Part shown: positions 1 through 64,000 of the stretch, piece by piece | How positions within the stretch are numbered: the stretch's first letter is position 1 | How the letters are laid out: the number at the start of each line of letters is the position of its first letter | Assembly: GCF_949628265.1 (NCBI RefSeq) | Contig: NC_088789.1 | Coordinates: 22,313,883 to 22,377,882, forward strand | Reading direction: 5' to 3' | From: Cloeon dipterum | Lineage: Eukaryota > Arthropoda > Insecta > Ephemeroptera > Baetidae | DNA length: 64,000 nucleotides | The notes under the pieces: generated by a model | The model's database searches: none | Told to the model about the DNA's origin: nothing | What the model saw: only the letters and a program-made list of their open reading frames with translations | Translations under genes and position numbers: made by a program

Positions 1-2358
1 GTATTTTAAAAAGGTCAAAAAAAATTAATTCGTTTTAAGAATTTTATTGCTAGTTGTAAGGGGAAATGGTGTTCAGAAAAAGAGATTTTTATAAATATTG
101 TCGAAAAGTATCATTTAGATAAAAAAAAATGTGTCAAAAACCGTTTAAATCGTCTCAGAAACGGGTTCATTGCACAATAAAGGATGAGCATTTTGCTAAA
201 GAAAAAACATCTAAAATTCTCAGCCTCCCTTTTCTCGATCTTTTTGTATAGAATCGGGATAAACTTTTTACTTAAATTTCCTAGAAGTTCAAGATTTTTT
301 TATTTAACAAAGATTGTCTGCTGACTGAAAATTTAAATTAAGGAGTTGCCTCACAAGATAAGAAATCAATTTTAGTTGAGCAAAGAATGCATTACCAAAT
401 GAAATTTATTGAAAGGTATAGCTTGAAGTGGTAATAACATTGTTGTAGAACAATTTTCCTATACTTTAAAAAATTTTACTTGTTTAAAAAAATTACTTCA
501 GACTGTAATACTAAAGAACTTTTCTGTGTAGTTCAGAGGCAAATCACACAAAACAGTAGTTTTGAGCAAAAATCAACACAATATGTCTGGAATAGAATAT
601 ATAAAATATTTATAGAACAATTTTTGAGGAATGTAGGCCAAGGCTACGATTGAAAAAATCATATTTCGAACATAGCATTTAACGTGAATTTATGCCTTTA
701 CAAAATTGGCTGTTCCCATATTGATCACAAGGAAAACAATCCAGCTGGCCGCGTGTGTGTAATGATTGCAAGTGATAAATTTATCACTGTTGCATGTCGA
801 CTTTGAAAGTTTGAACTGCGTCCTGCTTCTCCGCGTGGTCACCGTTGGGTGCAGTGCAAAGGTCGCTCGGGTCAATATTGAGGTCACGGATGGAGACGCG
901 TGAGCTCGTCGCGTCAAAAGCACTTTATTAAATGATAATAACACTCGTGATAGGGTTTCTCTTGGCGCAACACAATGCGCTGCTGCCCAGCGAATTTATT
1001 TAATAATTAAAGAGTTTAGAAAGCTTAATGCAAAAAGGTTTAAGCCTTCCTTAATTAGTCGAATGTACATAAATTCCCGGTGCACAGCTGCATTAGAGAA
1101 AATGCATGCGGCCGCGTCTTGCGGGAAGGAATTTTATCGCCTTGACCGCAACGCATCTCTTATTCATCGCAAGTGGCAAGGATCTTTCTCGTGTGCATAT
1201 GCATATCCCGGCGCAGACAACGAGAGCTTGTTAATTTCACTTTCCTAATTATTCGTTCTCGTCGCTGGGTAAAGTTCAAACGGTGCACAAAAGCGGTTTG
1301 TCTCAGAAAGTCTTACAGACAGGTTTAACAAGCAGACGCCGAAAAGTGTTGACATGTGTGTGCAGTGCGTTTCAACAAAATTGTTGAAATTGTTTGTCCA
1401 ATCATGTCTATACTGTTTATGAAATAGAGCGATAATAGGGAAAAGTTGTGTTCAACTTTTTAGATAGCTCTTCAACTCTTATTTTCTATTGCATCATCTA
1501 CTCGTAAAAGGAAAAAAATAAATCTAAAGCAAGGCAGGTGAATAAGCCAGTTGGTTTATGAAATAAATTTTGTGTGGACTGAAAAATTAGCTTTTATCGG
1601 ATTTTTGCAACAATTTTCTATGGTTTCCATCTAAATTAGTCACAATCACAAGGAAACTCTCAGTATTAAACGGACTTTGCTCGCTTTGAAGCTCCAAAGT
1701 TTGAAAATACTAAATTTTTTAAATTTTTTAAAATATAATTGTGAAGCATGTTGATATTTCATCACTATAGACTCTTCTTGTCAAGACAAATTGATCGGTG
1801 GGGACTTTTTTAGTTTCTAGAAAAGTCCTTATAGATAGATCTTTGCCCGGGAAATCGGCTCATAGCTCATTTAAAAATTTCTAGACTGACTTCCAGGTCG
1901 TGTAGCTCAATTCTTATCTTAAAGAATAAAATTCTAAATAGTTTTTCTCTAAGATTAACCTATAAAAATTCAAAGAGCCCGGGACTGACCCTTGTGGAAA
2001 TTTTTTAATTTTTCGCAACTTCAAAATGACCCACCAATCGATTTGTCTTATTAAACAGTGTGTAATTTCAGCTAGATTAAGAAAAACATTATTTCTCTTA
2101 TGGTTTTTTTAGCAAATGATTAATGTATTTTCAAATGAAAATGAACATGAACTGCCATGAAAAAAACGTTCAAATTTATTGATTTATTGATTTAAACGAA
2201 TGATGAAATCTTATCAAACCGGCCAATTCTATTTTTCTTACACGAAATTCAAGAATCCGTGCAAATCTGAGCACTTTCGTTAATTTAAATTTCATAAAAT
2301 TACCTGCGTATGTATTTCTTTCTATTTTCTATTATTAATTAATTTATTGTGATCACAG
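1..2358. other. Non-coding stretch, probably intron and/or upstream DNA of the ML-domain gene
   Basis: No reading frame here has family resemblance or splice-linked continuity. The first recognisable exon of the ML-domain gene opens at 2359 behind an acceptor, two nucleotides into a codon. A preceding exon carrying the start codon and signal peptide must therefore exist, either in this stretch or left of the window; I could not find it. A GC-richer block lies at about 690-1320 in otherwise AT-rich sequence and could be regulatory. A perfect palindrome lies at 771-788. Confidence 0.5.
771..788. repeat. 18-bp perfect palindrome with two inverted GATA cores
   Basis: The sequence AGTGATAAATTTATCACT equals its own reverse complement. 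It holds TGATAA and TTATCA back to back, which is the arrangement of two GATA-factor sites. TGCA tetranucleotides lie just outside both arms. The sequence is directly seen; function as a binding site is inference. Confidence 0.5.
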
Positions 2359-3184
2359 GTGGATCAAACCAATGCGAAGTCAACTGGGTGGAGATCGACC
2401 CTTGTCCCGAGGCGGAAACTGGAGCCCCGTGCAGGACGAAGAAGGGCAAGGCGGCCGCCATCAAATTCGACTTCAAAACCGGTCAGTTGTGTAGCAATAA
2501 AAATGAAAAATCCGTGTCTAAAAGTGAAATTTACAGCCGTGCCAAAGGACAAGTTGGACGTTGAGGTGTTCTGGGCGAGCGCCACCGGCGACCTGCCCTT
2601 CCCAGGCTTCGACACGGACGCGTGCAAGTACACGCAGTGCCCAGTGGCCGCTGACACTACCCAAACGCTGACCTACTCGCTGGACATTCCCAAGAAGACG
2701 GCGTCGGTGAGATAGCTTTCTTTATTTCTTTCTCCTTGAAAAGATGTTACAATTAAAATGCGCTTGAGTAACCCGCGAGAAGTCTCGAAAATTAATAGAG
2801 AAAGAGAGCATCAAGCAGCGCAGTTTTTGGTCGCCCGCTGCTGGCGTGCTTGCTCGAGCGGCGCCGCGCGCCACAAAATGAGCTCATTTTCGGTTGCACC
2901 ATGCACACCGTGCAGCATTTTCCATGACAATGCGAGCCGCATAATCGACAAATCGGATAGTAAGCCAGCGACGGCTTTCGATTTTTATCTCTCTTTCTGG
3001 CTGGTTGGCGAGAAGATCGCTCGCCCGATCTCAGTCAGCGCAGTGTGTGTTGGATAATGCGAAATTTCACCCTCTCACCGCGGGAGTCTTTCTGTTGCAG
3101 CGCGTCTACAGCGTCAAATGGGACCTGAGCTCCGCAGACAAGGAGGTGCGGTGCTGCTTCCTCACAAAGATCCGCATCTACTAA
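2359..3184 (+). CDS. Npc2: ML-domain (NPC2-type) secreted lipid-binding protein, 3' exons
   Basis: Three exons (2359-2481, 2537-2706, 3101-3184) join in phase and encode the body of an MD-2-related lipid-recognition domain. Visible NPC2 features are Cys near the start (NQCEVNW), DPCPE, the LPFPGFDTDAC stretch followed by QCP (the family's Cys-Cys hairpin), VYSVKWDL and the terminal VRCCFLTKIRIY. Family members are secreted or lysosomal and carry sterols or other lipids in a beta-sandwich pocket. The first exon, with the start and signal peptide, is missing from what I can see, so the protein is incomplete here. Insects have many NPC2 paralogs and I cannot say which one this is. A polyadenylation signal follows at 3318. 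Confidence 0.85.
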
Positions 3185-3317
3185 GCGCCGCGGCCGATTG
3201 TTACTTGTACAGATCGAATCGTATTTTGTGTCAACTGCATTGATTGATTCTCCGGCTTGGTGTTCCTTAACAACTCAAGCTTCTCATTGTGCAACGTCTC
3301 AGCTTAAGATTAACACG

Positions 3318-3323
3318 AATAAA
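3318..3323 (+). terminator. Polyadenylation signal of the ML-domain gene
   Basis: AATAAA lies 134 nt after the stop codon of the ML-domain gene, in the expected place for 3'-end formation. Confidence 0.6.
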
Positions 3324-3956
3324 AGATATTACGCAAGTGGTTTAGATGGTAATTGATGCTTTCATTCCGAACTATACACAGACATTGTCGATTGAAATCA
3401 AAACAGGCCCAAGGACAGACTTTGCAGCGATTATTAGATCTTTATAGAGTTGCGTACCCATTCAATTGATGACAAAGCACGGCTAAAAATTGTATTTAGA
3501 TGTTAACCTAAAAATAACAAAATTATATAATTTTAATTTTTGCCTTTTCTGCTGACTAAACAAAAGTTATATTCAAGCCGCCAGTTTCAGAATTTCAGAT
3601 TTTTGATCAAATGTATAGCAATTTAATTTTTTAAATACAAAATAATCGAATACCTGAGATCTGCATGGATTGATTCAAGGCAATTATTTTCCTTCCTGAA
3701 TTCTTGTATTAAAATATGCAGAATTTCACTCTTTGAATTTGAAATTAGCTTTTAATTACAAATTTTAGGATATGTTATATTGAGCTTGAGAAATATTGTG
3801 AGAGATGCGGGCGAGGTGCGGTGACGACTTCGTCCCTCGTTTCCTCTTTTCGCTCATTTTGCTCATTGCCAGCAATAGCAATGTGTCAAACCGACAATAG
3901 CTGATTCAGAATTCCTTGCACCTAATACTGAATATGAGTTTTGTTTTGTTGATGAA

Positions 3957-4003
3957 GTACTGCTGATGGGGCCTTCGGGGCTGAAACAGCCACTGTACAG
4001 TAC
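3957..4003 (+). ncRNA. Hammerhead ribozyme-like motif (type I topology)
   Basis: Stem I pairs GTACTG (3957-3962) with CAGTAC (3998-4003), six perfect pairs. The core CTGATGG (3963-3969) follows. Stem II is GGCC (3970-3973) with GGCT (3979-3982), closed by a G-U pair, with loop TTCGG. GAA (3983-3985) opens the second core strand. Stem III is ACAG (3986-3989) with CTGT (3993-3996) and loop CCA, so the pair A15.1-U16.1 is present. The unpaired A3997 is the expected cleavage base H17. One core position departs from consensus: position 9 is G instead of A. Short-stem type I hammerheads of this kind are known from Penelope-like retroelements. The copy may be inactive. Confidence 0.5.
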
Positions 4004-5339
4004 GGGAAAAACGTGTGTTGTTTAATTTTCTCCTTTCCCAATTTCACTAATAGCTTTCTTTAGTGGTATAATTCATTCATTGCTAATAATTAGACCTCAT
4101 CCTCGTTGATTTCAGGGTTATTTAATTAAACACGATCAGTTTCGGCTAATCTAGTCCACCCAATTTCTTGGGGTAAAATTAAAATTAATAAATTCGGAAT
4201 TTATATAACGTGTTATTATGTTCAGGAAAATCGACAATCAACTAGTAAGGAGAATTTAGCATTTTTTTCGAAAAATTTGCATATGCATATAATTTGAATT
4301 ACATAGAAGAAGCTACTATTGAGTTAATTTATAGTTTGAATATTATGCATTAATAGAGACTTTGGGAACTGCCGAGAAATTTATCTTTTTTATATTTTAA
4401 TGCATGCTTGAAAAGATGTAATACATTTAAAGATATTTTAATGTAAAAACAATAAAACGTTATATATATTAAGTAATAATTTAATTAATATAAAGTGTAA
4501 ATAATATATTAACTTTAATTACTCTTTATAATTTTTATTTCTTACGCAAAATTGATCAATAATAAATGTACATAGTATTAAGAAACGAAAAATGAGATTT
4601 TATATTGTCATACTGAATGTGCAGTTCTCTTCGTTTCGGTCTCTCAGATCTGAGATCAGTGGCTGTACTTGAACATCAAATCAAATTTCAAGCCGCACTA
4701 TTAACGACTGCAGATATTCCTAAATCGACTGTCATTGAAAATTTCCGGCTGCACTGATCGTTTCTGAGGACAAATGAAAAGAACCGAAATAGTGAGCTGT
4801 GTAAGTACAACGTGGGATTAAATTTTTTATTAACAATTTCTCTCTTAGAGCTTTCCCATCCCGAGTAGAAACATTCCGAGGTTTGAAAGTTTTCATAAAA
4901 TATCCATCCTGAGTATTTTTTTAAATTTTAATTCTTATAAATATTTTTAGTTTTGATAGACGCAAATGACAATAGATTCTGAAGATATCATTTGATTAAA
5001 TTTAAGAGTAGTTTAAAAATAAGGCCATATCGTTGTTTAATTTTTTGATGGACACAGTACATAGCAGCATTAAATTCCTGTATGGTAATTTTAACTAAAA
5101 TAATCTCTTCTGTTTTATGCACGAAGAGCGTAATTAAATTAATAACTCATTATTAAAATAAATTAGAACTTAAAAATTACGTTATTGTTTTAGAATGGTT
5201 ATATCCTTTTTAGAACGGAGAAAATGTTAATTATAGAAATTTCATTGCTTTGTGTCCGCTTCATATTCCGTAAGGATGGAGTGACGTGCTGCCGGATTGA
5301 TTGTCCGTCTGTTGTGTTGCTCTGATTGCCACGGTGAGA

Positions 5340-5460
5340 TGAATACACATCAACATCACTCTCTTCAAGAGTGAAGGGTCCCTCTTCTGGCGCCAATAAC
5401 GACGTAGCCCAACAAGCGTAAATATTATTAAGAGAGACAAACAAAAAAACCGACGCAGCT
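5340..5460 (-). mobile_element. Possible LTR-retroelement fossil (LTR end with primer-binding-like site)
   Basis: On the minus strand, 5396-5376 reads TTGGCGCCAGAAGAGGGACC. It begins with TGGCGCC, like the tRNA-complementary primer-binding site that directly follows a 5' LTR in Ty3/gypsy-class elements and retroviruses. No second LTR or gag-pol is recognisable beside it. If real, this is an old fragment and clearly incomplete. The call rests only on the short motif. Confidence 0.25.
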
Positions 5461-8399
5461 TCCGATTTGCGTCCCTCAAGCGTGACCACACAAGTTCAAA
5501 GGCAGCACACAGCCATTTTCCTTCAATTTCTCTCGATTGATCGTGCATATACATTGATAAAAGAAGCGATTTTCCCGTTTTCTCCGCGCGGCGGATCGTC
5601 CAATTACCCGGCGGTATGTGAGGCGTGTGTTGGACGAGTTAATCAACTCACCATTCGTGCACGCTGCATCTTCTTTCTGCCAAAAAAGCGAGCCGAGTAA
5701 TTTTCAATGGCTTCAAAGTCACGCCAAACTCATCGGGATTCAACAAAGGGTCGTCTTTGTGGGCATTCTGGGTCACTTTTCATTCGCGTTCCCGTGCCAA
5801 GAAGAAGAGCTGACGAGTGATCGATGGGAAAGAAATTATTAAGCTGCGTGCACGAAATGGAATTCACACTTTCTCGTTCTGTTATTTGTTCAGTGGTTTG
5901 TGCACCCAAACACCATTCTTTGTGCGCGTTCAAACGCTTTTTTTCCTTTTTTACACGGGATATTAAGAGATAAAAATGCGATTTATTCTGGTGGTTTATG
6001 TAAAAGTATTTGAACGTGCAGCAATCAATCGCAAGGATACAATTTTCGGCTGCGCACTTTCCGCCAGAGGTTTACTATCACTTTTTTACGTGGCTATAAT
6101 GCCACATAAATAGGATAAAAAGTGAGACAGATATCTCTATTTGAAACTATCGAAATAATTTCAAAGTAAGCAAAAAATATGTTTTGATTTGTGCAAAATT
6201 TTAATTATTCAACAGAATTTGTACACAAAAAACTAATTAAAATAAAAAGGAAAAATCTTATGGGGTGAATTGAATTAACCCTTGAGGATTAGAGTGGGGT
6301 GGTCGAGGAACCCAAAAGCTTTATGCTTTTTATAACTTTACAAAAATGAATGTAAAAAATCTGAAAAAAATACAATTGCCTTTTTCGAGTCCATCTACCT
6401 TACGCTGAAACACTTAGTTGTTTCGACTTTCTGCGCGAAGCTTGGCTTCCTTAGAGATATCATTCGCTGCCGAGATCAAAATCGTTTTCATATCAGGATG
6501 AAATTTTCAGGGTAGCATCTTGACAATGTTAGCTTAATAATAAAGTGAAATCAACAACCCCTTTCCGCCCCTTCAAAATTATAACACTTTTTTGCATGAT
6601 ATCACAGGTATCAAATATATTTGTAACAGGGTAATGCATACTTTTTTACCCCCTACCAACCCCATACTCATTGCCACCCCTTCAACCATTAAGAATACGA
6701 ATGTTTTTGCACAATAGTTAATGAATAGGGTTAATTTCGGACGCTGTAATTCATTTTTTATTTAGTTTGATCATCCCCTTAAACTACCCCTGCTGATTTC
6801 AACCTTTTGCATATACTTACCAAAATCATGCAAACATACAAAACACAAGTTTGAGTTGCTATTTTGTTCTGCTTGAAATTTATAAAGTTATTGGACACCA
6901 TTTTAGATTTATTGAATTATAAAACCTCGAAACATTTGTCTAAACAAAAATGGCAAAACGTTTATTATATTTTTTTATTAAAAGATAATTTTTGAGTATC
7001 TCAAGGCAGCATTTTAAAATATCCCGCGTAAGCGGGTTAAATTGCTGTCCTCTTGAACAGACCAATTTGGATATTTTCTTTAAACTCATTTACTTTTGAA
7101 AGCATATATTTTCCAATTGAAAGAACAAATTTAAATGTTGCCCTTTAATCTAAAAATTTGAATGCTTAAAGTCACAACCGGAAAACAATTAATTAAGTTT
7201 GAGGTCCGTGAGCAATTGGGATAGCCATGATTTGATTCAATACGGGGGTCAACCTGCAATTAATAACAAAGAGAAAAAGAAAAGTTTTGACTGAAGTGCA
7301 CTATCCTCGTTGGCACAGTTACTCGGCTCAATTTCACGTGCGCGAATTTAAATTAACTCTGTCGAGAAGTTCTCATCTCACGCCTGAGTTATTGTGAACA
7401 AGAGCTGCTTTTGCGGTTTTCAACTCTAATGACACGCCTATCGCAGTAATTCGCAAGTGAAGGCGCGTAATTCGCCTTTCGTTGTTTTTGTCCGTTTTCT
7501 CCGGCGCAATGTCAAAGGCCGGGCGCACGGAGAATAACAACAAGCGCGCTTGGCCGATTTGCGTGACTTTTCACTGGCCGCTCGCCATCGAACGTGTGTG
7601 TGTGTGTGTATGTGCACTTGCGCCGAGAGAAGATGCTGCTCTCTCGAATTATAATCCAACCCTGAGAGAGAAAGTGCATTGGTCTGTGAAAAATTTAATG
7701 CTAATCCTCCTCGTGCGCAGCGCTGATATTAAATTTAATGTGTACTGATAACAAAGCTGCGATTGCGTGCGTTGATGTGAAAGTAATATCTTCTTGTCGG
7801 TGCAAAAAGCGGTCCTCTGCTTTTATTACCGAAACGGAAGTGAAATTACAGCAGTGCTCGAGTGCGAGGAGTCAAGTGGTTATGCAAAAATAGTCCGAAA
7901 AGCGAAAGGAGTTGTCACTGACGCCGGAATTTCAACTTTTCAGCATGTATGTTGCATGCAGCGACGAGAAAACGCCTTTCAAAGCATCTGTTCAGTGAAA
8001 TTTAATTAGAAGTGCATGAGAATCGTAACACCACGAAACTATTTCGTTTTTTTTTTCATGGACAATCGATCGGCATGGGTGTTCCGTTGCTCGGATCGGC
8101 ACAAAAACTGTCGTTTCTGCGCAATTGTATCGCAACGCGGCTGAAATCTGCCAGGCTGTGTTTAGGCAACATCTGCTTTGAGCGTAGATTAGTAAAAATG
8201 CCTGAGTCACAGTATAATTGCAAATTTATTAGATCACAATGTCAAAAAAGAATAAAAACCACTTCATCATCTGAAAGAAAAATGTTAAAGACTTTCTAGT
8301 TTTTTACTTTTAACTATCTAAAGTTAATTATTTGTCCGGATATTTTATTTACTCGTTCATTGGTTCAATATCTTCATCTTCGGTGTCATTCCATGTCGT

Positions 8400-8520
8400 G
8401 TGACACTCTTTGGCCAACCACTGACTGACGCATACTGCGAAGTGATTTCTTGTCTTTTGGAGTAAGGAATTTTGCGATTGCTTTTACATCTTTCAGGTCT
8501 GGGCGGGTGCCCTGACCATT
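8400..8520 (-). mobile_element. Ty3/gypsy pol fossil fragment (RT to RNase H connection region)
   Basis: The minus strand encodes TRPDLKDVKAIAKFLTPKDK, then KSLRS. This matches the well-known Ty3/gypsy pattern in which a short 'RPDPxKVxAI..FPTPKxxKELRSFLG'-type segment follows the reverse transcriptase core. Only this small part is recognisable. The element is broken and has no visible LTRs, so it is an old remnant. The adjoining GC-rich stretch to about 8780 may belong to it, but I cannot place it in the family. Confidence 0.5.
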
Positions 8521-10031
8521 TACCCTGTGCCCTTGGAAAGTGTAATTTTAGGTTTCCCGAGTTGTCTCAAGGCCGGTATTAAAGTCATCGACCACGGTTT
8601 CGTAATCCTCGCCAAATTCCAGAGGACATGGGCTTGAATGGTTGCGGTGCTGGCGTTGCGAGCCATGCTGCGCTCCTGGTGCTGGTGCTGTCGCCGTCAT
8701 GGCGGCGAGCAAGGGGGGCCGCAACCACTTCGAACTTCGGGTGACCAAAATCTGTGGTGTTGCAGAAAGGGTTACCACATTCCAGGTCGTCGTCGAAAGT
8801 GGGTTCTGGTGATAAATAAACTACTGTAGGGAGGAGGTTTGGGAAAATAGCAAATGAGAAAGAGGAAAAATATATTAAACAAAAGAGCGAGTGTTATTCA
8901 ATGTTTCATTTCAAAATTTGAGTTTAGCCTTTCGTTTATTTTAGATTTCAGAAATCAAAAGAAACTAGCGCAAGTAGTAAATAAAACTTTGTTTTGTAGC
9001 ATTTACATTGCTGGATTGGCTGGATGATTGTATCAAGGAATTAAATTTAATAATTTCAAAATGGCATGCGGCTCTGCAGCTATTTAAAATCTCTAAAATA
9101 AAATTCAGTTTTTCAGCATCTCTGCTATGCTCATGCTCAACCAAATTTGGAATCTTTTTGCTTTATAAACACACACTCTTTCATGAGTTCATGAGACACG
9201 TATTTTTGGTAAGTTGTGATGCGCCACTTCAGCGACAGGACGACTACCTGTGATTGTGATTTCAAATACTGTTACAAAAGCAAATCAATTTCTTCCATCT
9301 CTTGAACTGTAATCAATTCAATCAATAAAATTTTTCGTTTGATCGATCCGCGAAAGGAATATCCGTGAACAATTCTCTGTATATTTCCTTGTCTCTGTTG
9401 TAAGTTTCTTATTTGTATGTAATAAAACAACCGTAATAAAAAGTTAATCTTTTTAGTCATTTATGCCACACCGAATGCAACAAAATCTTAATTTCAACTT
9501 ATTAGGCCCTCTAAATATAATTCTTCTCGTTGCTTTTTAATAAAAAAAAATCCATTCAGTTCGGTATTGATTTATTGTTTTGGTTAAATTAATTAGTCTG
9601 TGGAAATAAAACTGTTTAACATGAAGTTTTTCAATAAAATAATTTATAATATTCTCCTAATCTATAATAAATCATGTTATAACTGTGGTCTAGAATAAAA
9701 AATATGGAAACATTCTTTAGAACAAAAAACTAATCAAAATCATAACAATCCAATCATGATATTTTTCCTTGAGTTGCGAGCAAGTCCTAGTTTTGGCTTG
9801 CACACTTATGACAGTTAGATTAAAAAGAAAAATAGTAAAATATGTGTTCTCCATTCCTCAAAAGTTCTATGTATATTAATTGGTGAGGAAAAACGGATGT
9901 GCGTCTGTATTAATTCGTGCCAAATAATAAAAAGTTCGCATTTACGGGCAATAAATATAGTTAGAGGCGGAGGCGACGGACGGTGTGCGAGCGCGGATGA
10001 CTTTCAAAAAGGTGTCCCGCCAAAGCGAAGG

Positions 10032-10068
10032 CATAAAAGGGGCAAGCTGCAGAGCAGAGGCAGTCAGT
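10032..10068 (+). promoter_or_regulatory. Core promoter of the Gln-rich gene (TATA box plus initiator)
   Basis: CATAAAAGG (10032-10040) is a TATA-type box. An arthropod initiator TCAGT (10064-10068) lies about 32 nt downstream of it. If transcription starts at the A of TCAGT (10066), the 5' leader before the ATG at 10076 is only 10 nt. This layout is typical of highly expressed, stage- or tissue-specific insect genes such as cuticle genes. Confidence 0.65.
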
Positions 10069-10075
10069 GCGCACC

Positions 10076-13000
10076 ATGTTCTCCGCCAGGCTGTTGGTGC
10101 TTCTGCTGGTCAGTATTGCCTCCTGTGCCTCCTGTTCGTGTTCTATGTGTTTATATGTGTACTCGGATTTAGAAGTAAGTGGGCCAGCAAAAGAGGCGAC
10201 AGATGCACCGTGCGCGCGTTTTTGGCTAACGGCAGGACCATTGTCCAGCACAAGTAGCACTCGACCAATTTTAATTCACCTTCTGCTTCGCTTTCTTGCT
10301 CGCTTTTTTAATTAATTTTCACTGAAAAGCACCTGGATTTAATTTTAGATCTTAGCTTGAGCTTCTCGGTTTCGATTCTAAGTATTAATTCGCTTTTCGA
10401 TTGATGTTTCAAATCAATTCACGAGCATGCAGCACGTCCGTGAAATTTTAAATTGTATTTTTTATCATTTTGTTACACTTATGCTCTCAAAATGCAGGTC
10501 GAGATTTGGTTAATTGTGGGAAGTATTCCTGTTTCGTCATTGTTTGGTTACGGCACTTTTGTGCATTATTGCATATGACGTCCAGTGACGAATTTGCGAG
10601 TCACGAGATTTTGATGATAAGCAAAGTGTTACGAGGGCGTAATAACATTAATAATTCACAGAAAAACCACTTACTCACGTCAGCACAATTTTTTCAAGAA
10701 TTTAGCTCTTTTATTATATTAATTAAGCTCAAATTTCACGCATATGATTTCAAATTTTTCGCTATTTAAATTTAGCAAAAGACGTTAAAATCTTCATTAT
10801 TTAATTTTAAAATTAAGAATCCAATCTCTTTGGGTGTATTAATGAACAAAAAATCCGATTTTATTGCCTATCACCTATTAAGTGTCTTTAAAACACAATA
10901 AATGCTTTCCAGGAAATGAGAGATAATAAAAATTAAATGGTAGATGAGGAAAGTGCGATGAATATCATCCTCAAACTAAATGTAAAATTAATCAAGGAAA
11001 AGGCGAATAAATTAATACAAAGCTCTCTCGGTTCAACCAAAAAATAAATAAATACAAAAGCATTCCCGAGCATTAGTCGCAGCATAATGTCCTGCTGCTT
11101 GTTCTCTCACAATTAAGTATTTCGCGTTGCCTCTCAGCGAGGTGCATTCATCTATAAGCGAAACCGAAGGGGCTCGTTTCCTCAAATGAAAGTTGTGAAA
11201 AAGTGAAATACACACAGCCTCTACAATGGGGGACCATTATGCAGTATGTATTAGCCTATACTGATAAGCTACTTCGACAAGCTGCTATATTAAGCTGCTG
11301 CTGCTGCTGGTTTTCGATGCAGGCTGAAAAGGGGAAAGTGTAATTCGCGCGCTGTTTGTTTTCGATTTAGATAAAAGCAGGCTAATTTTATCCACCGCGT
11401 AAATTGTTAAGATAAGTGCCTTCCAATTAAATTCCGGTTTAGCTTCAGTCCTTTCACCTGAATTTAAAAACGAATGACAGGGAGCTTCTCTTTCACCTCT
11501 TAATTTGCTATTCAGCGCAACGGTTTGCAGTGACAATTCGGGTTAGATTCCTTGGCTGAAATCCAAATAAAGGAAACTATTCCGCACGTAATTCTAGTTC
11601 AGGCGATTTACTCCTGCATTACAAGCAGGTTTTTTTACCGCTACCAGAACAGTGTGCAGTCCACTCAATTTTTTTCTGAACAGTTAGTAGCACAAAATTT
11701 TCCTATAATTCCACGGATATAGGTGTAAATTGGAAGATAGCTAAAAATATTTGAAATGGAAAATTGAAGAAAATTATTATTTATTCCGTCATTTAAATTT
11801 TGAAAGATATCGAACTTATTTCCTCGCACTACACCTAAATTTTATAATTTCTTACATTTTCATTTGTGTTGCTCGAGTGTGTCTTCCCAATTTCGGAATC
11901 AAATTCTCCGCTATTTTATTCAACCCAGCTTAAAAACAATTTTGTCTGGTTCCAGGTGAGCGCGGCGTTTGCCAGGCGACCTGAGTCAAGCAAGCCGCCA
12001 AGGGCAGCCGCTGTTTCCGACGCGTCGGCCACCAGGGTACACAACTCGTTCGATCCTGCTCCGTACAGTGCCCTCTTCCAGCCCGAAAACCTCGACCTGA
12101 CCGGATTCTTCGGGCCGCAATTCGTTCCAAAACAGCAGAACCACGGTGTGGACATCGGCGCTCTGTACGCGCAGTATGGCAGCCCCCACCAGCACTTCTC
12201 CTTCAACTACCCTGGAAAGGATCAGAGCCAGGCTGCCCAGCCGAGCCGCCAGCAGGATTTCCAGAGGTTCAAGCAGAGCAAGCTGCCGCAGCAGGTTGAA
12301 GCATCTGTCCCGAACAAACAGCAGGCGTCCGAGGAGGTCTACTACGGCTCTCACTACGCCCAGCCGCCGTCCTTCGTGCAGGCTCAGCCACAGTACGCAG
12401 GCGTCCAGCAAGCTTACGGCCCGGCCATCCATGAGCCTGTCCCCAACCAGCAGCCGATCCGTGGCTACGCCCCAGGAGTGGCCTTCCAGCACCAACAACT
12501 TCAACAGCAGCAGGCGGTGCAGTACCACCCGCACGGCCACCCTGGCATCGGCGTGCAGCCGCAAGCGCAAGCCCAGCCACAATTGCAGGTCCAGCCGACG
12601 GTCGCGCCGCACGCCGTTTTCCAGCAGTCCGCGTACCAACAGCCCAACGCCATGAACTTCCAACAGGCCTTCCAGCAGGCCTACCACCAGCAGCAGCAGC
12701 AGCAGCAGGATCAGCCACAATTGGTGGCTGGACGACCTCCAAATGGAAAGGTGAACCTGCAAGCCGTGCTGCAGAGCCAGGTGTTGCCGCAAATCAAGGG
12801 CGCCCAGGGCATCCAGCTGCTCGACCTGAGCGAGTTCTTCCCACCCAAAGAAGGCCAACAGCCTGTCTACTTCCACATCAACCCCTCTGAGGACTACAAG
12901 ACGGCCAGCTTGACCCCGGTCCAGCTGAATTCGTTCTACCAAGCAGTCAACCAGCAGCAGCAGCAGCAACAACAACAACAACAACAGCAACAGCCTGGCG

Positions 13001-14771
13001 CGCTCGCCAAGCCCTCTTCGGCCATCCCGGCCGCAGCAGTAAGGGAACCCACCCTGAGCCCTGCCGAGGTTGCTGCTTATCTTCAACAGCAGTCAGCCTA
13101 CGCAGGACAGACTTTCGCGCATCAAACCAGCAGCCACCATCAAAGCCAGCCGTCCAGCAGGCCGTCCAGCTACACGTTCTCCCAACTTTCCTCGACCCCT
13201 TTCAAGCAGCAACACGCTGACCTGAGCGCTTACTACTCCCAACAGGTAAATTATCAATAGGTTTTTAATAGTTAAAATCCAAAACGGCTGTTTTGGACGT
13301 AATTTTGGAAATTTTCCATCAATAAGTTTTGGTGACAGCATCACTACATTTTTTTAATTTTACGTTTAGATCGTTGAAAATATGTTAATTTATTTTGAAA
13401 TTTTGTGTTTCAGGGCCGTCCTGAAGAAACAGGTGCTGTTTATAATGGTCAGCCCATTCCGTTCACCGAACAGGACGTCCCTAGACAACATCAGGTCTAT
13501 TATGCTGCCCAGGTAATTTCAAATCTTATCTGACGCTCTTCCAAAATAATCGTTATTCTAATTATTCGAGATTTTAAGGCGGTTGACTCGTATTTTTCTG
13601 TCCATCTCATTTTCTTTAAGACAAAATATCAAATAAGCATGAATAACACGCAATTTTTAGACTCTAGCGTCACTAAAATCGAAGACAAAAGTCATCTTAA
13701 ACTGACGAAATCACTTCTTAAGCTAGGGGGATAATCGTACTAAAACAATTAACACTTTCAGTCCATTTAAGATATTTTTAAAATTTTATTTACAGTCAGA
13801 TTTTCAATTTATTAAAAAATTTGCTGTTTAAAAAGTAGTTGGTTTTAGAAATAAGTTGAGATTTAACCATTTTGGCCATTACCTTCATGATGGGGTTTTT
13901 ATCAAAAGTAATTGGGCTTAAAATCACAATTTTCTTGTTTTGGTAGTGATTTCGTTAAATTTGGTCGGATTGTAATCGAAAATAAATAGTAAGACCGAGC
14001 CTGACCAATTAATTTTGCGCATGGGAGATTATTAGTAATTTTCGTGTCAGTTGCTAGCTTTCAAACAACTTGGGGGAAAGAGACTAAGAAAATGCACAAA
14101 TATTGTTGTGCATTTGGTTGACAGTGATGGACTTTCATGCTAATTAAAGTAGATGTCTCACAATCAGCCAGCAAGCAATTTTTGGTGGTCAGCCGCTAGC
14201 CACCATTAAGCTGAGCCAACCAGGCCAGCAACCGATCAAAAAGTCGGAAAAAATTGAAAAGTGCTAGAGAAAAATTAGTATCTGGTATTATATCAGACTC
14301 TGTTAAGCACTTCACTTTTGTCAGCCACCGGAAAAAAATACTCAGCCGCCGCAGCCGGGCTAAAATTCGGCTATTTTCATGCCTCAAATTTCGATATTTT
14401 TGCTAAAAAAAATTTGTTGAAAACAGCATTTTAATACAAAAAAATCCAGCCCTTGTCAAATTTTAATTACTGCAATTTCCAATGTTTTTTTTCAGCCAAC
14501 CGATGCGTCGGCAGAAGAAGTGCAGCCAGCAAAAGCGCCGTCGAATGAGGCGCAGTATTTCAAAGCCAGCGTGGCCAAGGCCGTGAAGAAGGTGCAAAAG
14601 GCATCGCAACTGGCGCACTTCTCTCAATCAGCCGCCCCCAGTCCCATCCAGAGCTCACCTGCCAACTCACAATCAGGATTAAAGCCCTCGAAGATCAGGC
14701 AGCTCGTGAAAAAGCCTCATACGCAAGGGCCTGGATATTCGTTTGAAATCGCAGGCGCGAATAAAAAATGA
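10076..14771 (+). CDS. Secreted Gln-rich low-complexity protein, unrecognised
   Basis: Four exons (10076-10108, 11956-13245, 13414-13512, 14496-14771) join in phase into about 565 residues. Exon 1 encodes only 11 residues (MFSARLLVLLL) and completes a signal peptide with VSAAFA at the start of exon 2; cleavage before RRPE is likely. The body is rich in Gln, Ala, Pro, Ser and Tyr with two poly-Gln runs. One less repetitive segment (QGIQLLDLSEFFPP, then PVYFHINPSEDYK) may be a conserved core. The C-terminus is basic and ends GANKK. There is no chitin-binding R&R consensus and no membrane segment. The composition and the TATA promoter suggest an extracellular structural, mucin-like or cuticle-associated protein; this is inference. 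Exon 1 and the promoter argue strongly that the gene is real and expressed. Confidence 0.8.
12688..12708 (+). repeat. (CAG)7 run coding poly-Gln
   Basis: Seven uninterrupted CAG codons lie in exon 2 of the Gln-rich gene. A pure run is likely to vary in length between individuals. Confidence 0.8.
12952..12993 (+). repeat. CAG/CAA run coding about 14 Gln
   Basis: Mixed CAG and CAA codons encode a second poly-Gln tract in the same exon. The antisense frame across it reads as poly-Leu and is a shadow. Confidence 0.8.
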
Positions 14772-15237
14772 TTTAATTAATTATTCAGACAAACGTCGAT
14801 GGGAGGAGACTAACAAAAATAAGGAAAATACAACAAAGTACTGTATAGAGTTGCTCAGAGCGCGATAGGGGAAAATTTTAACATTCATTGCTTGCCAAAC
14901 GACGTGCAGAGAGAGTGAGTGAGGGAACAGTTAACGCGCCACAAAAAACAATCGACGATCACGAACCAGTTTCACGCTGCTTTCGCTGCAAGCGGAGAAG
15001 AGCTACTTTTTACGGATTATTTTTGTCTTAAAAAATTATTGTAATGTTAAGGCTGTATCGTAAATATATTCCAGGATTTTTTTTAATGAAATAATGAGCT
15101 TTAAAACGCATTCTGGGGCCAAAAAAACACACATAATCACTAACATCCCACATCTCATCCTAACAAATAATAATTAAATATCTAGTTGTTAAGAAGTTAT
15201 TTATTGAAATTGTGTCACACGAGCCCGTTGTAAACTG

Positions 15238-15243
15238 AATAAA
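15238..15243 (+). terminator. Polyadenylation signal of the Gln-rich gene
   Basis: AATAAA lies about 470 nt after the stop codon and 88 nt before the first tRNA gene, giving a 3' UTR of roughly 0.5 kb. Confidence 0.5.
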
Positions 15244-15330
15244 GATGCAGGAAAATGAAACTATGCGCCCTCATTTCTCGCCGACCACACCTTGAGTACA
15301 AAATAGTCTTTTTGATCTCCCTCTTTCAAC

Positions 15331-15412
15331 GCTGTGGTGTCCGAGTGGTTAAGGAGTTGGACTCGAAATCCAATGGGCTTTGCCCGCACAGGTTCGAATC
15401 CTGTCCACAGCG
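15331..15412 (+). tRNA. tRNA-Ser (anticodon CGA)
   Basis: This is an 82-nt type II tRNA gene. The acceptor stem pairs GCTGTGG with CCACAGC. The anticodon stem-loop is TTGGA-CTCGAAA-TCCAA, giving anticodon CGA for UCG codons. A long variable arm (ATGGGCTTTGCCCGC region) marks it as serine. The T arm carries GGTTCGAATCC, which is also the B box, and the A box lies in TGTCCGAGTGG. A T run follows at once as the RNA polymerase III terminator. There is no intron. It faces the tRNA-Ser(TGA) gene 0.9 kb away. Confidence 0.96.
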
Positions 15413-16273
15413 ACTTTTTGCATTTTTTTATTTTAATGATTTCGTGCTTCCCGTCACATTGTTTTTTTTTTAATTCTTATTTTACAAGTCTATTTTCTTG
15501 TAACGATAAAAATATTCGGTTTTAATTTTTTCAATATTTTTGTATAATTTTAATCATTTATAGCGGATGGTTACACATCTGGCGTTTTTCATTTGTTTAA
15601 AGCATTATTTATTTATAACACACGTTGTTATTTTTAATGTAAATTGAGAATAGACAAAGCAAATTAATATCAGATATATTAGGAAAAGGAACAAACAATA
15701 TCTCCAGGAGGAACGGGAATTATTGGTAGATGCAAATAAAGGAACACATTCAAGGATGTCCAAATTCAGTTGAAATTAAAATGCAAGCTGCATTAAATTT
15801 AATTTCTACAGGAACTACTTTATCATCAAATTACAGAAATGATCAATAATATTATTCTTTGCTGCACAATACAAGCGGAAACACTGAAATTTTGAATAAG
15901 ATTGTCCTCTTTTAGTGGCAAATTTTCCCTTCCTCTTCTTATTTTCCTTGGATCCCTTTGATGTTGGATTTTAAAGTTTAATGGGGAAATTTTTGGCCAG
16001 TTTGCTATTAAAACCAATTGTTGGGATGGGATGTGTATTGTAGAGTAAAAACTAATTAATAAAAATTATAGGCGATTCTCGACAGTTTATAATGGCAAAG
16101 AAAATAATTTTTAACATAAAATAATGTGCCAAAATTAGGGTAGGGAGCTTTTTTAATCACAGGAAATAATCAAAGAAAATTGAGTAATTACGTAAATAAG
16201 GCTATTCATTTACTGCTTAAAACAGTAAAATGCTACAAGAAGTTTGAAAATATTAAAAAAATGACAAAAAGTA
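15413..16273. other. Spacer between the two serine tRNA genes
   Basis: AT-rich sequence with T-run pol III terminators at both ends. I see no gene or repeat family in it. Confidence 0.6.
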
Positions 16274-16355
16274 CGCTGCGGACAGGATTCGAACCTGTGC
16301 GGGTAGAACCCATTGGATTTCAAGTCCAACTCCTTAACCACTCGGACACCGCAGC
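16274..16355 (-). tRNA. tRNA-Ser (anticodon TGA)
   Basis: This is an 82-nt type II tRNA gene on the minus strand. The acceptor stem pairs GCTGCGG with CCGCAGC. The anticodon loop CTTGAAA gives anticodon TGA for UCA codons. It differs from the CGA gene at 15331 at only a few positions: one acceptor pair, the wobble base and the variable arm tip. The two are therefore close paralogs. A T-rich terminator follows downstream, left of 16274. It lies 416 bp upstream of the THOC5 start on the opposite strand. Confidence 0.96.
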
Positions 16356-16771
16356 TGACGAGACATTCCAGGTCGTAATTTTCTATAAAATCTTAGGCAT
16401 GTTTTGTTCGGGTACTTGGTTCTAAATTGCCAGCAAGGAAGAGGTGTCAATAAATTATGATTTTTAAAAGAGCCTGTGAAGTGGATTAATCGAGACATTT
16501 AAATAATAAAAGCAGAAGAGTGCTAATTTGAATATGATATTGTGCACTGAAGCCGCTGCAATCTTTTGGCAAAATTAGAAACTAAACTGCATTGTTGTCA
16601 CCCTGGTGCCAACAGTGCCTGAGTGCCAACATAACGGAACAAAAACATGCCGGCGTATGTTGTTTGACTTGTTAACATTTGCGATTTATTTCACAAAGAG
16701 AAATGACCATTTTTTGTTAACCAAAATCGAACATTCTTACCTCTACGACGTCCAGATTGAGAAACCGCATC

Positions 16772-19700
16772 ATGGTGAACGAAAAGAGCAAGCCTGCGGA
16801 GAAGAACTTGCCCAAAAGAACGTCGTCGCGACGCAAAATTGACTCTCCACAGGACGAACCGGATAATCCACCGGCAAAATCGGCCAAAACTGCATCCAAA
16901 CCAACCCCTAAGGCTAGTGGGGAGCCGCCGGCTTCCGCGAAAAGTGCGTCGAGTGGTACAACCAAGTCTGCTTCAAGTGGCACTGCTAAACCTGCCGCAG
17001 CCGCACCCCCGTCCTCCGCGAAGAAGGAATTTGAAGGGGATGTCTACAAGGTTAGGAATTTTTCGTCCTCATTTCTTCGAATTTATACAAATAATAATGT
17101 GAATATTTAAATCGCGGCAGATGATTTTTGCCCTCTAATTCCGTGCACGCTATTAAATCAAATTATTATAATAAAATTTTAATTTCTAAGCATCTTATCA
17201 TTTATAGAGCCTGATTGAGCATGAAGAGGAAATCAGCGTAAATTCTAAACCAGATGAGGACCACGACAAATTCAAAGAGACCTGCAATAAAATAAAGGAT
17301 CTGATGTTATCTATCAGCGAGCTAAAGAAGCAAGATACTCCAGAGGTGTGTAGATTAGTTTTCTCTCTTTTTTATTTAAGAAGGAATGGTATGTACATTA
17401 TAATATAATATTCTCAAATAATTCCTCGCAGGCAAAGGCGGAAATTGGCAAGAAAAGGATTGATGTGTGCATGTTGTTTGTGACGCTCAAAAGAATCAAC
17501 CGGTTTGAAAAGTACAAGACGAAGAACTCGAGGGAAATGCTGAGCAAAGTTCGTCAGCAGGTCGACAGCTACAACCTGCAGCTGCAGAATTTGCTCTATG
17601 AGTCGATGCATCTGCACAAGGCAGTCACCAAGTGCCTCGAGTTCAAGTAATAATTAAAATTTAACTGTCATCAGCCTTTGTAATAATTCATCGTCAGGTC
17701 TGAGGACAAAGACATAGATTTGGTGCCTCTGCCCGAGTTCTACAAGGAAGCACCCCCGAGTATATCGCGCAAGGTATTAATGTGCCTGTACAGTTTTTTG
17801 CTCTTTAAGCTAATTTTGGCTGTTAAATTAGGAGGAAACAGAGAAGGATCCGCACTTGCAGCGTCTGGCCCGGCTGGAGTGGGAGCTGGAGCAGCGAAAA
17901 CAGCTTGCTGCCAAGAGTGAGATTTTGTTGAAGGAGAAGGAGGAGGTCGCCTCAGATATTAACAAAAAGAATGAATATCTCGACAACATCTGCCCTCAAC
18001 TGGAGACTCTGATGGAGGTGGGAAATTAATTTTGGTTTAATTCACATTTTATGCTCATTAGCAAAATAACTTTTGTTCTAATGAAAATATTTTAATTTAA
18101 TCTTGACAATATTTGGTGTATAGACTTGACAAGACTGGTCAATTTTGACAGTGTTATTTGAAAAACAGGATCAGATTTTAGAAACCGATTTAAATATCAA
18201 GAAAACCAATCAAAATTGAATTCCAGGCGATGATCCCGGTGCAAGAGCAGCTTGGAATGTCAGACAGCAAAGTTCGAAAGCTGCACAAGAGCGCGGTTTT
18301 GCTGCCGGAGCCGCTGTACGCGCTTTTTGTCCAGTTGGAGGCGTACATGGAGGCCTCAGACAAGCTGATCGTGGTAAGCATCATGGGAGACGAGGAGGAG
18401 GCCCGCCAACTCAAGAAATCTTCACGCGTTGAGGAGGACAACGAAGACACAGACTCTGACTTGGAGGACCTCATTCAGCCGAGTCGGCGCAGTCGGCGGG
18501 TCAAGAAAAGTGTGCGCCAGGAGGAGGAGCGCAAGGCCCTGCTGCAGAAGCATCCACTATCGGTGCAGCTGCTTGTCAAACTCAAGAAATGTATTATTAT
18601 TTCTAATTTAGGTTTCTTTTATTCAATTGTTTGTTCCTTTTTAGATAAAGATTCCATCACGTTGACGTTCAACTACCTGATAAAGCTGCAAGTAGTCACG
18701 GTTAAATGCTTCGTAAACATGGACAAGGAACTGGAAGGCAGTTTCGCTGGGTATAGTTAATTATTTTCTACCTGAGCCTGAAGCAATTAGGGATTTGAAT
18801 TTGCAGTGACCTGATTTCTCCATCCAATCTGCTGAGTGAATTGTTCCCAAATGACACAGGATTAACCAGTCCCAATTCGTCAAATTTTTTCCAACTCAAG
18901 GACTTGGGTCTCGACTCGTTCCACAACTATGTTCAAGACGTGGGGTTCCCGTACCAATGGGCCCAGAAAATGTGCGGCTTTTCTTTCCTTGCGGAAACCC
19001 CAAACGTATGACAGTTATTTTATAAATGATTGCACCCCAAATAATTTAAATATAATTAGAGCGAGCCTGTTATGGTGATGAAGGTTGACCCTGCGGTCAT
19101 TAGAGGGTGTGTTCCGGAAATGATCAGAACCGTCCGAAGCAGGTTTAAGGCTAGGATGGCTCTTGGCAAGCAAATTCAGGACTTTGGTATTTAAAATTAA
19201 TTAATGCTTAGAAAGAAGTTAATAATTTTAAATAATTTTCAGAAAGAGGGAAAGTGATTGTTCACACCTCACAAAAGCGTCTTTTCCCAAGCAAAGTCGC
19301 GTGCAATTTAGCGACTTGGGAATCCATAACCTGGGAGGATTATGAAACCATCCCCTCAAACCAGAACTTAATTGAAGAAGGCGTTGTCCACGAATCAGAC
19401 AAGTTTTACAAGGCAAATTTCTCGCGACTTAACTCTGATGGCAATTTTGGTAAGCCCTATCCTCATTGCAAATTAGATTTTATTTTTATTTTAATGGCCA
19501 TTACAGCAAAACTCACCGCCTACATCGTGGTCAAGCCCGACTACCCCAGAGTTGCCCCAGTTTTTTCCCTTAGAATGCACTGGAACACAGACATAGACGC
19601 CCGAAACAGTAGTGCTATAAGGGTAAGTAATATTTTTTGGTACCATGAATTGGTGAGGAATATATTTATCAATTTAATGAAAAATTTTCAAACGTCCTCT

Positions 19701-20511
19701 TTACTTTTACTTAAATACTTTTTAAAAATGGGAGGAAGGTAAAATTTTCCCAGGTTGCCGTTTAAATTAGCGAAATAAAGCTCCAAAATTTGCATGCTAA
19801 TCAATTGACAAGCGCTGTCTCTTTATTGAATATCATGATTATTTTATTTCGCCAGGAGAGAAATTTACCTCACATTTCGCACACTGTTGGATTGATCACA
19901 GCAAGACGAATTGAAATCAAGCTAAAACTCACTGACAACCTGTTAATTTTTATGAGAAATTTGGCTAAAGTTTTATTTTAACTCTTAATTTATCCCAATT
20001 ACTTAAACTGTTGCTAAATTCCACAAATAATAAATAATAATAATAATTAGCCAACAATACAAAATGTTCTTATTCGTTGGCCTGTAAAGCTTTACTTTTA
20101 AGTGTCAATAACAAAATTAATAACCATAATTTAGTGTAGTTCAATTTTAAATAACTTTCAATTATACAAATGGTTCAAAATTCATATATTTAGGACATGG
20201 AGAAAGAGGTAAACGTGCATTGGCGCGAGCTGATTACTGAGCCTGGCTGGGTGTGGGGATTGCTGTCGGCCCAGATGATGCGCGTAATGGTTTGCTTTGA
20301 CGTGTTCCTGGAGGCCCTCGGCTGTGCGGGCACCGCGCCCCCAGAGTTCAGCATGGACACCCACAGGATGTTCTTCAGACCAGTGAAGTAGGTTTTTTAT
20401 TTTAACCTCTTTACGTTTCCAACTAAAATTTGATTCATCAGGGGAAGGTGCCGAAGTCTGCCGTTCAAGTACGTGCCTGGAGCCGGAAATGGCAGGTTCG
20501 TCCAACGCTGA
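16772..20511 (+). CDS. Thoc5: THO complex subunit 5 (THOC5)
   Basis: Thirteen exons join in phase to about 758 residues: 16772-17050, 17208-17345, 17432-17646, 17698-17773, 17832-18017, 18227-18590, 18645-18750, 18807-19005, 19060-19186, 19243-19449, 19507-19622, 20194-20387, 20442-20511. THOC5 is part of the nuclear THO/TREX complex that couples transcription to mRNA export. Diagnostic stretches are the coiled-coil RLARLEWELEQRKQLAAK, the FVQLEAYMEA region, the LTFNYLIKLQVVTVK stretch and the C-terminus SLPFKYVPGAGNGRFVQR. The N-terminus is a long Ser/Ala/Lys/Pro-rich tail with a basic cluster (KRTSSRRK) that looks like a nuclear signal. Exon 6 carries an acidic-then-basic linker. The ATG at 16772 begins MVNEKSKP and is the first in frame. 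The gene is tail to tail with beta-glucuronidase, with only 84 bp between stop codons. Intron 11 holds a dispersed repeat. Confidence 0.93.
19782..19971 (+). repeat. Dispersed repeat, copy A (THOC5 intron 11)
   Basis: This stretch is clearly related to 61248-61455 in the same orientation. Shared blocks in the same order are CTAATCAAT, GCTGTCTC/CACTGTCTC, GGAG(A)GAAATTT..CCTCACATTT, TTGAAATCAAGC, and AGAAATTTGGCTA near the end. No open frame or terminal repeat is obvious. It may be a SINE or MITE fragment of unknown family. Confidence 0.6.
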
Positions 20512-20581
20512 TTTTAATGCTTATGATTTAATTTCTAAATATAATGCTCAAGCTGAGCAATTTTGTCTTGATAAACAGCAT

Positions 20582-20587
20582 TTTATT
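20582..20587 (-). terminator. Polyadenylation signal of beta-glucuronidase
   Basis: AATAAA on the minus strand (TTTATT on plus) lies 8 nt after the stop codon at 20596. The 3' UTR would be very short, and cleavage would fall close to the 3' end of THOC5 on the other strand. Confidence 0.45.
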
Positions 20588-20595
20588 TTATTTAA

Positions 20596-23176
20596 TTACA
20601 AAATTGAATTATAACGCTTGCGAAGTGCGTGAGCTGCTGATTTAGGCTTACGGTCTCTGGTAAAGATGCCCTTCTTGTTTCCATTGGCTCGTTTATATCC
20701 TTGAAATTTTCCATTTAATGCTGAACAAAAAATGATCAATTTAAACTGACCTTGAGCTGTCTGAAAGTCGGCAAAATTCCAAATCATTTCTCCAACTAAA
20801 TTACCTTCCCGTCTCAATTGGTCAAAAGCCTCAAAATTTTCTTTCATCAAGGCTACTTGATAATCTTCAGTCCACAAAGTCGGAGGGTCCTGTTTTTATA
20901 AACTAAATTTAGAAATAAGTCCAGGAAAAAACCAGGGTTGCAAGCAAAACCTTTACAACCACAAACTTTGGAATTTTTCAGCAAAAAAATGGAAGTTTTT
21001 TTCTTTCAAAAGAAATTAGTATAAACTTGAAAACTGAGTGGTAAGGAAATGAAACCCTGGAAAAAAAACTTACTGAATGATAGCCAGCTAGTGCGTCTGC
21101 TCCGTATTCTGACAAAATGAAGGGTTTTTTGTACTGGCTTCTCCAGCTTCTCACTTCATTCATCATTTGTTGCTTTATGAGCTGCAAATTTCCGGTGTCG
21201 GAATACCAGGAGAAGTATCTGTTAACTGCCAAAACGTCCATGTAGGGAGCACCCAAGTCCTTTTCTAATTTCACGTTTGTCACCATCGTCACCGGGCGAG
21301 TAGTGTCCAACGCCTTGACAAATGCAGCAAGCTCCCTGTAAAATTAGGAGATAATTAAATAATCGCATTTCAAAAGCGAAATTACTTGTAGTATTGTCCA
21401 GCTAGCTGTTGAGCACTGCGAGCTTCGTTGGAAAGGGACCACATTATGACACAAGCCCTGTTTTTGTCCCTTGCTATCAACTCGGTCATGACAACCATGT
21501 GTTTCGCCAACAGATCGTTGTCAAAATTACTAAAAATTAGTTTAAAATAATTTGATTAAAGCTACTAGTTCAGTTATTACACTAAATTAACAGCAGGGCT
21601 TTCAGAGATCACGACAAAGCCATATCTTTCGGAGAGTTCCAAGATTTCCTCCGCGTAAGGGTAGTGCGACGTGCGATACCCGTTTACGCCCAGCCAGCGC
21701 ATCAGGTTGTGGTCCTTTATTGCCAACGGAGGGTCGTACCCTTTGCCTCGGATCTGTTTTTGAACAAAGACTCTTATGAAAATCGAATTTAAAATTGCGA
21801 TTCAAAGCGCACATCAGAGTCCTCGTGTCGGCCCAAGCCTTTCAGATAAAACGGCTCATGGTTTATATAAATTTCATCGCTGTCCCATTCGACCGTCCTG
21901 ATTCCAAACGGCAGTTCGTAGTGATCAACCAGACTTTCTCCTTCCAAAAGTTGAACCTTTTTTTAATTAACGTCAATTTTTTGGTTTAATTTCTCAATTA
22001 TGTATTTTACCTGGAAATTATGCCTGTAGCCAGCTTCTTCCCTTGAGCCGATAGGCCACCACAATTTGGCATTTTTGACGTGCATTTTGCCAGAGCACAA
22101 TTTTCCATCGTCCACTAGTGGAATGTCAAGGGTAGCTTCTGCAACTTCCTCCGCGTCGAAAAGGGTTACCTTGCATCTCAGCCCATTCTTCCTGCTTGAT
22201 GGAGGCACGTCAGGCAGCTCAATTTGAAACCTTAATGTAGCTGATAAAAAATGATTATGTCAGCTCGTTAAGATTTTAATCCACTCCTACCGTGACCCAA
22301 GTCAGACCCAATTCTGGTTAATTGCTCGGTGTTCACGGAAATGTCAGAAACGCCAATTCTAGGCAAGAAGAGTAAATGCACCGGACGGTGGATGCCGGCG
22401 TAATTGAAAAAGTCGAAAGTGTACGTGTTTGTGAAGTAGTCCAATGGGTAACTAAAATAGACAAAATAATTTTAAATAATTTGTATAAACTGTCAAAAAC
22501 TTGCCGATCCGTATCGTTTGGCCGGTAAATTTCTCCTTGAGGAATTGAGTGGTTAAATAAGGTATTGTTCACCGCTACTGTGATGCAATTTCCCGTCCTC
22601 TTCAGATTTTTTGATATCTCAACTTCAAAGGGCAAATGACCACCTTCGTGCTCCACAACTAAGTCTCCATTTACCCACTTTTTACTAAATTAGAATGGTT
22701 GTTTTAATCGATAAAAAGGCTCTCATACCACTTGAGCGTTATAGTGCACCCCACCGAAGCGCACAGACACCCTCCTGGTGGAAAAATTCCCACCACTTTC
22801 CATCCAGGCAGAGGGCACCTCAAAAGATCTCTGGTACCAAGCCACCCCGACGAAATCTCTCAATTCGGCACTGGTCGTGATATCGTTGAAACTGGCCGGA
22901 ACGGGCATGACAAAAACTTTGGATTTTTCTGAAAACCCCTTCAGAAAAAGTTGATCCTGCGTTTGCTTATTTCAATTAGAAAACCTTGTCATCGTCTCTC
23001 TCGCAGCTAAACCATTTTTCAATGGTGCCTAGATTTGGCTGGCTCTTTGGAGATAATCTGAAATTCCAGGAGCCGTCCAATGACCTCATCTCTCTGGTGG
23101 GCGAATTTTGAGGGTAGAGCAACCCCTCAGCAGAGCAAACCAGGAGACAAATTATTATCCCGAGTTTGTCCTCCAT
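20596..23176 (-). CDS. GUSB: Lysosomal beta-glucuronidase
   Basis: Eleven exons encode about 649 residues (human enzyme 651): 22985-23176, 22729-22956, 22505-22677, 22291-22451, 22011-22240, 21813-21956, 21581-21753, 21386-21529, 21074-21335, 20751-20889, 20596-20699. The enzyme is a glycoside hydrolase family 2 member that removes terminal glucuronate from glycosaminoglycans in lysosomes. A signal peptide ([15 protein letters not shown]) precedes [28 protein letters not shown], the acid/base Glu in MWSLSNEA, the nucleophile Glu in ILSEYGAD and the NKKG motif for glucuronate recognition are all present. Intron 3 begins GCAAGT and is a GC-AG intron: only that reading keeps the frame into [19 protein letters not shown]. 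The junction between exons 1 and 2 is abnormal (a 28-nt apparent intron; see findings). The start ATG is at 23176. Confidence 0.92.
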
Positions 23177-23578
23177 CACAGCTTGTTTTGAGAACTATCA
23201 TTGAATGCCAGCAGTCGGGTGACAAAGGTTATCATTGTTTACTTAATTGGCATGGGCTCCCATCTCCCGTCCCCACCATGAATGAAATAAAAGAAAAAAC
23301 AGTAAATAATTTTTAAAAAAGTGTATATTTATTTGAGATAAATCAAAGTAATAAATAAAAAGGGACAAGGAAATTTTCTAGTTAAGAGTTTTTCATGGTA
23401 GAAGTTCTAGAAAACCGCAAAATGAGACTAATCACTTGACTACATCAAACACGGTGATTGAACTCTTCGCAGAACAAGACAGCACAAATTACATGTATTC
23501 AGAAATTATTTTCCTCGTCCCCATAAATAGGCAACGTTCACAGTAATAAGGAGATCAAGGGCATTGAATGCGCTTTGG
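23177..23578. other. WDR19 3' UTR and beta-glucuronidase upstream region
   Basis: The 402 bp between two genes on the minus strand must contain both the WDR19 3' end and the glucuronidase promoter. A minus-strand AATAAA (TTTATT at about 23328-23333) would end WDR19 about 150 bp before the glucuronidase start. No TATA box is evident. Confidence 0.5.
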
Positions 23579-26500
23579 TCAAACTTTGAGATATTCAGAA
23601 AGATCTTCTAGCGTAGAGAGAGCCGCCGTTTCTACTTCAGCACCACACATTGGACACACATTCTCCGTTTCTAGCAACCTAAGCAGAAAAAGAATAAAAA
23701 AATTTTGAAACAGTTAATTCAGAGACTCACTCAGAAAATCCTGATGCAATAGCAGGAAACTCGCAATGGGGACATAACGTGAAGTCATCACGAACCACGT
23801 GCTTTCCCTGCAGGATTCACAAAATTAATGAAAATAAAACCCTCGAGGCATGTTTGTTATCCTCACCGTGGCTATGCAGAATGGTAAGTTATTTTTGCAC
23901 CGGCTGCAGGCCAGTTCGTACTCAGGTAAAGGTTGCAGGCAGTGCGGGCAGGGAGAGGTCGGCTCCGGGGCCTCAGGGTCGCGTAGGCCTTTCCGGACGA
24001 CGCTCTCGATTTTGCGCTTGTACTTTGGGTCGAGGTGCGGACGGTGCATCGGACGCATCAGCATCGAAGCCAGCTTGAAGGAGGTGGACGCCAGCCCAGC
24101 CCGTCCGCACTCAATCACGGCAGAGGTCAGAATCGGGACAGCATCTAGAAATTTAAATTGATTACAATAAATTACTTTGAAAATTACGGGAAAGAATTAT
24201 ATTTAAAATAATTTAGAAAAAAATTTCGCTTTCTTGTCTATTTTATTATATTTATTTTTATTTGATGAGGTATTAAAATAAATTTGATAAATCCACTTAC
24301 GGGCTGGAAATTTTGAGATGTTGGCTGCCACCCTGGAGAGCAGTCGGGCGGCCATGAGGTGCTGGCCTCTACGCACGTGCAGCCTGGCCAAAATGTAAGA
24401 GTGGAGCAGGGCCAGCCGGGACCGAAGGGCTTCAGGTGGACTGCCTCCCCTGGCTCGCAACTGTTGGTGGGCCGTCAGAAGGGTGTCGTGAGCGGCTCTG
24501 TAGTTTCCAGCCTTTTGTTCCTCCTCAGCCATCAGGACGGCCACCTGGGCCGCTTCTTCCAGCTGCCCTCTTGTCAGGTACAGCCTCAAAACCAGGCTGA
24601 AGTCCTGAAAAGCCATTCAGTCCGTGAAATTAAAAAATACACTCCAAATATGTTTGTAATTTATTAAATTTTTTGCCTCCTTTCACTAAAGACATTTTAT
24701 TGTTTCAAGCTTTAATCTAGACTTTTTCTGACTGAAAATTTATTTATTGAAAAATAAATTGAGCCTCAATAAAGCTTAAATTTCCCATTTTTATTTATTT
24801 ATTTTAAAATGCGAAAATATTCCAATTATTTCTATCGTCAGGGCAAAAAAAAATCAGAATTTATTTTTATAAGCAAAACCAGGCTGGTTGTGGGAAAAAC
24901 CAGATGGATAAAACTTCATACCCTATAATATTTTACAAGCCTGTTACCTTTGGCACGCCGTCCAAGTCTCCACAAATGAACTGGATGACCTGGTCTGCGA
25001 GGTGCGGCTCATGCTGGGCGGCCGCTGCCGCCTCCACGGCCACCTCCAAGGCCTCTTTGTGCCCGACGGCGGCTGCTTTGAGCAGTAGCTGGACGGCCCG
25101 TTGACTCTCGCCGGCCAGGTGCAAGAATTTGCCGGCCATAAACGCGTCTTGCTCCGCCTCGAAGTGGCGAGCCACCTCCAGCAGCTGAGCAGTCGGAGCA
25201 GCGCCATCCGACGCGGCCTCGGCTGCGAGCAACCGGCCCAAGAGAGCCATTTCGCCCGCCTGACGAGCGAATTCAAACGCTTCGGACGCGCAACCGCACC
25301 AAACAAGCAGTTGTAACGCCGATGTTGCATCTCCTGCACTGCGCAAAAATCGGGCAACCTGAAAAAAGATTTTCATTCTTTAATTCTTTGCTTTCAAATC
25401 TTGAAATTAATACTCAAAAGCGACGGAATACATTTCTATATCTATACACTAACATGAAAAAACGGGAAATAAAAATAAAACAATGAGTTTTTTTGTTTAA
25501 ATTATTTGTTAGACTTAATTCTACATATTGAAAGGTATCAAAATGTTTCAAAATTAACCGCAAACACTTTAATTTACTTAAAAAATTATATTAACTTTAA
25601 TTTTGACTTTTAATCTGAACAAAAAAGATTATAAATTGAATAACTAAAATAGATTCTCGACATATATTAATTTTTAATATTCCTTAAAAACTGCAAATAT
25701 TTTATTTTTAATTTTCGTGGGTTTTGCGGTTCTTGTTGTTTCAATTAATTTTGAATCATATCGGAATTACTTCAAACTAAAAATTGTATACAATTTATTT
25801 TGCAACCCCAAAATTAACCAACCTGTTTGGCTGCCTCCGGATTTCTAGTCTCCTTCACAATCTTGACGGCCTCCTCTGGCCTCCTGAGCTTTTCCAGCAG
25901 AAGCCGCACCGCAGCCTCAGGGTCGCCAGCGGTGACGTAGGCGGCCACGGCCTCCGCGTACCGGCCTTCGGCCTCTTTAGCTTTAGCGAACTGCGCGTGG
26001 ACCCTAGGAGCGGTGACGCGGGGAAGCAGCTGCGCCACTTTTGGCCAGTTCTTCAGCCGCACGTGCAATTCGGCCGCCCGCTCGAATAGACCGGCCCTTT
26101 CCGCGAGACTGGCCGCCTCAGGCAGGTGGCGGCCCGATTCCAGGATGGTCGCGCACTCACGTAGAAGATCGACCGAGGCTGTTTCATCGAGCAGAGACAG
26201 TCCGCGTCTGACGTCCCCGCACCGCAGGGCGCAACGGGCCAAGCCTGCCCGGCAATCGACCTGTCCTGACGCCCTTTCGTACTGAGCCAAAGCTTGTGAG
26301 TGCTCACCACTTAAAATAGAAAAATAATACTTTTAAAAAAAATGCATAAATATAATGGTACAAAAAAGACAGTTAAAAATACCAATTTTTCAGGTGTTTA
26401 GATTATAGTTAAAAATGGCTTTAAAATAAATAAGGTATATAATATGGCTCATTTTTATAAACATTTTGACAGATAATTTTTGACAAAAGTACTTCGTTTT

Positions 26501-29500
26501 CGTGAAAATAATTGTTGCTTAAATTCTATAGCAAATATAGCTATTTTGGCTTTGATTTATATGTTAAAAATTTTCTTTAATTTTATTATTAAAATATTTT
26601 TGTTAATATAGTCTTTTAATATTATATTTTAAGTTCTTCCCTTAATTTAATTTTCTGTTCATCAAATCTTCAGCTCTATAATCAGGGCATTTACTCTCAT
26701 ATTTAATGGAGCGCTACTGTGCTGAAGAATAAGGATAAAACATGTTATTCCAACTTGAGTCAGCTTAATTAATTTTTAAATAATTGAAAATATTATTTAT
26801 GAATGTAGTCAAGAAGATAACAAATAAAAATAATTTTTAATATTTCAGTTTTGCTGATTAAAAATATAAATGTTCGAGACCAAACTAAGCTTGATTGACG
26901 AGCATAAATAATAATCCAACTCGGGATTAATTGTCTCTTGCTTACGTGAACTCCAGTTGTTGTGCAAACTGCTTCGCTAGTAGAGGAACTTGGTCTGGCG
27001 CCAAAGAAGCAGCCAACTCCAGGGCTCGCGGCCACTCAAGCAAACTGCTGCGCATCTCCAGCGCTGCCGAAGGCCTGTCTGATTGGAGAAACGCCTGCTC
27101 AGCGATGTCGTACTGACCGAGGCACAGGGCAGCCATGCCAGCTGACTCAAACCGGTCCTCGGCTTCGGCAGCGGCTTCAACTGCACGCACCATTCCAGCG
27201 TCCTTCAGTCTTCTAAAAGCTCTCAGAGCAACCTGTTTTTTGTAATTTAAATAAATTAATCTTAATTTTTCACGCAAAATAAATAAATAAATCAAGTATA
27301 TTTCACTATTTTAGTCATTTTAACAAATTTAACTTCTCAAATATTAATAAATATGTTGCCTAATGGTATCTTGAGTTTAAAAAAAGAAAACTTGTAAATG
27401 ATAAATTTAATCTCCCAAAGCTCATCCATTTCTAATAAAAATCAATAATTTAATTTTCACCATTCAGCAAACTAAATATTGATAGTGAAGCTAATCAAAC
27501 CTCAAATTCCATGTCATATAACGCTGCCTCAGCGAGTTTCTTAAATTGCGGCCTTTCCACAGCCACTGACCAGGCCTCTTTGTACCGGCGCAGAGAAAGC
27601 AGGGCGTCAAAGGAGTCTGGCAGCCGCAGCACAGCCGCATGGCCTTCGAGCATGATTCTGTTGAGGCGGCCGTCTGGGCCGTGCAGGCCCATTTCCCCGC
27701 CAGCCAACCAGAGCGGCCGCTGCCCATTTGGTAACTTTGTAGGAGACGCCACGGCCTCTGCATACGAGCCTCGCACCGAGTCGCGAAGAAAAACGTGCCC
27801 ACTCGCTTGCTGCGAATCAAAAGTGACCAAGAAGGCCGCTTCCCCAGGCCATGAGTCCCAGAGAATGCCTTCGGTCGAGGGGCTCGCATCCACGGCAATG
27901 ACGCTTTCTGTGAGCTGAGGAATTTAATTAGAATTTGTTTAGAGTAATTTTCACTTAACTCTTACTGGGCAAAAGATAAAAACTTGGTGGTGATCGTCGA
28001 GAAATGCCACACGAGATCCAGAGGCTTCTGTAGACACTATTTTCAAGGCGCAGGAGTGTCGGTATCGTTGCACCAGTCTCCACTGTTGCAAGTGGAATAT
28101 GGCTAGGACGCCCACCTACAATTAAAAATAAAAATTTACACAAGGATTTTTATGAAAACTTTAAAATCCGCAGATCAGAAAGGATTCACACAGTTATTCA
28201 TCCGGGTTGTTCCGTGAAAAATATTTTTTTCTGTAGCGTATTAAGTTTTTTTGATTTTTTGAACACAAATTCATGTTTCTCAAAATCAATTACAGCAATT
28301 ATTTCAGTTTTGTTTCTGGAAATGCCAGGAAAACAATTAAATATCCACTATCCACCCTTTTGTCAAACTCTGAGATCAGAGCCATCGCGTAAATTTAGGT
28401 TCATTCTTCCCATTCATCAAAAACATTCAGCCACATTTCCACTTACGTCAGTTCCGTAAACAAGTGCCTCATTTGTGATTTCGTGGGCAGTGACTTTCCC
28501 GTCCGATTCGTCCTCAGGAACCACAGCCTCGGCAGCCACCTCCTCGATGGTGTGCACGTGAACGCGTCCAGCGCACAAGGCAGCAGCTACGCGACTGTTT
28601 AGTTTGAGGCAGGAAACTCGGCTCAAATACTCTTTGGTAGCCACCTCTTCCGCGGACAAGCTCAGTCGGTGGAACCAAGCGCGGTTGTTCATGCCGGCAG
28701 CCACGTGAGCCGGACCGACGGCCACCCAGGACGGCTCAACGGCCAGCCGCACGCTGCTCAGTGGTTCCTGGACACAAAAATGTGAATAAAAATGATACAT
28801 TTTTAACCATATGAGTAAATAGAAAAAATATACCACTGCTACTGGTAGTTTATTTTCACTATTGTATTGCATGTTAAAAATAAAAAATGACTCAACAGCT
28901 ATATTTTCAGAATTAAAAATTAAAGGAATATAGTCTATGCAAAATTCGCAAAATTTAAAAAAGAAAAATTCGAAAAATTAGGCTTCTTATTTAGCTTTGA
29001 TATTTCTTTTAAAAGGTGTGAATAGCATATTAAATCAAATCCTATTCATAATTAAAGGAAAAATATTCTAAAAACTTTACTCCTGATAATTCATATTTCT
29101 GATTTTTCTCCATTCTGCTCCATCTTAAAAATTTCCCTAATTTTATTTCTAGCAAAAATTGATTTATTAATACCTGACATTTTATCAGCTATATACAAGA
29201 ATTTGTAAAATCAAAATAATTATTTTGGAGTACAATTTGAAACCCAAAAATGTAAAAAGCTTCAGATTCCCTATAATTGCAATCATTAAATTTCCTTCTT
29301 TCAAAATGTTACTAATCAAATCATCTTCTAACCTGAAAATTTGGCTCAGTGACGGACACTTCTGAGAGAGAAGTGAGAATGGCGGCTCTAGAGGAGTCGG
29401 CAGCCGCCACGGTCGGCAAGCAAGCGAGAAAAACAGCAATCCCAGAAGTACAACTGGCCGAGATGAGCTGTCCGTCGCTGCTCCACGTGAGATTTGTGGC

Positions 29501-31143
29501 TCCTGGCGCAGTCAGAACTCTCTTAGTCTCGCCTGCCGTCAAGGAGTGCAACTTGATCTGGCCGTCTGCACCGGCTGTCGCCGCAAGATCCGCGTCGGCC
29601 GCGATGGCCATATGCTTCAGGCCTGACGGGTGAGGCTGCAGCTGGAACAACTCGTGGCCGATTTCCTTGGGGTGCGTAGAGACCGCCACGAGGAAGCCCG
29701 CGGTGAATCCGAGAAGGATGTAGCCGTCCCCGAACCACTCGTAGGCAGCAACTTGGCCGTAACGCGGCTGGAAGGCCAGTTCGACCGGCTCGTCGCCCTC
29801 CGAGACCCGCAGCATGTATAAGGTCTTCTTTCCCACCACGACACTAACCTGAGGAAAAATTTGAAAAGATTTTTTTCATTATTTTATTTGCATTTACTTG
29901 GATAGACGTTAATCTAATTCTAATTGCTGAAAATAGTATTTCTTACCAGTTTCTTTTACTACACAGGACCAGATATGTATTTTTTGGGTTGGAAAATCTG
30001 GACTAAAATGCTAGCCTCTTGAGGATTAGGTAGATGATTTCAGCAATAAAGCCAACAGATCAGTTGATCACTAACTTAAAAAGTTTTGGCAAATGATTTA
30101 AAGTGGTGCCTAAAAATATTAAAATTTCTTGATTCACGCTCATTTCAAGGTCCCGCAAAGAATTGGCTATAAAGACATTTAACTAAATTTCACAGCCCTA
30201 CTCATCAGCTTAACCATTGCGTAGACGCATCCAGAAAATTCGGTTTTATTTACTTTCCATATTTTTTACTCGGTAAAATTAAGCCTAATTCTAAATTTTT
30301 TCATTAAAATTTACAGGGAAAATGATAGGTTTCCTAAATTAACGATAAGAATACATTTTCTAAATTTTAATTTAGGTTCAAATTACCGTGTCGTCTCCGT
30401 GGGGTTTGTCCTCAGTCTTGACTCGCCCAAACTTGATCTGCGAAGGCTCGGCTCGGAGCGCCACGGCTCTCAGGGTGTCCCCATCGGCCGTGCTGACGGA
30501 CAGACTCTTGTCCTCCGCAGCTAAAGCCAGCAAACCGGCCTTGCTCCACGCACCGCTCACGATTTGTCTGGGGGAACGGTCCAATGATTAATTAGAAAAA
30601 TGGTTCAAACCACCTTATATAATTATCAGAACCTGCTGTGTTTGCCGAGTACAGGCATGCGGCGGCCCGAGCGGTGGTCGTAGAGCACCAAATTGCCCTT
30701 TGCTGTGGCCAGGGCGAGGATGGCGTTGGGACCCCATCCCAGCCAAGAGACGCCCTCGCTAAGACCGCTGACGATGGGCTGTGGACGACGGGTCTGCGTC
30801 TCCCACAGGACCACCCTGGCCGAGCGCTCGCAGGAGGCGGCCAGCAGGTCGCCTTCCTCATCCCAGCAGAGGCCGTTGCACGTCCTATCAAGAATTTTCA
30901 ATATAATTTAAAAAACAAAAAATCCTGGGATTTACCCTGAGAGCGCAATCACATCCACCTGACGGCCCCGTCGGTCCCAAACAAAAACCTGCTGCTGGTG
31001 AGCGACGGCCACCAGCGACTTCTGCCAGGCCACCAGCGCCCCCGGAGACCCTGGAAGCGTCAGCAAGGCATCCTGGCATCGTCCGAGATATTAGTCTGAT
31101 AAATAAAATGAGTACGACCTCTTACCTGGACGCGTGGGTCCAT
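23579..31143 (-). CDS. WDR19: WD repeat protein 19 / intraflagellar transport protein IFT144
   Basis: Fifteen exons join in phase to about 1310 residues (human 1342): 31126-31143, 30936-31072, 30633-30884, 30387-30567, 29333-29848, 28447-28767, 27966-28115, 27501-27914, 26946-27232, 25823-26309, 24948-25358, 24301-24604, 23867-24144, 23731-23807, 23579-23678. IFT144 is a core subunit of the IFT-A complex that drives retrograde transport in cilia. The N-terminal half holds WD40 propellers (CNGLCWDEEGDLLAAS, KGNLVLYDHRSGRRMPVLGKH, SLSVSTADGDTLRAV). The C-terminal half is TPR-like helices (NWPKVAQLLPRV, AKAKEAEGRYAEAVAAY). The end carries zinc-ribbon Cys pairs (CPHC, CSRC, then CPHC, CPMC). The first coding exon is only 18 nt (MDPRVQ), followed by a 53-nt intron. 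Insects need IFT only in sensory neurons and sperm, so expression is probably restricted. Confidence 0.94.
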
Positions 31144-32623
31144 TTCGGACGTTGCGAGCGCTCAGGAATGCAGGTGCTGCAGCACCACCTGTTTTCGCGC
31201 GTTCAAAATATTGGCGGCGCTGACACCTGCCTCGTCGGCATGCCACTCACACCAACCTTTCAATGCTAATTTATTCCTTAATAGGGATTGATCTATTAAA
31301 AAGCAAAAAATAATGTGTTTTGGTTGATTGTGCAATATGTAATTTTATTTTCGGAAAAGACAACAGACAAACTAGAATATAAAAACCCTTTACAGTTCAG
31401 TTATTACATTGATCTGTGTGTCTCTACAAAGTATATTCCAGGATATGTTGTGGTAATTAATTAACACATAGGGGGAGAATTTAAGTAACTTATATTATTG
31501 GACTCGGTGAAGCCTAGGTCAAGGTTTAAGATTAAAAAAAATTATTGCAATGTCTGAATTCGGAATGCCGGAGAAAATGCTCTTTTTATCAGTGTAAAGC
31601 AACTCTAAGTATATAATATTTAGAAATACAAATTAATCAAGATGCAACACATAACATATTTTTATCACAGTGAAGAAACAATAAATTTCGGAGTTTGCTG
31701 AAGTAGTGGGAGACAGGCATTTTGAGCAAATTGCGGAAAATTCAAATAATGTAATAAGGAGACATCTATTGCTTTGGAAATCCTGCAAAATTTTAAACAC
31801 GGCGAGTTTTTAGTAATTTATCAATATATATGCACAATTTCCCGGTAAAAAGTGTCGCTTTTCAATATTGTTGCAGCTTTAAGGCACATTCAGGGTTCAG
31901 CAACACATCGTTTTGTCAGTAAGATTTCTTCTAACTCGCTTGATTTCAATACAGCCTAGTGTTTAGTATTTTGTGCGAGTCTTCCATCATGACAACAATA
32001 ACCGACATAAAAACACTTATCCTGCTTGATTACAGTATGTCTCTTACTTCGTTACAAATTAATCAACATCTTGCCAGCTACAATACTTTTGTATGTACCA
32101 AAACATTTCCTCAACACAAAATCAACACCAAATTCAAAGTGTGAAGCATTACTCTTCAACTTATCCATTGGAATTCGAGTCGACAATAAACACGATTTAA
32201 CATTTTGGGGGACTTTGTTTCAGTTTAGCACAGATTAACAGAGTAAATTAAAAAAAAAAATCGTACAAGCACTGTATAAAATATGCACCGTCAATACGCG
32301 CTGGTAAGAAAATACTTTTCTGAACACACTTTTGCACGGTGCCTTCCCGATTTAAAAATGAAAACTGGATTAGATGATGTGACAAAAAAATCCAAGTGAC
32401 TCTCAGGTTCTCCAAACACTTTGTGGCAATTTAGGCCCAGAAGTGATATGAAGGACAGACATCATTTGTGGCCCGTGAAGAAATTTTGCATGCCTAAACA
32501 ATGCGCAAGTACATTATTCGATCATTTCACTCGCCCTTCGACCGGGAAGGACGTCACAATAGGTGGGCAGCCAATGATATTTTCTCCAAATATGTAAAAA
32601 AGTGAGTGCTTTCGGGGGAAATT
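31144..32623 (-). other. CLINT1 3' UTR and spacer before WDR19
   Basis: This AT-rich stretch shows no coding signal. It is most simply the long 3' UTR of CLINT1 on the minus strand. A minus-strand AATAAA (TTTATT at 31344-31349) would give a 3' UTR of about 1.3 kb and leave roughly 200 bp for the WDR19 promoter. Confidence 0.5.
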
Positions 32624-35600
32624 CTAATCGAAGCCAAACATGTTACTACCTGACATTCGCATGGGGGGCATCGAGGACATAGGACTTGTCGGGCTGGTCA
32701 TCTGGTTCATAGGCTTCGCAGACGTGGGAGATTGCTTGTTAGACCGTGAGGACAGCGACAAATTATCCAGGTCGATGTTGACGTTGCCCAGGTTGCTCCA
32801 CGTGCTGCCAATTGGCTGGATAAAAAATAGATGAGACTTCATTTTTTGAAAGTGTCTTTGGTTTGTTGCTCTGTCCCTACTGCTTTTTTTCAAAAGAGAC
32901 CAAAAACTGCTAGTGTAAGTAGATTGATATATCTTGAACTAATTACTTCTTATAAAAAGCAATAAAACTGAGAGATTCAAACAAATTTCATGAAATAAAG
33001 TCAAAATCAAAGCCCAAAATTTTGAACCAAAATATAAATTTTCAGAAAATAATTTCAGTAAAATAAACCCATTGTTAAAAATTTACATAAAATCATATTA
33101 AAAAAGCAACATGGCATAAAAACGTAACATACTTAAAATTGTCCATTATGACGACTTAAAAGTGAGAACAAATTAAATATCATCTCATTTAATGAATTGG
33201 TTTTCATTGTCTGCAAGAAATCCCAAAATAAGTTTCAGCGAAATGAAATCTTTTCCAGATTTTCTAAACCAATTGGGATTACTTGTTTGCAACTATTAAA
33301 AACTATTAAACTGCTATGAAAAAGTCCAGTTATTTTAAAAGGAAAGAAACACGACAGTCTTTTTGTCATTTATCCGATCAAGTTTGTTACCTGGTGGGAA
33401 GTTTTATTGATTTGTTGAGCTGGAGTGTTGTTGTTAGCGAGCGATGGTGCATTTGTCTGAATTGGGGTAAGATCCAAGCCAAGAGCTGCAACAAAATTAG
33501 AGTATTGAATTAGTTGAATTAGTTACGATTGAAAAAATATCAAGGGAAAAGGGGAAAACATACCTCTGTATTTATCCACTGATAGTTAAAACAGAAAAGT
33601 GGTTTACAAAATTAATGATCGTAATATGAGAAACGCAAGACGGCAATTTATTTGGTAAAGATTAATTCTACAGGAGAATTTCAAGTCCTTTGGAAGCCCA
33701 TTTGCGACACTCGGGCTCAGGGTCGTCCATGGCGATGGCTTGCAGTCGTCTACTGATCTCTTTGCGGTGCATGCACTCGAAAACGCCCTGCACGTCCAGG
33801 TTTGTGAGCGCCATCAGAAGGCATTTCAGTCCAGCGACCCGCACTTCTGCATCCGAGTGAGTGAATGGCCAGTGCGCCAGCACCAGCTCCTCCAGCAGGG
33901 CCAGGCTCATTTTCCTCGCACGGGGGCAGTTGACTGAGCAGGCCGTGATCACAGTCAGGGTGGCCAGCAGGTGCACTTGCAGTTCGGACAGCAGGTGGTC
34001 GGCATGCAGCACGGGCAGCAGAGGATAGAGGAAGTGCGGGGCCACCTGAGCGAATTTACTCTTCGTTTCGAGGACAGGCGGGCGGCTCGAGTGGATCCGG
34101 CGCGAGTTCTTTGGCAGTGGCGCCGGTTCCCAGGCAACGGCTGAAGAAGTGGGACCGCGGAACAGGTTGGCGGCGGCACTGCCCACGCTCTTCAGCACGC
34201 AGCTCAGGTACTGACTGGCGTATTTATTCCGCACGCCCAGCTGGCCGGCCAGGTGCTGCACGGCCTCCTCAGGGTGAACCTCGATCACGGCGACGACGCC
34301 ATCAGCGCATTTATTCAGGTCGAGGTTGAGCAGCGTGTCCAGCAGCTCGCACGCAAGGGAGGGGTCGTCGTCTGGGAGTTGAGCGCGGATCATGTCGGCC
34401 ACGCCGTCGAGCGACACCTCTGCGTCATCTTGGACCTTGTGCAGCAGTTCGCGGAGGAATACTGGCCTCGACTCGCCCTTAGCCGTGTCCGCGGACATGT
34501 CAAACGCCTCGAATTCGTCGTCTTCGTCGTCGCTGTCCAGGATTATGGAGGGCTTCTCCGATTCATTCGAAATATCAGAGAGTCTGGTGGACTCGAGCTT
34601 ATTCACCAAAGGAATAAATTCGCTTTTGCCCTCCTCCAAGAGATCGCGCAGCACCTCAAGCCACTCTCCTTCTGCAGTCTCCACGGTGACTTTCAGGTTG
34701 TTCAGGTGCTTCGTCAGTTCGTTTTCAGGGTCGTACTCGAATTTGAGGGGTTGAGCAGACGGAAGACACACTGCTAGAACGTGTTCGGCCACCACCATGC
34801 ACATGAATTTCTTCTCTGGCGAGGTGTCTTGCAGTCTCTTTGTCACGCCATTCATGACTTCTCTTTGGATAGGAACTTTCTTTTCTTCCAGCTGGCCCAT
34901 ATGTTTGGCCGCCCACACCAGCATTTCAGAAAGGTAGGTCTGCTGCTCAACGCTGGTATGGCTGATGGCGCTTTTGTTGGCCCAAACAGAGGCCACTTTG
35001 GTAACAAAATCAGCAAATTCTTCTTTCAACACGGCGGCAACCGTGTCAACGAGATTCAGAGGAAGGTTGCACTTTGGGTGGCTGCGAAGGAAGGGCTGGA
35101 CCACCAACAGTTGGTTTTTCACCTCAGGGGAAATCTCTTTCCCGATGATTTTGTCCATTGGTCCGTGCAAGAGCCACAAAGTGACGAAATTCTCGCAAGA
35201 TTTCCCTTCCAGAGCGTTGAGCAGTTTGGCGAACACAGAAGAAATGTTCTGGTCTTTTTGGCTGGCGGAAACTGCCACTTGGAAGAAAGTTTCAGCACTT
35301 TCAGTGCCTCCGTAATTCACCAACAGTTTGGACAGAAAGAGAGCCAGCTTGTGAACTTTCCAAGGCACTGCACACTTTTCCGCATTGGATAAGAAATCTA
35401 CCACCAGTCCAAACTGGTAGAATAGAATGGCACTGAAACTCTCAGGCTTGCAAAACGCGGGCAGCTCTTTTCGCAAGACATTTCCGATCCTGGCAGGAAG
35501 GGAGACGATTATCTGGACTGTGGCAGCCCACTCGAGCTCTTGCTCATCGTCATGCCAGAACCTGCATTGCTTCAGGACAAAGTCCGCCAACTGAGACCGC

Positions 35601-38600
35601 AGACAGGGCTCAATCACTTTGATCAACTGGTTTCTCGCCGCAAGCAGATCCAGAGCCTGTCTCAGCAGCTCGTCCACAGGCGCGAGCTGACAGAAGGCTA
35701 GCAGTTCCGGACTCGGGTCTCTGCTTCTCAGCCTGGTTTGCAAGACGTCTTGCCATAGTTGCGACTGACTTGGTGGAGTGGCGTCCAGGCCGCTGAACTT
35801 CTGAGGCGTCTCCGGCCCCTCGAGGCAACCGTTCGCTTCGAGCAAGTGCAGGTCCGAGCTCAGGTCTTTGCTATTGCGCATTCGCAGCACGGCTATAAAC
35901 GGGGACAAAGATGTTTCTCTTTCCTGGTTTTTCACTCATCCCGTGCTTAAAGGGTTGCAATTTTTAAACACACTTACCAGAAGGAATGTTTCCAGAGTCG
36001 AGAGGGTTGTTTGATCCAAACAAATCGTCCAGGCCGCCGCCCATCGGAGCTGGCCTGGTTGGCCCACTGAACGCGTTTGCACCAAACAGGTTAGGACCTC
36101 CCATCAGGCTGACTGGCGCACTCACTGGCGGCTGGCTGCCCAAGCCCATCAGAAGGTCAGCGTTGGACGCAGCACCTTCAAATTTATTAAGTTGTGTTAA
36201 TTGAAGATGAAATGATCTAATTTTGTTTATCTAGTTTATCTTTTAATTCCAACTAGATTTTGAAATGTTCAAAAAAGTATAACATTACACCAAGATTAAA
36301 ATTCTTAGTAATAATAAAAAAACAGTGTTTGGATAATCAATTAGAGCGAGTTTTACTTGAAATATTCGTATCCGTCGACAATGTCTGACATAAATTGATT
36401 AGAAAACATTTAAATTATTTTCATTTTTAATAAGATGACCATATATAGATGTAAAAAATTAAAAATAAGTTTTTCATCTACATAGATTTTAAAACTTTTA
36501 ACTTAATCACTTAGATTGCCAAATTAAATTTTGTGTCTTCTGAATTTGGTTCCTATAAATTCCTGGTACAAAAGAACCACTGCAAAACTTGAAATATTTT
36601 GACTGAGATAATCGCAATGAAAAGCGGAGAGCTAATGGATAATTTCCACATCAAGTAGAAAATTAAAAACTAAAATAATTATAACGAGTTAAAAATTAAA
36701 AATTCATGTAATTATTCCACAACATGTAATTTGGAGTTGAGACATGTCTTTCAAAAATAACTCAAAGGCTTATTAAAGTAATCAAATAAAATAATAATGA
36801 CACACCAAACAACGCTGATAAGATAACAGTGCTCCCAATAGGAGTAAAAACGCAATTTAAAAAATGAAAATACCTGTGGAAGCAGTGTTGGCGGAAGGCA
36901 TGAAAGCAGGCAAGGAACTTGTCTGGTCACTGAACGCCGTGTGGAAGTCAGCAAAGTCATCTTCCGACTTTGGAGAAGTGGTTGTCTCCACCGCGGTGTG
37001 GAATTCGCCGAAATCAGACGTTTCAGCTGGCTCACTGGCGCGCGGATTGAAGTCGTCATCCACGGACGCAAACAAATCACTTGACGTTTTGACTGGGCTC
37101 GTCTTCTGAGAATGAAATCAATGATTCACTGATCTAAATGATCCAAATTTCAACCACCTTGGCTTCTTTGGCGAATGTAGCTGCAGCACCAAGGTCAACT
37201 TTCTTGATATTCCTGGTTGAAGTTGGCTGCTTGGTGGTGGGAGCGTTTTTCGACGGCAGCGGAGACTTGAAGCCATTGCCGCTGTGCGACATCTTTTCAG
37301 GGGAATCCAGGCTCTCGCTGTCCTTGTACTCGTTTTTGCTGCTCTTCTCGCGCTGCCTTGGCGAAGGCACGTCGCTGTCGCTATCATTGTGTTCACCCTC
37401 GTCACTGCAAATTATGATTTCATTAGTTCCAATAATAAAAATAGTAAATCAACAATTGTAATACTTCATTTTGTAATGACCACGAAAAAATGCACCTTTC
37501 GAAAATAAATAGCTAAAATTTTGTTCACGATTATTGCAGGTGCATTCGGTTCATTTCTCTTTCAAACTCACCTGAATCGGTCAGAGTTCTTGTTGTTGCC
37601 ACCGCCGCCGCCACCCCAATCTGAGTATTCTGACTGGTCCCTGCGTCCTCCACCGCCTCCGCCTGTGCCCATTCCACCCCATGAAGATGAACTGTCTTCC
37701 CAGCCTCCTCCGCCTCCAAAACGCATTCCCATCGAGTCGCTGGACATGCCGATGTACTTGTCCTTGTTTTTCTTGGCCTTTTTTCTCTCCTCCCTCAGTC
37801 TGTCATCATCTTGGACGAAGTCAATTAGCTCTTTAACTTTGTGCCTGCACATAAAATTGTCAAAAAACAGACGCAAATAAAATTATTCTCATTTACCTAA
37901 CGTTGATGCCCTGGTCTTTGCCATTCTCATCAAAATATGAATAATTCTCCAGACCTCTGAGGTCGTAAATGTGTTCTCTTGCCGACGTGACAACTCTCTC
38001 AGAACCATTTTTCACAAGATAGTTGAGAAGTAGCAGCGACTGGACAAAAATCAGGAAAATTATTGAACTATTTTCAGTTATTTTCACCGGCATTGCTCAC
38101 TTTGTAAGTTCTTCGCCAATTTCTTCTATTGTCTTGGAGCATTCTTCTCCAAAGCATTGTCATCACTTCAGGGAAATGCTCATAGGTAAAGGTGTGCTGA
38201 GCAACATCCTGCATTTGTTGGCCTGAATAATTCATTAAATTTAGTAAACAATAGACCCTTTTACTATTTTTAAGTAGTACCAGTTGGTCCCCAGGAATCA
38301 TCATTAGTAGCTTCTCGGACCTTGGCCTCTACATCAGTGTAATTCATCACCACATTGGTGCTGCAATTTAAAATGAAAAGAATAAAACCTTAAACCCAGA
38401 CTTTATTAAAGCAATTGTTTGCATTTGTATAACTATGATAATAATATTTTTGACCTACTTTAACCAATACATTTTCGCTTAAGACAAATTATTATATCTA
38501 AGTAGAAGGTAATAATATAAAATGAAGGCCAGAGTAAAATCCTGATACGTCGTCATTAATGCACGAAGCATACACAATTGGGTGAAAGTTGCAGAGCGGA

Positions 38601-38889
38601 ACCACAAAAAAATCATTTCACACAGCTGTCATTAACCGTGTCTGCGAAAATCAAGCAATTAAAACTCCACAATTTTCTTACAGGCAGTTTGCAATTATTT
38701 TAAAGAAAAATATTATATAAATCAATTGAATATAAATGACACGGAAGAGGTCAATAAATACACAAAATGAATAATTGGCTCGGACGATGCAAGAGGCCAG
38801 GGGGCGTCATCCATCGACCACCGCCGGATTGTGCATCAATTTTGCCTGGATACTTACACTTTATCAGCGATCTCGCGGACTTTCCACAT
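32624..38889 (-). CDS. lqfR: Clathrin interactor 1 / EpsinR (liquid facets-Related), with alternative TELO2-like exon
   Basis: The EpsinR exons are 38858-38889, 38281-38360, 38101-38222, 37897-38039, 37572-37844, 37158-37404, 36874-37105, 35978-36175, 33564-33578 (microexon), 33391-33485 and 32624-32815, about 542 residues in all. The protein is a clathrin adaptor of the Golgi/endosome. Its ENTH domain begins MWKVREIADKVTNVVMNYT and runs through WGPTG, WRRTYKSLLLLNYLVKNGSE and a Lys/Arg-rich helix. A Gly/Trp-rich and Ser/Lys linker follows. Next come two acidic Phe motifs, SDFGEF and DDFADF, of the kind that bind gamma-ear domains of AP-1 and GGA, then a Met/Ser/Pro tail ending NMFGFD. Exon 8 ends in phase 1 and can join either the microexon or the large TELO2-like exon listed separately, giving a second protein of about 1183 residues. 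It shares a short upstream region with OXA1L. Confidence 0.92.
33564..33578 (-). CDS. lqfR: 15-nt microexon of EpsinR
   Basis: Minus-strand TGGATAAATACAGAG is flanked by AACTATCAG on its 5' side and GTATGT on its 3' side. It is phase 1 on both sides. It adds VDKYR, giving SVDKYRALGLDLTP across the junctions, which continues smoothly into the next exon. It lies just downstream of the TELO2-like exon's stop codon, so it belongs to the EpsinR-only path. Without it the reading frame also stays open (SALGLDLTP), so it could be a cassette exon. Confidence 0.7.
33668..35892 (-). CDS. lqfR: TELO2 (Tel2)-like exon fused to EpsinR
   Basis: A single uninterrupted 2225-nt exon follows an acceptor (TTTATAG) and ends in its own stop codon. 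Read in phase 1 after EpsinR exon 8 it adds about 740 residues, beginning VLRMRNSKDL. TELO2 works with TTI1 and TTI2 and with Hsp90/R2TP to stabilise PIKK kinases (ATM, ATR, mTOR, DNA-PK). The conserved middle domain is seen at RPVFLRELLHKVQ to EEAVQHLAGQL. The C-terminal helical repeats run from HFLYPLLPVLHADHLL to CRKWASKGLEILL. The frame has many internal ATGs but no upstream promoter of its own is evident. In Drosophila lqfR also carries a Tel2-derived exon and makes an EpsinR-Tel2 fusion. The lack of introns in 2.2 kb suggests a retro-copied origin, which is inference. Confidence 0.88.
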
Positions 38890-39098
38890 GTTTGGATTGT
38901 TCAGTTATCCAGTAGATCAAAGAGAGGAAGAAAAGCGGTTCTTCAACACCCGATGATTAAAGATTACTGGCGAGACCCCGGCAGTCCATTGTTCACTTTG
39001 CTACTCGAACTCGACTCAGCTAGCGCCGCGCAAGATAAAAGTGGGCGTTGTACAAAATACACAACACCTGCAGGGCCAATCAGCTGTTCTTGAGAAAG
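38890..39098. promoter_or_regulatory. Bidirectional promoter region, CLINT1/OXA1L
   Basis: Only 209 bp separate the start codons of CLINT1 (-) and OXA1L (+), so both promoters must lie here unless upstream exons exist. A CCAAT-like GGGCCAATCAG lies near 39075. No TATA box is seen, as is usual for housekeeping genes. Confidence 0.65.
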
Positions 39099-41728
39099 AT
39101 GGCCGCCTTTGTAATTCCTCGTGCGGCGAATTTTGCCAAATTTCGGCATGTCACAACTGTAGTTAGTGTTTTTCCCAATTGCGAGGTACATGTCATGTTG
39201 ACGATCACTTTTTGCTACTGAAAATACAATAAAATTAGTTTTTAGAGTCGAATTGTTTGCAATCAATGGCTGTTAAAAATGAGACACCATGCTTTCTGTG
39301 ATTTCAAACACCAAACAGGAATTTTTATTGACGTTCCAGACTAAACTCTACATTTTACTGACTTATTAACATTCTTCAGTTAATACGATATTAATGTATA
39401 ATTGTCATTCATTTTAGTCTCTAAAAAATGATTATCAGAAAATGATGCAATTGAATTTAATTTATTTTTAATTTAATTCTTCCAGGCTCTAATTAAAAAC
39501 CACACATCAGTTCGGCATCACAGCCTGTCGGCCTGCAGATCGCAGAACAATGTGCTGCGTTCAGCAATGTCCACTCGTTCGCCGGGCGTGCTCTTGGCGT
39601 GGAGGGCGGCCAGCACAACGCCAGACCCAAACACATTCGTCAAGTACAGCGGCCCTTCGACGCCTCCGCAGTCGGTCCAGGAGAAAGAGAGCTTCGTGTC
39701 TGAGGTGACACTAGAAGATATTCCAGCTCCTCCTGAATTGCCAACTGTCGAGCCGGAATTGCTAAATGCGCTTGGCGAACCGACTCTCCAGTCGTTGGGC
39801 CTGGGTGGATGGACGCCGCCTGGGATTCTGCAAAACTGCATGGAGTTCCTTCACGTAGACTGCGCGCTTCCCTGGTGGGGCGCTATCATGACAGGTGAAT
39901 TGGTTAATTAAAATGTTAAATTTTGGATCATATTTATATGATTTTGCAGGAACTCTGGTTGCGAGGTTAGTGATGTTCCCGTTGGTGGTGAAGGCGCAAC
40001 AGAACTCTGCGAAAATGAACAATAATTTGCCGCAGATGCAGGTCTTACAAATGAAAATGTCTGAAGCTAGACAAACCGGCAATCAACTTGATGGTGAATT
40101 GAAGATTTTTAGAAATAATTAAGAAAAATACTTAATTAGATATTAATTTTCTCAGCCGCAAGATATGCTCAGGAACTGATGGTTTTCATGAGGGAGAAAG
40201 ATATCAGTCCCTTCAAAAACATGCTGGTACCTCTGGCGCAGGTATAAAATTTATAAATTGAAAAATCTAGAAATTACCATGTTAATCATTTTCAGGCTCC
40301 GATTTTCATCTCCTTTTTTGTTGGTCTCAGAAAAATGGCAAACGCACCAGTTGAGAGTTTCCACACTGGCGGCATTTTTTGGTTCACAGACCTGACAGTT
40401 TGCGATCCTTACTACATTTTGCCCGTCATCACGAGTTTAACTCTGTGGGCCACCATTGAGGTTGGCACCGACACAGCCAGACTGTCAAGCCAGAACATGC
40501 ACTTAATGAAATACGTCCTCAGGGCAATGCCAATCATCATTTTCCCCTTCACAATGAATTTCCCAGCTGTGAGTGTTCACAGTTAGTGAAGATATTGATG
40601 CTCAATGTTTTATTTCTATTTTTAGGCTATTCTTTGTTACTGGATGTCTTCGAATTTCATTTCCTTGGTGCAAGTGGCGTTCTTGAAAATTCCCTCAGTT
40701 AGGGAGTATTGCAATATTGAGAAGCTCATCACGCACGACCCCAACAGTTTGCCAAGGAAGAATAAGGGATTTGTCAAGGGATTTAAAGAATGTAAGTTCT
40801 ATTTTATGTTCCTTAAAGGGAAACTCGTTGAATTTTTTGTTTTTATTGAATTTTTGTGGGCTTTCATTGCATTAAATTTCCGATTTGATGATTATAGAAA
40901 TTTTGCAGGACCAAAAATTTAAAAATTGATTTAAAAACAGTTTTTGCTCAATTCACATGAAATTAGTTCACAGAAAAAATTCGATGAGACAAATCGTCAA
41001 ATGTCATATTTGACATTCAAGTAAACTTTTAAATTCCTGCTGTAAAGGGTCACTCGTAATTAAAAAAATTACCATTTTCTCAAATGTACAATTTCCTATT
41101 TTTTACATGCCAAACAATATTTTCTTGACTTTTATAGAAAAATTAAAACTGAAAATTGGGGTTTTTGCAACTGGTTCCCAAAGATAGAAATAGAGCAACA
41201 TGACCTAGGAGTTATAGTTAAAAAGTTTGAAAATAGTAATTTTCCCAGCCAAAGAGGAAAAATATTTTTTAACTTATATAAATTCTAATTTAAACTTTTA
41301 TGAAAAAATCTAATGCGAACAAGAATTGTTAGAACTCCAGTTGTTAAATATAATAAAAAAAATGCAGAGCCTACAAACACATTCTAAAGGGAATTTTTAT
41401 GGAAACAAATATCAACGTTTCTTGTCAAAACATATTCAATGAATACCAATTTCTCCCCTAGGTTTACAAAATTGTAACTTTAAATCTCTTTTGTCTGCGT
41501 GGATTTTCACATTTTGACCACATAACTATCAGTCAATTAATTTAATTCTCTGAAAAATAATATGCTGCAGCCTGGGACAACATGAAGGTGACAAAGGAGA
41601 TGGAGGAGAGGGCGAGGTTCAACGATTCGCAGTTCCAGAAATACGGCGAGGGTCCGATCCCAAAGACCTACAAGTTCGACCCAACGCGACAGAGGAATGC
41701 AGTTGCCGCGAAGAAGCGAGACAAGTAG
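39099..41728 (+). CDS. OXA1L: Mitochondrial inner-membrane insertase OXA1L
   Basis: Seven exons (39099-39185, 39486-39894, 39950-40093, 40156-40241, 40296-40568, 40626-40791, 41571-41728) give about 440 residues. OXA1-family insertases place mitochondrially made and some nuclear-encoded proteins into the inner membrane. The N-terminus MAAFVIPRAANFAKFRH is basic and hydroxyl-poor, a plausible mitochondrial presequence. LGLGGWTPPGILQN..LPWWGAI marks the start of the 60KD_IMP domain. Hydrophobic segments follow, with GTLVARLVMFPLVV, APIFISFFVGLRKMA, GGIFWFTDLTVCDPYYILP and YWMSSNFISLVQVAFL. A basic C-terminal tail (YKFDPTRQRNAVAAKKRDK) faces the matrix and would contact the mitoribosome. Intron 6 is long (779 bp). 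The gene is divergent from CLINT1 and convergent with the CIAO2B-like gene. Confidence 0.94.
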
Positions 41729-41913
41729 AGGGAAATTTACCAGCTGCATGGACACTTAATTACTGTTACTCGCTCGTGATGCCATCGGAAGTGAAAGCAT
41801 GCTTATTATTTTCATGAAATCGTGTTGAGTAGATCAATATAAAGACTTACATCAAATAATTGTAAAACACCTGATTTAATATCCAATATTTTTTTACAAC
41901 ACTGGTTTGATGC

Positions 41914-43349
41914 TCAGCTCCCCGAGATTGATGTCGTCGCGGAGATTCCGTCAGGATTTCCGCAGCTGGCTGGTTTGTCGTAGTGAATGTCGCTGTCCTC
42001 TTCGAAGGTCAAACACTGTTCAATGACTGCAAGGAGATTTCTGTTTTCCATAGCGGCCGCCACTCTCTCCTTGTCGGCGAGCTGTTTGTTGATTGGATGC
42101 TCGGACACGTGCGTCCCTGGGGAAATTCGCACTGTGACCTATGACACAAACGGTTACTGATGTCCTGGTTGGTTTAATTTGGAAAGAAGACTCACTTTGA
42201 AAGTTGGAGGTAGGGTTCTCAGCAACCTGACTCGAATGGCTAGACCAATCATGGTGGCCATGCTGCAATGTGGAATGGTTGGTGTGAACAAAACCATCAC
42301 CTCTCTCTCGTTGTACACCTGATATTTTAATAATTCAGTTAATCCAGCAATTTTATCAATTTTAAAATATACCTTGACATCAGCCTGATTTACAACATTC
42401 AGTGCTTCGAGGGTGAGAGGATGCTCTGGGTCCATTATATTTCGAATGAGCTCTGCAAACGTGGGAAATAATTAAGTGAATCTAAAAAGGAATTTTGTTA
42501 TTTTCCTGGAATTCTGACAGGACTAGAAAATTTGTTTCAGGGCCTGGAAAGGACAGAAAATTTTTTGAATCTTCAAATTTCTTGAAAGACAATTCAAACT
42601 TCTTCAGATCAAAGTTTTCAGAGATAGTTTTTTTAATGACAGATTAGTGCAGTGACTTCTAGACGGTATCTGAGCTTATTCAGACGTGTTTTTTAGATTA
42701 AATTTTTTTTCTAAGAAAAACATTGTTTCTTTATAACGTTGTGAGAAATAGAGACATTAAGTATCCTAAAAAGTCCAGAGTTTTCAGAATTTTTGGTATT
42801 ATAAGAGACACTATAAGAAACATCTGGAGAATTCCACTCTCTGGAACCGCATATCAGAAAGTGAGAATCAAATGCAATAACTACTACTGGAATTTTAAAA
42901 GTGAATCTATTCAAAAGAAAAATTATGTTAAATTTAAAAGATAATTGCAACCATAGTAAATTGAGAAAATTAACTAGTAATAATTGCTGTTCAATCAATT
43001 AAGAATTGAAAAGAAAATCCTAAAAAGAGGAAATAAAATTAAATTCAGTTGCCGGAACATGACAGCGCAAATATGCAATTTTCAATCAGGAGCAGGGCAG
43101 TAAATTTACCGTCCAGAACAGGATAGAACCGGAATGAAACATTCTTTCATGAATTCGCTCTACAGTCTACAGTGAAAATTATTCAGACTAACCATAAATC
43201 CCTTTTGAATCGAACTTTCCATCAGAGTTTTCTTGGCAGCATCCGGATTTTGTGGCTGAAGGTTTAATTTCATCTTGACAACATCCACGTGCAGGCACTT
43301 CCTGAGAATCTGTGGATGGTCCAGACGCACAAGCACACGCACAACTCAT
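41914..43349 (-). CDS. CIAO2B: MIP18-family cytosolic Fe-S assembly protein, CIAO2B-like, with Cys-rich N-terminus
   Basis: Four exons (43193-43349, 42373-42452, 42196-42318, 41914-42138) give about 194 residues. CIAO2B with CIAO1 and MMS19 hands Fe-S clusters to nuclear and cytosolic proteins. The domain is unmistakable: [40 protein letters not shown] with the reactive Cys, and [20 protein letters not shown] ending IEQCL. Two parts are unusual. The N-terminus starts [10 protein letters not shown] and has further Cys pairs (GCCQ, GCCQ) in place of the normal acidic leader. After EQCL there is an extra tail of about 30 residues ([11 protein letters not shown]..). The ATG at 43349 is preceded at once by TTTCAG, which looks like an acceptor, so an upstream exon with another start is possible. 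It may be a divergent paralog rather than the main CIAO2B. Confidence 0.88.
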
Positions 43350-44461
43350 TCTGAAACATTTTGAATAAATTGATAATTTGTTGAAGGAAAAATCAAACTT
43401 TTCTACGTTGTGTTTTAAAAACGTCGGATTTAAGGTGTATATCAACAGGTTCCAGCCACAAAAAAAATACTAAAATAAAGTAAAAAGAAGTTCCAATTCT
43501 GTTCAACCCTTTCATTGTTAATTGAAGGAGTGACAAATTAATCAGGACCCATGTAATATTTGAGACTTTCAAAAAAGATGCTTCTGGATGAATTCTTCCA
43601 AAATTTTATGAGCAGAAGAGAGTGAAAATCTACAGCGAAGATCATCCACGAAGATGCTGAAGGCTTGCTTGAGTGTATGACATTCGGAGTTCACACATCA
43701 TATATATTCAGAATAAAGAGGAGGGTGTCTTTAAAAGATCTAGATTTAGCTAATCCAATTTTTGAAACAGATTGATTGAATGACGTAGCTGGCAATAATT
43801 ATTAGTCCAAAGCCGATACGTATTTTGAGGCGTACTTGCGGGGGATTTTTGAAAGGATAAGAATTTTAGTTAGAGGTGGCAAAGATTGCTGACACAATTA
43901 AAGCTAAAAAAATTGAACCAAAATAAAAGAAAAACGTCAAACAAACGATTTAAGATGCGATAAACAATTTGTAAACCATTTTTACTACTTGATGGTGATT
44001 CGTGTTCTTCAGCAATTCGTGGTTGGCTTTGTATTTTTCTGCAATAGTTTTAATTGACATGGAAAATCTGGCATGCAGAAATTTATTCTATTTTCCGCTA
44101 TTTTCTTCAACTTACTTATATTTTTGAATCTGGAATGGTTTCCATCAGTTTCTTCAGCTCTTTTCTTCTTCTTCTTCTGCCCTCGCTGGTTTGCGTAACT
44201 TCGGTAACTTCGATGATTTGTTTACATTCACAGCGATGATCAATGATTTCATGCGCGCCAGATGATGCAGGCCAGATGTTTAACTATTTTGGCGCGCAGA
44301 GGCAGAGCCGCGAGCCGCAGAGCGAGCACGGCCAAACAAGTCTGATTGTTTTCATGTTCTTGTCTCCCGCCATCATCATTACCTAGTCTCAGTCTCATTG
44401 TCAGGTGGCTCGTTTCGTTATTTTTCCTAATTTTGTACTTTTAACCGATTTCGGCTCGAAA
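43350..44461. other. Divergent upstream region between the CIAO2B-like gene and survivin
   Basis: The 1.1 kb between the two start codons has no recognised coding exon. An acceptor-like TTTCAG sits against the CIAO2B-like ATG, so a 5' exon of that gene may lie here. A GC-richer patch at about 44260-44400 precedes survivin and could be its promoter. Confidence 0.45.
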
Positions 44462-45142
44462 ATGGTGGAAACGCACGAGAATCAGGACGCTGATGAAGAT
44501 GTTATCGTGATGTATCAACAGCGGTTGCAGACCTTTGGCGACAAAGGCTTGTGGTTTGAGATCGGACCGGCTTCCCGAGAAAATGTAACGATTTTTTGCT
44601 CTTGATTCTCATAGTTTTATATTTAATATAATTTTTGTAGATGGCTAAACACGGATTCTTCTGTCAAAACAATGAGAACAGAAAAAATAAGACTGTCCAT
44701 TGCGCGTACTGTCGCCAGGAATTCGCCAATTGGGCCAGGCAAGATGATCCCAAGTGAGATTACTTCTTTTTAATAATGTTTGAAAATTAAAATTAATTTT
44801 AAATATAAAATTATCCATTGAACTTTGCGTATTATAATTGTGAAAACTAAATTTCAGAGTGCGGCATTTGGAAGAGAGTCCTGATTGTCTATTTGCGAAA
44901 TGTGGGAAGGAGGAAGGAGACCTGACCGTCAAAGAGTTTCTGGAAATCGAGCTTGCTACAAAGATCTCTCTCATGGTGCGAAAAATGCGATATATTTAAA
45001 AAAAATTGAAAATAATTATTAACTAGAACAATCAAGCAGAGAAATTTGAATTTAATCAAATTTTCAGGAAAATGATATAGAGCGACGAAAAGCTGCTGTC
45101 GTGCAAGCCTATGCCGAAATTGAAGCCCTGGAAAATGAGTGA
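44462..45142 (+). CDS. BIRC5: Survivin / baculoviral IAP repeat-containing protein 5
   Basis: Four exons (44462-44584, 44641-44753, 44858-44975, 45068-45142) give 142 residues, exactly the length of human survivin. Survivin is the chromosomal passenger subunit that brings INCENP, borealin and Aurora B to centromeres, and it is also linked to apoptosis control. The single BIR domain starts RLQTFGDKGLWF and contains MAKHGFFC, CAYC and HLEESPDC, so the zinc ligands CxxC and HxxxxxxC are all present. The C-terminal helix (ENDIERRKAAVVQAYAEIEALENE) is the passenger-complex coiled segment. Drosophila Deterin is the fly equivalent. Introns are small (56, 104 and 92 nt). A polyadenylation signal lies at 45490. 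Confidence 0.93.
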
Positions 45143-45968
45143 CGCAACGAAACCAAAATTACTAATTTGACGAAAAATTGGAATACATTAAATTTCAATT
45201 AAGAATAATTTTAAATGTCAGCTCAATGTATATAAACAGCAAAGACTTACGTGATAAATTAATAACTACCATAATTTTCTGGTGCCGTCTCATTTTTTTA
45301 GGGATCAGTGATCCATTTCATATTTTGAAAACGATTTTGGTATCTATCTGTAGTATGGAACACTGAGTTTTAACACTTGTCTGAGATGCCACTGATTCCG
45401 CTCACAATAGATTAGAATTTGTGGGAAGAAAATAACTCACTTGGATTGCTGAAGTAAAAATATTGCAGTGTAATGCAAATTATAATTAAAATAAAACTTT
45501 CTGTAATTGAATAAAAAATAATTATTTCAATTTCTGAAAGAAATAAAATTACATTTTTTAAACCTTTGTTTGAATTATATTGAAAATTTCATTACTTTGA
45601 ACACAATTATATTATTGCGATATTAAAACTGGCCGCTGCCACAGCGATTTGTTTATTTATCAGATATCAGATGATATGAAATATAATATAATAATTGAAG
45701 AAATAAATAAAGTCAAACGGGAGAAAACAAACTTCAATTTTAATATTTGATTAGAACTATTTTATATTGGTATAATTTTCCCCGTAAGATGTCGCACGAC
45801 GTCAATCGAGCACGCTCAATTCGCCCCTGCTGGTGCTGGAGTGAATTGAAAAACAAAACAAGCTTCGCCTCATCGGCGTATCGCAACCCCACGTGTTTAG
45901 CGAGTTTCAAACAAAGTGATTACATTTTTGTTCGTAGTCAGTTTTGATTCTTCGTTGCTATTTCAATA
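45143..45968. other. Survivin 3' UTR and RBM34 upstream region
   Basis: This 0.8-kb stretch holds the survivin 3' UTR and then the RBM34 promoter region. A GC-richer patch at about 45790-45900 lies just before the RBM34 start. I see no further gene. Confidence 0.5.
45490..45495 (+). terminator. Polyadenylation signal of survivin
   Basis: AATAAA lies about 350 nt after the survivin stop codon. The following 470 bp to RBM34 are AT-rich with no other gene seen. Confidence 0.5.
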
Positions 45969-48186
45969 ATGGGGAGAAAGAGCAAAAAGTCACTCACGGA
46001 TGCAGAAACTCCGAAAAAGGTGAAGAAAGAATTAGACGCAGACTCTGTTGAAGTTGAATCAAAGGAAGCGTAAGGATAAATTCAATGTTGCATTGTTTCA
46101 CATCATTTCACATGTATCTATAGTCAATTTAATATTTCAGACTGTCGAATGGCTCAGAAAATGGCTCGCCAAAGAAGAAGGGTGCAAAGGTAAAGACTCC
46201 CAAGAAAATTGCCGTGAAAGAGGAGCAGCTGGTGAAGACCGAGCAAGTGGCAAATTCGCCTAAGAAGCTTAATAAGTATGTTTCCTTCAGTGTTATTGAT
46301 TTCATAATTTCATTTTTTAATTTTCGATTGACTCCAGGCGCAAGAGCGTTGATCCTCCTGAATCTCCTAAGGAAAAGAAGGCCCAGGTGAGCGAGCCAGT
46401 GAAGAAGACTCCTAAGAAGAAAAAGAAGGCCCTGAAAGCAAAGGAAAATGAGCCCGAAAGCTCTGACGAAGAGCTGGAAAAAGAAGGAGACTTGGTCGGC
46501 GAGGAGGACGTCCCAGCATCTGACGATGAAGATACCGTAGAGGAAAAGAGGGCCAAGTACCAGCGCGCGAAGGAAATCGAGGAGGAGAAGAACACCAGGA
46601 CCATTTTCATTGGCAACCTGCCCAAGGAAATCTCCAAGGAGAAGATCGAGCAGCTGTTCAAGAAATTCGGCAAGATTCAGTCGACTCGTTACAGAAACGC
46701 TCCAGTCGCTGATATCCGAGTGCCAAAGAAAGTTGCAACCATCAAGTACGCGTTTCAAATTAAAATCTGCTTCTTCTTCTATAATAGCTTTGCTTTCAGG
46801 AAAGACTTCCATTCTAAGAGAACCAGCATTTCGGCCCTGATTGTGTTTGAAAAAATCGATTCGGTGCAGAAAGCTTTGAAAATGAATGGCACTGTTGTGG
46901 ACGGACACCACATTAGGGTTGATAAAGCCGTTAAAGACAAAGCAGTTGACCCGTACTCTGCCATTTTCATTGGAAATCTACCCCTTGGTGAGTTTTCACT
47001 TCTAACAATAAGGGACCCTTTTGGCTCGTTCTGCTCCAACGTGCAATTTTTTTGCCTGAAACTAGTTCACTTTCATGATGGACTAATAATATCAGTAGTT
47101 GAAAATATTCAGTGTTTCAAAATTCAACCAGCTGGTTTAAATGAGTGATGGATTTTACAGCATATTTTTCCAGTTTTATTTTGATATTCAAGTTATAGAA
47201 TTATGAATATTTTGCCGTATCATTACAGAAAATAAAAATTAAAACTTAAATGAGTTGCTAGCAAATTAATACTACAATAACGAGCAGCAATACATTAAAA
47301 TGTCACGGAAAATTAATGAATTCGTTTCGATTAGATAATAAATTAAGTTTCTTTTTAAATCTGAAAACAACGCAAAGTGGTCAAATTATTTTCATGAAAT
47401 TCTTTGCATTTGAGGCAAAAAAGTGCTTTTTAGTATGGAACAAAGCCAGAATTCCCTTGTTAATTTCAATGGAAACAATTATATATTTATTTCTTGATTT
47501 TTTACATAGGCATTGAAGACGAAAAACTGTGGCAAGTTTTCGGTACTTGCGGCGAAATTGATAGCGTTCGAGTTGTGCGCGACAAAAACACTGGTTTCGG
47601 TATTGGCGTGGGATACGTCAACTTTAAGGTACGCATTTTGAAATAATTTGAAAGCATCACCTGCTTGACCTAATCAATCACCTGGTGCAGAAATCAGACG
47701 CCGTCGAGCTGGCTTTGATGAAGAACGGGTTCGTGCTTGACAAAAGGGAGTTGCGTGTGTCCAGGTGCTCATCCAACCCGAAGTCGAGGCGCAAGGCAAA
47801 ATCAGAAATCCGCAACAAGTTTGCCGCACGCTACAAGGAAGACCAGGTACTGACTTAGTTGCTTATTTGATTGCAATGTGTCAATTTAAATTGTGGCACA
47901 GGCGCTTAAGAGGAAAAAGGCTGCCAATCGAGAGATGGATGCCGCAATGAAGCAGAAAAAGTTGAAGGTTAAAATTGAAGACACGTCATTCCAAGGACAG
48001 AAGGTGCAGACAGGAAAAGTCGCCAAGGTATTACATCTTTTGCTTTCCTGTGAAGAGCATTTTCATGGATTTTTTTTTCATTTCCAGAAATCCAAGAAGG
48101 AAAAGATGAACCCTAAGAAGAAGCAGATTGTGGAGTCTTTGGTGAAGTCAATGAAGAAACCCAAGAAGCTAGCTAAATCTGTGTAA
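45969..48186 (+). CDS. RBM34: RNA-binding protein 34 (Nop12-like)
   Basis: Eight exons (45969-46069, 46141-46275, 46338-46745, 46800-46987, 47510-47628, 47691-47846, 47902-48027, 48088-48186) give about 443 residues. RBM34 and yeast Nop12 are nucleolar proteins of large-subunit ribosome assembly. The first third is Lys/Glu/Ser-rich with nucleolar-type basic runs (KKTPKKKKKALKAKEN). Two RRMs follow: RRM1 with RTIFIGNLPKEIS and ISALIVFE, RRM2 with AIFIGNLPLGIEDEKLW and GIGVGYVNFK. The tail is basic (KKPKKLAKSV). Intron 3 is only 54 nt. Human RBM34 has the same two-RRM layout and similar length (430). It is convergent with endophilin-B. Confidence 0.92.
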
Positions 48187-48202
48187 CCTGTTAAGGAATT
48201 AA

Positions 48203-48208
48203 AATAAA
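48203..48208 (+). terminator. Polyadenylation signal of RBM34
   Basis: AATAAA lies 17 nt after the stop codon, so the 3' UTR is very short. Confidence 0.55.
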
Positions 48209-49901
48209 TGGAAAATATTGAATTCTTGTAGCAACTGTTTTTCATTAAGAAAAAATCACTTAAATTTATGTTACATTATTATATCAGGGAACTTCATATA
48301 CATATTAATATGCTTGGGTATTTCAGACCGTGTGTTGTGGCAATAAATTAAATTCCATTTTTTAACCAAAAATTGATTTTAAATTTCAGGCCGGAATTTC
48401 ATATTAAGAAATTATTTTTGATTGTGTTTTTTTACCATGTGAAAGTCGATTCCGTTAATTTCATTTGTTTTAGAAATGTTTGCTGACAGCTTTTATTTCT
48501 TTGTAGTAAAATCAAGCAAAGGAAATGTTGCTACGCATGAAATTTGTAGAAAATTTGCACATCTTTCCAACATGGAATTCCATTTTCCGTTTCGATCGCT
48601 TGCAAAAGTAATTGAAAAATTGCCAAATAAACGTTGAGAAATTGTACGACTCTTCTAATTGCGATTAAAAATTGCCTTAATTTCACGTAAAAAATACACT
48701 TCTTATTTACAATTTTGCAGTTTTTTATTAAATATAGCTAACAAGGTAATTTTCTTCGTGTTGAATTGAAATTCCAGACATTTCGCAGTTTGTAAGAAAC
48801 TTGAATTTTTTAAATAAACAATTTCCAGGTTGTGTATTTGGTGTGCAATAGCTTTCAAACAAAATGATCGGATTCTGACAGACCTACATTTTTTCAGGAA
48901 AGTGCCAATACAAAAGCTAAGTAAATAATTTGGTTGAACGTAATTGTCAAATAACCTCCTATATCTCAGCTATCAGAGTCTCATTTAGCAATTGTGCAAA
49001 ATCGATAAAAATTCGAAGCTTTTAAAATGATTTTCCACCTTGAAATTTTTTAATTTGTGAATCTCACTGATTGAATAAAACTCCCTTAATAATTTTCTAA
49101 ACTCAATCTCACTTTATTTTTCGAAGTGACGACTTATCAATAATTCATTATTATCCATTTTTTAGTAATTTATTTTAATATAACTCGTTTATATATAATG
49201 TACAATCTCCGAACAAGGCAAACAATTTTCCTTCTAGATAAGAATCACAAGAGAGCTTGTTAAATAATGCTGAATCAAACAATTTGCGAAGCATAAAATG
49301 GGTGAGCAATAATGTGATTAAGAAAATTCACATCATCAAAGGAGTTCAGCAAAAATATCAAACAATGAGGAGTATACGTGGAAAAAAATGATAATATCGC
49401 AACACGTGCCTCTTCTACCCCCAATGGCTCCTTTACATGCGTTATTTAACATGTCGAGTCTTGTTACTAAATAACCTCAAGAATAAACAGCGAGCATAAA
49501 ATTTCCAAATTAAAATAATCAGACTTGGCCAGAGAAACATGACGGGCGAACATAATAAATTATGTCCATCTTTGGTCATCGACAGGTTAGAAAAAGGAGG
49601 GAATACAACTAACTCCTCTGATCTAATTCAACAAAAAAGATCACACAGAATCGGAAGTCTTGGTGTGCACAGGAAAACATAACAACCGGATCGCGTCATG
49701 TTACAATAAAGGGAATCGATCAATTTGCGGCAAATTTTTACTAATACACATCTAAATTGACTTTTATAATAATTGAATGTTTCTCGTGATCAGAGATCAA
49801 AACATCATACGAATCTGAATATTATTGCTTATATAATATCTCGTGCTGTAAATATGTTTGTCGGGTGATTAGCTAGGTTGAGGGGAAATACAGGAGTTAC
49901 A
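48209..49901. other. Spacer and endophilin-B 3' UTR
   Basis: AT-rich sequence with no gene recognised. The right part is most likely the endophilin-B 3' UTR on the minus strand. Minus-strand AATAAA candidates lie at 49169-49174 and 49113-49118, which would make it about 0.75-0.8 kb. Confidence 0.45.
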
Positions 49902-52900
49902 TTAGGAAATTATCTCAAGGAACACTCTGGGAACTTTTCCTCTTTGGCTACCTCGCTGAGCAATCACATATTCTGCGTCCGCCGGGTCGTCATCTACCAT
50001 CACGACTACCTGCAAAATAACAAAACGGTCCTGTTAATGTTAGTGCTTGAGGTTATTTTACTGTGATTCCAGAATAAATTGGAATTAGAGCGTATTGAAT
50101 CAGGATATATCTGAATTGTTCCTGAAATCTCGGCAGGACAGGAGAAATGTTTAGTCTAAATTTCTGAAATCACTATTTTCAATTACTACATATTTTGTTT
50201 TCATTCCTTTTAATGTACATTTAATTTTTAAACCCTTAATTTTTAGTGTGAATTTGACAACAAAGGAGAATTTATAGTGGCGAAACATCCGTTTGAATAA
50301 AGTTTAGGCAATATTTGCATTTTTTTATTTAACCTAATTTTCCGTGTTAATTTTGATAGCTGTTTTTTTAGAAATATATTTTAATGTACACTTTGTTTCG
50401 AAAATGAAAATTTCACTTCTCCACAAAAAAATCTGAGTTTTGTTTTTAAACGATTTTTCGACATGCAAAATCGGGATATCAATTTTTATTTCGTGATGAT
50501 GTTATTTCAAGAGATATTGAGGCGCTTGACTTGATCAGCTGCACCCTAGTGGCGGTAGCTGGCCATTTTTATCAGTCAGTAATGTTACAGATTTAGATAA
50601 AAATAAAATTAATAGGAACAATCTTGAAATGTTGTTGCTGGAATAGGACAGGACAAAAAAATTCGAATTTTCATTTCATAATAAGATATTCCAAGAATGA
50701 AAAATAACTTCCTCAATACGCTCTATTTCAAATACTTTGTTAAATGTCAAACATAAATTTATTAAAAAAAACCTGAAGAGCAAAATGGATTTGATTGGAT
50801 TAAATCTGAACTAGAAAAACGAGTAGAACTCTTTCGGTTAACATTATTCTACCCTGAAATTTTCAATTAAAAAAAGTTTGAGTTTATTTGAGCAGAATAG
50901 ATGAAAAAAATATGTGTCACCTCGTCGGCCATCAGGCTCAGTTCGGTCGAGTCGTTGGCTTGGTAGTCACACAGAACTCTGGCCTTGCCGCGTGGCTCGT
51001 TGCCAAGGACCATGGTGGCGACCGAGGGCTGCGGCGCCGCAGGAGCCGAGGATTTTCCGAGGGAGGCGCTATGGGATAGGGAGGGTGAAATTTCAAGCGG
51101 TGGCCAAATCACACACACGTTCCAAAACCACACCCAGGACAAAACGCAATATAGTTTGTGAGTGCAGACAGAGGCGTGGGAATTACAACAACACTTAAAT
51201 ACTTATTGACTGGTGGTGTGTATATGATAAAACACTTTCTCTCGCTACAGGATCACGCGTGGACGGCCTATTTCGCTTATTGTTTTACGTGCTATACTTT
51301 TTTCTTTAACACACTGCGACAAGTGGAATATTAGAGCAGAGAGGCTGGAAGAGCTTGGCTTGATTGATTTGTCGAACCTCTAATATTCCACGGTAAATTA
51401 AGTTGAAAGACATTACTTTATTATTCCTTACTTATTTGTCAGCGAGCAGTGTTGTGTGTAACTATAAGCAGGTCGAGTTGTTGTTATTTGTCTGTCTCAC
51501 TTGAGTTAAAACTGCCAACACCGCAAACTATGTTGTACTTGGGGTACATGATATATAATATTATATCGAATTTCTAACAACGTTCTAACTCTTTGATATT
51601 CTGCAGTAGTTTTGGTGTTTGAGATAGTGTATTTAAGAGTATTGTTGTTTTTATATTTGATTAATAAGTAGTAGTTGCTCAAAAGCATGCGAAAAGTAAC
51701 GAAGAGAGAAAGAGAGTATACGTTTTAAGACTAGATAAAAGTTTGCTTGGTCTCCATTTCAGAGACCACAGCATTCGTTGTGTGTTGTCATGTCGTCAGG
51801 ATTAGATTGAATAAGCATTAATGATATTGTCTCATCAATTTGAAGCCAATTTTAAAAGGCGTTGCATGATTATCGAGAGTGCTAGCAATAAAAAATGCAA
51901 GAAGACGCAACTGAAAAGAAAAATCCTTGTGCCGAAGAGAAATAGGAGAAAATTTCGGTCCAAAAAAATCATGCAAGCCCATTCAACTTGTAGCGGGATT
52001 CGCTGATTTTAAGGAACAGGCGTGGATTTGAAGGCGGCAAAAGAGGTGAATTTATCGTCAACTACGGGGCTCGAGGAGGGACTGATGACCTCCAGTTCTT
52101 CACTGTTGACGCGCAACATGGGTGCGGGCTGGGGCTTTAAACAACTGCAACAGCACCACCAAACACACACACTCACATGCTAGTCCCACGACTAATTAAA
52201 TAGTAAGAGGCGACACAATTTTTTAAATTAATTAATTAATTAATAAAAGCGCTCAGGCCTATCCCTGGAGAACGAAAAAGATCTTCTGGTCGAGAAAATT
52301 AAGTGCGATTCAACACAGAAAAATAGGCAATTAAATCATAAGGGTATTGGCACATGAAATTAATTAAGGCGCTATAAGGATGTTATATAATAAAAACTAA
52401 GAAAGAGCTGAAGCTATAGCAAGAGGAATACCCGATGCAAGGTCTCAACCTATGGTATTAAATAGCAGCTAGCAGTGTGTTTTTAAGTTTTAGAGTCTTG
52501 TGTTTGTTCTGTAAAATTGGGCAGCGTACGTTGTCTGTGTTAGGATTTCAAAATTTCGCATTAAAAAATTTAAAAAATATGAATTAGGGATAATAGTGCT
52601 TTATAGATGGATTTATTAAATATACACTAATGGTGTCAACTTAACAATAAAGCACTGTTTTTGTTTTCCACTTTTACCGAATTTTGTTGCAGTTTTAAAA
52701 TGTAAATCATTAGTAGATGTAAAAATATTTTACCGTCCTAAAAACGTGCCATAATTTAGGAATTTCTAAGTGTTCAACTTAATAGCCAAAAATATTTTTT
52801 TAACCTTTTTTACAATCCTTAATTATTTTTTAATTTTTGTTTTTCTATGAAATCGATATTTAAATGTAAATAGTTCTAATTTCATCGTTTGGATAAAAAA

Positions 52901-55798
52901 ATACACTAAGTTAGGAACACTAAGCAAAAAACGTTTTTCCAATGCGGTGGTAATATTTTCGTAAAAAACACGTCGTTTTGCAAACCCTGATTAGTGAAAT
53001 CATGCCACTAACAAACTACTGTGATTTTTCATAAGTGCAAACTAATTGTTTCTGCGTGACGCATATCGCACAATTTTTTCGCCTAGTTTCAATTTTCGAC
53101 CCTCAGGAATTTGTCTGATTAGAATTAGCTTGAAGCAGTTTGGAAATTAAACTGGCTCAGCGAACAACTACGAGATAGCTTGAAGTGTTTTTGTTAATAG
53201 CAATTATTGTTAATTTGTTTTAGTCAAAAGCCCAATTTTTGGTGTAAAAACTCACTTTGCAAGCTCGGTGGCGAGAGACTGCATGATGGTGTGGCACTGC
53301 GCGTGGTAGTTGGCCTGCGCCTGCACCATCTCGTGCAGACACCGCAAGTGCGACGCGTGGCTGCTTGAGATGCCTTCCAGTAGCAGCCTCGTGATTTCCG
53401 CTTGCCGGTCGAATTCCGCCTGCGCCAATCGCAGTTCCCTTTCAGCCTGAAAACCAGTTCACGATTTAAAATCTGTTAGTTTTACGGCTAACAAACTATC
53501 AAACTATTTCTCCTATTTCTAACCTAATCGGTTACTCTTACTTAGCGGTTTATTCATACTTAAAAATAAATAATATCATGTTTATTTTTGCATTTTGTTT
53601 TAGTTTGAGAGGAAAAATCCAAATTTATCAAAAACGTTTATTTTAAGTTGCAGCTTGCAAGGGGAGTTCACCTTTTAATCCAAAAATTCAGGAGTTTTTC
53701 GATACCATTCAATGGTTTTTGATTAAAGAAGACAATTTGCCGAAAAGATAAATTGCTTGATCTACGTCTCAAAAATTTCAAAAACCAGAATTTTAAGTAA
53801 TATAAAACTGCCACTATTTCTTGAAAATTATTCGAATTCAATCATACATTAAATTTTTGGAATATGCTCAGCGAAATGTGATTTTCATCCTTTCAAAAGA
53901 TGGTGATTTTTCCAAAACTTCAAACAAACCGAGTGCAAATATATGTAACGGCTTGAAAATTAAAGCTTGTAAATTCATCAGATTTCCGAATATTCAAAGA
54001 TCTATGACACTTATAGCCGCTTAATTACACAGCCTTATGACATTCATCAATAAATATTTCATTTGAAAATAATGAAATCAGAAAACATTTGTCAGTCTAG
54101 ATTAATTATCAAAATTTTCAGCTTAGCCTGGTAGATTTTGCAACCGTTAAAAGTCTCCAAACTTCCAGATTTGAATGTCCAAAACTCCAAACACACATTT
54201 TCCTATTGCAAATTTGCATATAATTTCAAAAAGTAAATTTTTTATTAATAGGTGCACTCTCCTTGTCAGACGACTTAATGAAATATTTTAATTTCATAAC
54301 ATTATCTTTTTGAGAGAAGACACTGTCAATAACTTAAAAAAATATAAATTATGCAGGTGCAAGCCAATCGAGAGGATTTTTCTGCAGCAGTTTTTTCCGC
54401 TGAGTGAGCAGAGCAATCCTTGCCAAAAACTAGAGCTTTCTGTGGATTAAGGATAAAGTGATTCATCATGCCATGCGCTTGTAAGTGCCGCCTTCGGACG
54501 CTGGGACAAAAATTTACCTGCTCCATCACAACTTGAGGATTGAGTCCATCCTTTTGGGCCTATTTAGTGAGTGCACAGAAAGTAAAAAAGCACAAAGATT
54601 CGTATTAGAGTTAGAGAAGAAGCAAGGCAGAGATAAAATTTCAGTTAACATTTTTTAACGCCCAGTTTCGGCGATCAAAACTTACTGCCTGCTGGCCCTG
54701 GATGCTCCTCGCCTTGCGCAGCTTGTTTTTGCACGAGTCTAGGTCAATCCTGGATAGAGAAGAGGATAATTAAATTCGTTTTCGCGGATTTTATGCCAGT
54801 TCCGTACCTCTTATTTTCGAGTATGCTTCTTTCCTTCATTATAGTTTTCATTTCGCCATCGAGGAACTTCCTCAGCGGCATGATGTAGCTCTGATTAACA
54901 GCCCCGATGTACTCTCGCTCCGTCGTGCCCAGTTTCTGCTCTATTTGTCCCACCTTAATTAATGCACTTCCTGAAAATCATGATTAAATTTATCATTTCC
55001 AATTGAAAATTGTATTTCTATTTTCTGCACCGTAAGGGGAGCTGGAGCCGAACACGTTTCCCGCTTCCATCATGTCCAAACCAAGGTACTCTAGATTAGT
55101 AAGTCGGTTAGGCCTCTTCTTTTCGATTTTCTCGAACAGAAAGTCTTCAACGCGGTACCCTGAAAGCACAAAGGGATTTTCCTAACTTCTGGTGCTTCAA
55201 TCAATCTTCAAATGACAGACAGCAGAATTGTGTTGCAAAGAAAACTTACAAGGCAGACAGACATTGGTCTGATTTTTTTTTTCGTGATGAAACAATCGAC
55301 TTAATGCATGTAGCTACAAAAATCAATATTGTGCAGGCATTTGCACAATATCCAAATTGTGTCACTTACATATTGTAACAGTCAATAAGAAATAGGAAAA
55401 TAATATTACGTAAAAACTTGAAACATCTTCAAAGACCTAAATATAAACTATTTAAATAATATTTTCCTTTTTCCTTATCTCAATCTGGGATTTTCATCGA
55501 CATTTTCATTTTGAAAACAAACCTGGATTTGGAGTCAAGACTGCCTCGGTATTTTTCAGCAGCTTCTCTGTCCACATTTTGGTGGCATCGGACCTTTCGA
55601 GCAGATTCTCAAAGTGCGAGTCCAGCTCGGTTCTCTCGGAAGTGCCCAGCTTTTCCTCGGTGAGCTGCGGAGGAAAAACGAACAGACAAAGTCAGTCAGC
55701 GGCCCGTTCTGTCTCGAGGCTCTGCGGAGTCTCACCTGCACGAGTCGGCTGATGGCCGTGCCAGCGTCGCCGACCAGCTTCTTCACGTTGAAGTCCAT
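49902..55798 (-). CDS. EndoB: Endophilin-B (SH3GLB family)
   Basis: Nine exons (55736-55798, 55523-55664, 55031-55159, 54808-54970, 54686-54749, 54518-54559, 53256-53446, 50921-51068, 49902-50009) give about 349 residues (human SH3GLB1 365). Endophilin-B bends membranes and acts at Golgi, mitochondria and autophagosomes. The N-terminal amphipathic helix starts MDFNVKKLVGDAGTAISR. The N-BAR domain includes TEKLLKNTEAVLTPNP, RVEDFLFEKIEKKRPNRLTN and LENKRIDLDSCKNKLRKA. The linker is short, and a C-terminal SH3 domain begins ARVLCDYQANDSTELSL. Two usual SH3 ligand-site residues differ: the second Tyr of ALYDY is Cys, and the Trp of the D-W pair is Tyr (DAEYVIAQRG). The SH3 domain may bind weakly or have altered targets. 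A possible SH3-less last exon is listed separately. Confidence 0.92.
51323..51391. repeat. 14-bp perfect inverted repeat with 41-nt spacer
   Basis: GTGGAATATTAGAG at 51323-51336 is exactly complementary to CTCTAATATTCCAC at 51378-51391. A further pair, CGACAA just outside the left arm (51317-51322) and TTGTCG inside the loop (51369-51374), could form a pseudoknot-like alternative. It lies in the large endophilin-B intron, or in the 3' UTR of the alternative last exon. Confidence 0.6.
52009..52144 (-). CDS. EndoB: Candidate alternative last exon of endophilin-B
   Basis: A strong acceptor (TGGTGGTGCTGTTGCAG) opens an exon that accepts the phase-2 end of exon 53256-53446. It reads CLKPQPAPMLRVNSEELEVI, then SPSSSPVVDDKFTSFAAF, then KSTPVP and a stop. 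This would end the protein after the BAR domain with a Pro/Ser tail and no SH3 domain. No donor inside the exon has the phase needed to reach the SH3 exon at 51068, so it would be terminal. The open frame is short and could be chance; the acceptor and correct phase are the support. Confidence 0.4.
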
Positions 55799-56788
55799 CC
55801 TCAGGCTACTCTAGGTCTCCTGCCAGTTTCGGTCACAACTCAATCTCGCTCGCGCTGACAAAGTTTTCTTGTTTATTGATCTGCGTACAGTCGGACGGTT
55901 TCTTTTGCGATGTTTTCATATGGCGCTGGTGCAACGGCGGCCACACCCACTTGCTGCATGACTTTTAGCCGTTTTAGGCGCCAATCGTCAGCGCTCTGCT
56001 GTGCTGCATGCTCTTTGACCCAAATCGCGTAATTCTTAGGGAATATTTTTAAATTGCTTAGGAGAATTATTCACGGGATAAATGCTGGAGTTCGTCTCTC
56101 GTCTAATTTATTCTTATTTTTAAAATTGTTAAGAATTACAGGCAACCATTGGTGCATGAAAGCTACGCAGGTTGCATAAGTTGAGAAATTTAAGGCGATT
56201 TATTTTGCCTTTCGTAATTTTCTCAAATTAATTTTAAAGTAATTGTTATCTAAATTTTAATTATTTTACAACGCACTTTGATTTCAGAATTCTTAACTTT
56301 CTAAGGTGTTTTATTTTTCATCAAAATAAGAATTTCGACCTATCCTCAAGAGGACGCAGAGTTGCTCGAATTAAGAGAGGGCAATTGAAGTCAGCCAGTG
56401 GAAAAATGTCCATTTAATTGAGCTAACAAGCCTTGATAATGGTGTGGGGGCCGGCTACTAGTATAATGTGGTGTGGTCATTCATCAGGTACAATTTTCTC
56501 CCGGCATTAGTTATATATTATTCACACCCAAGCTAAGCGGCGAGTGGTGTTTCACAATCAAAAAGGGTTACGTCACCGTGCGACGACGACGGCGCTCTGC
56601 TGCTCTGCTGGTTGCTTCTCCCGGCTCAGCGGCGCGTCTCCTGAGGCGCGGAGCCGCGGAGGCACCGGCAGTCGCAGCTAGATAGGCACCAGTCGCGCAC
56701 GGGCCGCTTTTCCACTCCGTGCATAATCTTGATGCGTGTGTCTCGCGGTTAGTTTTGGTCCTCGCTTCACTGTCAGCCCGCCGCCACA
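55799..56788. promoter_or_regulatory. Divergent upstream region of endophilin-B and the next gene
   Basis: About 1 kb separates two divergent start codons. A GC-rich block at 56540-56790 contains TTACGTCA (56568-56575), a cAMP-response-element type CREB/ATF site, just upstream of the plus-strand gene. The middle part (56030-56440) is AT-rich and featureless. Confidence 0.5.
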
Positions 56789-56840
56789 ATGCACCGACAC
56801 CAGAGTTTTGACAGCCAGGGCGATCCAATCGAGTATTGCT
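56789..56840 (+). CDS. First coding exon of an unrecognised gene
   Basis: The ATG at 56789 sits in a favourable context (CCGCCACAATG). It opens MHRHQSFDSQGDPIEYC and then a strong donor GTGAGT at 56841. A GC-rich, CRE-bearing upstream block supports a promoter. No second exon could be found before the window ends, so the first intron would exceed 7 kb. I do not recognise the protein. The exon is phase 1 at its end. The call depends on the start context and donor only. Confidence 0.5.
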
Positions 56841-58778
56841 GTGAGTTGGATTTTGATTGCTTTGCTATGATTTTTTTCACTTGCATTTTGAGGGAGGATA
56901 CAGGTTTTAATTAAGAATAAAAAATACACTAGCACGTAAATAATTTACAAAGCTATTTTCTGACGTTCCTGAATTTCATTATCTGTAGAAGAGTTCATTA
57001 TTTATTCGTTCATGATGAAATATTATAGTTTTATTTATTTATTTACAAATTTTACAGTAAATTACATAAACAAGTGTCATTTTTTTACTCTTAACTGAGC
57101 ACATAAAATTAAAATATAACTCACATATATTCAAAATTAAAAAAACGAGTCAAAAATTAGAAGAATTAAAAATTAATCTTTACTCTAATTTTTACTGACT
57201 TTAATTATCATAATTTGTATTTATAAATCACCTGAAATTGATCTTTATTTGTTTAAAAAAATGGTTGGGTGTAAAATAGACCTTGTTAGTTCGTGCCCTT
57301 TTGCAGAATACAGAAGTTAATAGTAAATAATCATGAACAAATCGATTTACACGAGGTCTTAAGCACTTTTGTGGTTTCTTGAAAGAATTAAATGCCCCCT
57401 TCAATTGCATGATTGTCGCCATTTTTAATTAGTGAAATAATTGTTTGGCTTCATCGTCAGAAAGCCAAAATGTTTGTTTGAAAACAATTGTTATAGATTT
57501 GCAACAATTTATTCCATTGATACCACAAAATAGCGTCAATATATAGTTTTATTCAGGATACCTTTATTTTTCTTTTTTATCTATAAATCCAATTTTATGC
57601 GCAAGGAGTTTTATGGAATTTAAGCATAATTTTCCTAAAAAAAAACAATATTTTTTTTCATTTGCAATGATTTTTGTATCATTCTGTTTTCTTTTGCTGA
57701 AAGTGACCATATTTCTTCGAACCGCAAAAAAATAAAAACGTGTATGACGCACTTTTCATGTCGGAATAAGAGGAAAATTGTGCAAGAACTAAGAATAATT
57801 ATCCTTTTGTACATTCTACATTCACGAGGAAAAGGCAGGATTAATTGAGAGATGACGATATTTCCTCTTATACCTTTCGTATGCATGGGTTTATAAATCA
57901 AATTGCAACATTTTACTGCTTGTAAAATATACTATAAGTGAGCAGATTTATTAACTCAGGAATATTTAGATTTTAACAAGTTTAACGGATTTGAGCAAAA
58001 ATGTAGATTTCAAGCAAAAACTATCATCCAAAATTACGAAATAACTTTTATTTTAGCTTTAAATTGCATTTTTACCGACGGTTACATGGGTTTCAATGAT
58101 ATGGATCAACATTTTTTAGGTAAATGCTAATTCAAAAATTAAAGAAGTTCAGGAAAGAGCTTTAAATCACGCCTTAATTTTCAAAACTATGGTGACCACC
58201 TCTTGGATTCGATTAAATTTAGTGGTTTTGTTACCTAAGGGAAACTACATTCTAAAATATTAGGGCAAAATGTAAAAAACTCACATTTTACATAGGTTAA
58301 AGGTTTGCCATTTTCTTGAGATTTTTAAGAAAGATAAAATTTCCAGAGGGCTGTAATTTCTGTTGGGATTGAATTAAGGAAAACAAAAGTTTTAGTCATT
58401 CAAAATGCCGTAGTTCAGAGATCAAGGTCAAAAAATTAAAATTAGCTAAAAATTTGTTTTCCCGCAACACCCAATTTTCCTTTTGTTACATTCTATGCTT
58501 TTCTGGAGCTTCTTTAGGAGATGCCACTTTCAATTTTCAAATCGTAATGCTCTCAAGGAATCAAAGCCTTGTCATAATTGTCTTACGCCTATTTGGTTCA
58601 AAATCTGTTATACAAGCTAATTACGCACACGCATTCGCTTTCCATGCATGCATTTATGAAACCATTAGGCAGAGACTAATTTCCATTGACGCAAAAGGAA
58701 ACTGCTAAATTACATTAACGTTGTATCTATCATCATCCGAAGAAAATGTTCAAGAATGGTCTCGGCTACAACTGCTCT

Positions 58779-58780
<2 letters not shown>

Positions 58781-58812
<32 letters not shown>
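58781..58812. repeat. (TG)16 microsatellite
   Basis: Sixteen uninterrupted TG units lie in the presumed long intron and are likely to be length-polymorphic. Confidence 0.9.
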
Positions 58813-58813
<1 letters not shown>

Positions 58814-61247
58814 ATTTCAAGGGCTTGACCGCCGCAGGAAAGAGAAGATTTGCGCCTATATAGCTCTCAAATCGTGGCAGCAAATCTGATTATACGTGTG
58901 CTGTGCGCGCTCATGGGCCGTGGCTGCGGTTCGCTGCGCTCAAATTAAACGGCTGTGTGTGTCGTCCTCTTGCTAAGACTTCCATTGTCAGAATATAACT
59001 CACACATACATTTTCTTATTTATTGGACACGCGCGCTGCAAGACAGCTCTTAAAATATACGCACACCCTGCAATACTCTGGCCCCGGGAAAATTATGCTG
59101 CACGAAGCGACATTAATTTCAGCAAAACTGCCGCCTGTCTATTTCCAGAGCAGCAATCGCGCTTTGATTATTCTCTTTACGGACGTAAATATTCACACGG
59201 GAACATTAATGGGAGCGAGCAGTGAGCAAAACATTGCTGGCCGATGCGACTGGTGTGCGTCGAGAGCAAGATTTTTTTGATATTTATAATAATTAATTTT
59301 TCAGAGACATGAATTTTAATCTTACAGAATATTTTTTATAGATGGAATAGGATTTCTCGTTAATCTTTAAGGTTGCGATTTTTTGTGCCAAACTGCCGCA
59401 AGTTAAAGCCAATTAAAACGCACTTTTCTATAAAACCATCTAAAACTGCAAAATAATAACATCTAGAAAAAGTGTTAAGCAGTCTAAACCGGCTATAATT
59501 CCAAATAAATAAAGTTTGGAAATTATTTTTCACGATTCAAATTTGTTGAATTTTCATCTAATTTTATTTAAAAAATTTGTGTTTTTTTATCAAATTGAAT
59601 GAATTACTTATAAATTGCACGAAAGACAAGGAATAATGGTAATTTCAAAAATATAATATAACATTTACTTGCATGTATAATTTTAATTAACATTTCACGA
59701 TTTAAAAAATTCTTTCTCCTTTGCTAAAGAATCTTAAAGTTACATCAAAAAGTAATTGTAATATAAATTGATATAAAATTTGAGTCAATGAATCCTTTCC
59801 CAAAAATATATAAATCGAGAAATATTGATCAATATTTTAAATCATGAATTATTGGTCATATCATCAAAAGAATAATAGTGGATACTTTTAAATTTAAAAT
59901 GCTTAATTGTCTATTTTTATAGTTTTTAGTTATACTTAATCGTTTTAAGACAAGAATACAAATGGTTTCGGATTATCAGCAAGGACAGCAAAATTAAAAT
60001 TGCTTAAGACTGTATGATTCAAGCTCATTTTATGATCCCACAATGATTGCAGAGGCTTATAAAAATAAGCCATTAAAATTTTACAGATTGATAAAAAAAA
60101 ATCCAGAATATTGACATGCGGAGAGCCGTTTTTAAAGTTTTGGTCAAAACATATTAACCCTGCGTATTAATATTTACTTTTTTAAATCTAAAAAACTTTT
60201 TAATTGTATGTCTACGCTTCTAACTTTTAGCCGAAATAGGTATTGAATTGTTTTTTACTACATAGTCCGCCTCAATTGATAAAGAAAGACAACTTTCGTG
60301 TCTCGTTTGAAAAGATAAACCCTAGCTTTTATTCAATTTAGATTCCATTGAAAGTGCCATGAACTCCAATCAATAATGAGAAAGGCGTGTACGTCGTGCT
60401 CTGCGCAAAAATTAGACTTTCATATCAATCTGTGCAGGATCAGAAAAGAGTTTGGCCGCGTTTCGCCCGCTGTAAAGCGCTGCATGCTTTGGCAGGCTAT
60501 CAATTTTTTCCGCGATTGTCCTCTGCATAGAGCATTTGGCAGTTCGCATCCTTTTTATAACTATATGCGCGGCGGGCATAAATTTCGTGATTACAATCGG
60601 CCATTCAAAAAGTTTTGTATCTTTTGCACTGCATGATTGTGTGTATCTGGTATTGGCATCAAATTCTCGCACCGCGCTGCCAGCGAGACACACCCAAATG
60701 AAGAAAATAACTAAAGTTTTTTCTCCCGCACGCCGCACCGCACTCACAACAACAACACACAGACAAGTCTTTCATAAAAGCAGCCTGTTTGCATATGATT
60801 TTCGTCCGGCACGCACCAAACGCTGCGAGGAATACGCCGAAAAACGTGGATAATAAAAAATGTGTGCGCGCGGCGAACGTACAAACAGACTCTCATGCGT
60901 GTGTTGTGTGGCATGAAAAAAACTATTATTCAGATGAGAAACTTTCAACTGTAGAACTTAGCTTGGATAAAGAGAGATTGTGTTTAGAAGGAAGCCAAGA
61001 TATGTTTAGTTTTTTTTATACCTGCACGGGACGAAATACTCATGTCATTTTGAGGATATATTTTTCAAGGATTTTTAAGCTACATTTTTAAATTCAAATT
61101 GTTACGATTTTAGTTCGTGATGAATGTAAATGCAAAATGGATATATGTACTGAAAAATTATTTTTCTCTTTTTTCTTTATATATATGAACTGATAATTAG
61201 GAAAGAACTAAAAAAATTGCAGGTATTTCAATTTCTGAAAAAATCAG

Positions 61248-61455
61248 CTCAAAGGTTTGCACACTAATCAATCAATGCATGCACTGTCTCCCTCTTAAAA
61301 GTCACAATTTTTTACTCTAGGAGGAAATTTTTCCTCACATTTATGATGCTGTTAGATATACATAATAATATGTATTGTAACGAGAGGAGTTGAAATCAAG
61401 CCAAAATATAATTTACTAATAACCGTTTGATTTTTTTAAGAAATTTGGCTAGGCT
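61248..61455 (+). repeat. Dispersed repeat, copy B
   Basis: Related to 19782-19971 in the same orientation, with the same ordered blocks (ACTAATCAAT, CACTGTCTC, GAGGAAATTT, CCTCACATTTATG, TTGAAATCAAGC, AGAAATTTGGCTA). It is slightly longer, with AT-rich insertions. Family unknown. Confidence 0.6.
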
Positions 61456-64000
61456 CTCTGATTTGATTATTGAACCTATTATTATTCAAAGGAGTCAATA
61501 ATCAAAATTTTTTAACTGTTGTATTTTTGTCGAGCACTATAATCCACTTAATAATATTAATGTATTCTGCAATTTCAAATTCAGAACTCGATATATTTTT
61601 TTAAAACATAAAATTTCTGATTCATTTCTCATATGTTGGTAAAAATTTCAACCAGTCTATATTTCCCAATCATGAGATTTGTTTCTTTACAATTTTCAAA
61701 TTTAAGCTAATTTAAAAATTAGAATTTTCCCATTGTGACGAAAATGAGGCAACATTATTTAATAATCAGCACGGAGAATTAGGAGCAACTATCGTAACTT
61801 TGTATAAAAAAATCCCGTTCTTAGCGAACGAAATTCGATTTTAAATAATTTCCCAAATATGTTAAATTCCTTCAGAGTTCCCGGAGCTCCATATTTCTCG
61901 ACTTTTATAATATGCCTTGCTAGTCTTGTTTTGCATCTTTGAAAGTATTTAAATTCAATAAATTCAGTTTCAAAATTTTGATTAAAAAATAATAAAGAAT
62001 TAAAAGAAAATCCCAAATCAATCAGTTCCAAAAAAGAAACCGTTTCAAAGTGGGCGTTTGTCAATAACATACACAGACTATAAGACTGCACGAGCTGAGT
62101 CACTCACGCACGTTGCATTTGGAAAAATCTCGGTCCTAATCTGCCCTAATTAGGAGCGTGTAAATTATTGGTTTCCTCTCGACCTGCCGCCCAAATTTTA
62201 CAATTCCGTTGCCGTTGCGGCGTCGTGCAATAAACCACACGGAGAGGAGTGTGTGTCGGCGGGATGACAAAAATTTTGAGCGCGCACACACACACTTGCA
62301 TACGCACACTCTGCCGCTGCTGTTTATTTGTCCATCTATCGCTGCTCTCGTGATTATTTGGCCGCATTCCAAAAAAGGCGAAAACCTACGCGTCCTGCCA
62401 GAGTTGGGTAGTTAGGTAGGCAAAAAATATATAAATAAAATATGAAAATGCAGATGCAAATGTCGAGGCCGGAGAGGAATTCGTAATTAAATCGGAGCTC
62501 CAATTACCGCCGCGCATAAATCTCAATCTCGCAGCAGCAACGACGCTTGCTCTTTTATTATTGTTATTACGCGCGCTCGCGAGGAGAGGAAAAACGACGT
62601 GAGCACAAATTGAAACACACGACGACGAGTCCCATTTATCATGTGAGTGCGGTCATCGCTGGCATTTTCCCCTGCAGAGTTGCAGGCGAAACTAGTTACT
62701 TGGGCCCGAAACTTATGCGTTGCTAAATGGGGTTGGACAAGCGCAATAACCAATTCAATTTATGTTCTCGAGTTAAGTGGTGTAAAATGATGGTGCTTTT
62801 TTCGGTGCGACACAAAACATCATTGGTGGGCGGGTTTCCTTTTAAATTGCGTCGTGCAGGCATCATTTTTACGCATCGTGAAAATTTTATTTAAATTTTA
62901 AATTAACTGACTGAGTGTCTTTATAGAACAAGAAAATTTCAAAGAGGATTAATACTGTGAAAATCCGGAAAATCCTTGTCATATATGCATTAATCTGATC
63001 CCTATATAAGGAGTCAGTTGTAGCCAAAATTAATTTGGGTATATTAGCTTTTTAGAAAAGTGGTTGCAAAGTTATAGCAAGCTGTCTCTCAAATCCCTAC
63101 TTCAAGTCTTATTTTATTTTAAAACAAAGAGTTTCCCTAAAAAGTGTTGTACATCTCAGTGGACATATCTCATCGAGAGGAAACGAAATATGCAAAGAAA
63201 TTGTGGTCAGTTAAGTGCTGTAAATTGTGCAGTAAATTGGCGAAAATATTATGCTGTCCCCCCTTTTGATTTTGCACATTGCACAGAACAAATTGGTAAA
63301 CGAACAATTTAATTCTCTGTTCAACCAACAATTGTATTATTTGCAATTTTTGGCATGTAAAATAAGAAACCTGGTATACATGCAACATACTCTTTTTCTG
63401 GCATCCTGATAATTAAAAACATCATCAACAAAATGTTTTGGCTAGAACAATGCTAATTTTCCAAAAAAAATTCGATAGTATTTTCTATTGATAAAAGTTC
63501 CAGAACAAGACAAAACTTCCTGGAAAAATACCCATTCTACTTAAAAATATTGAGGAATTATGGAATTAAGCTTTTAAATTAAATTCAATATTGATTTTAT
63601 TATGGATCAGAAGATACATTAAATCTTTCAGCTTATCTGGAAAGTTCAAGACGAGTCACTAGTGTGTGGTTTTTGAAATTCTTATTTTATCATTTATTTA
63701 TTAAACACTATCATGTGTACAACGAAGTAAATATTACAATTTGTCATTTTATTTAGCTGGGCACTTTCCAGCTTGTGTCAGACTCATCTTGTTTTTGTCA
63801 CAACTAAGGAAATGGTAAAAGTCTATACTCTCATCACAAAGTTTACACACACAAGTAGGTAGAGTTTCGCTATGAAATTCTGTTACTTTGCATAGCAAAA
63901 AGTGGAAGCCGTGAAGATGAAATTCTTATTATGATAATTGGTTGCGATTTTGCAAAAAAATGTAAAAATTTCGTATTGTTCAAGTTCCAAAGTAGAATTT

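Follow-up and report, generated by a model that had tools for sequence, protein, structure and literature searches.

The gene described here is, with a probability of about 90%, the counterpart of Drosophila lqfR/Tel2, that is, an EpsinR (clathrin-adaptor) gene which carries TELO2, a chaperone of PIKKs, as an alternative last exon within one of its introns and in which one promoter would give rise to either product. It is a known insect fusion and not a new kind of gene, and as an example it is real, well formed and ordinary. The gene lies on the minus strand of the window (the whole stretch of 64,000 nt that was analysed), and coordinates are positions within this window unless a contig (C1, C2 or C5) is named. 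Its shared part comprises eight coding exons (38889-35978, minus strand) encoding an ENTH protein of the EpsinR type, after which two continuations are available. The features of the gene are listed below together with the basis of each assignment.

38858-38889, minus strand: EpsinR coding exon 1 (MWKVREIADKV); reading frame and GT donor, with an inferred start codon
38281-38360, minus strand: EpsinR exon 2 (ENTH); gene model and Pfam domain match
38101-38222, minus strand: EpsinR exon 3 (ENTH); gene model, Pfam domain match and exon match
37897-38039, minus strand: EpsinR exon 4 (ENTH); gene model, Pfam domain match and exon match
37572-37844, minus strand: EpsinR exon 5 (end of ENTH, linker); gene model and Pfam domain match
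37158-37404, minus strand: EpsinR exon 6 (linker); gene model
36874-37105, minus strand: EpsinR exon 7 (linker, containing DFGEF and DDFADF); gene model
35978-36175, minus strand: EpsinR exon 8, the last shared exon, ending in phase 1; gene model
33668-35892, minus strand: alternative terminal exon, TELO2-like, closed by a stop of its own and adding 741 residues; gene model and homology
33647-33652, minus strand: AATAAA, candidate poly(A) signal for the TELO2 form; motif scan
33564-33578, minus strand: microexon of 15 nt (VDKYR) on the path to the EpsinR tail; gene model
33391-33485, minus strand: EpsinR tail exon; gene model
32624-32815, minus strand: EpsinR last coding exon, ending SGSNMFGFD; gene model

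All introns of the gene model are of the GT-AG type and the reading frame is open throughout. The earlier note had claimed that the donor at 35978 is in phase 1 and that both paths from it keep the frame, and this splice geometry was confirmed by the gene model, in which both isoforms are open. The donor of exon 8 reads CTG/GTAAGT (the slash marks the exon boundary) and can be joined to the large-exon acceptor at 35892 (TTTATAG/CC) across an intron of 85 nt, or to the microexon at 33578-33564 across an intron of 2,399 nt; the microexon has a CTATCAG/TG acceptor and a GAG/GTATGT donor and preserves the frame. The large exon (35892-33668) measures 2,225 nt and is open down to a TAG at 33670-33668, and together with the 85-nt intron it makes up the span 33668-35978. 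The predicted products are a fusion protein of 1,183 aa and a short EpsinR of 542 aa, which have 442 whole codons in common, and each contains one stop only, located at its end. Phase agreement by itself is expected by chance about once in three cases; the case for a real exon rests on its 740 open codons and on homology. The chance expectation of such an open frame is about 2e-13 (calculated from the exon's own base composition with bases taken as independent), and the two remaining frames of that strand contain 31 and 28 stops. Read from the sequence, the gene is real and well formed, with a predicted phase-matched choice between the TELO2-like exon and the path through the microexon to the tail.

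The TELO2-like character which the earlier note had ascribed to the large exon was supported by a search of solved structures, where the exon protein matched human TELO2 (7f4u) with an E-value of 1.6e-19. Two stretches were aligned, exon residues 107-533 to residues 139-573 (i-E 1.6e-13) and 607-738 to 686-823 (i-E 0.006), which combined cover 559 of the 740 exon residues. The five matches returned by this search were three TELO2 chains and two unrelated ones at E >0.6. The Pfam model TELO2_ARM reached E 6.4e-6 and 26.2 bits in hmmscan, 0.8 bit under its cut-off of 27, and 27.5 bits in the genome search, 0.5 bit above it, and Telomere_reg-2 (E 2.2e-4) scored 22 bits against a cut-off of 23.6, falling 1.6 bits short. 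A weak HEAT match was also noticed in Pfam, and a single-sequence structure prediction of the exon protein was all-helical, at a confidence too low to bear on an alpha-solenoid fold (mean pLDDT 43.5). By sequence comparison the large exon is a TELO2 homologue over most of the protein, the similarity being far beyond chance.

In the short product an ENTH domain (PF01417) was located by Pfam search at residues 18-142 with E 9.4e-49, accompanied by weak ANTH and DUF5677 matches below their cut-offs. The DFGEF and DDFADF sequences of exon 7 resemble adaptor-ear motifs and are putative binding sites. A second ENTH gene was found at C1:27.30 Mb, with a stronger exon match than the EpsinR-type gene; the latter is tentatively taken to be EpsinR, and not another epsin, by its lqfR-like layout.

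In Drosophila melanogaster, as two papers give it (PMC3460857, PMC3197181), lqfR/Tel2 has a layout of seven exons, in which exons 1-5 are joined to exon 6 or to exon 7, and it encodes LqfRa of 1415 aa and LqfRb of 649 aa. According to these papers, the fly fusion is backed by reported RT-PCR, Northern and protein blot results, the fusion is mentioned by the authors for other Drosophila species and other insects with data not shown, and CLINT1 and Tel2 are encoded apart from each other in yeast, in nematodes and in vertebrates. The likeness to lqfR which had been claimed for the present gene holds: there is one gene with a common EpsinR part, and Tel2 forms one large terminal alternative exon between the shared and the tail exons, with the frame kept. 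The shared part differs, however, having here eight coding exons and 442 whole codons in comparison with 492 aa in the fly, the TELO2 part adds 741 aa in comparison with 921 or 924 aa (the figures of the two papers), and the tail consists of a 15-nt microexon and two exons in place of fly exon 7. In contrast to this arrangement, vertebrates have the same two proteins, CLINT1/EpsinR and TELO2, encoded by separate genes. Since the layout is that of Drosophila lqfR, for which other insects are mentioned as well, the gene counts as one more example of an established fusion, and it adds a genome to the published cases, together with a genome search that found no other TELO2. Should this lineage be far removed from flies, two proteins whose functions can be separated would have stayed united over a very long time, and it may be asked why the union was never undone.

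The genome searched was an assembly of 190 Mb in 10 contigs, of which C1 to C5 measure 33 to 43 Mb. When the exon protein was compared with the whole assembly (E up to 1), one place was matched, which was the exon itself, and the TELO2_ARM model (E up to 10) also led to one place, the same large exon. Among the control genomes searched with TELO2_ARM at E up to 10, one of 14 was matched (Thermotoga maritima, under the cut-off), therefore matches at this level can arise by chance. The Telomere_reg-2 model gave no candidates in the assembly at E 0.001, where the known exon itself was missed, and none in the control genomes. The check for a second TELO2 gene which the earlier note had proposed thus ended with none found in the 190-Mb assembly by protein and TELO2_ARM searches of limited sensitivity, and this should be read as "none found" and not as "none exists", because a copy with many introns may escape and because Telomere_reg-2 missed the known exon. 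Protein scans for relatives gave 142 pattern stretches in bacterial and archaeal contigs and 18 in viral contigs, none of which was confirmed.

If the gene is the counterpart of lqfR/Tel2, one promoter would feed both products. On one path 35978 would be spliced to 35892, with cleavage downstream of the AATAAA at 33652, and an ENTH-linker-TELO2 protein of 1,183 aa would result; on the other, 2.4 kb would be skipped to the microexon and the tail exons, giving plain EpsinR of 542 aa. Both mRNAs are probably made, and the fused protein would provide TTT, the co-chaperone of PIKKs, with its Tel2 activity. The two outcomes may compete in time, the terminal exon (with its 85-nt intron and near poly(A) signal) being either defined first or skipped in favour of the microexon acceptor, and the analogy to Drosophila implies that the TELO2 terminal exon would be selected via splicing coupled to polyadenylation. 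Acceptor strengths do not settle the isoform choice. On a matrix built from only the ten other acceptors of the same gene, the TELO2 acceptor was the lowest of 11 with a score of -7.0, in part because it ends in TAG (nine of the ten others end in CAG), and its tract contains 13 pyrimidines out of 16, tied highest of the 11. When all 164 AGs of the stretch were ranked, first place went to the microexon acceptor, itself part of the matrix, and the TELO2 acceptor stood outside the best eight. The AATAAA at 33652 begins 16 nt past the TELO2 stop, a position that is suggestive only, since the motif is not rare in the scanned stretch: it occurs four times in the 2,468 bases from the TELO2 stop onward (33652, 33408, 31349 and 31275), and ATTAAA occurs there once.

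The same exon could belong to a nested gene, whose promoter would lie in exon 8 or in the 85-nt intron and whose translation would begin with the ATG at 35881, the fusion being rare or absent. In the frame of the exon an ATG first occurs at residue 5, near a plausible start of a free TELO2, but its context (CTGCGA ATG C) is poor in comparison with the consensus. When 36300-35880 was scanned for promoter patterns on the same strand, no TATA box turned up, and the one initiator-like sequence was TCATTT at 36215, within the intron that precedes exon 8; this outcome is weak evidence against a nested gene. The presence of a phase-matched, pyrimidine-rich acceptor also speaks against it. Drosophila bears on both sides of the question. 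In PMC3460857, lqfR nulls were rescued by exon 6 alone and not by exons 1-5, and the authors concluded that the two parts have independent functions; this rescue favours a free TELO2 and makes the fused part dispensable for the functions tested in Drosophila. PMC3197181 describes, however, only an mRNA of about 5 kb with the exon-6 probe, which was also seen by the exon 3-5 probe. A nested gene is, on this evidence, quite improbable. A point against the fusion reading is that the authors of PMC3197181 were unable to produce and sequence a long-form cDNA. A decayed TELO2 insertion that is never used is hardly credible, given the length of its open frame and the finding of no other TELO2 in the assembly.

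The interpretation given in the earlier note is supported in part as a whole; with regard to origin, the retro-insertion put forward there is plausible. The exon has no intron, sits within an intron of the host gene, flanked by exons of the host, and is followed by AATAAA soon after the stop, which fits such an event, but the direct hallmark, a flank repeat, was not found: 36000-35860 and 33700-33560 (141 bases each) have no common word of 8 to 14 bases. In shuffled flanks a word of 8 was shared in 129 of 500 shuffles, and the missing repeat neither supports nor refutes retro-insertion, because an old event would leave none. Less probably, though by no means remotely, an intron-bearing TELO2 gene was moved or fused into this place without any retro-insertion and its introns disappeared afterwards, a course that bears on the origin and not on the present structure. 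The lack of a shared repeat of 8 or more bases agrees with later intron loss, and intron loss is common in compact genomes; the host exons on both sides nevertheless fit an insertion better than an end-to-end fusion of neighbours, and the exon is single here and in Drosophila alike. It may tentatively be proposed that the fusion dates from an early winged insect or earlier and has been the lineage's only source of Tel2 since, in which case Tel2 would be tied to a membrane-adaptor domain and the ratio of PIKK chaperone to EpsinR would be set by one splice/poly(A) choice.

The FATC ends of PIKKs gave nine matches in the assembly, eight of them above the cut-off, at six loci, and one of 14 control genomes was matched, under the cut-off. 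When one FATC piece per locus was compared with solved structures, the best matches were ATM, ATR (E 7.8e-5), mTOR, SMG1, DNA-PKcs (9.7e-6) and TRRAP (3.4e-6); the pieces behind these assignments are 25 to 104 residues long. With FATC pieces of six PIKK types matched, this genome seems to contain the Tel2 clients that PMC10178989 names. The Tti2 model gave three weak matches, none above the cut-off. Three of the eight FATC matches above the cut-off are SMG1-like C-terminal ends lying within about 95 kb (C5:28775526-28778615, 28868077-28871166 and 28789425-28792514), of which the copy at C5:28775526-28778615 was the one covered by the solved-structure comparison. Their 30 residues in the FATC match are identical and the DNA pieces covering it are 83 to 87% alike; they may be either neighbouring duplicates of the nonsense-mediated decay kinase or fragments. 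The DNA-PKcs-like FATC end, of 27 residues, lies at C2:12727724-12730801; Drosophila is not known to have DNA-PKcs.

An exact run of five TTAGG units was not found in the 190-Mb assembly by a DNA search that skips simple repeats; the telomeres may carry a repeat other than the usual one of insects, or the repeat may be absent from the assembly or have been skipped by the search. Around the gene, a divergent neighbour lies upstream of EpsinR at 39477-40583 (plus strand), which looks like OXA1L; its part 40257-40583 matches 60KD_IMP with E 4.1e-6, under the cut-off, and its part 39477-39908 is without a match. The downstream neighbour on the same strand (30626-30904, minus) is WDR19-like, with a first beta-propeller at E 6.7e-24, and a reading frame at 42154-42471 (minus strand) has a match above the cut-off to FeS_assembly_P (iron-sulfur cluster assembly).
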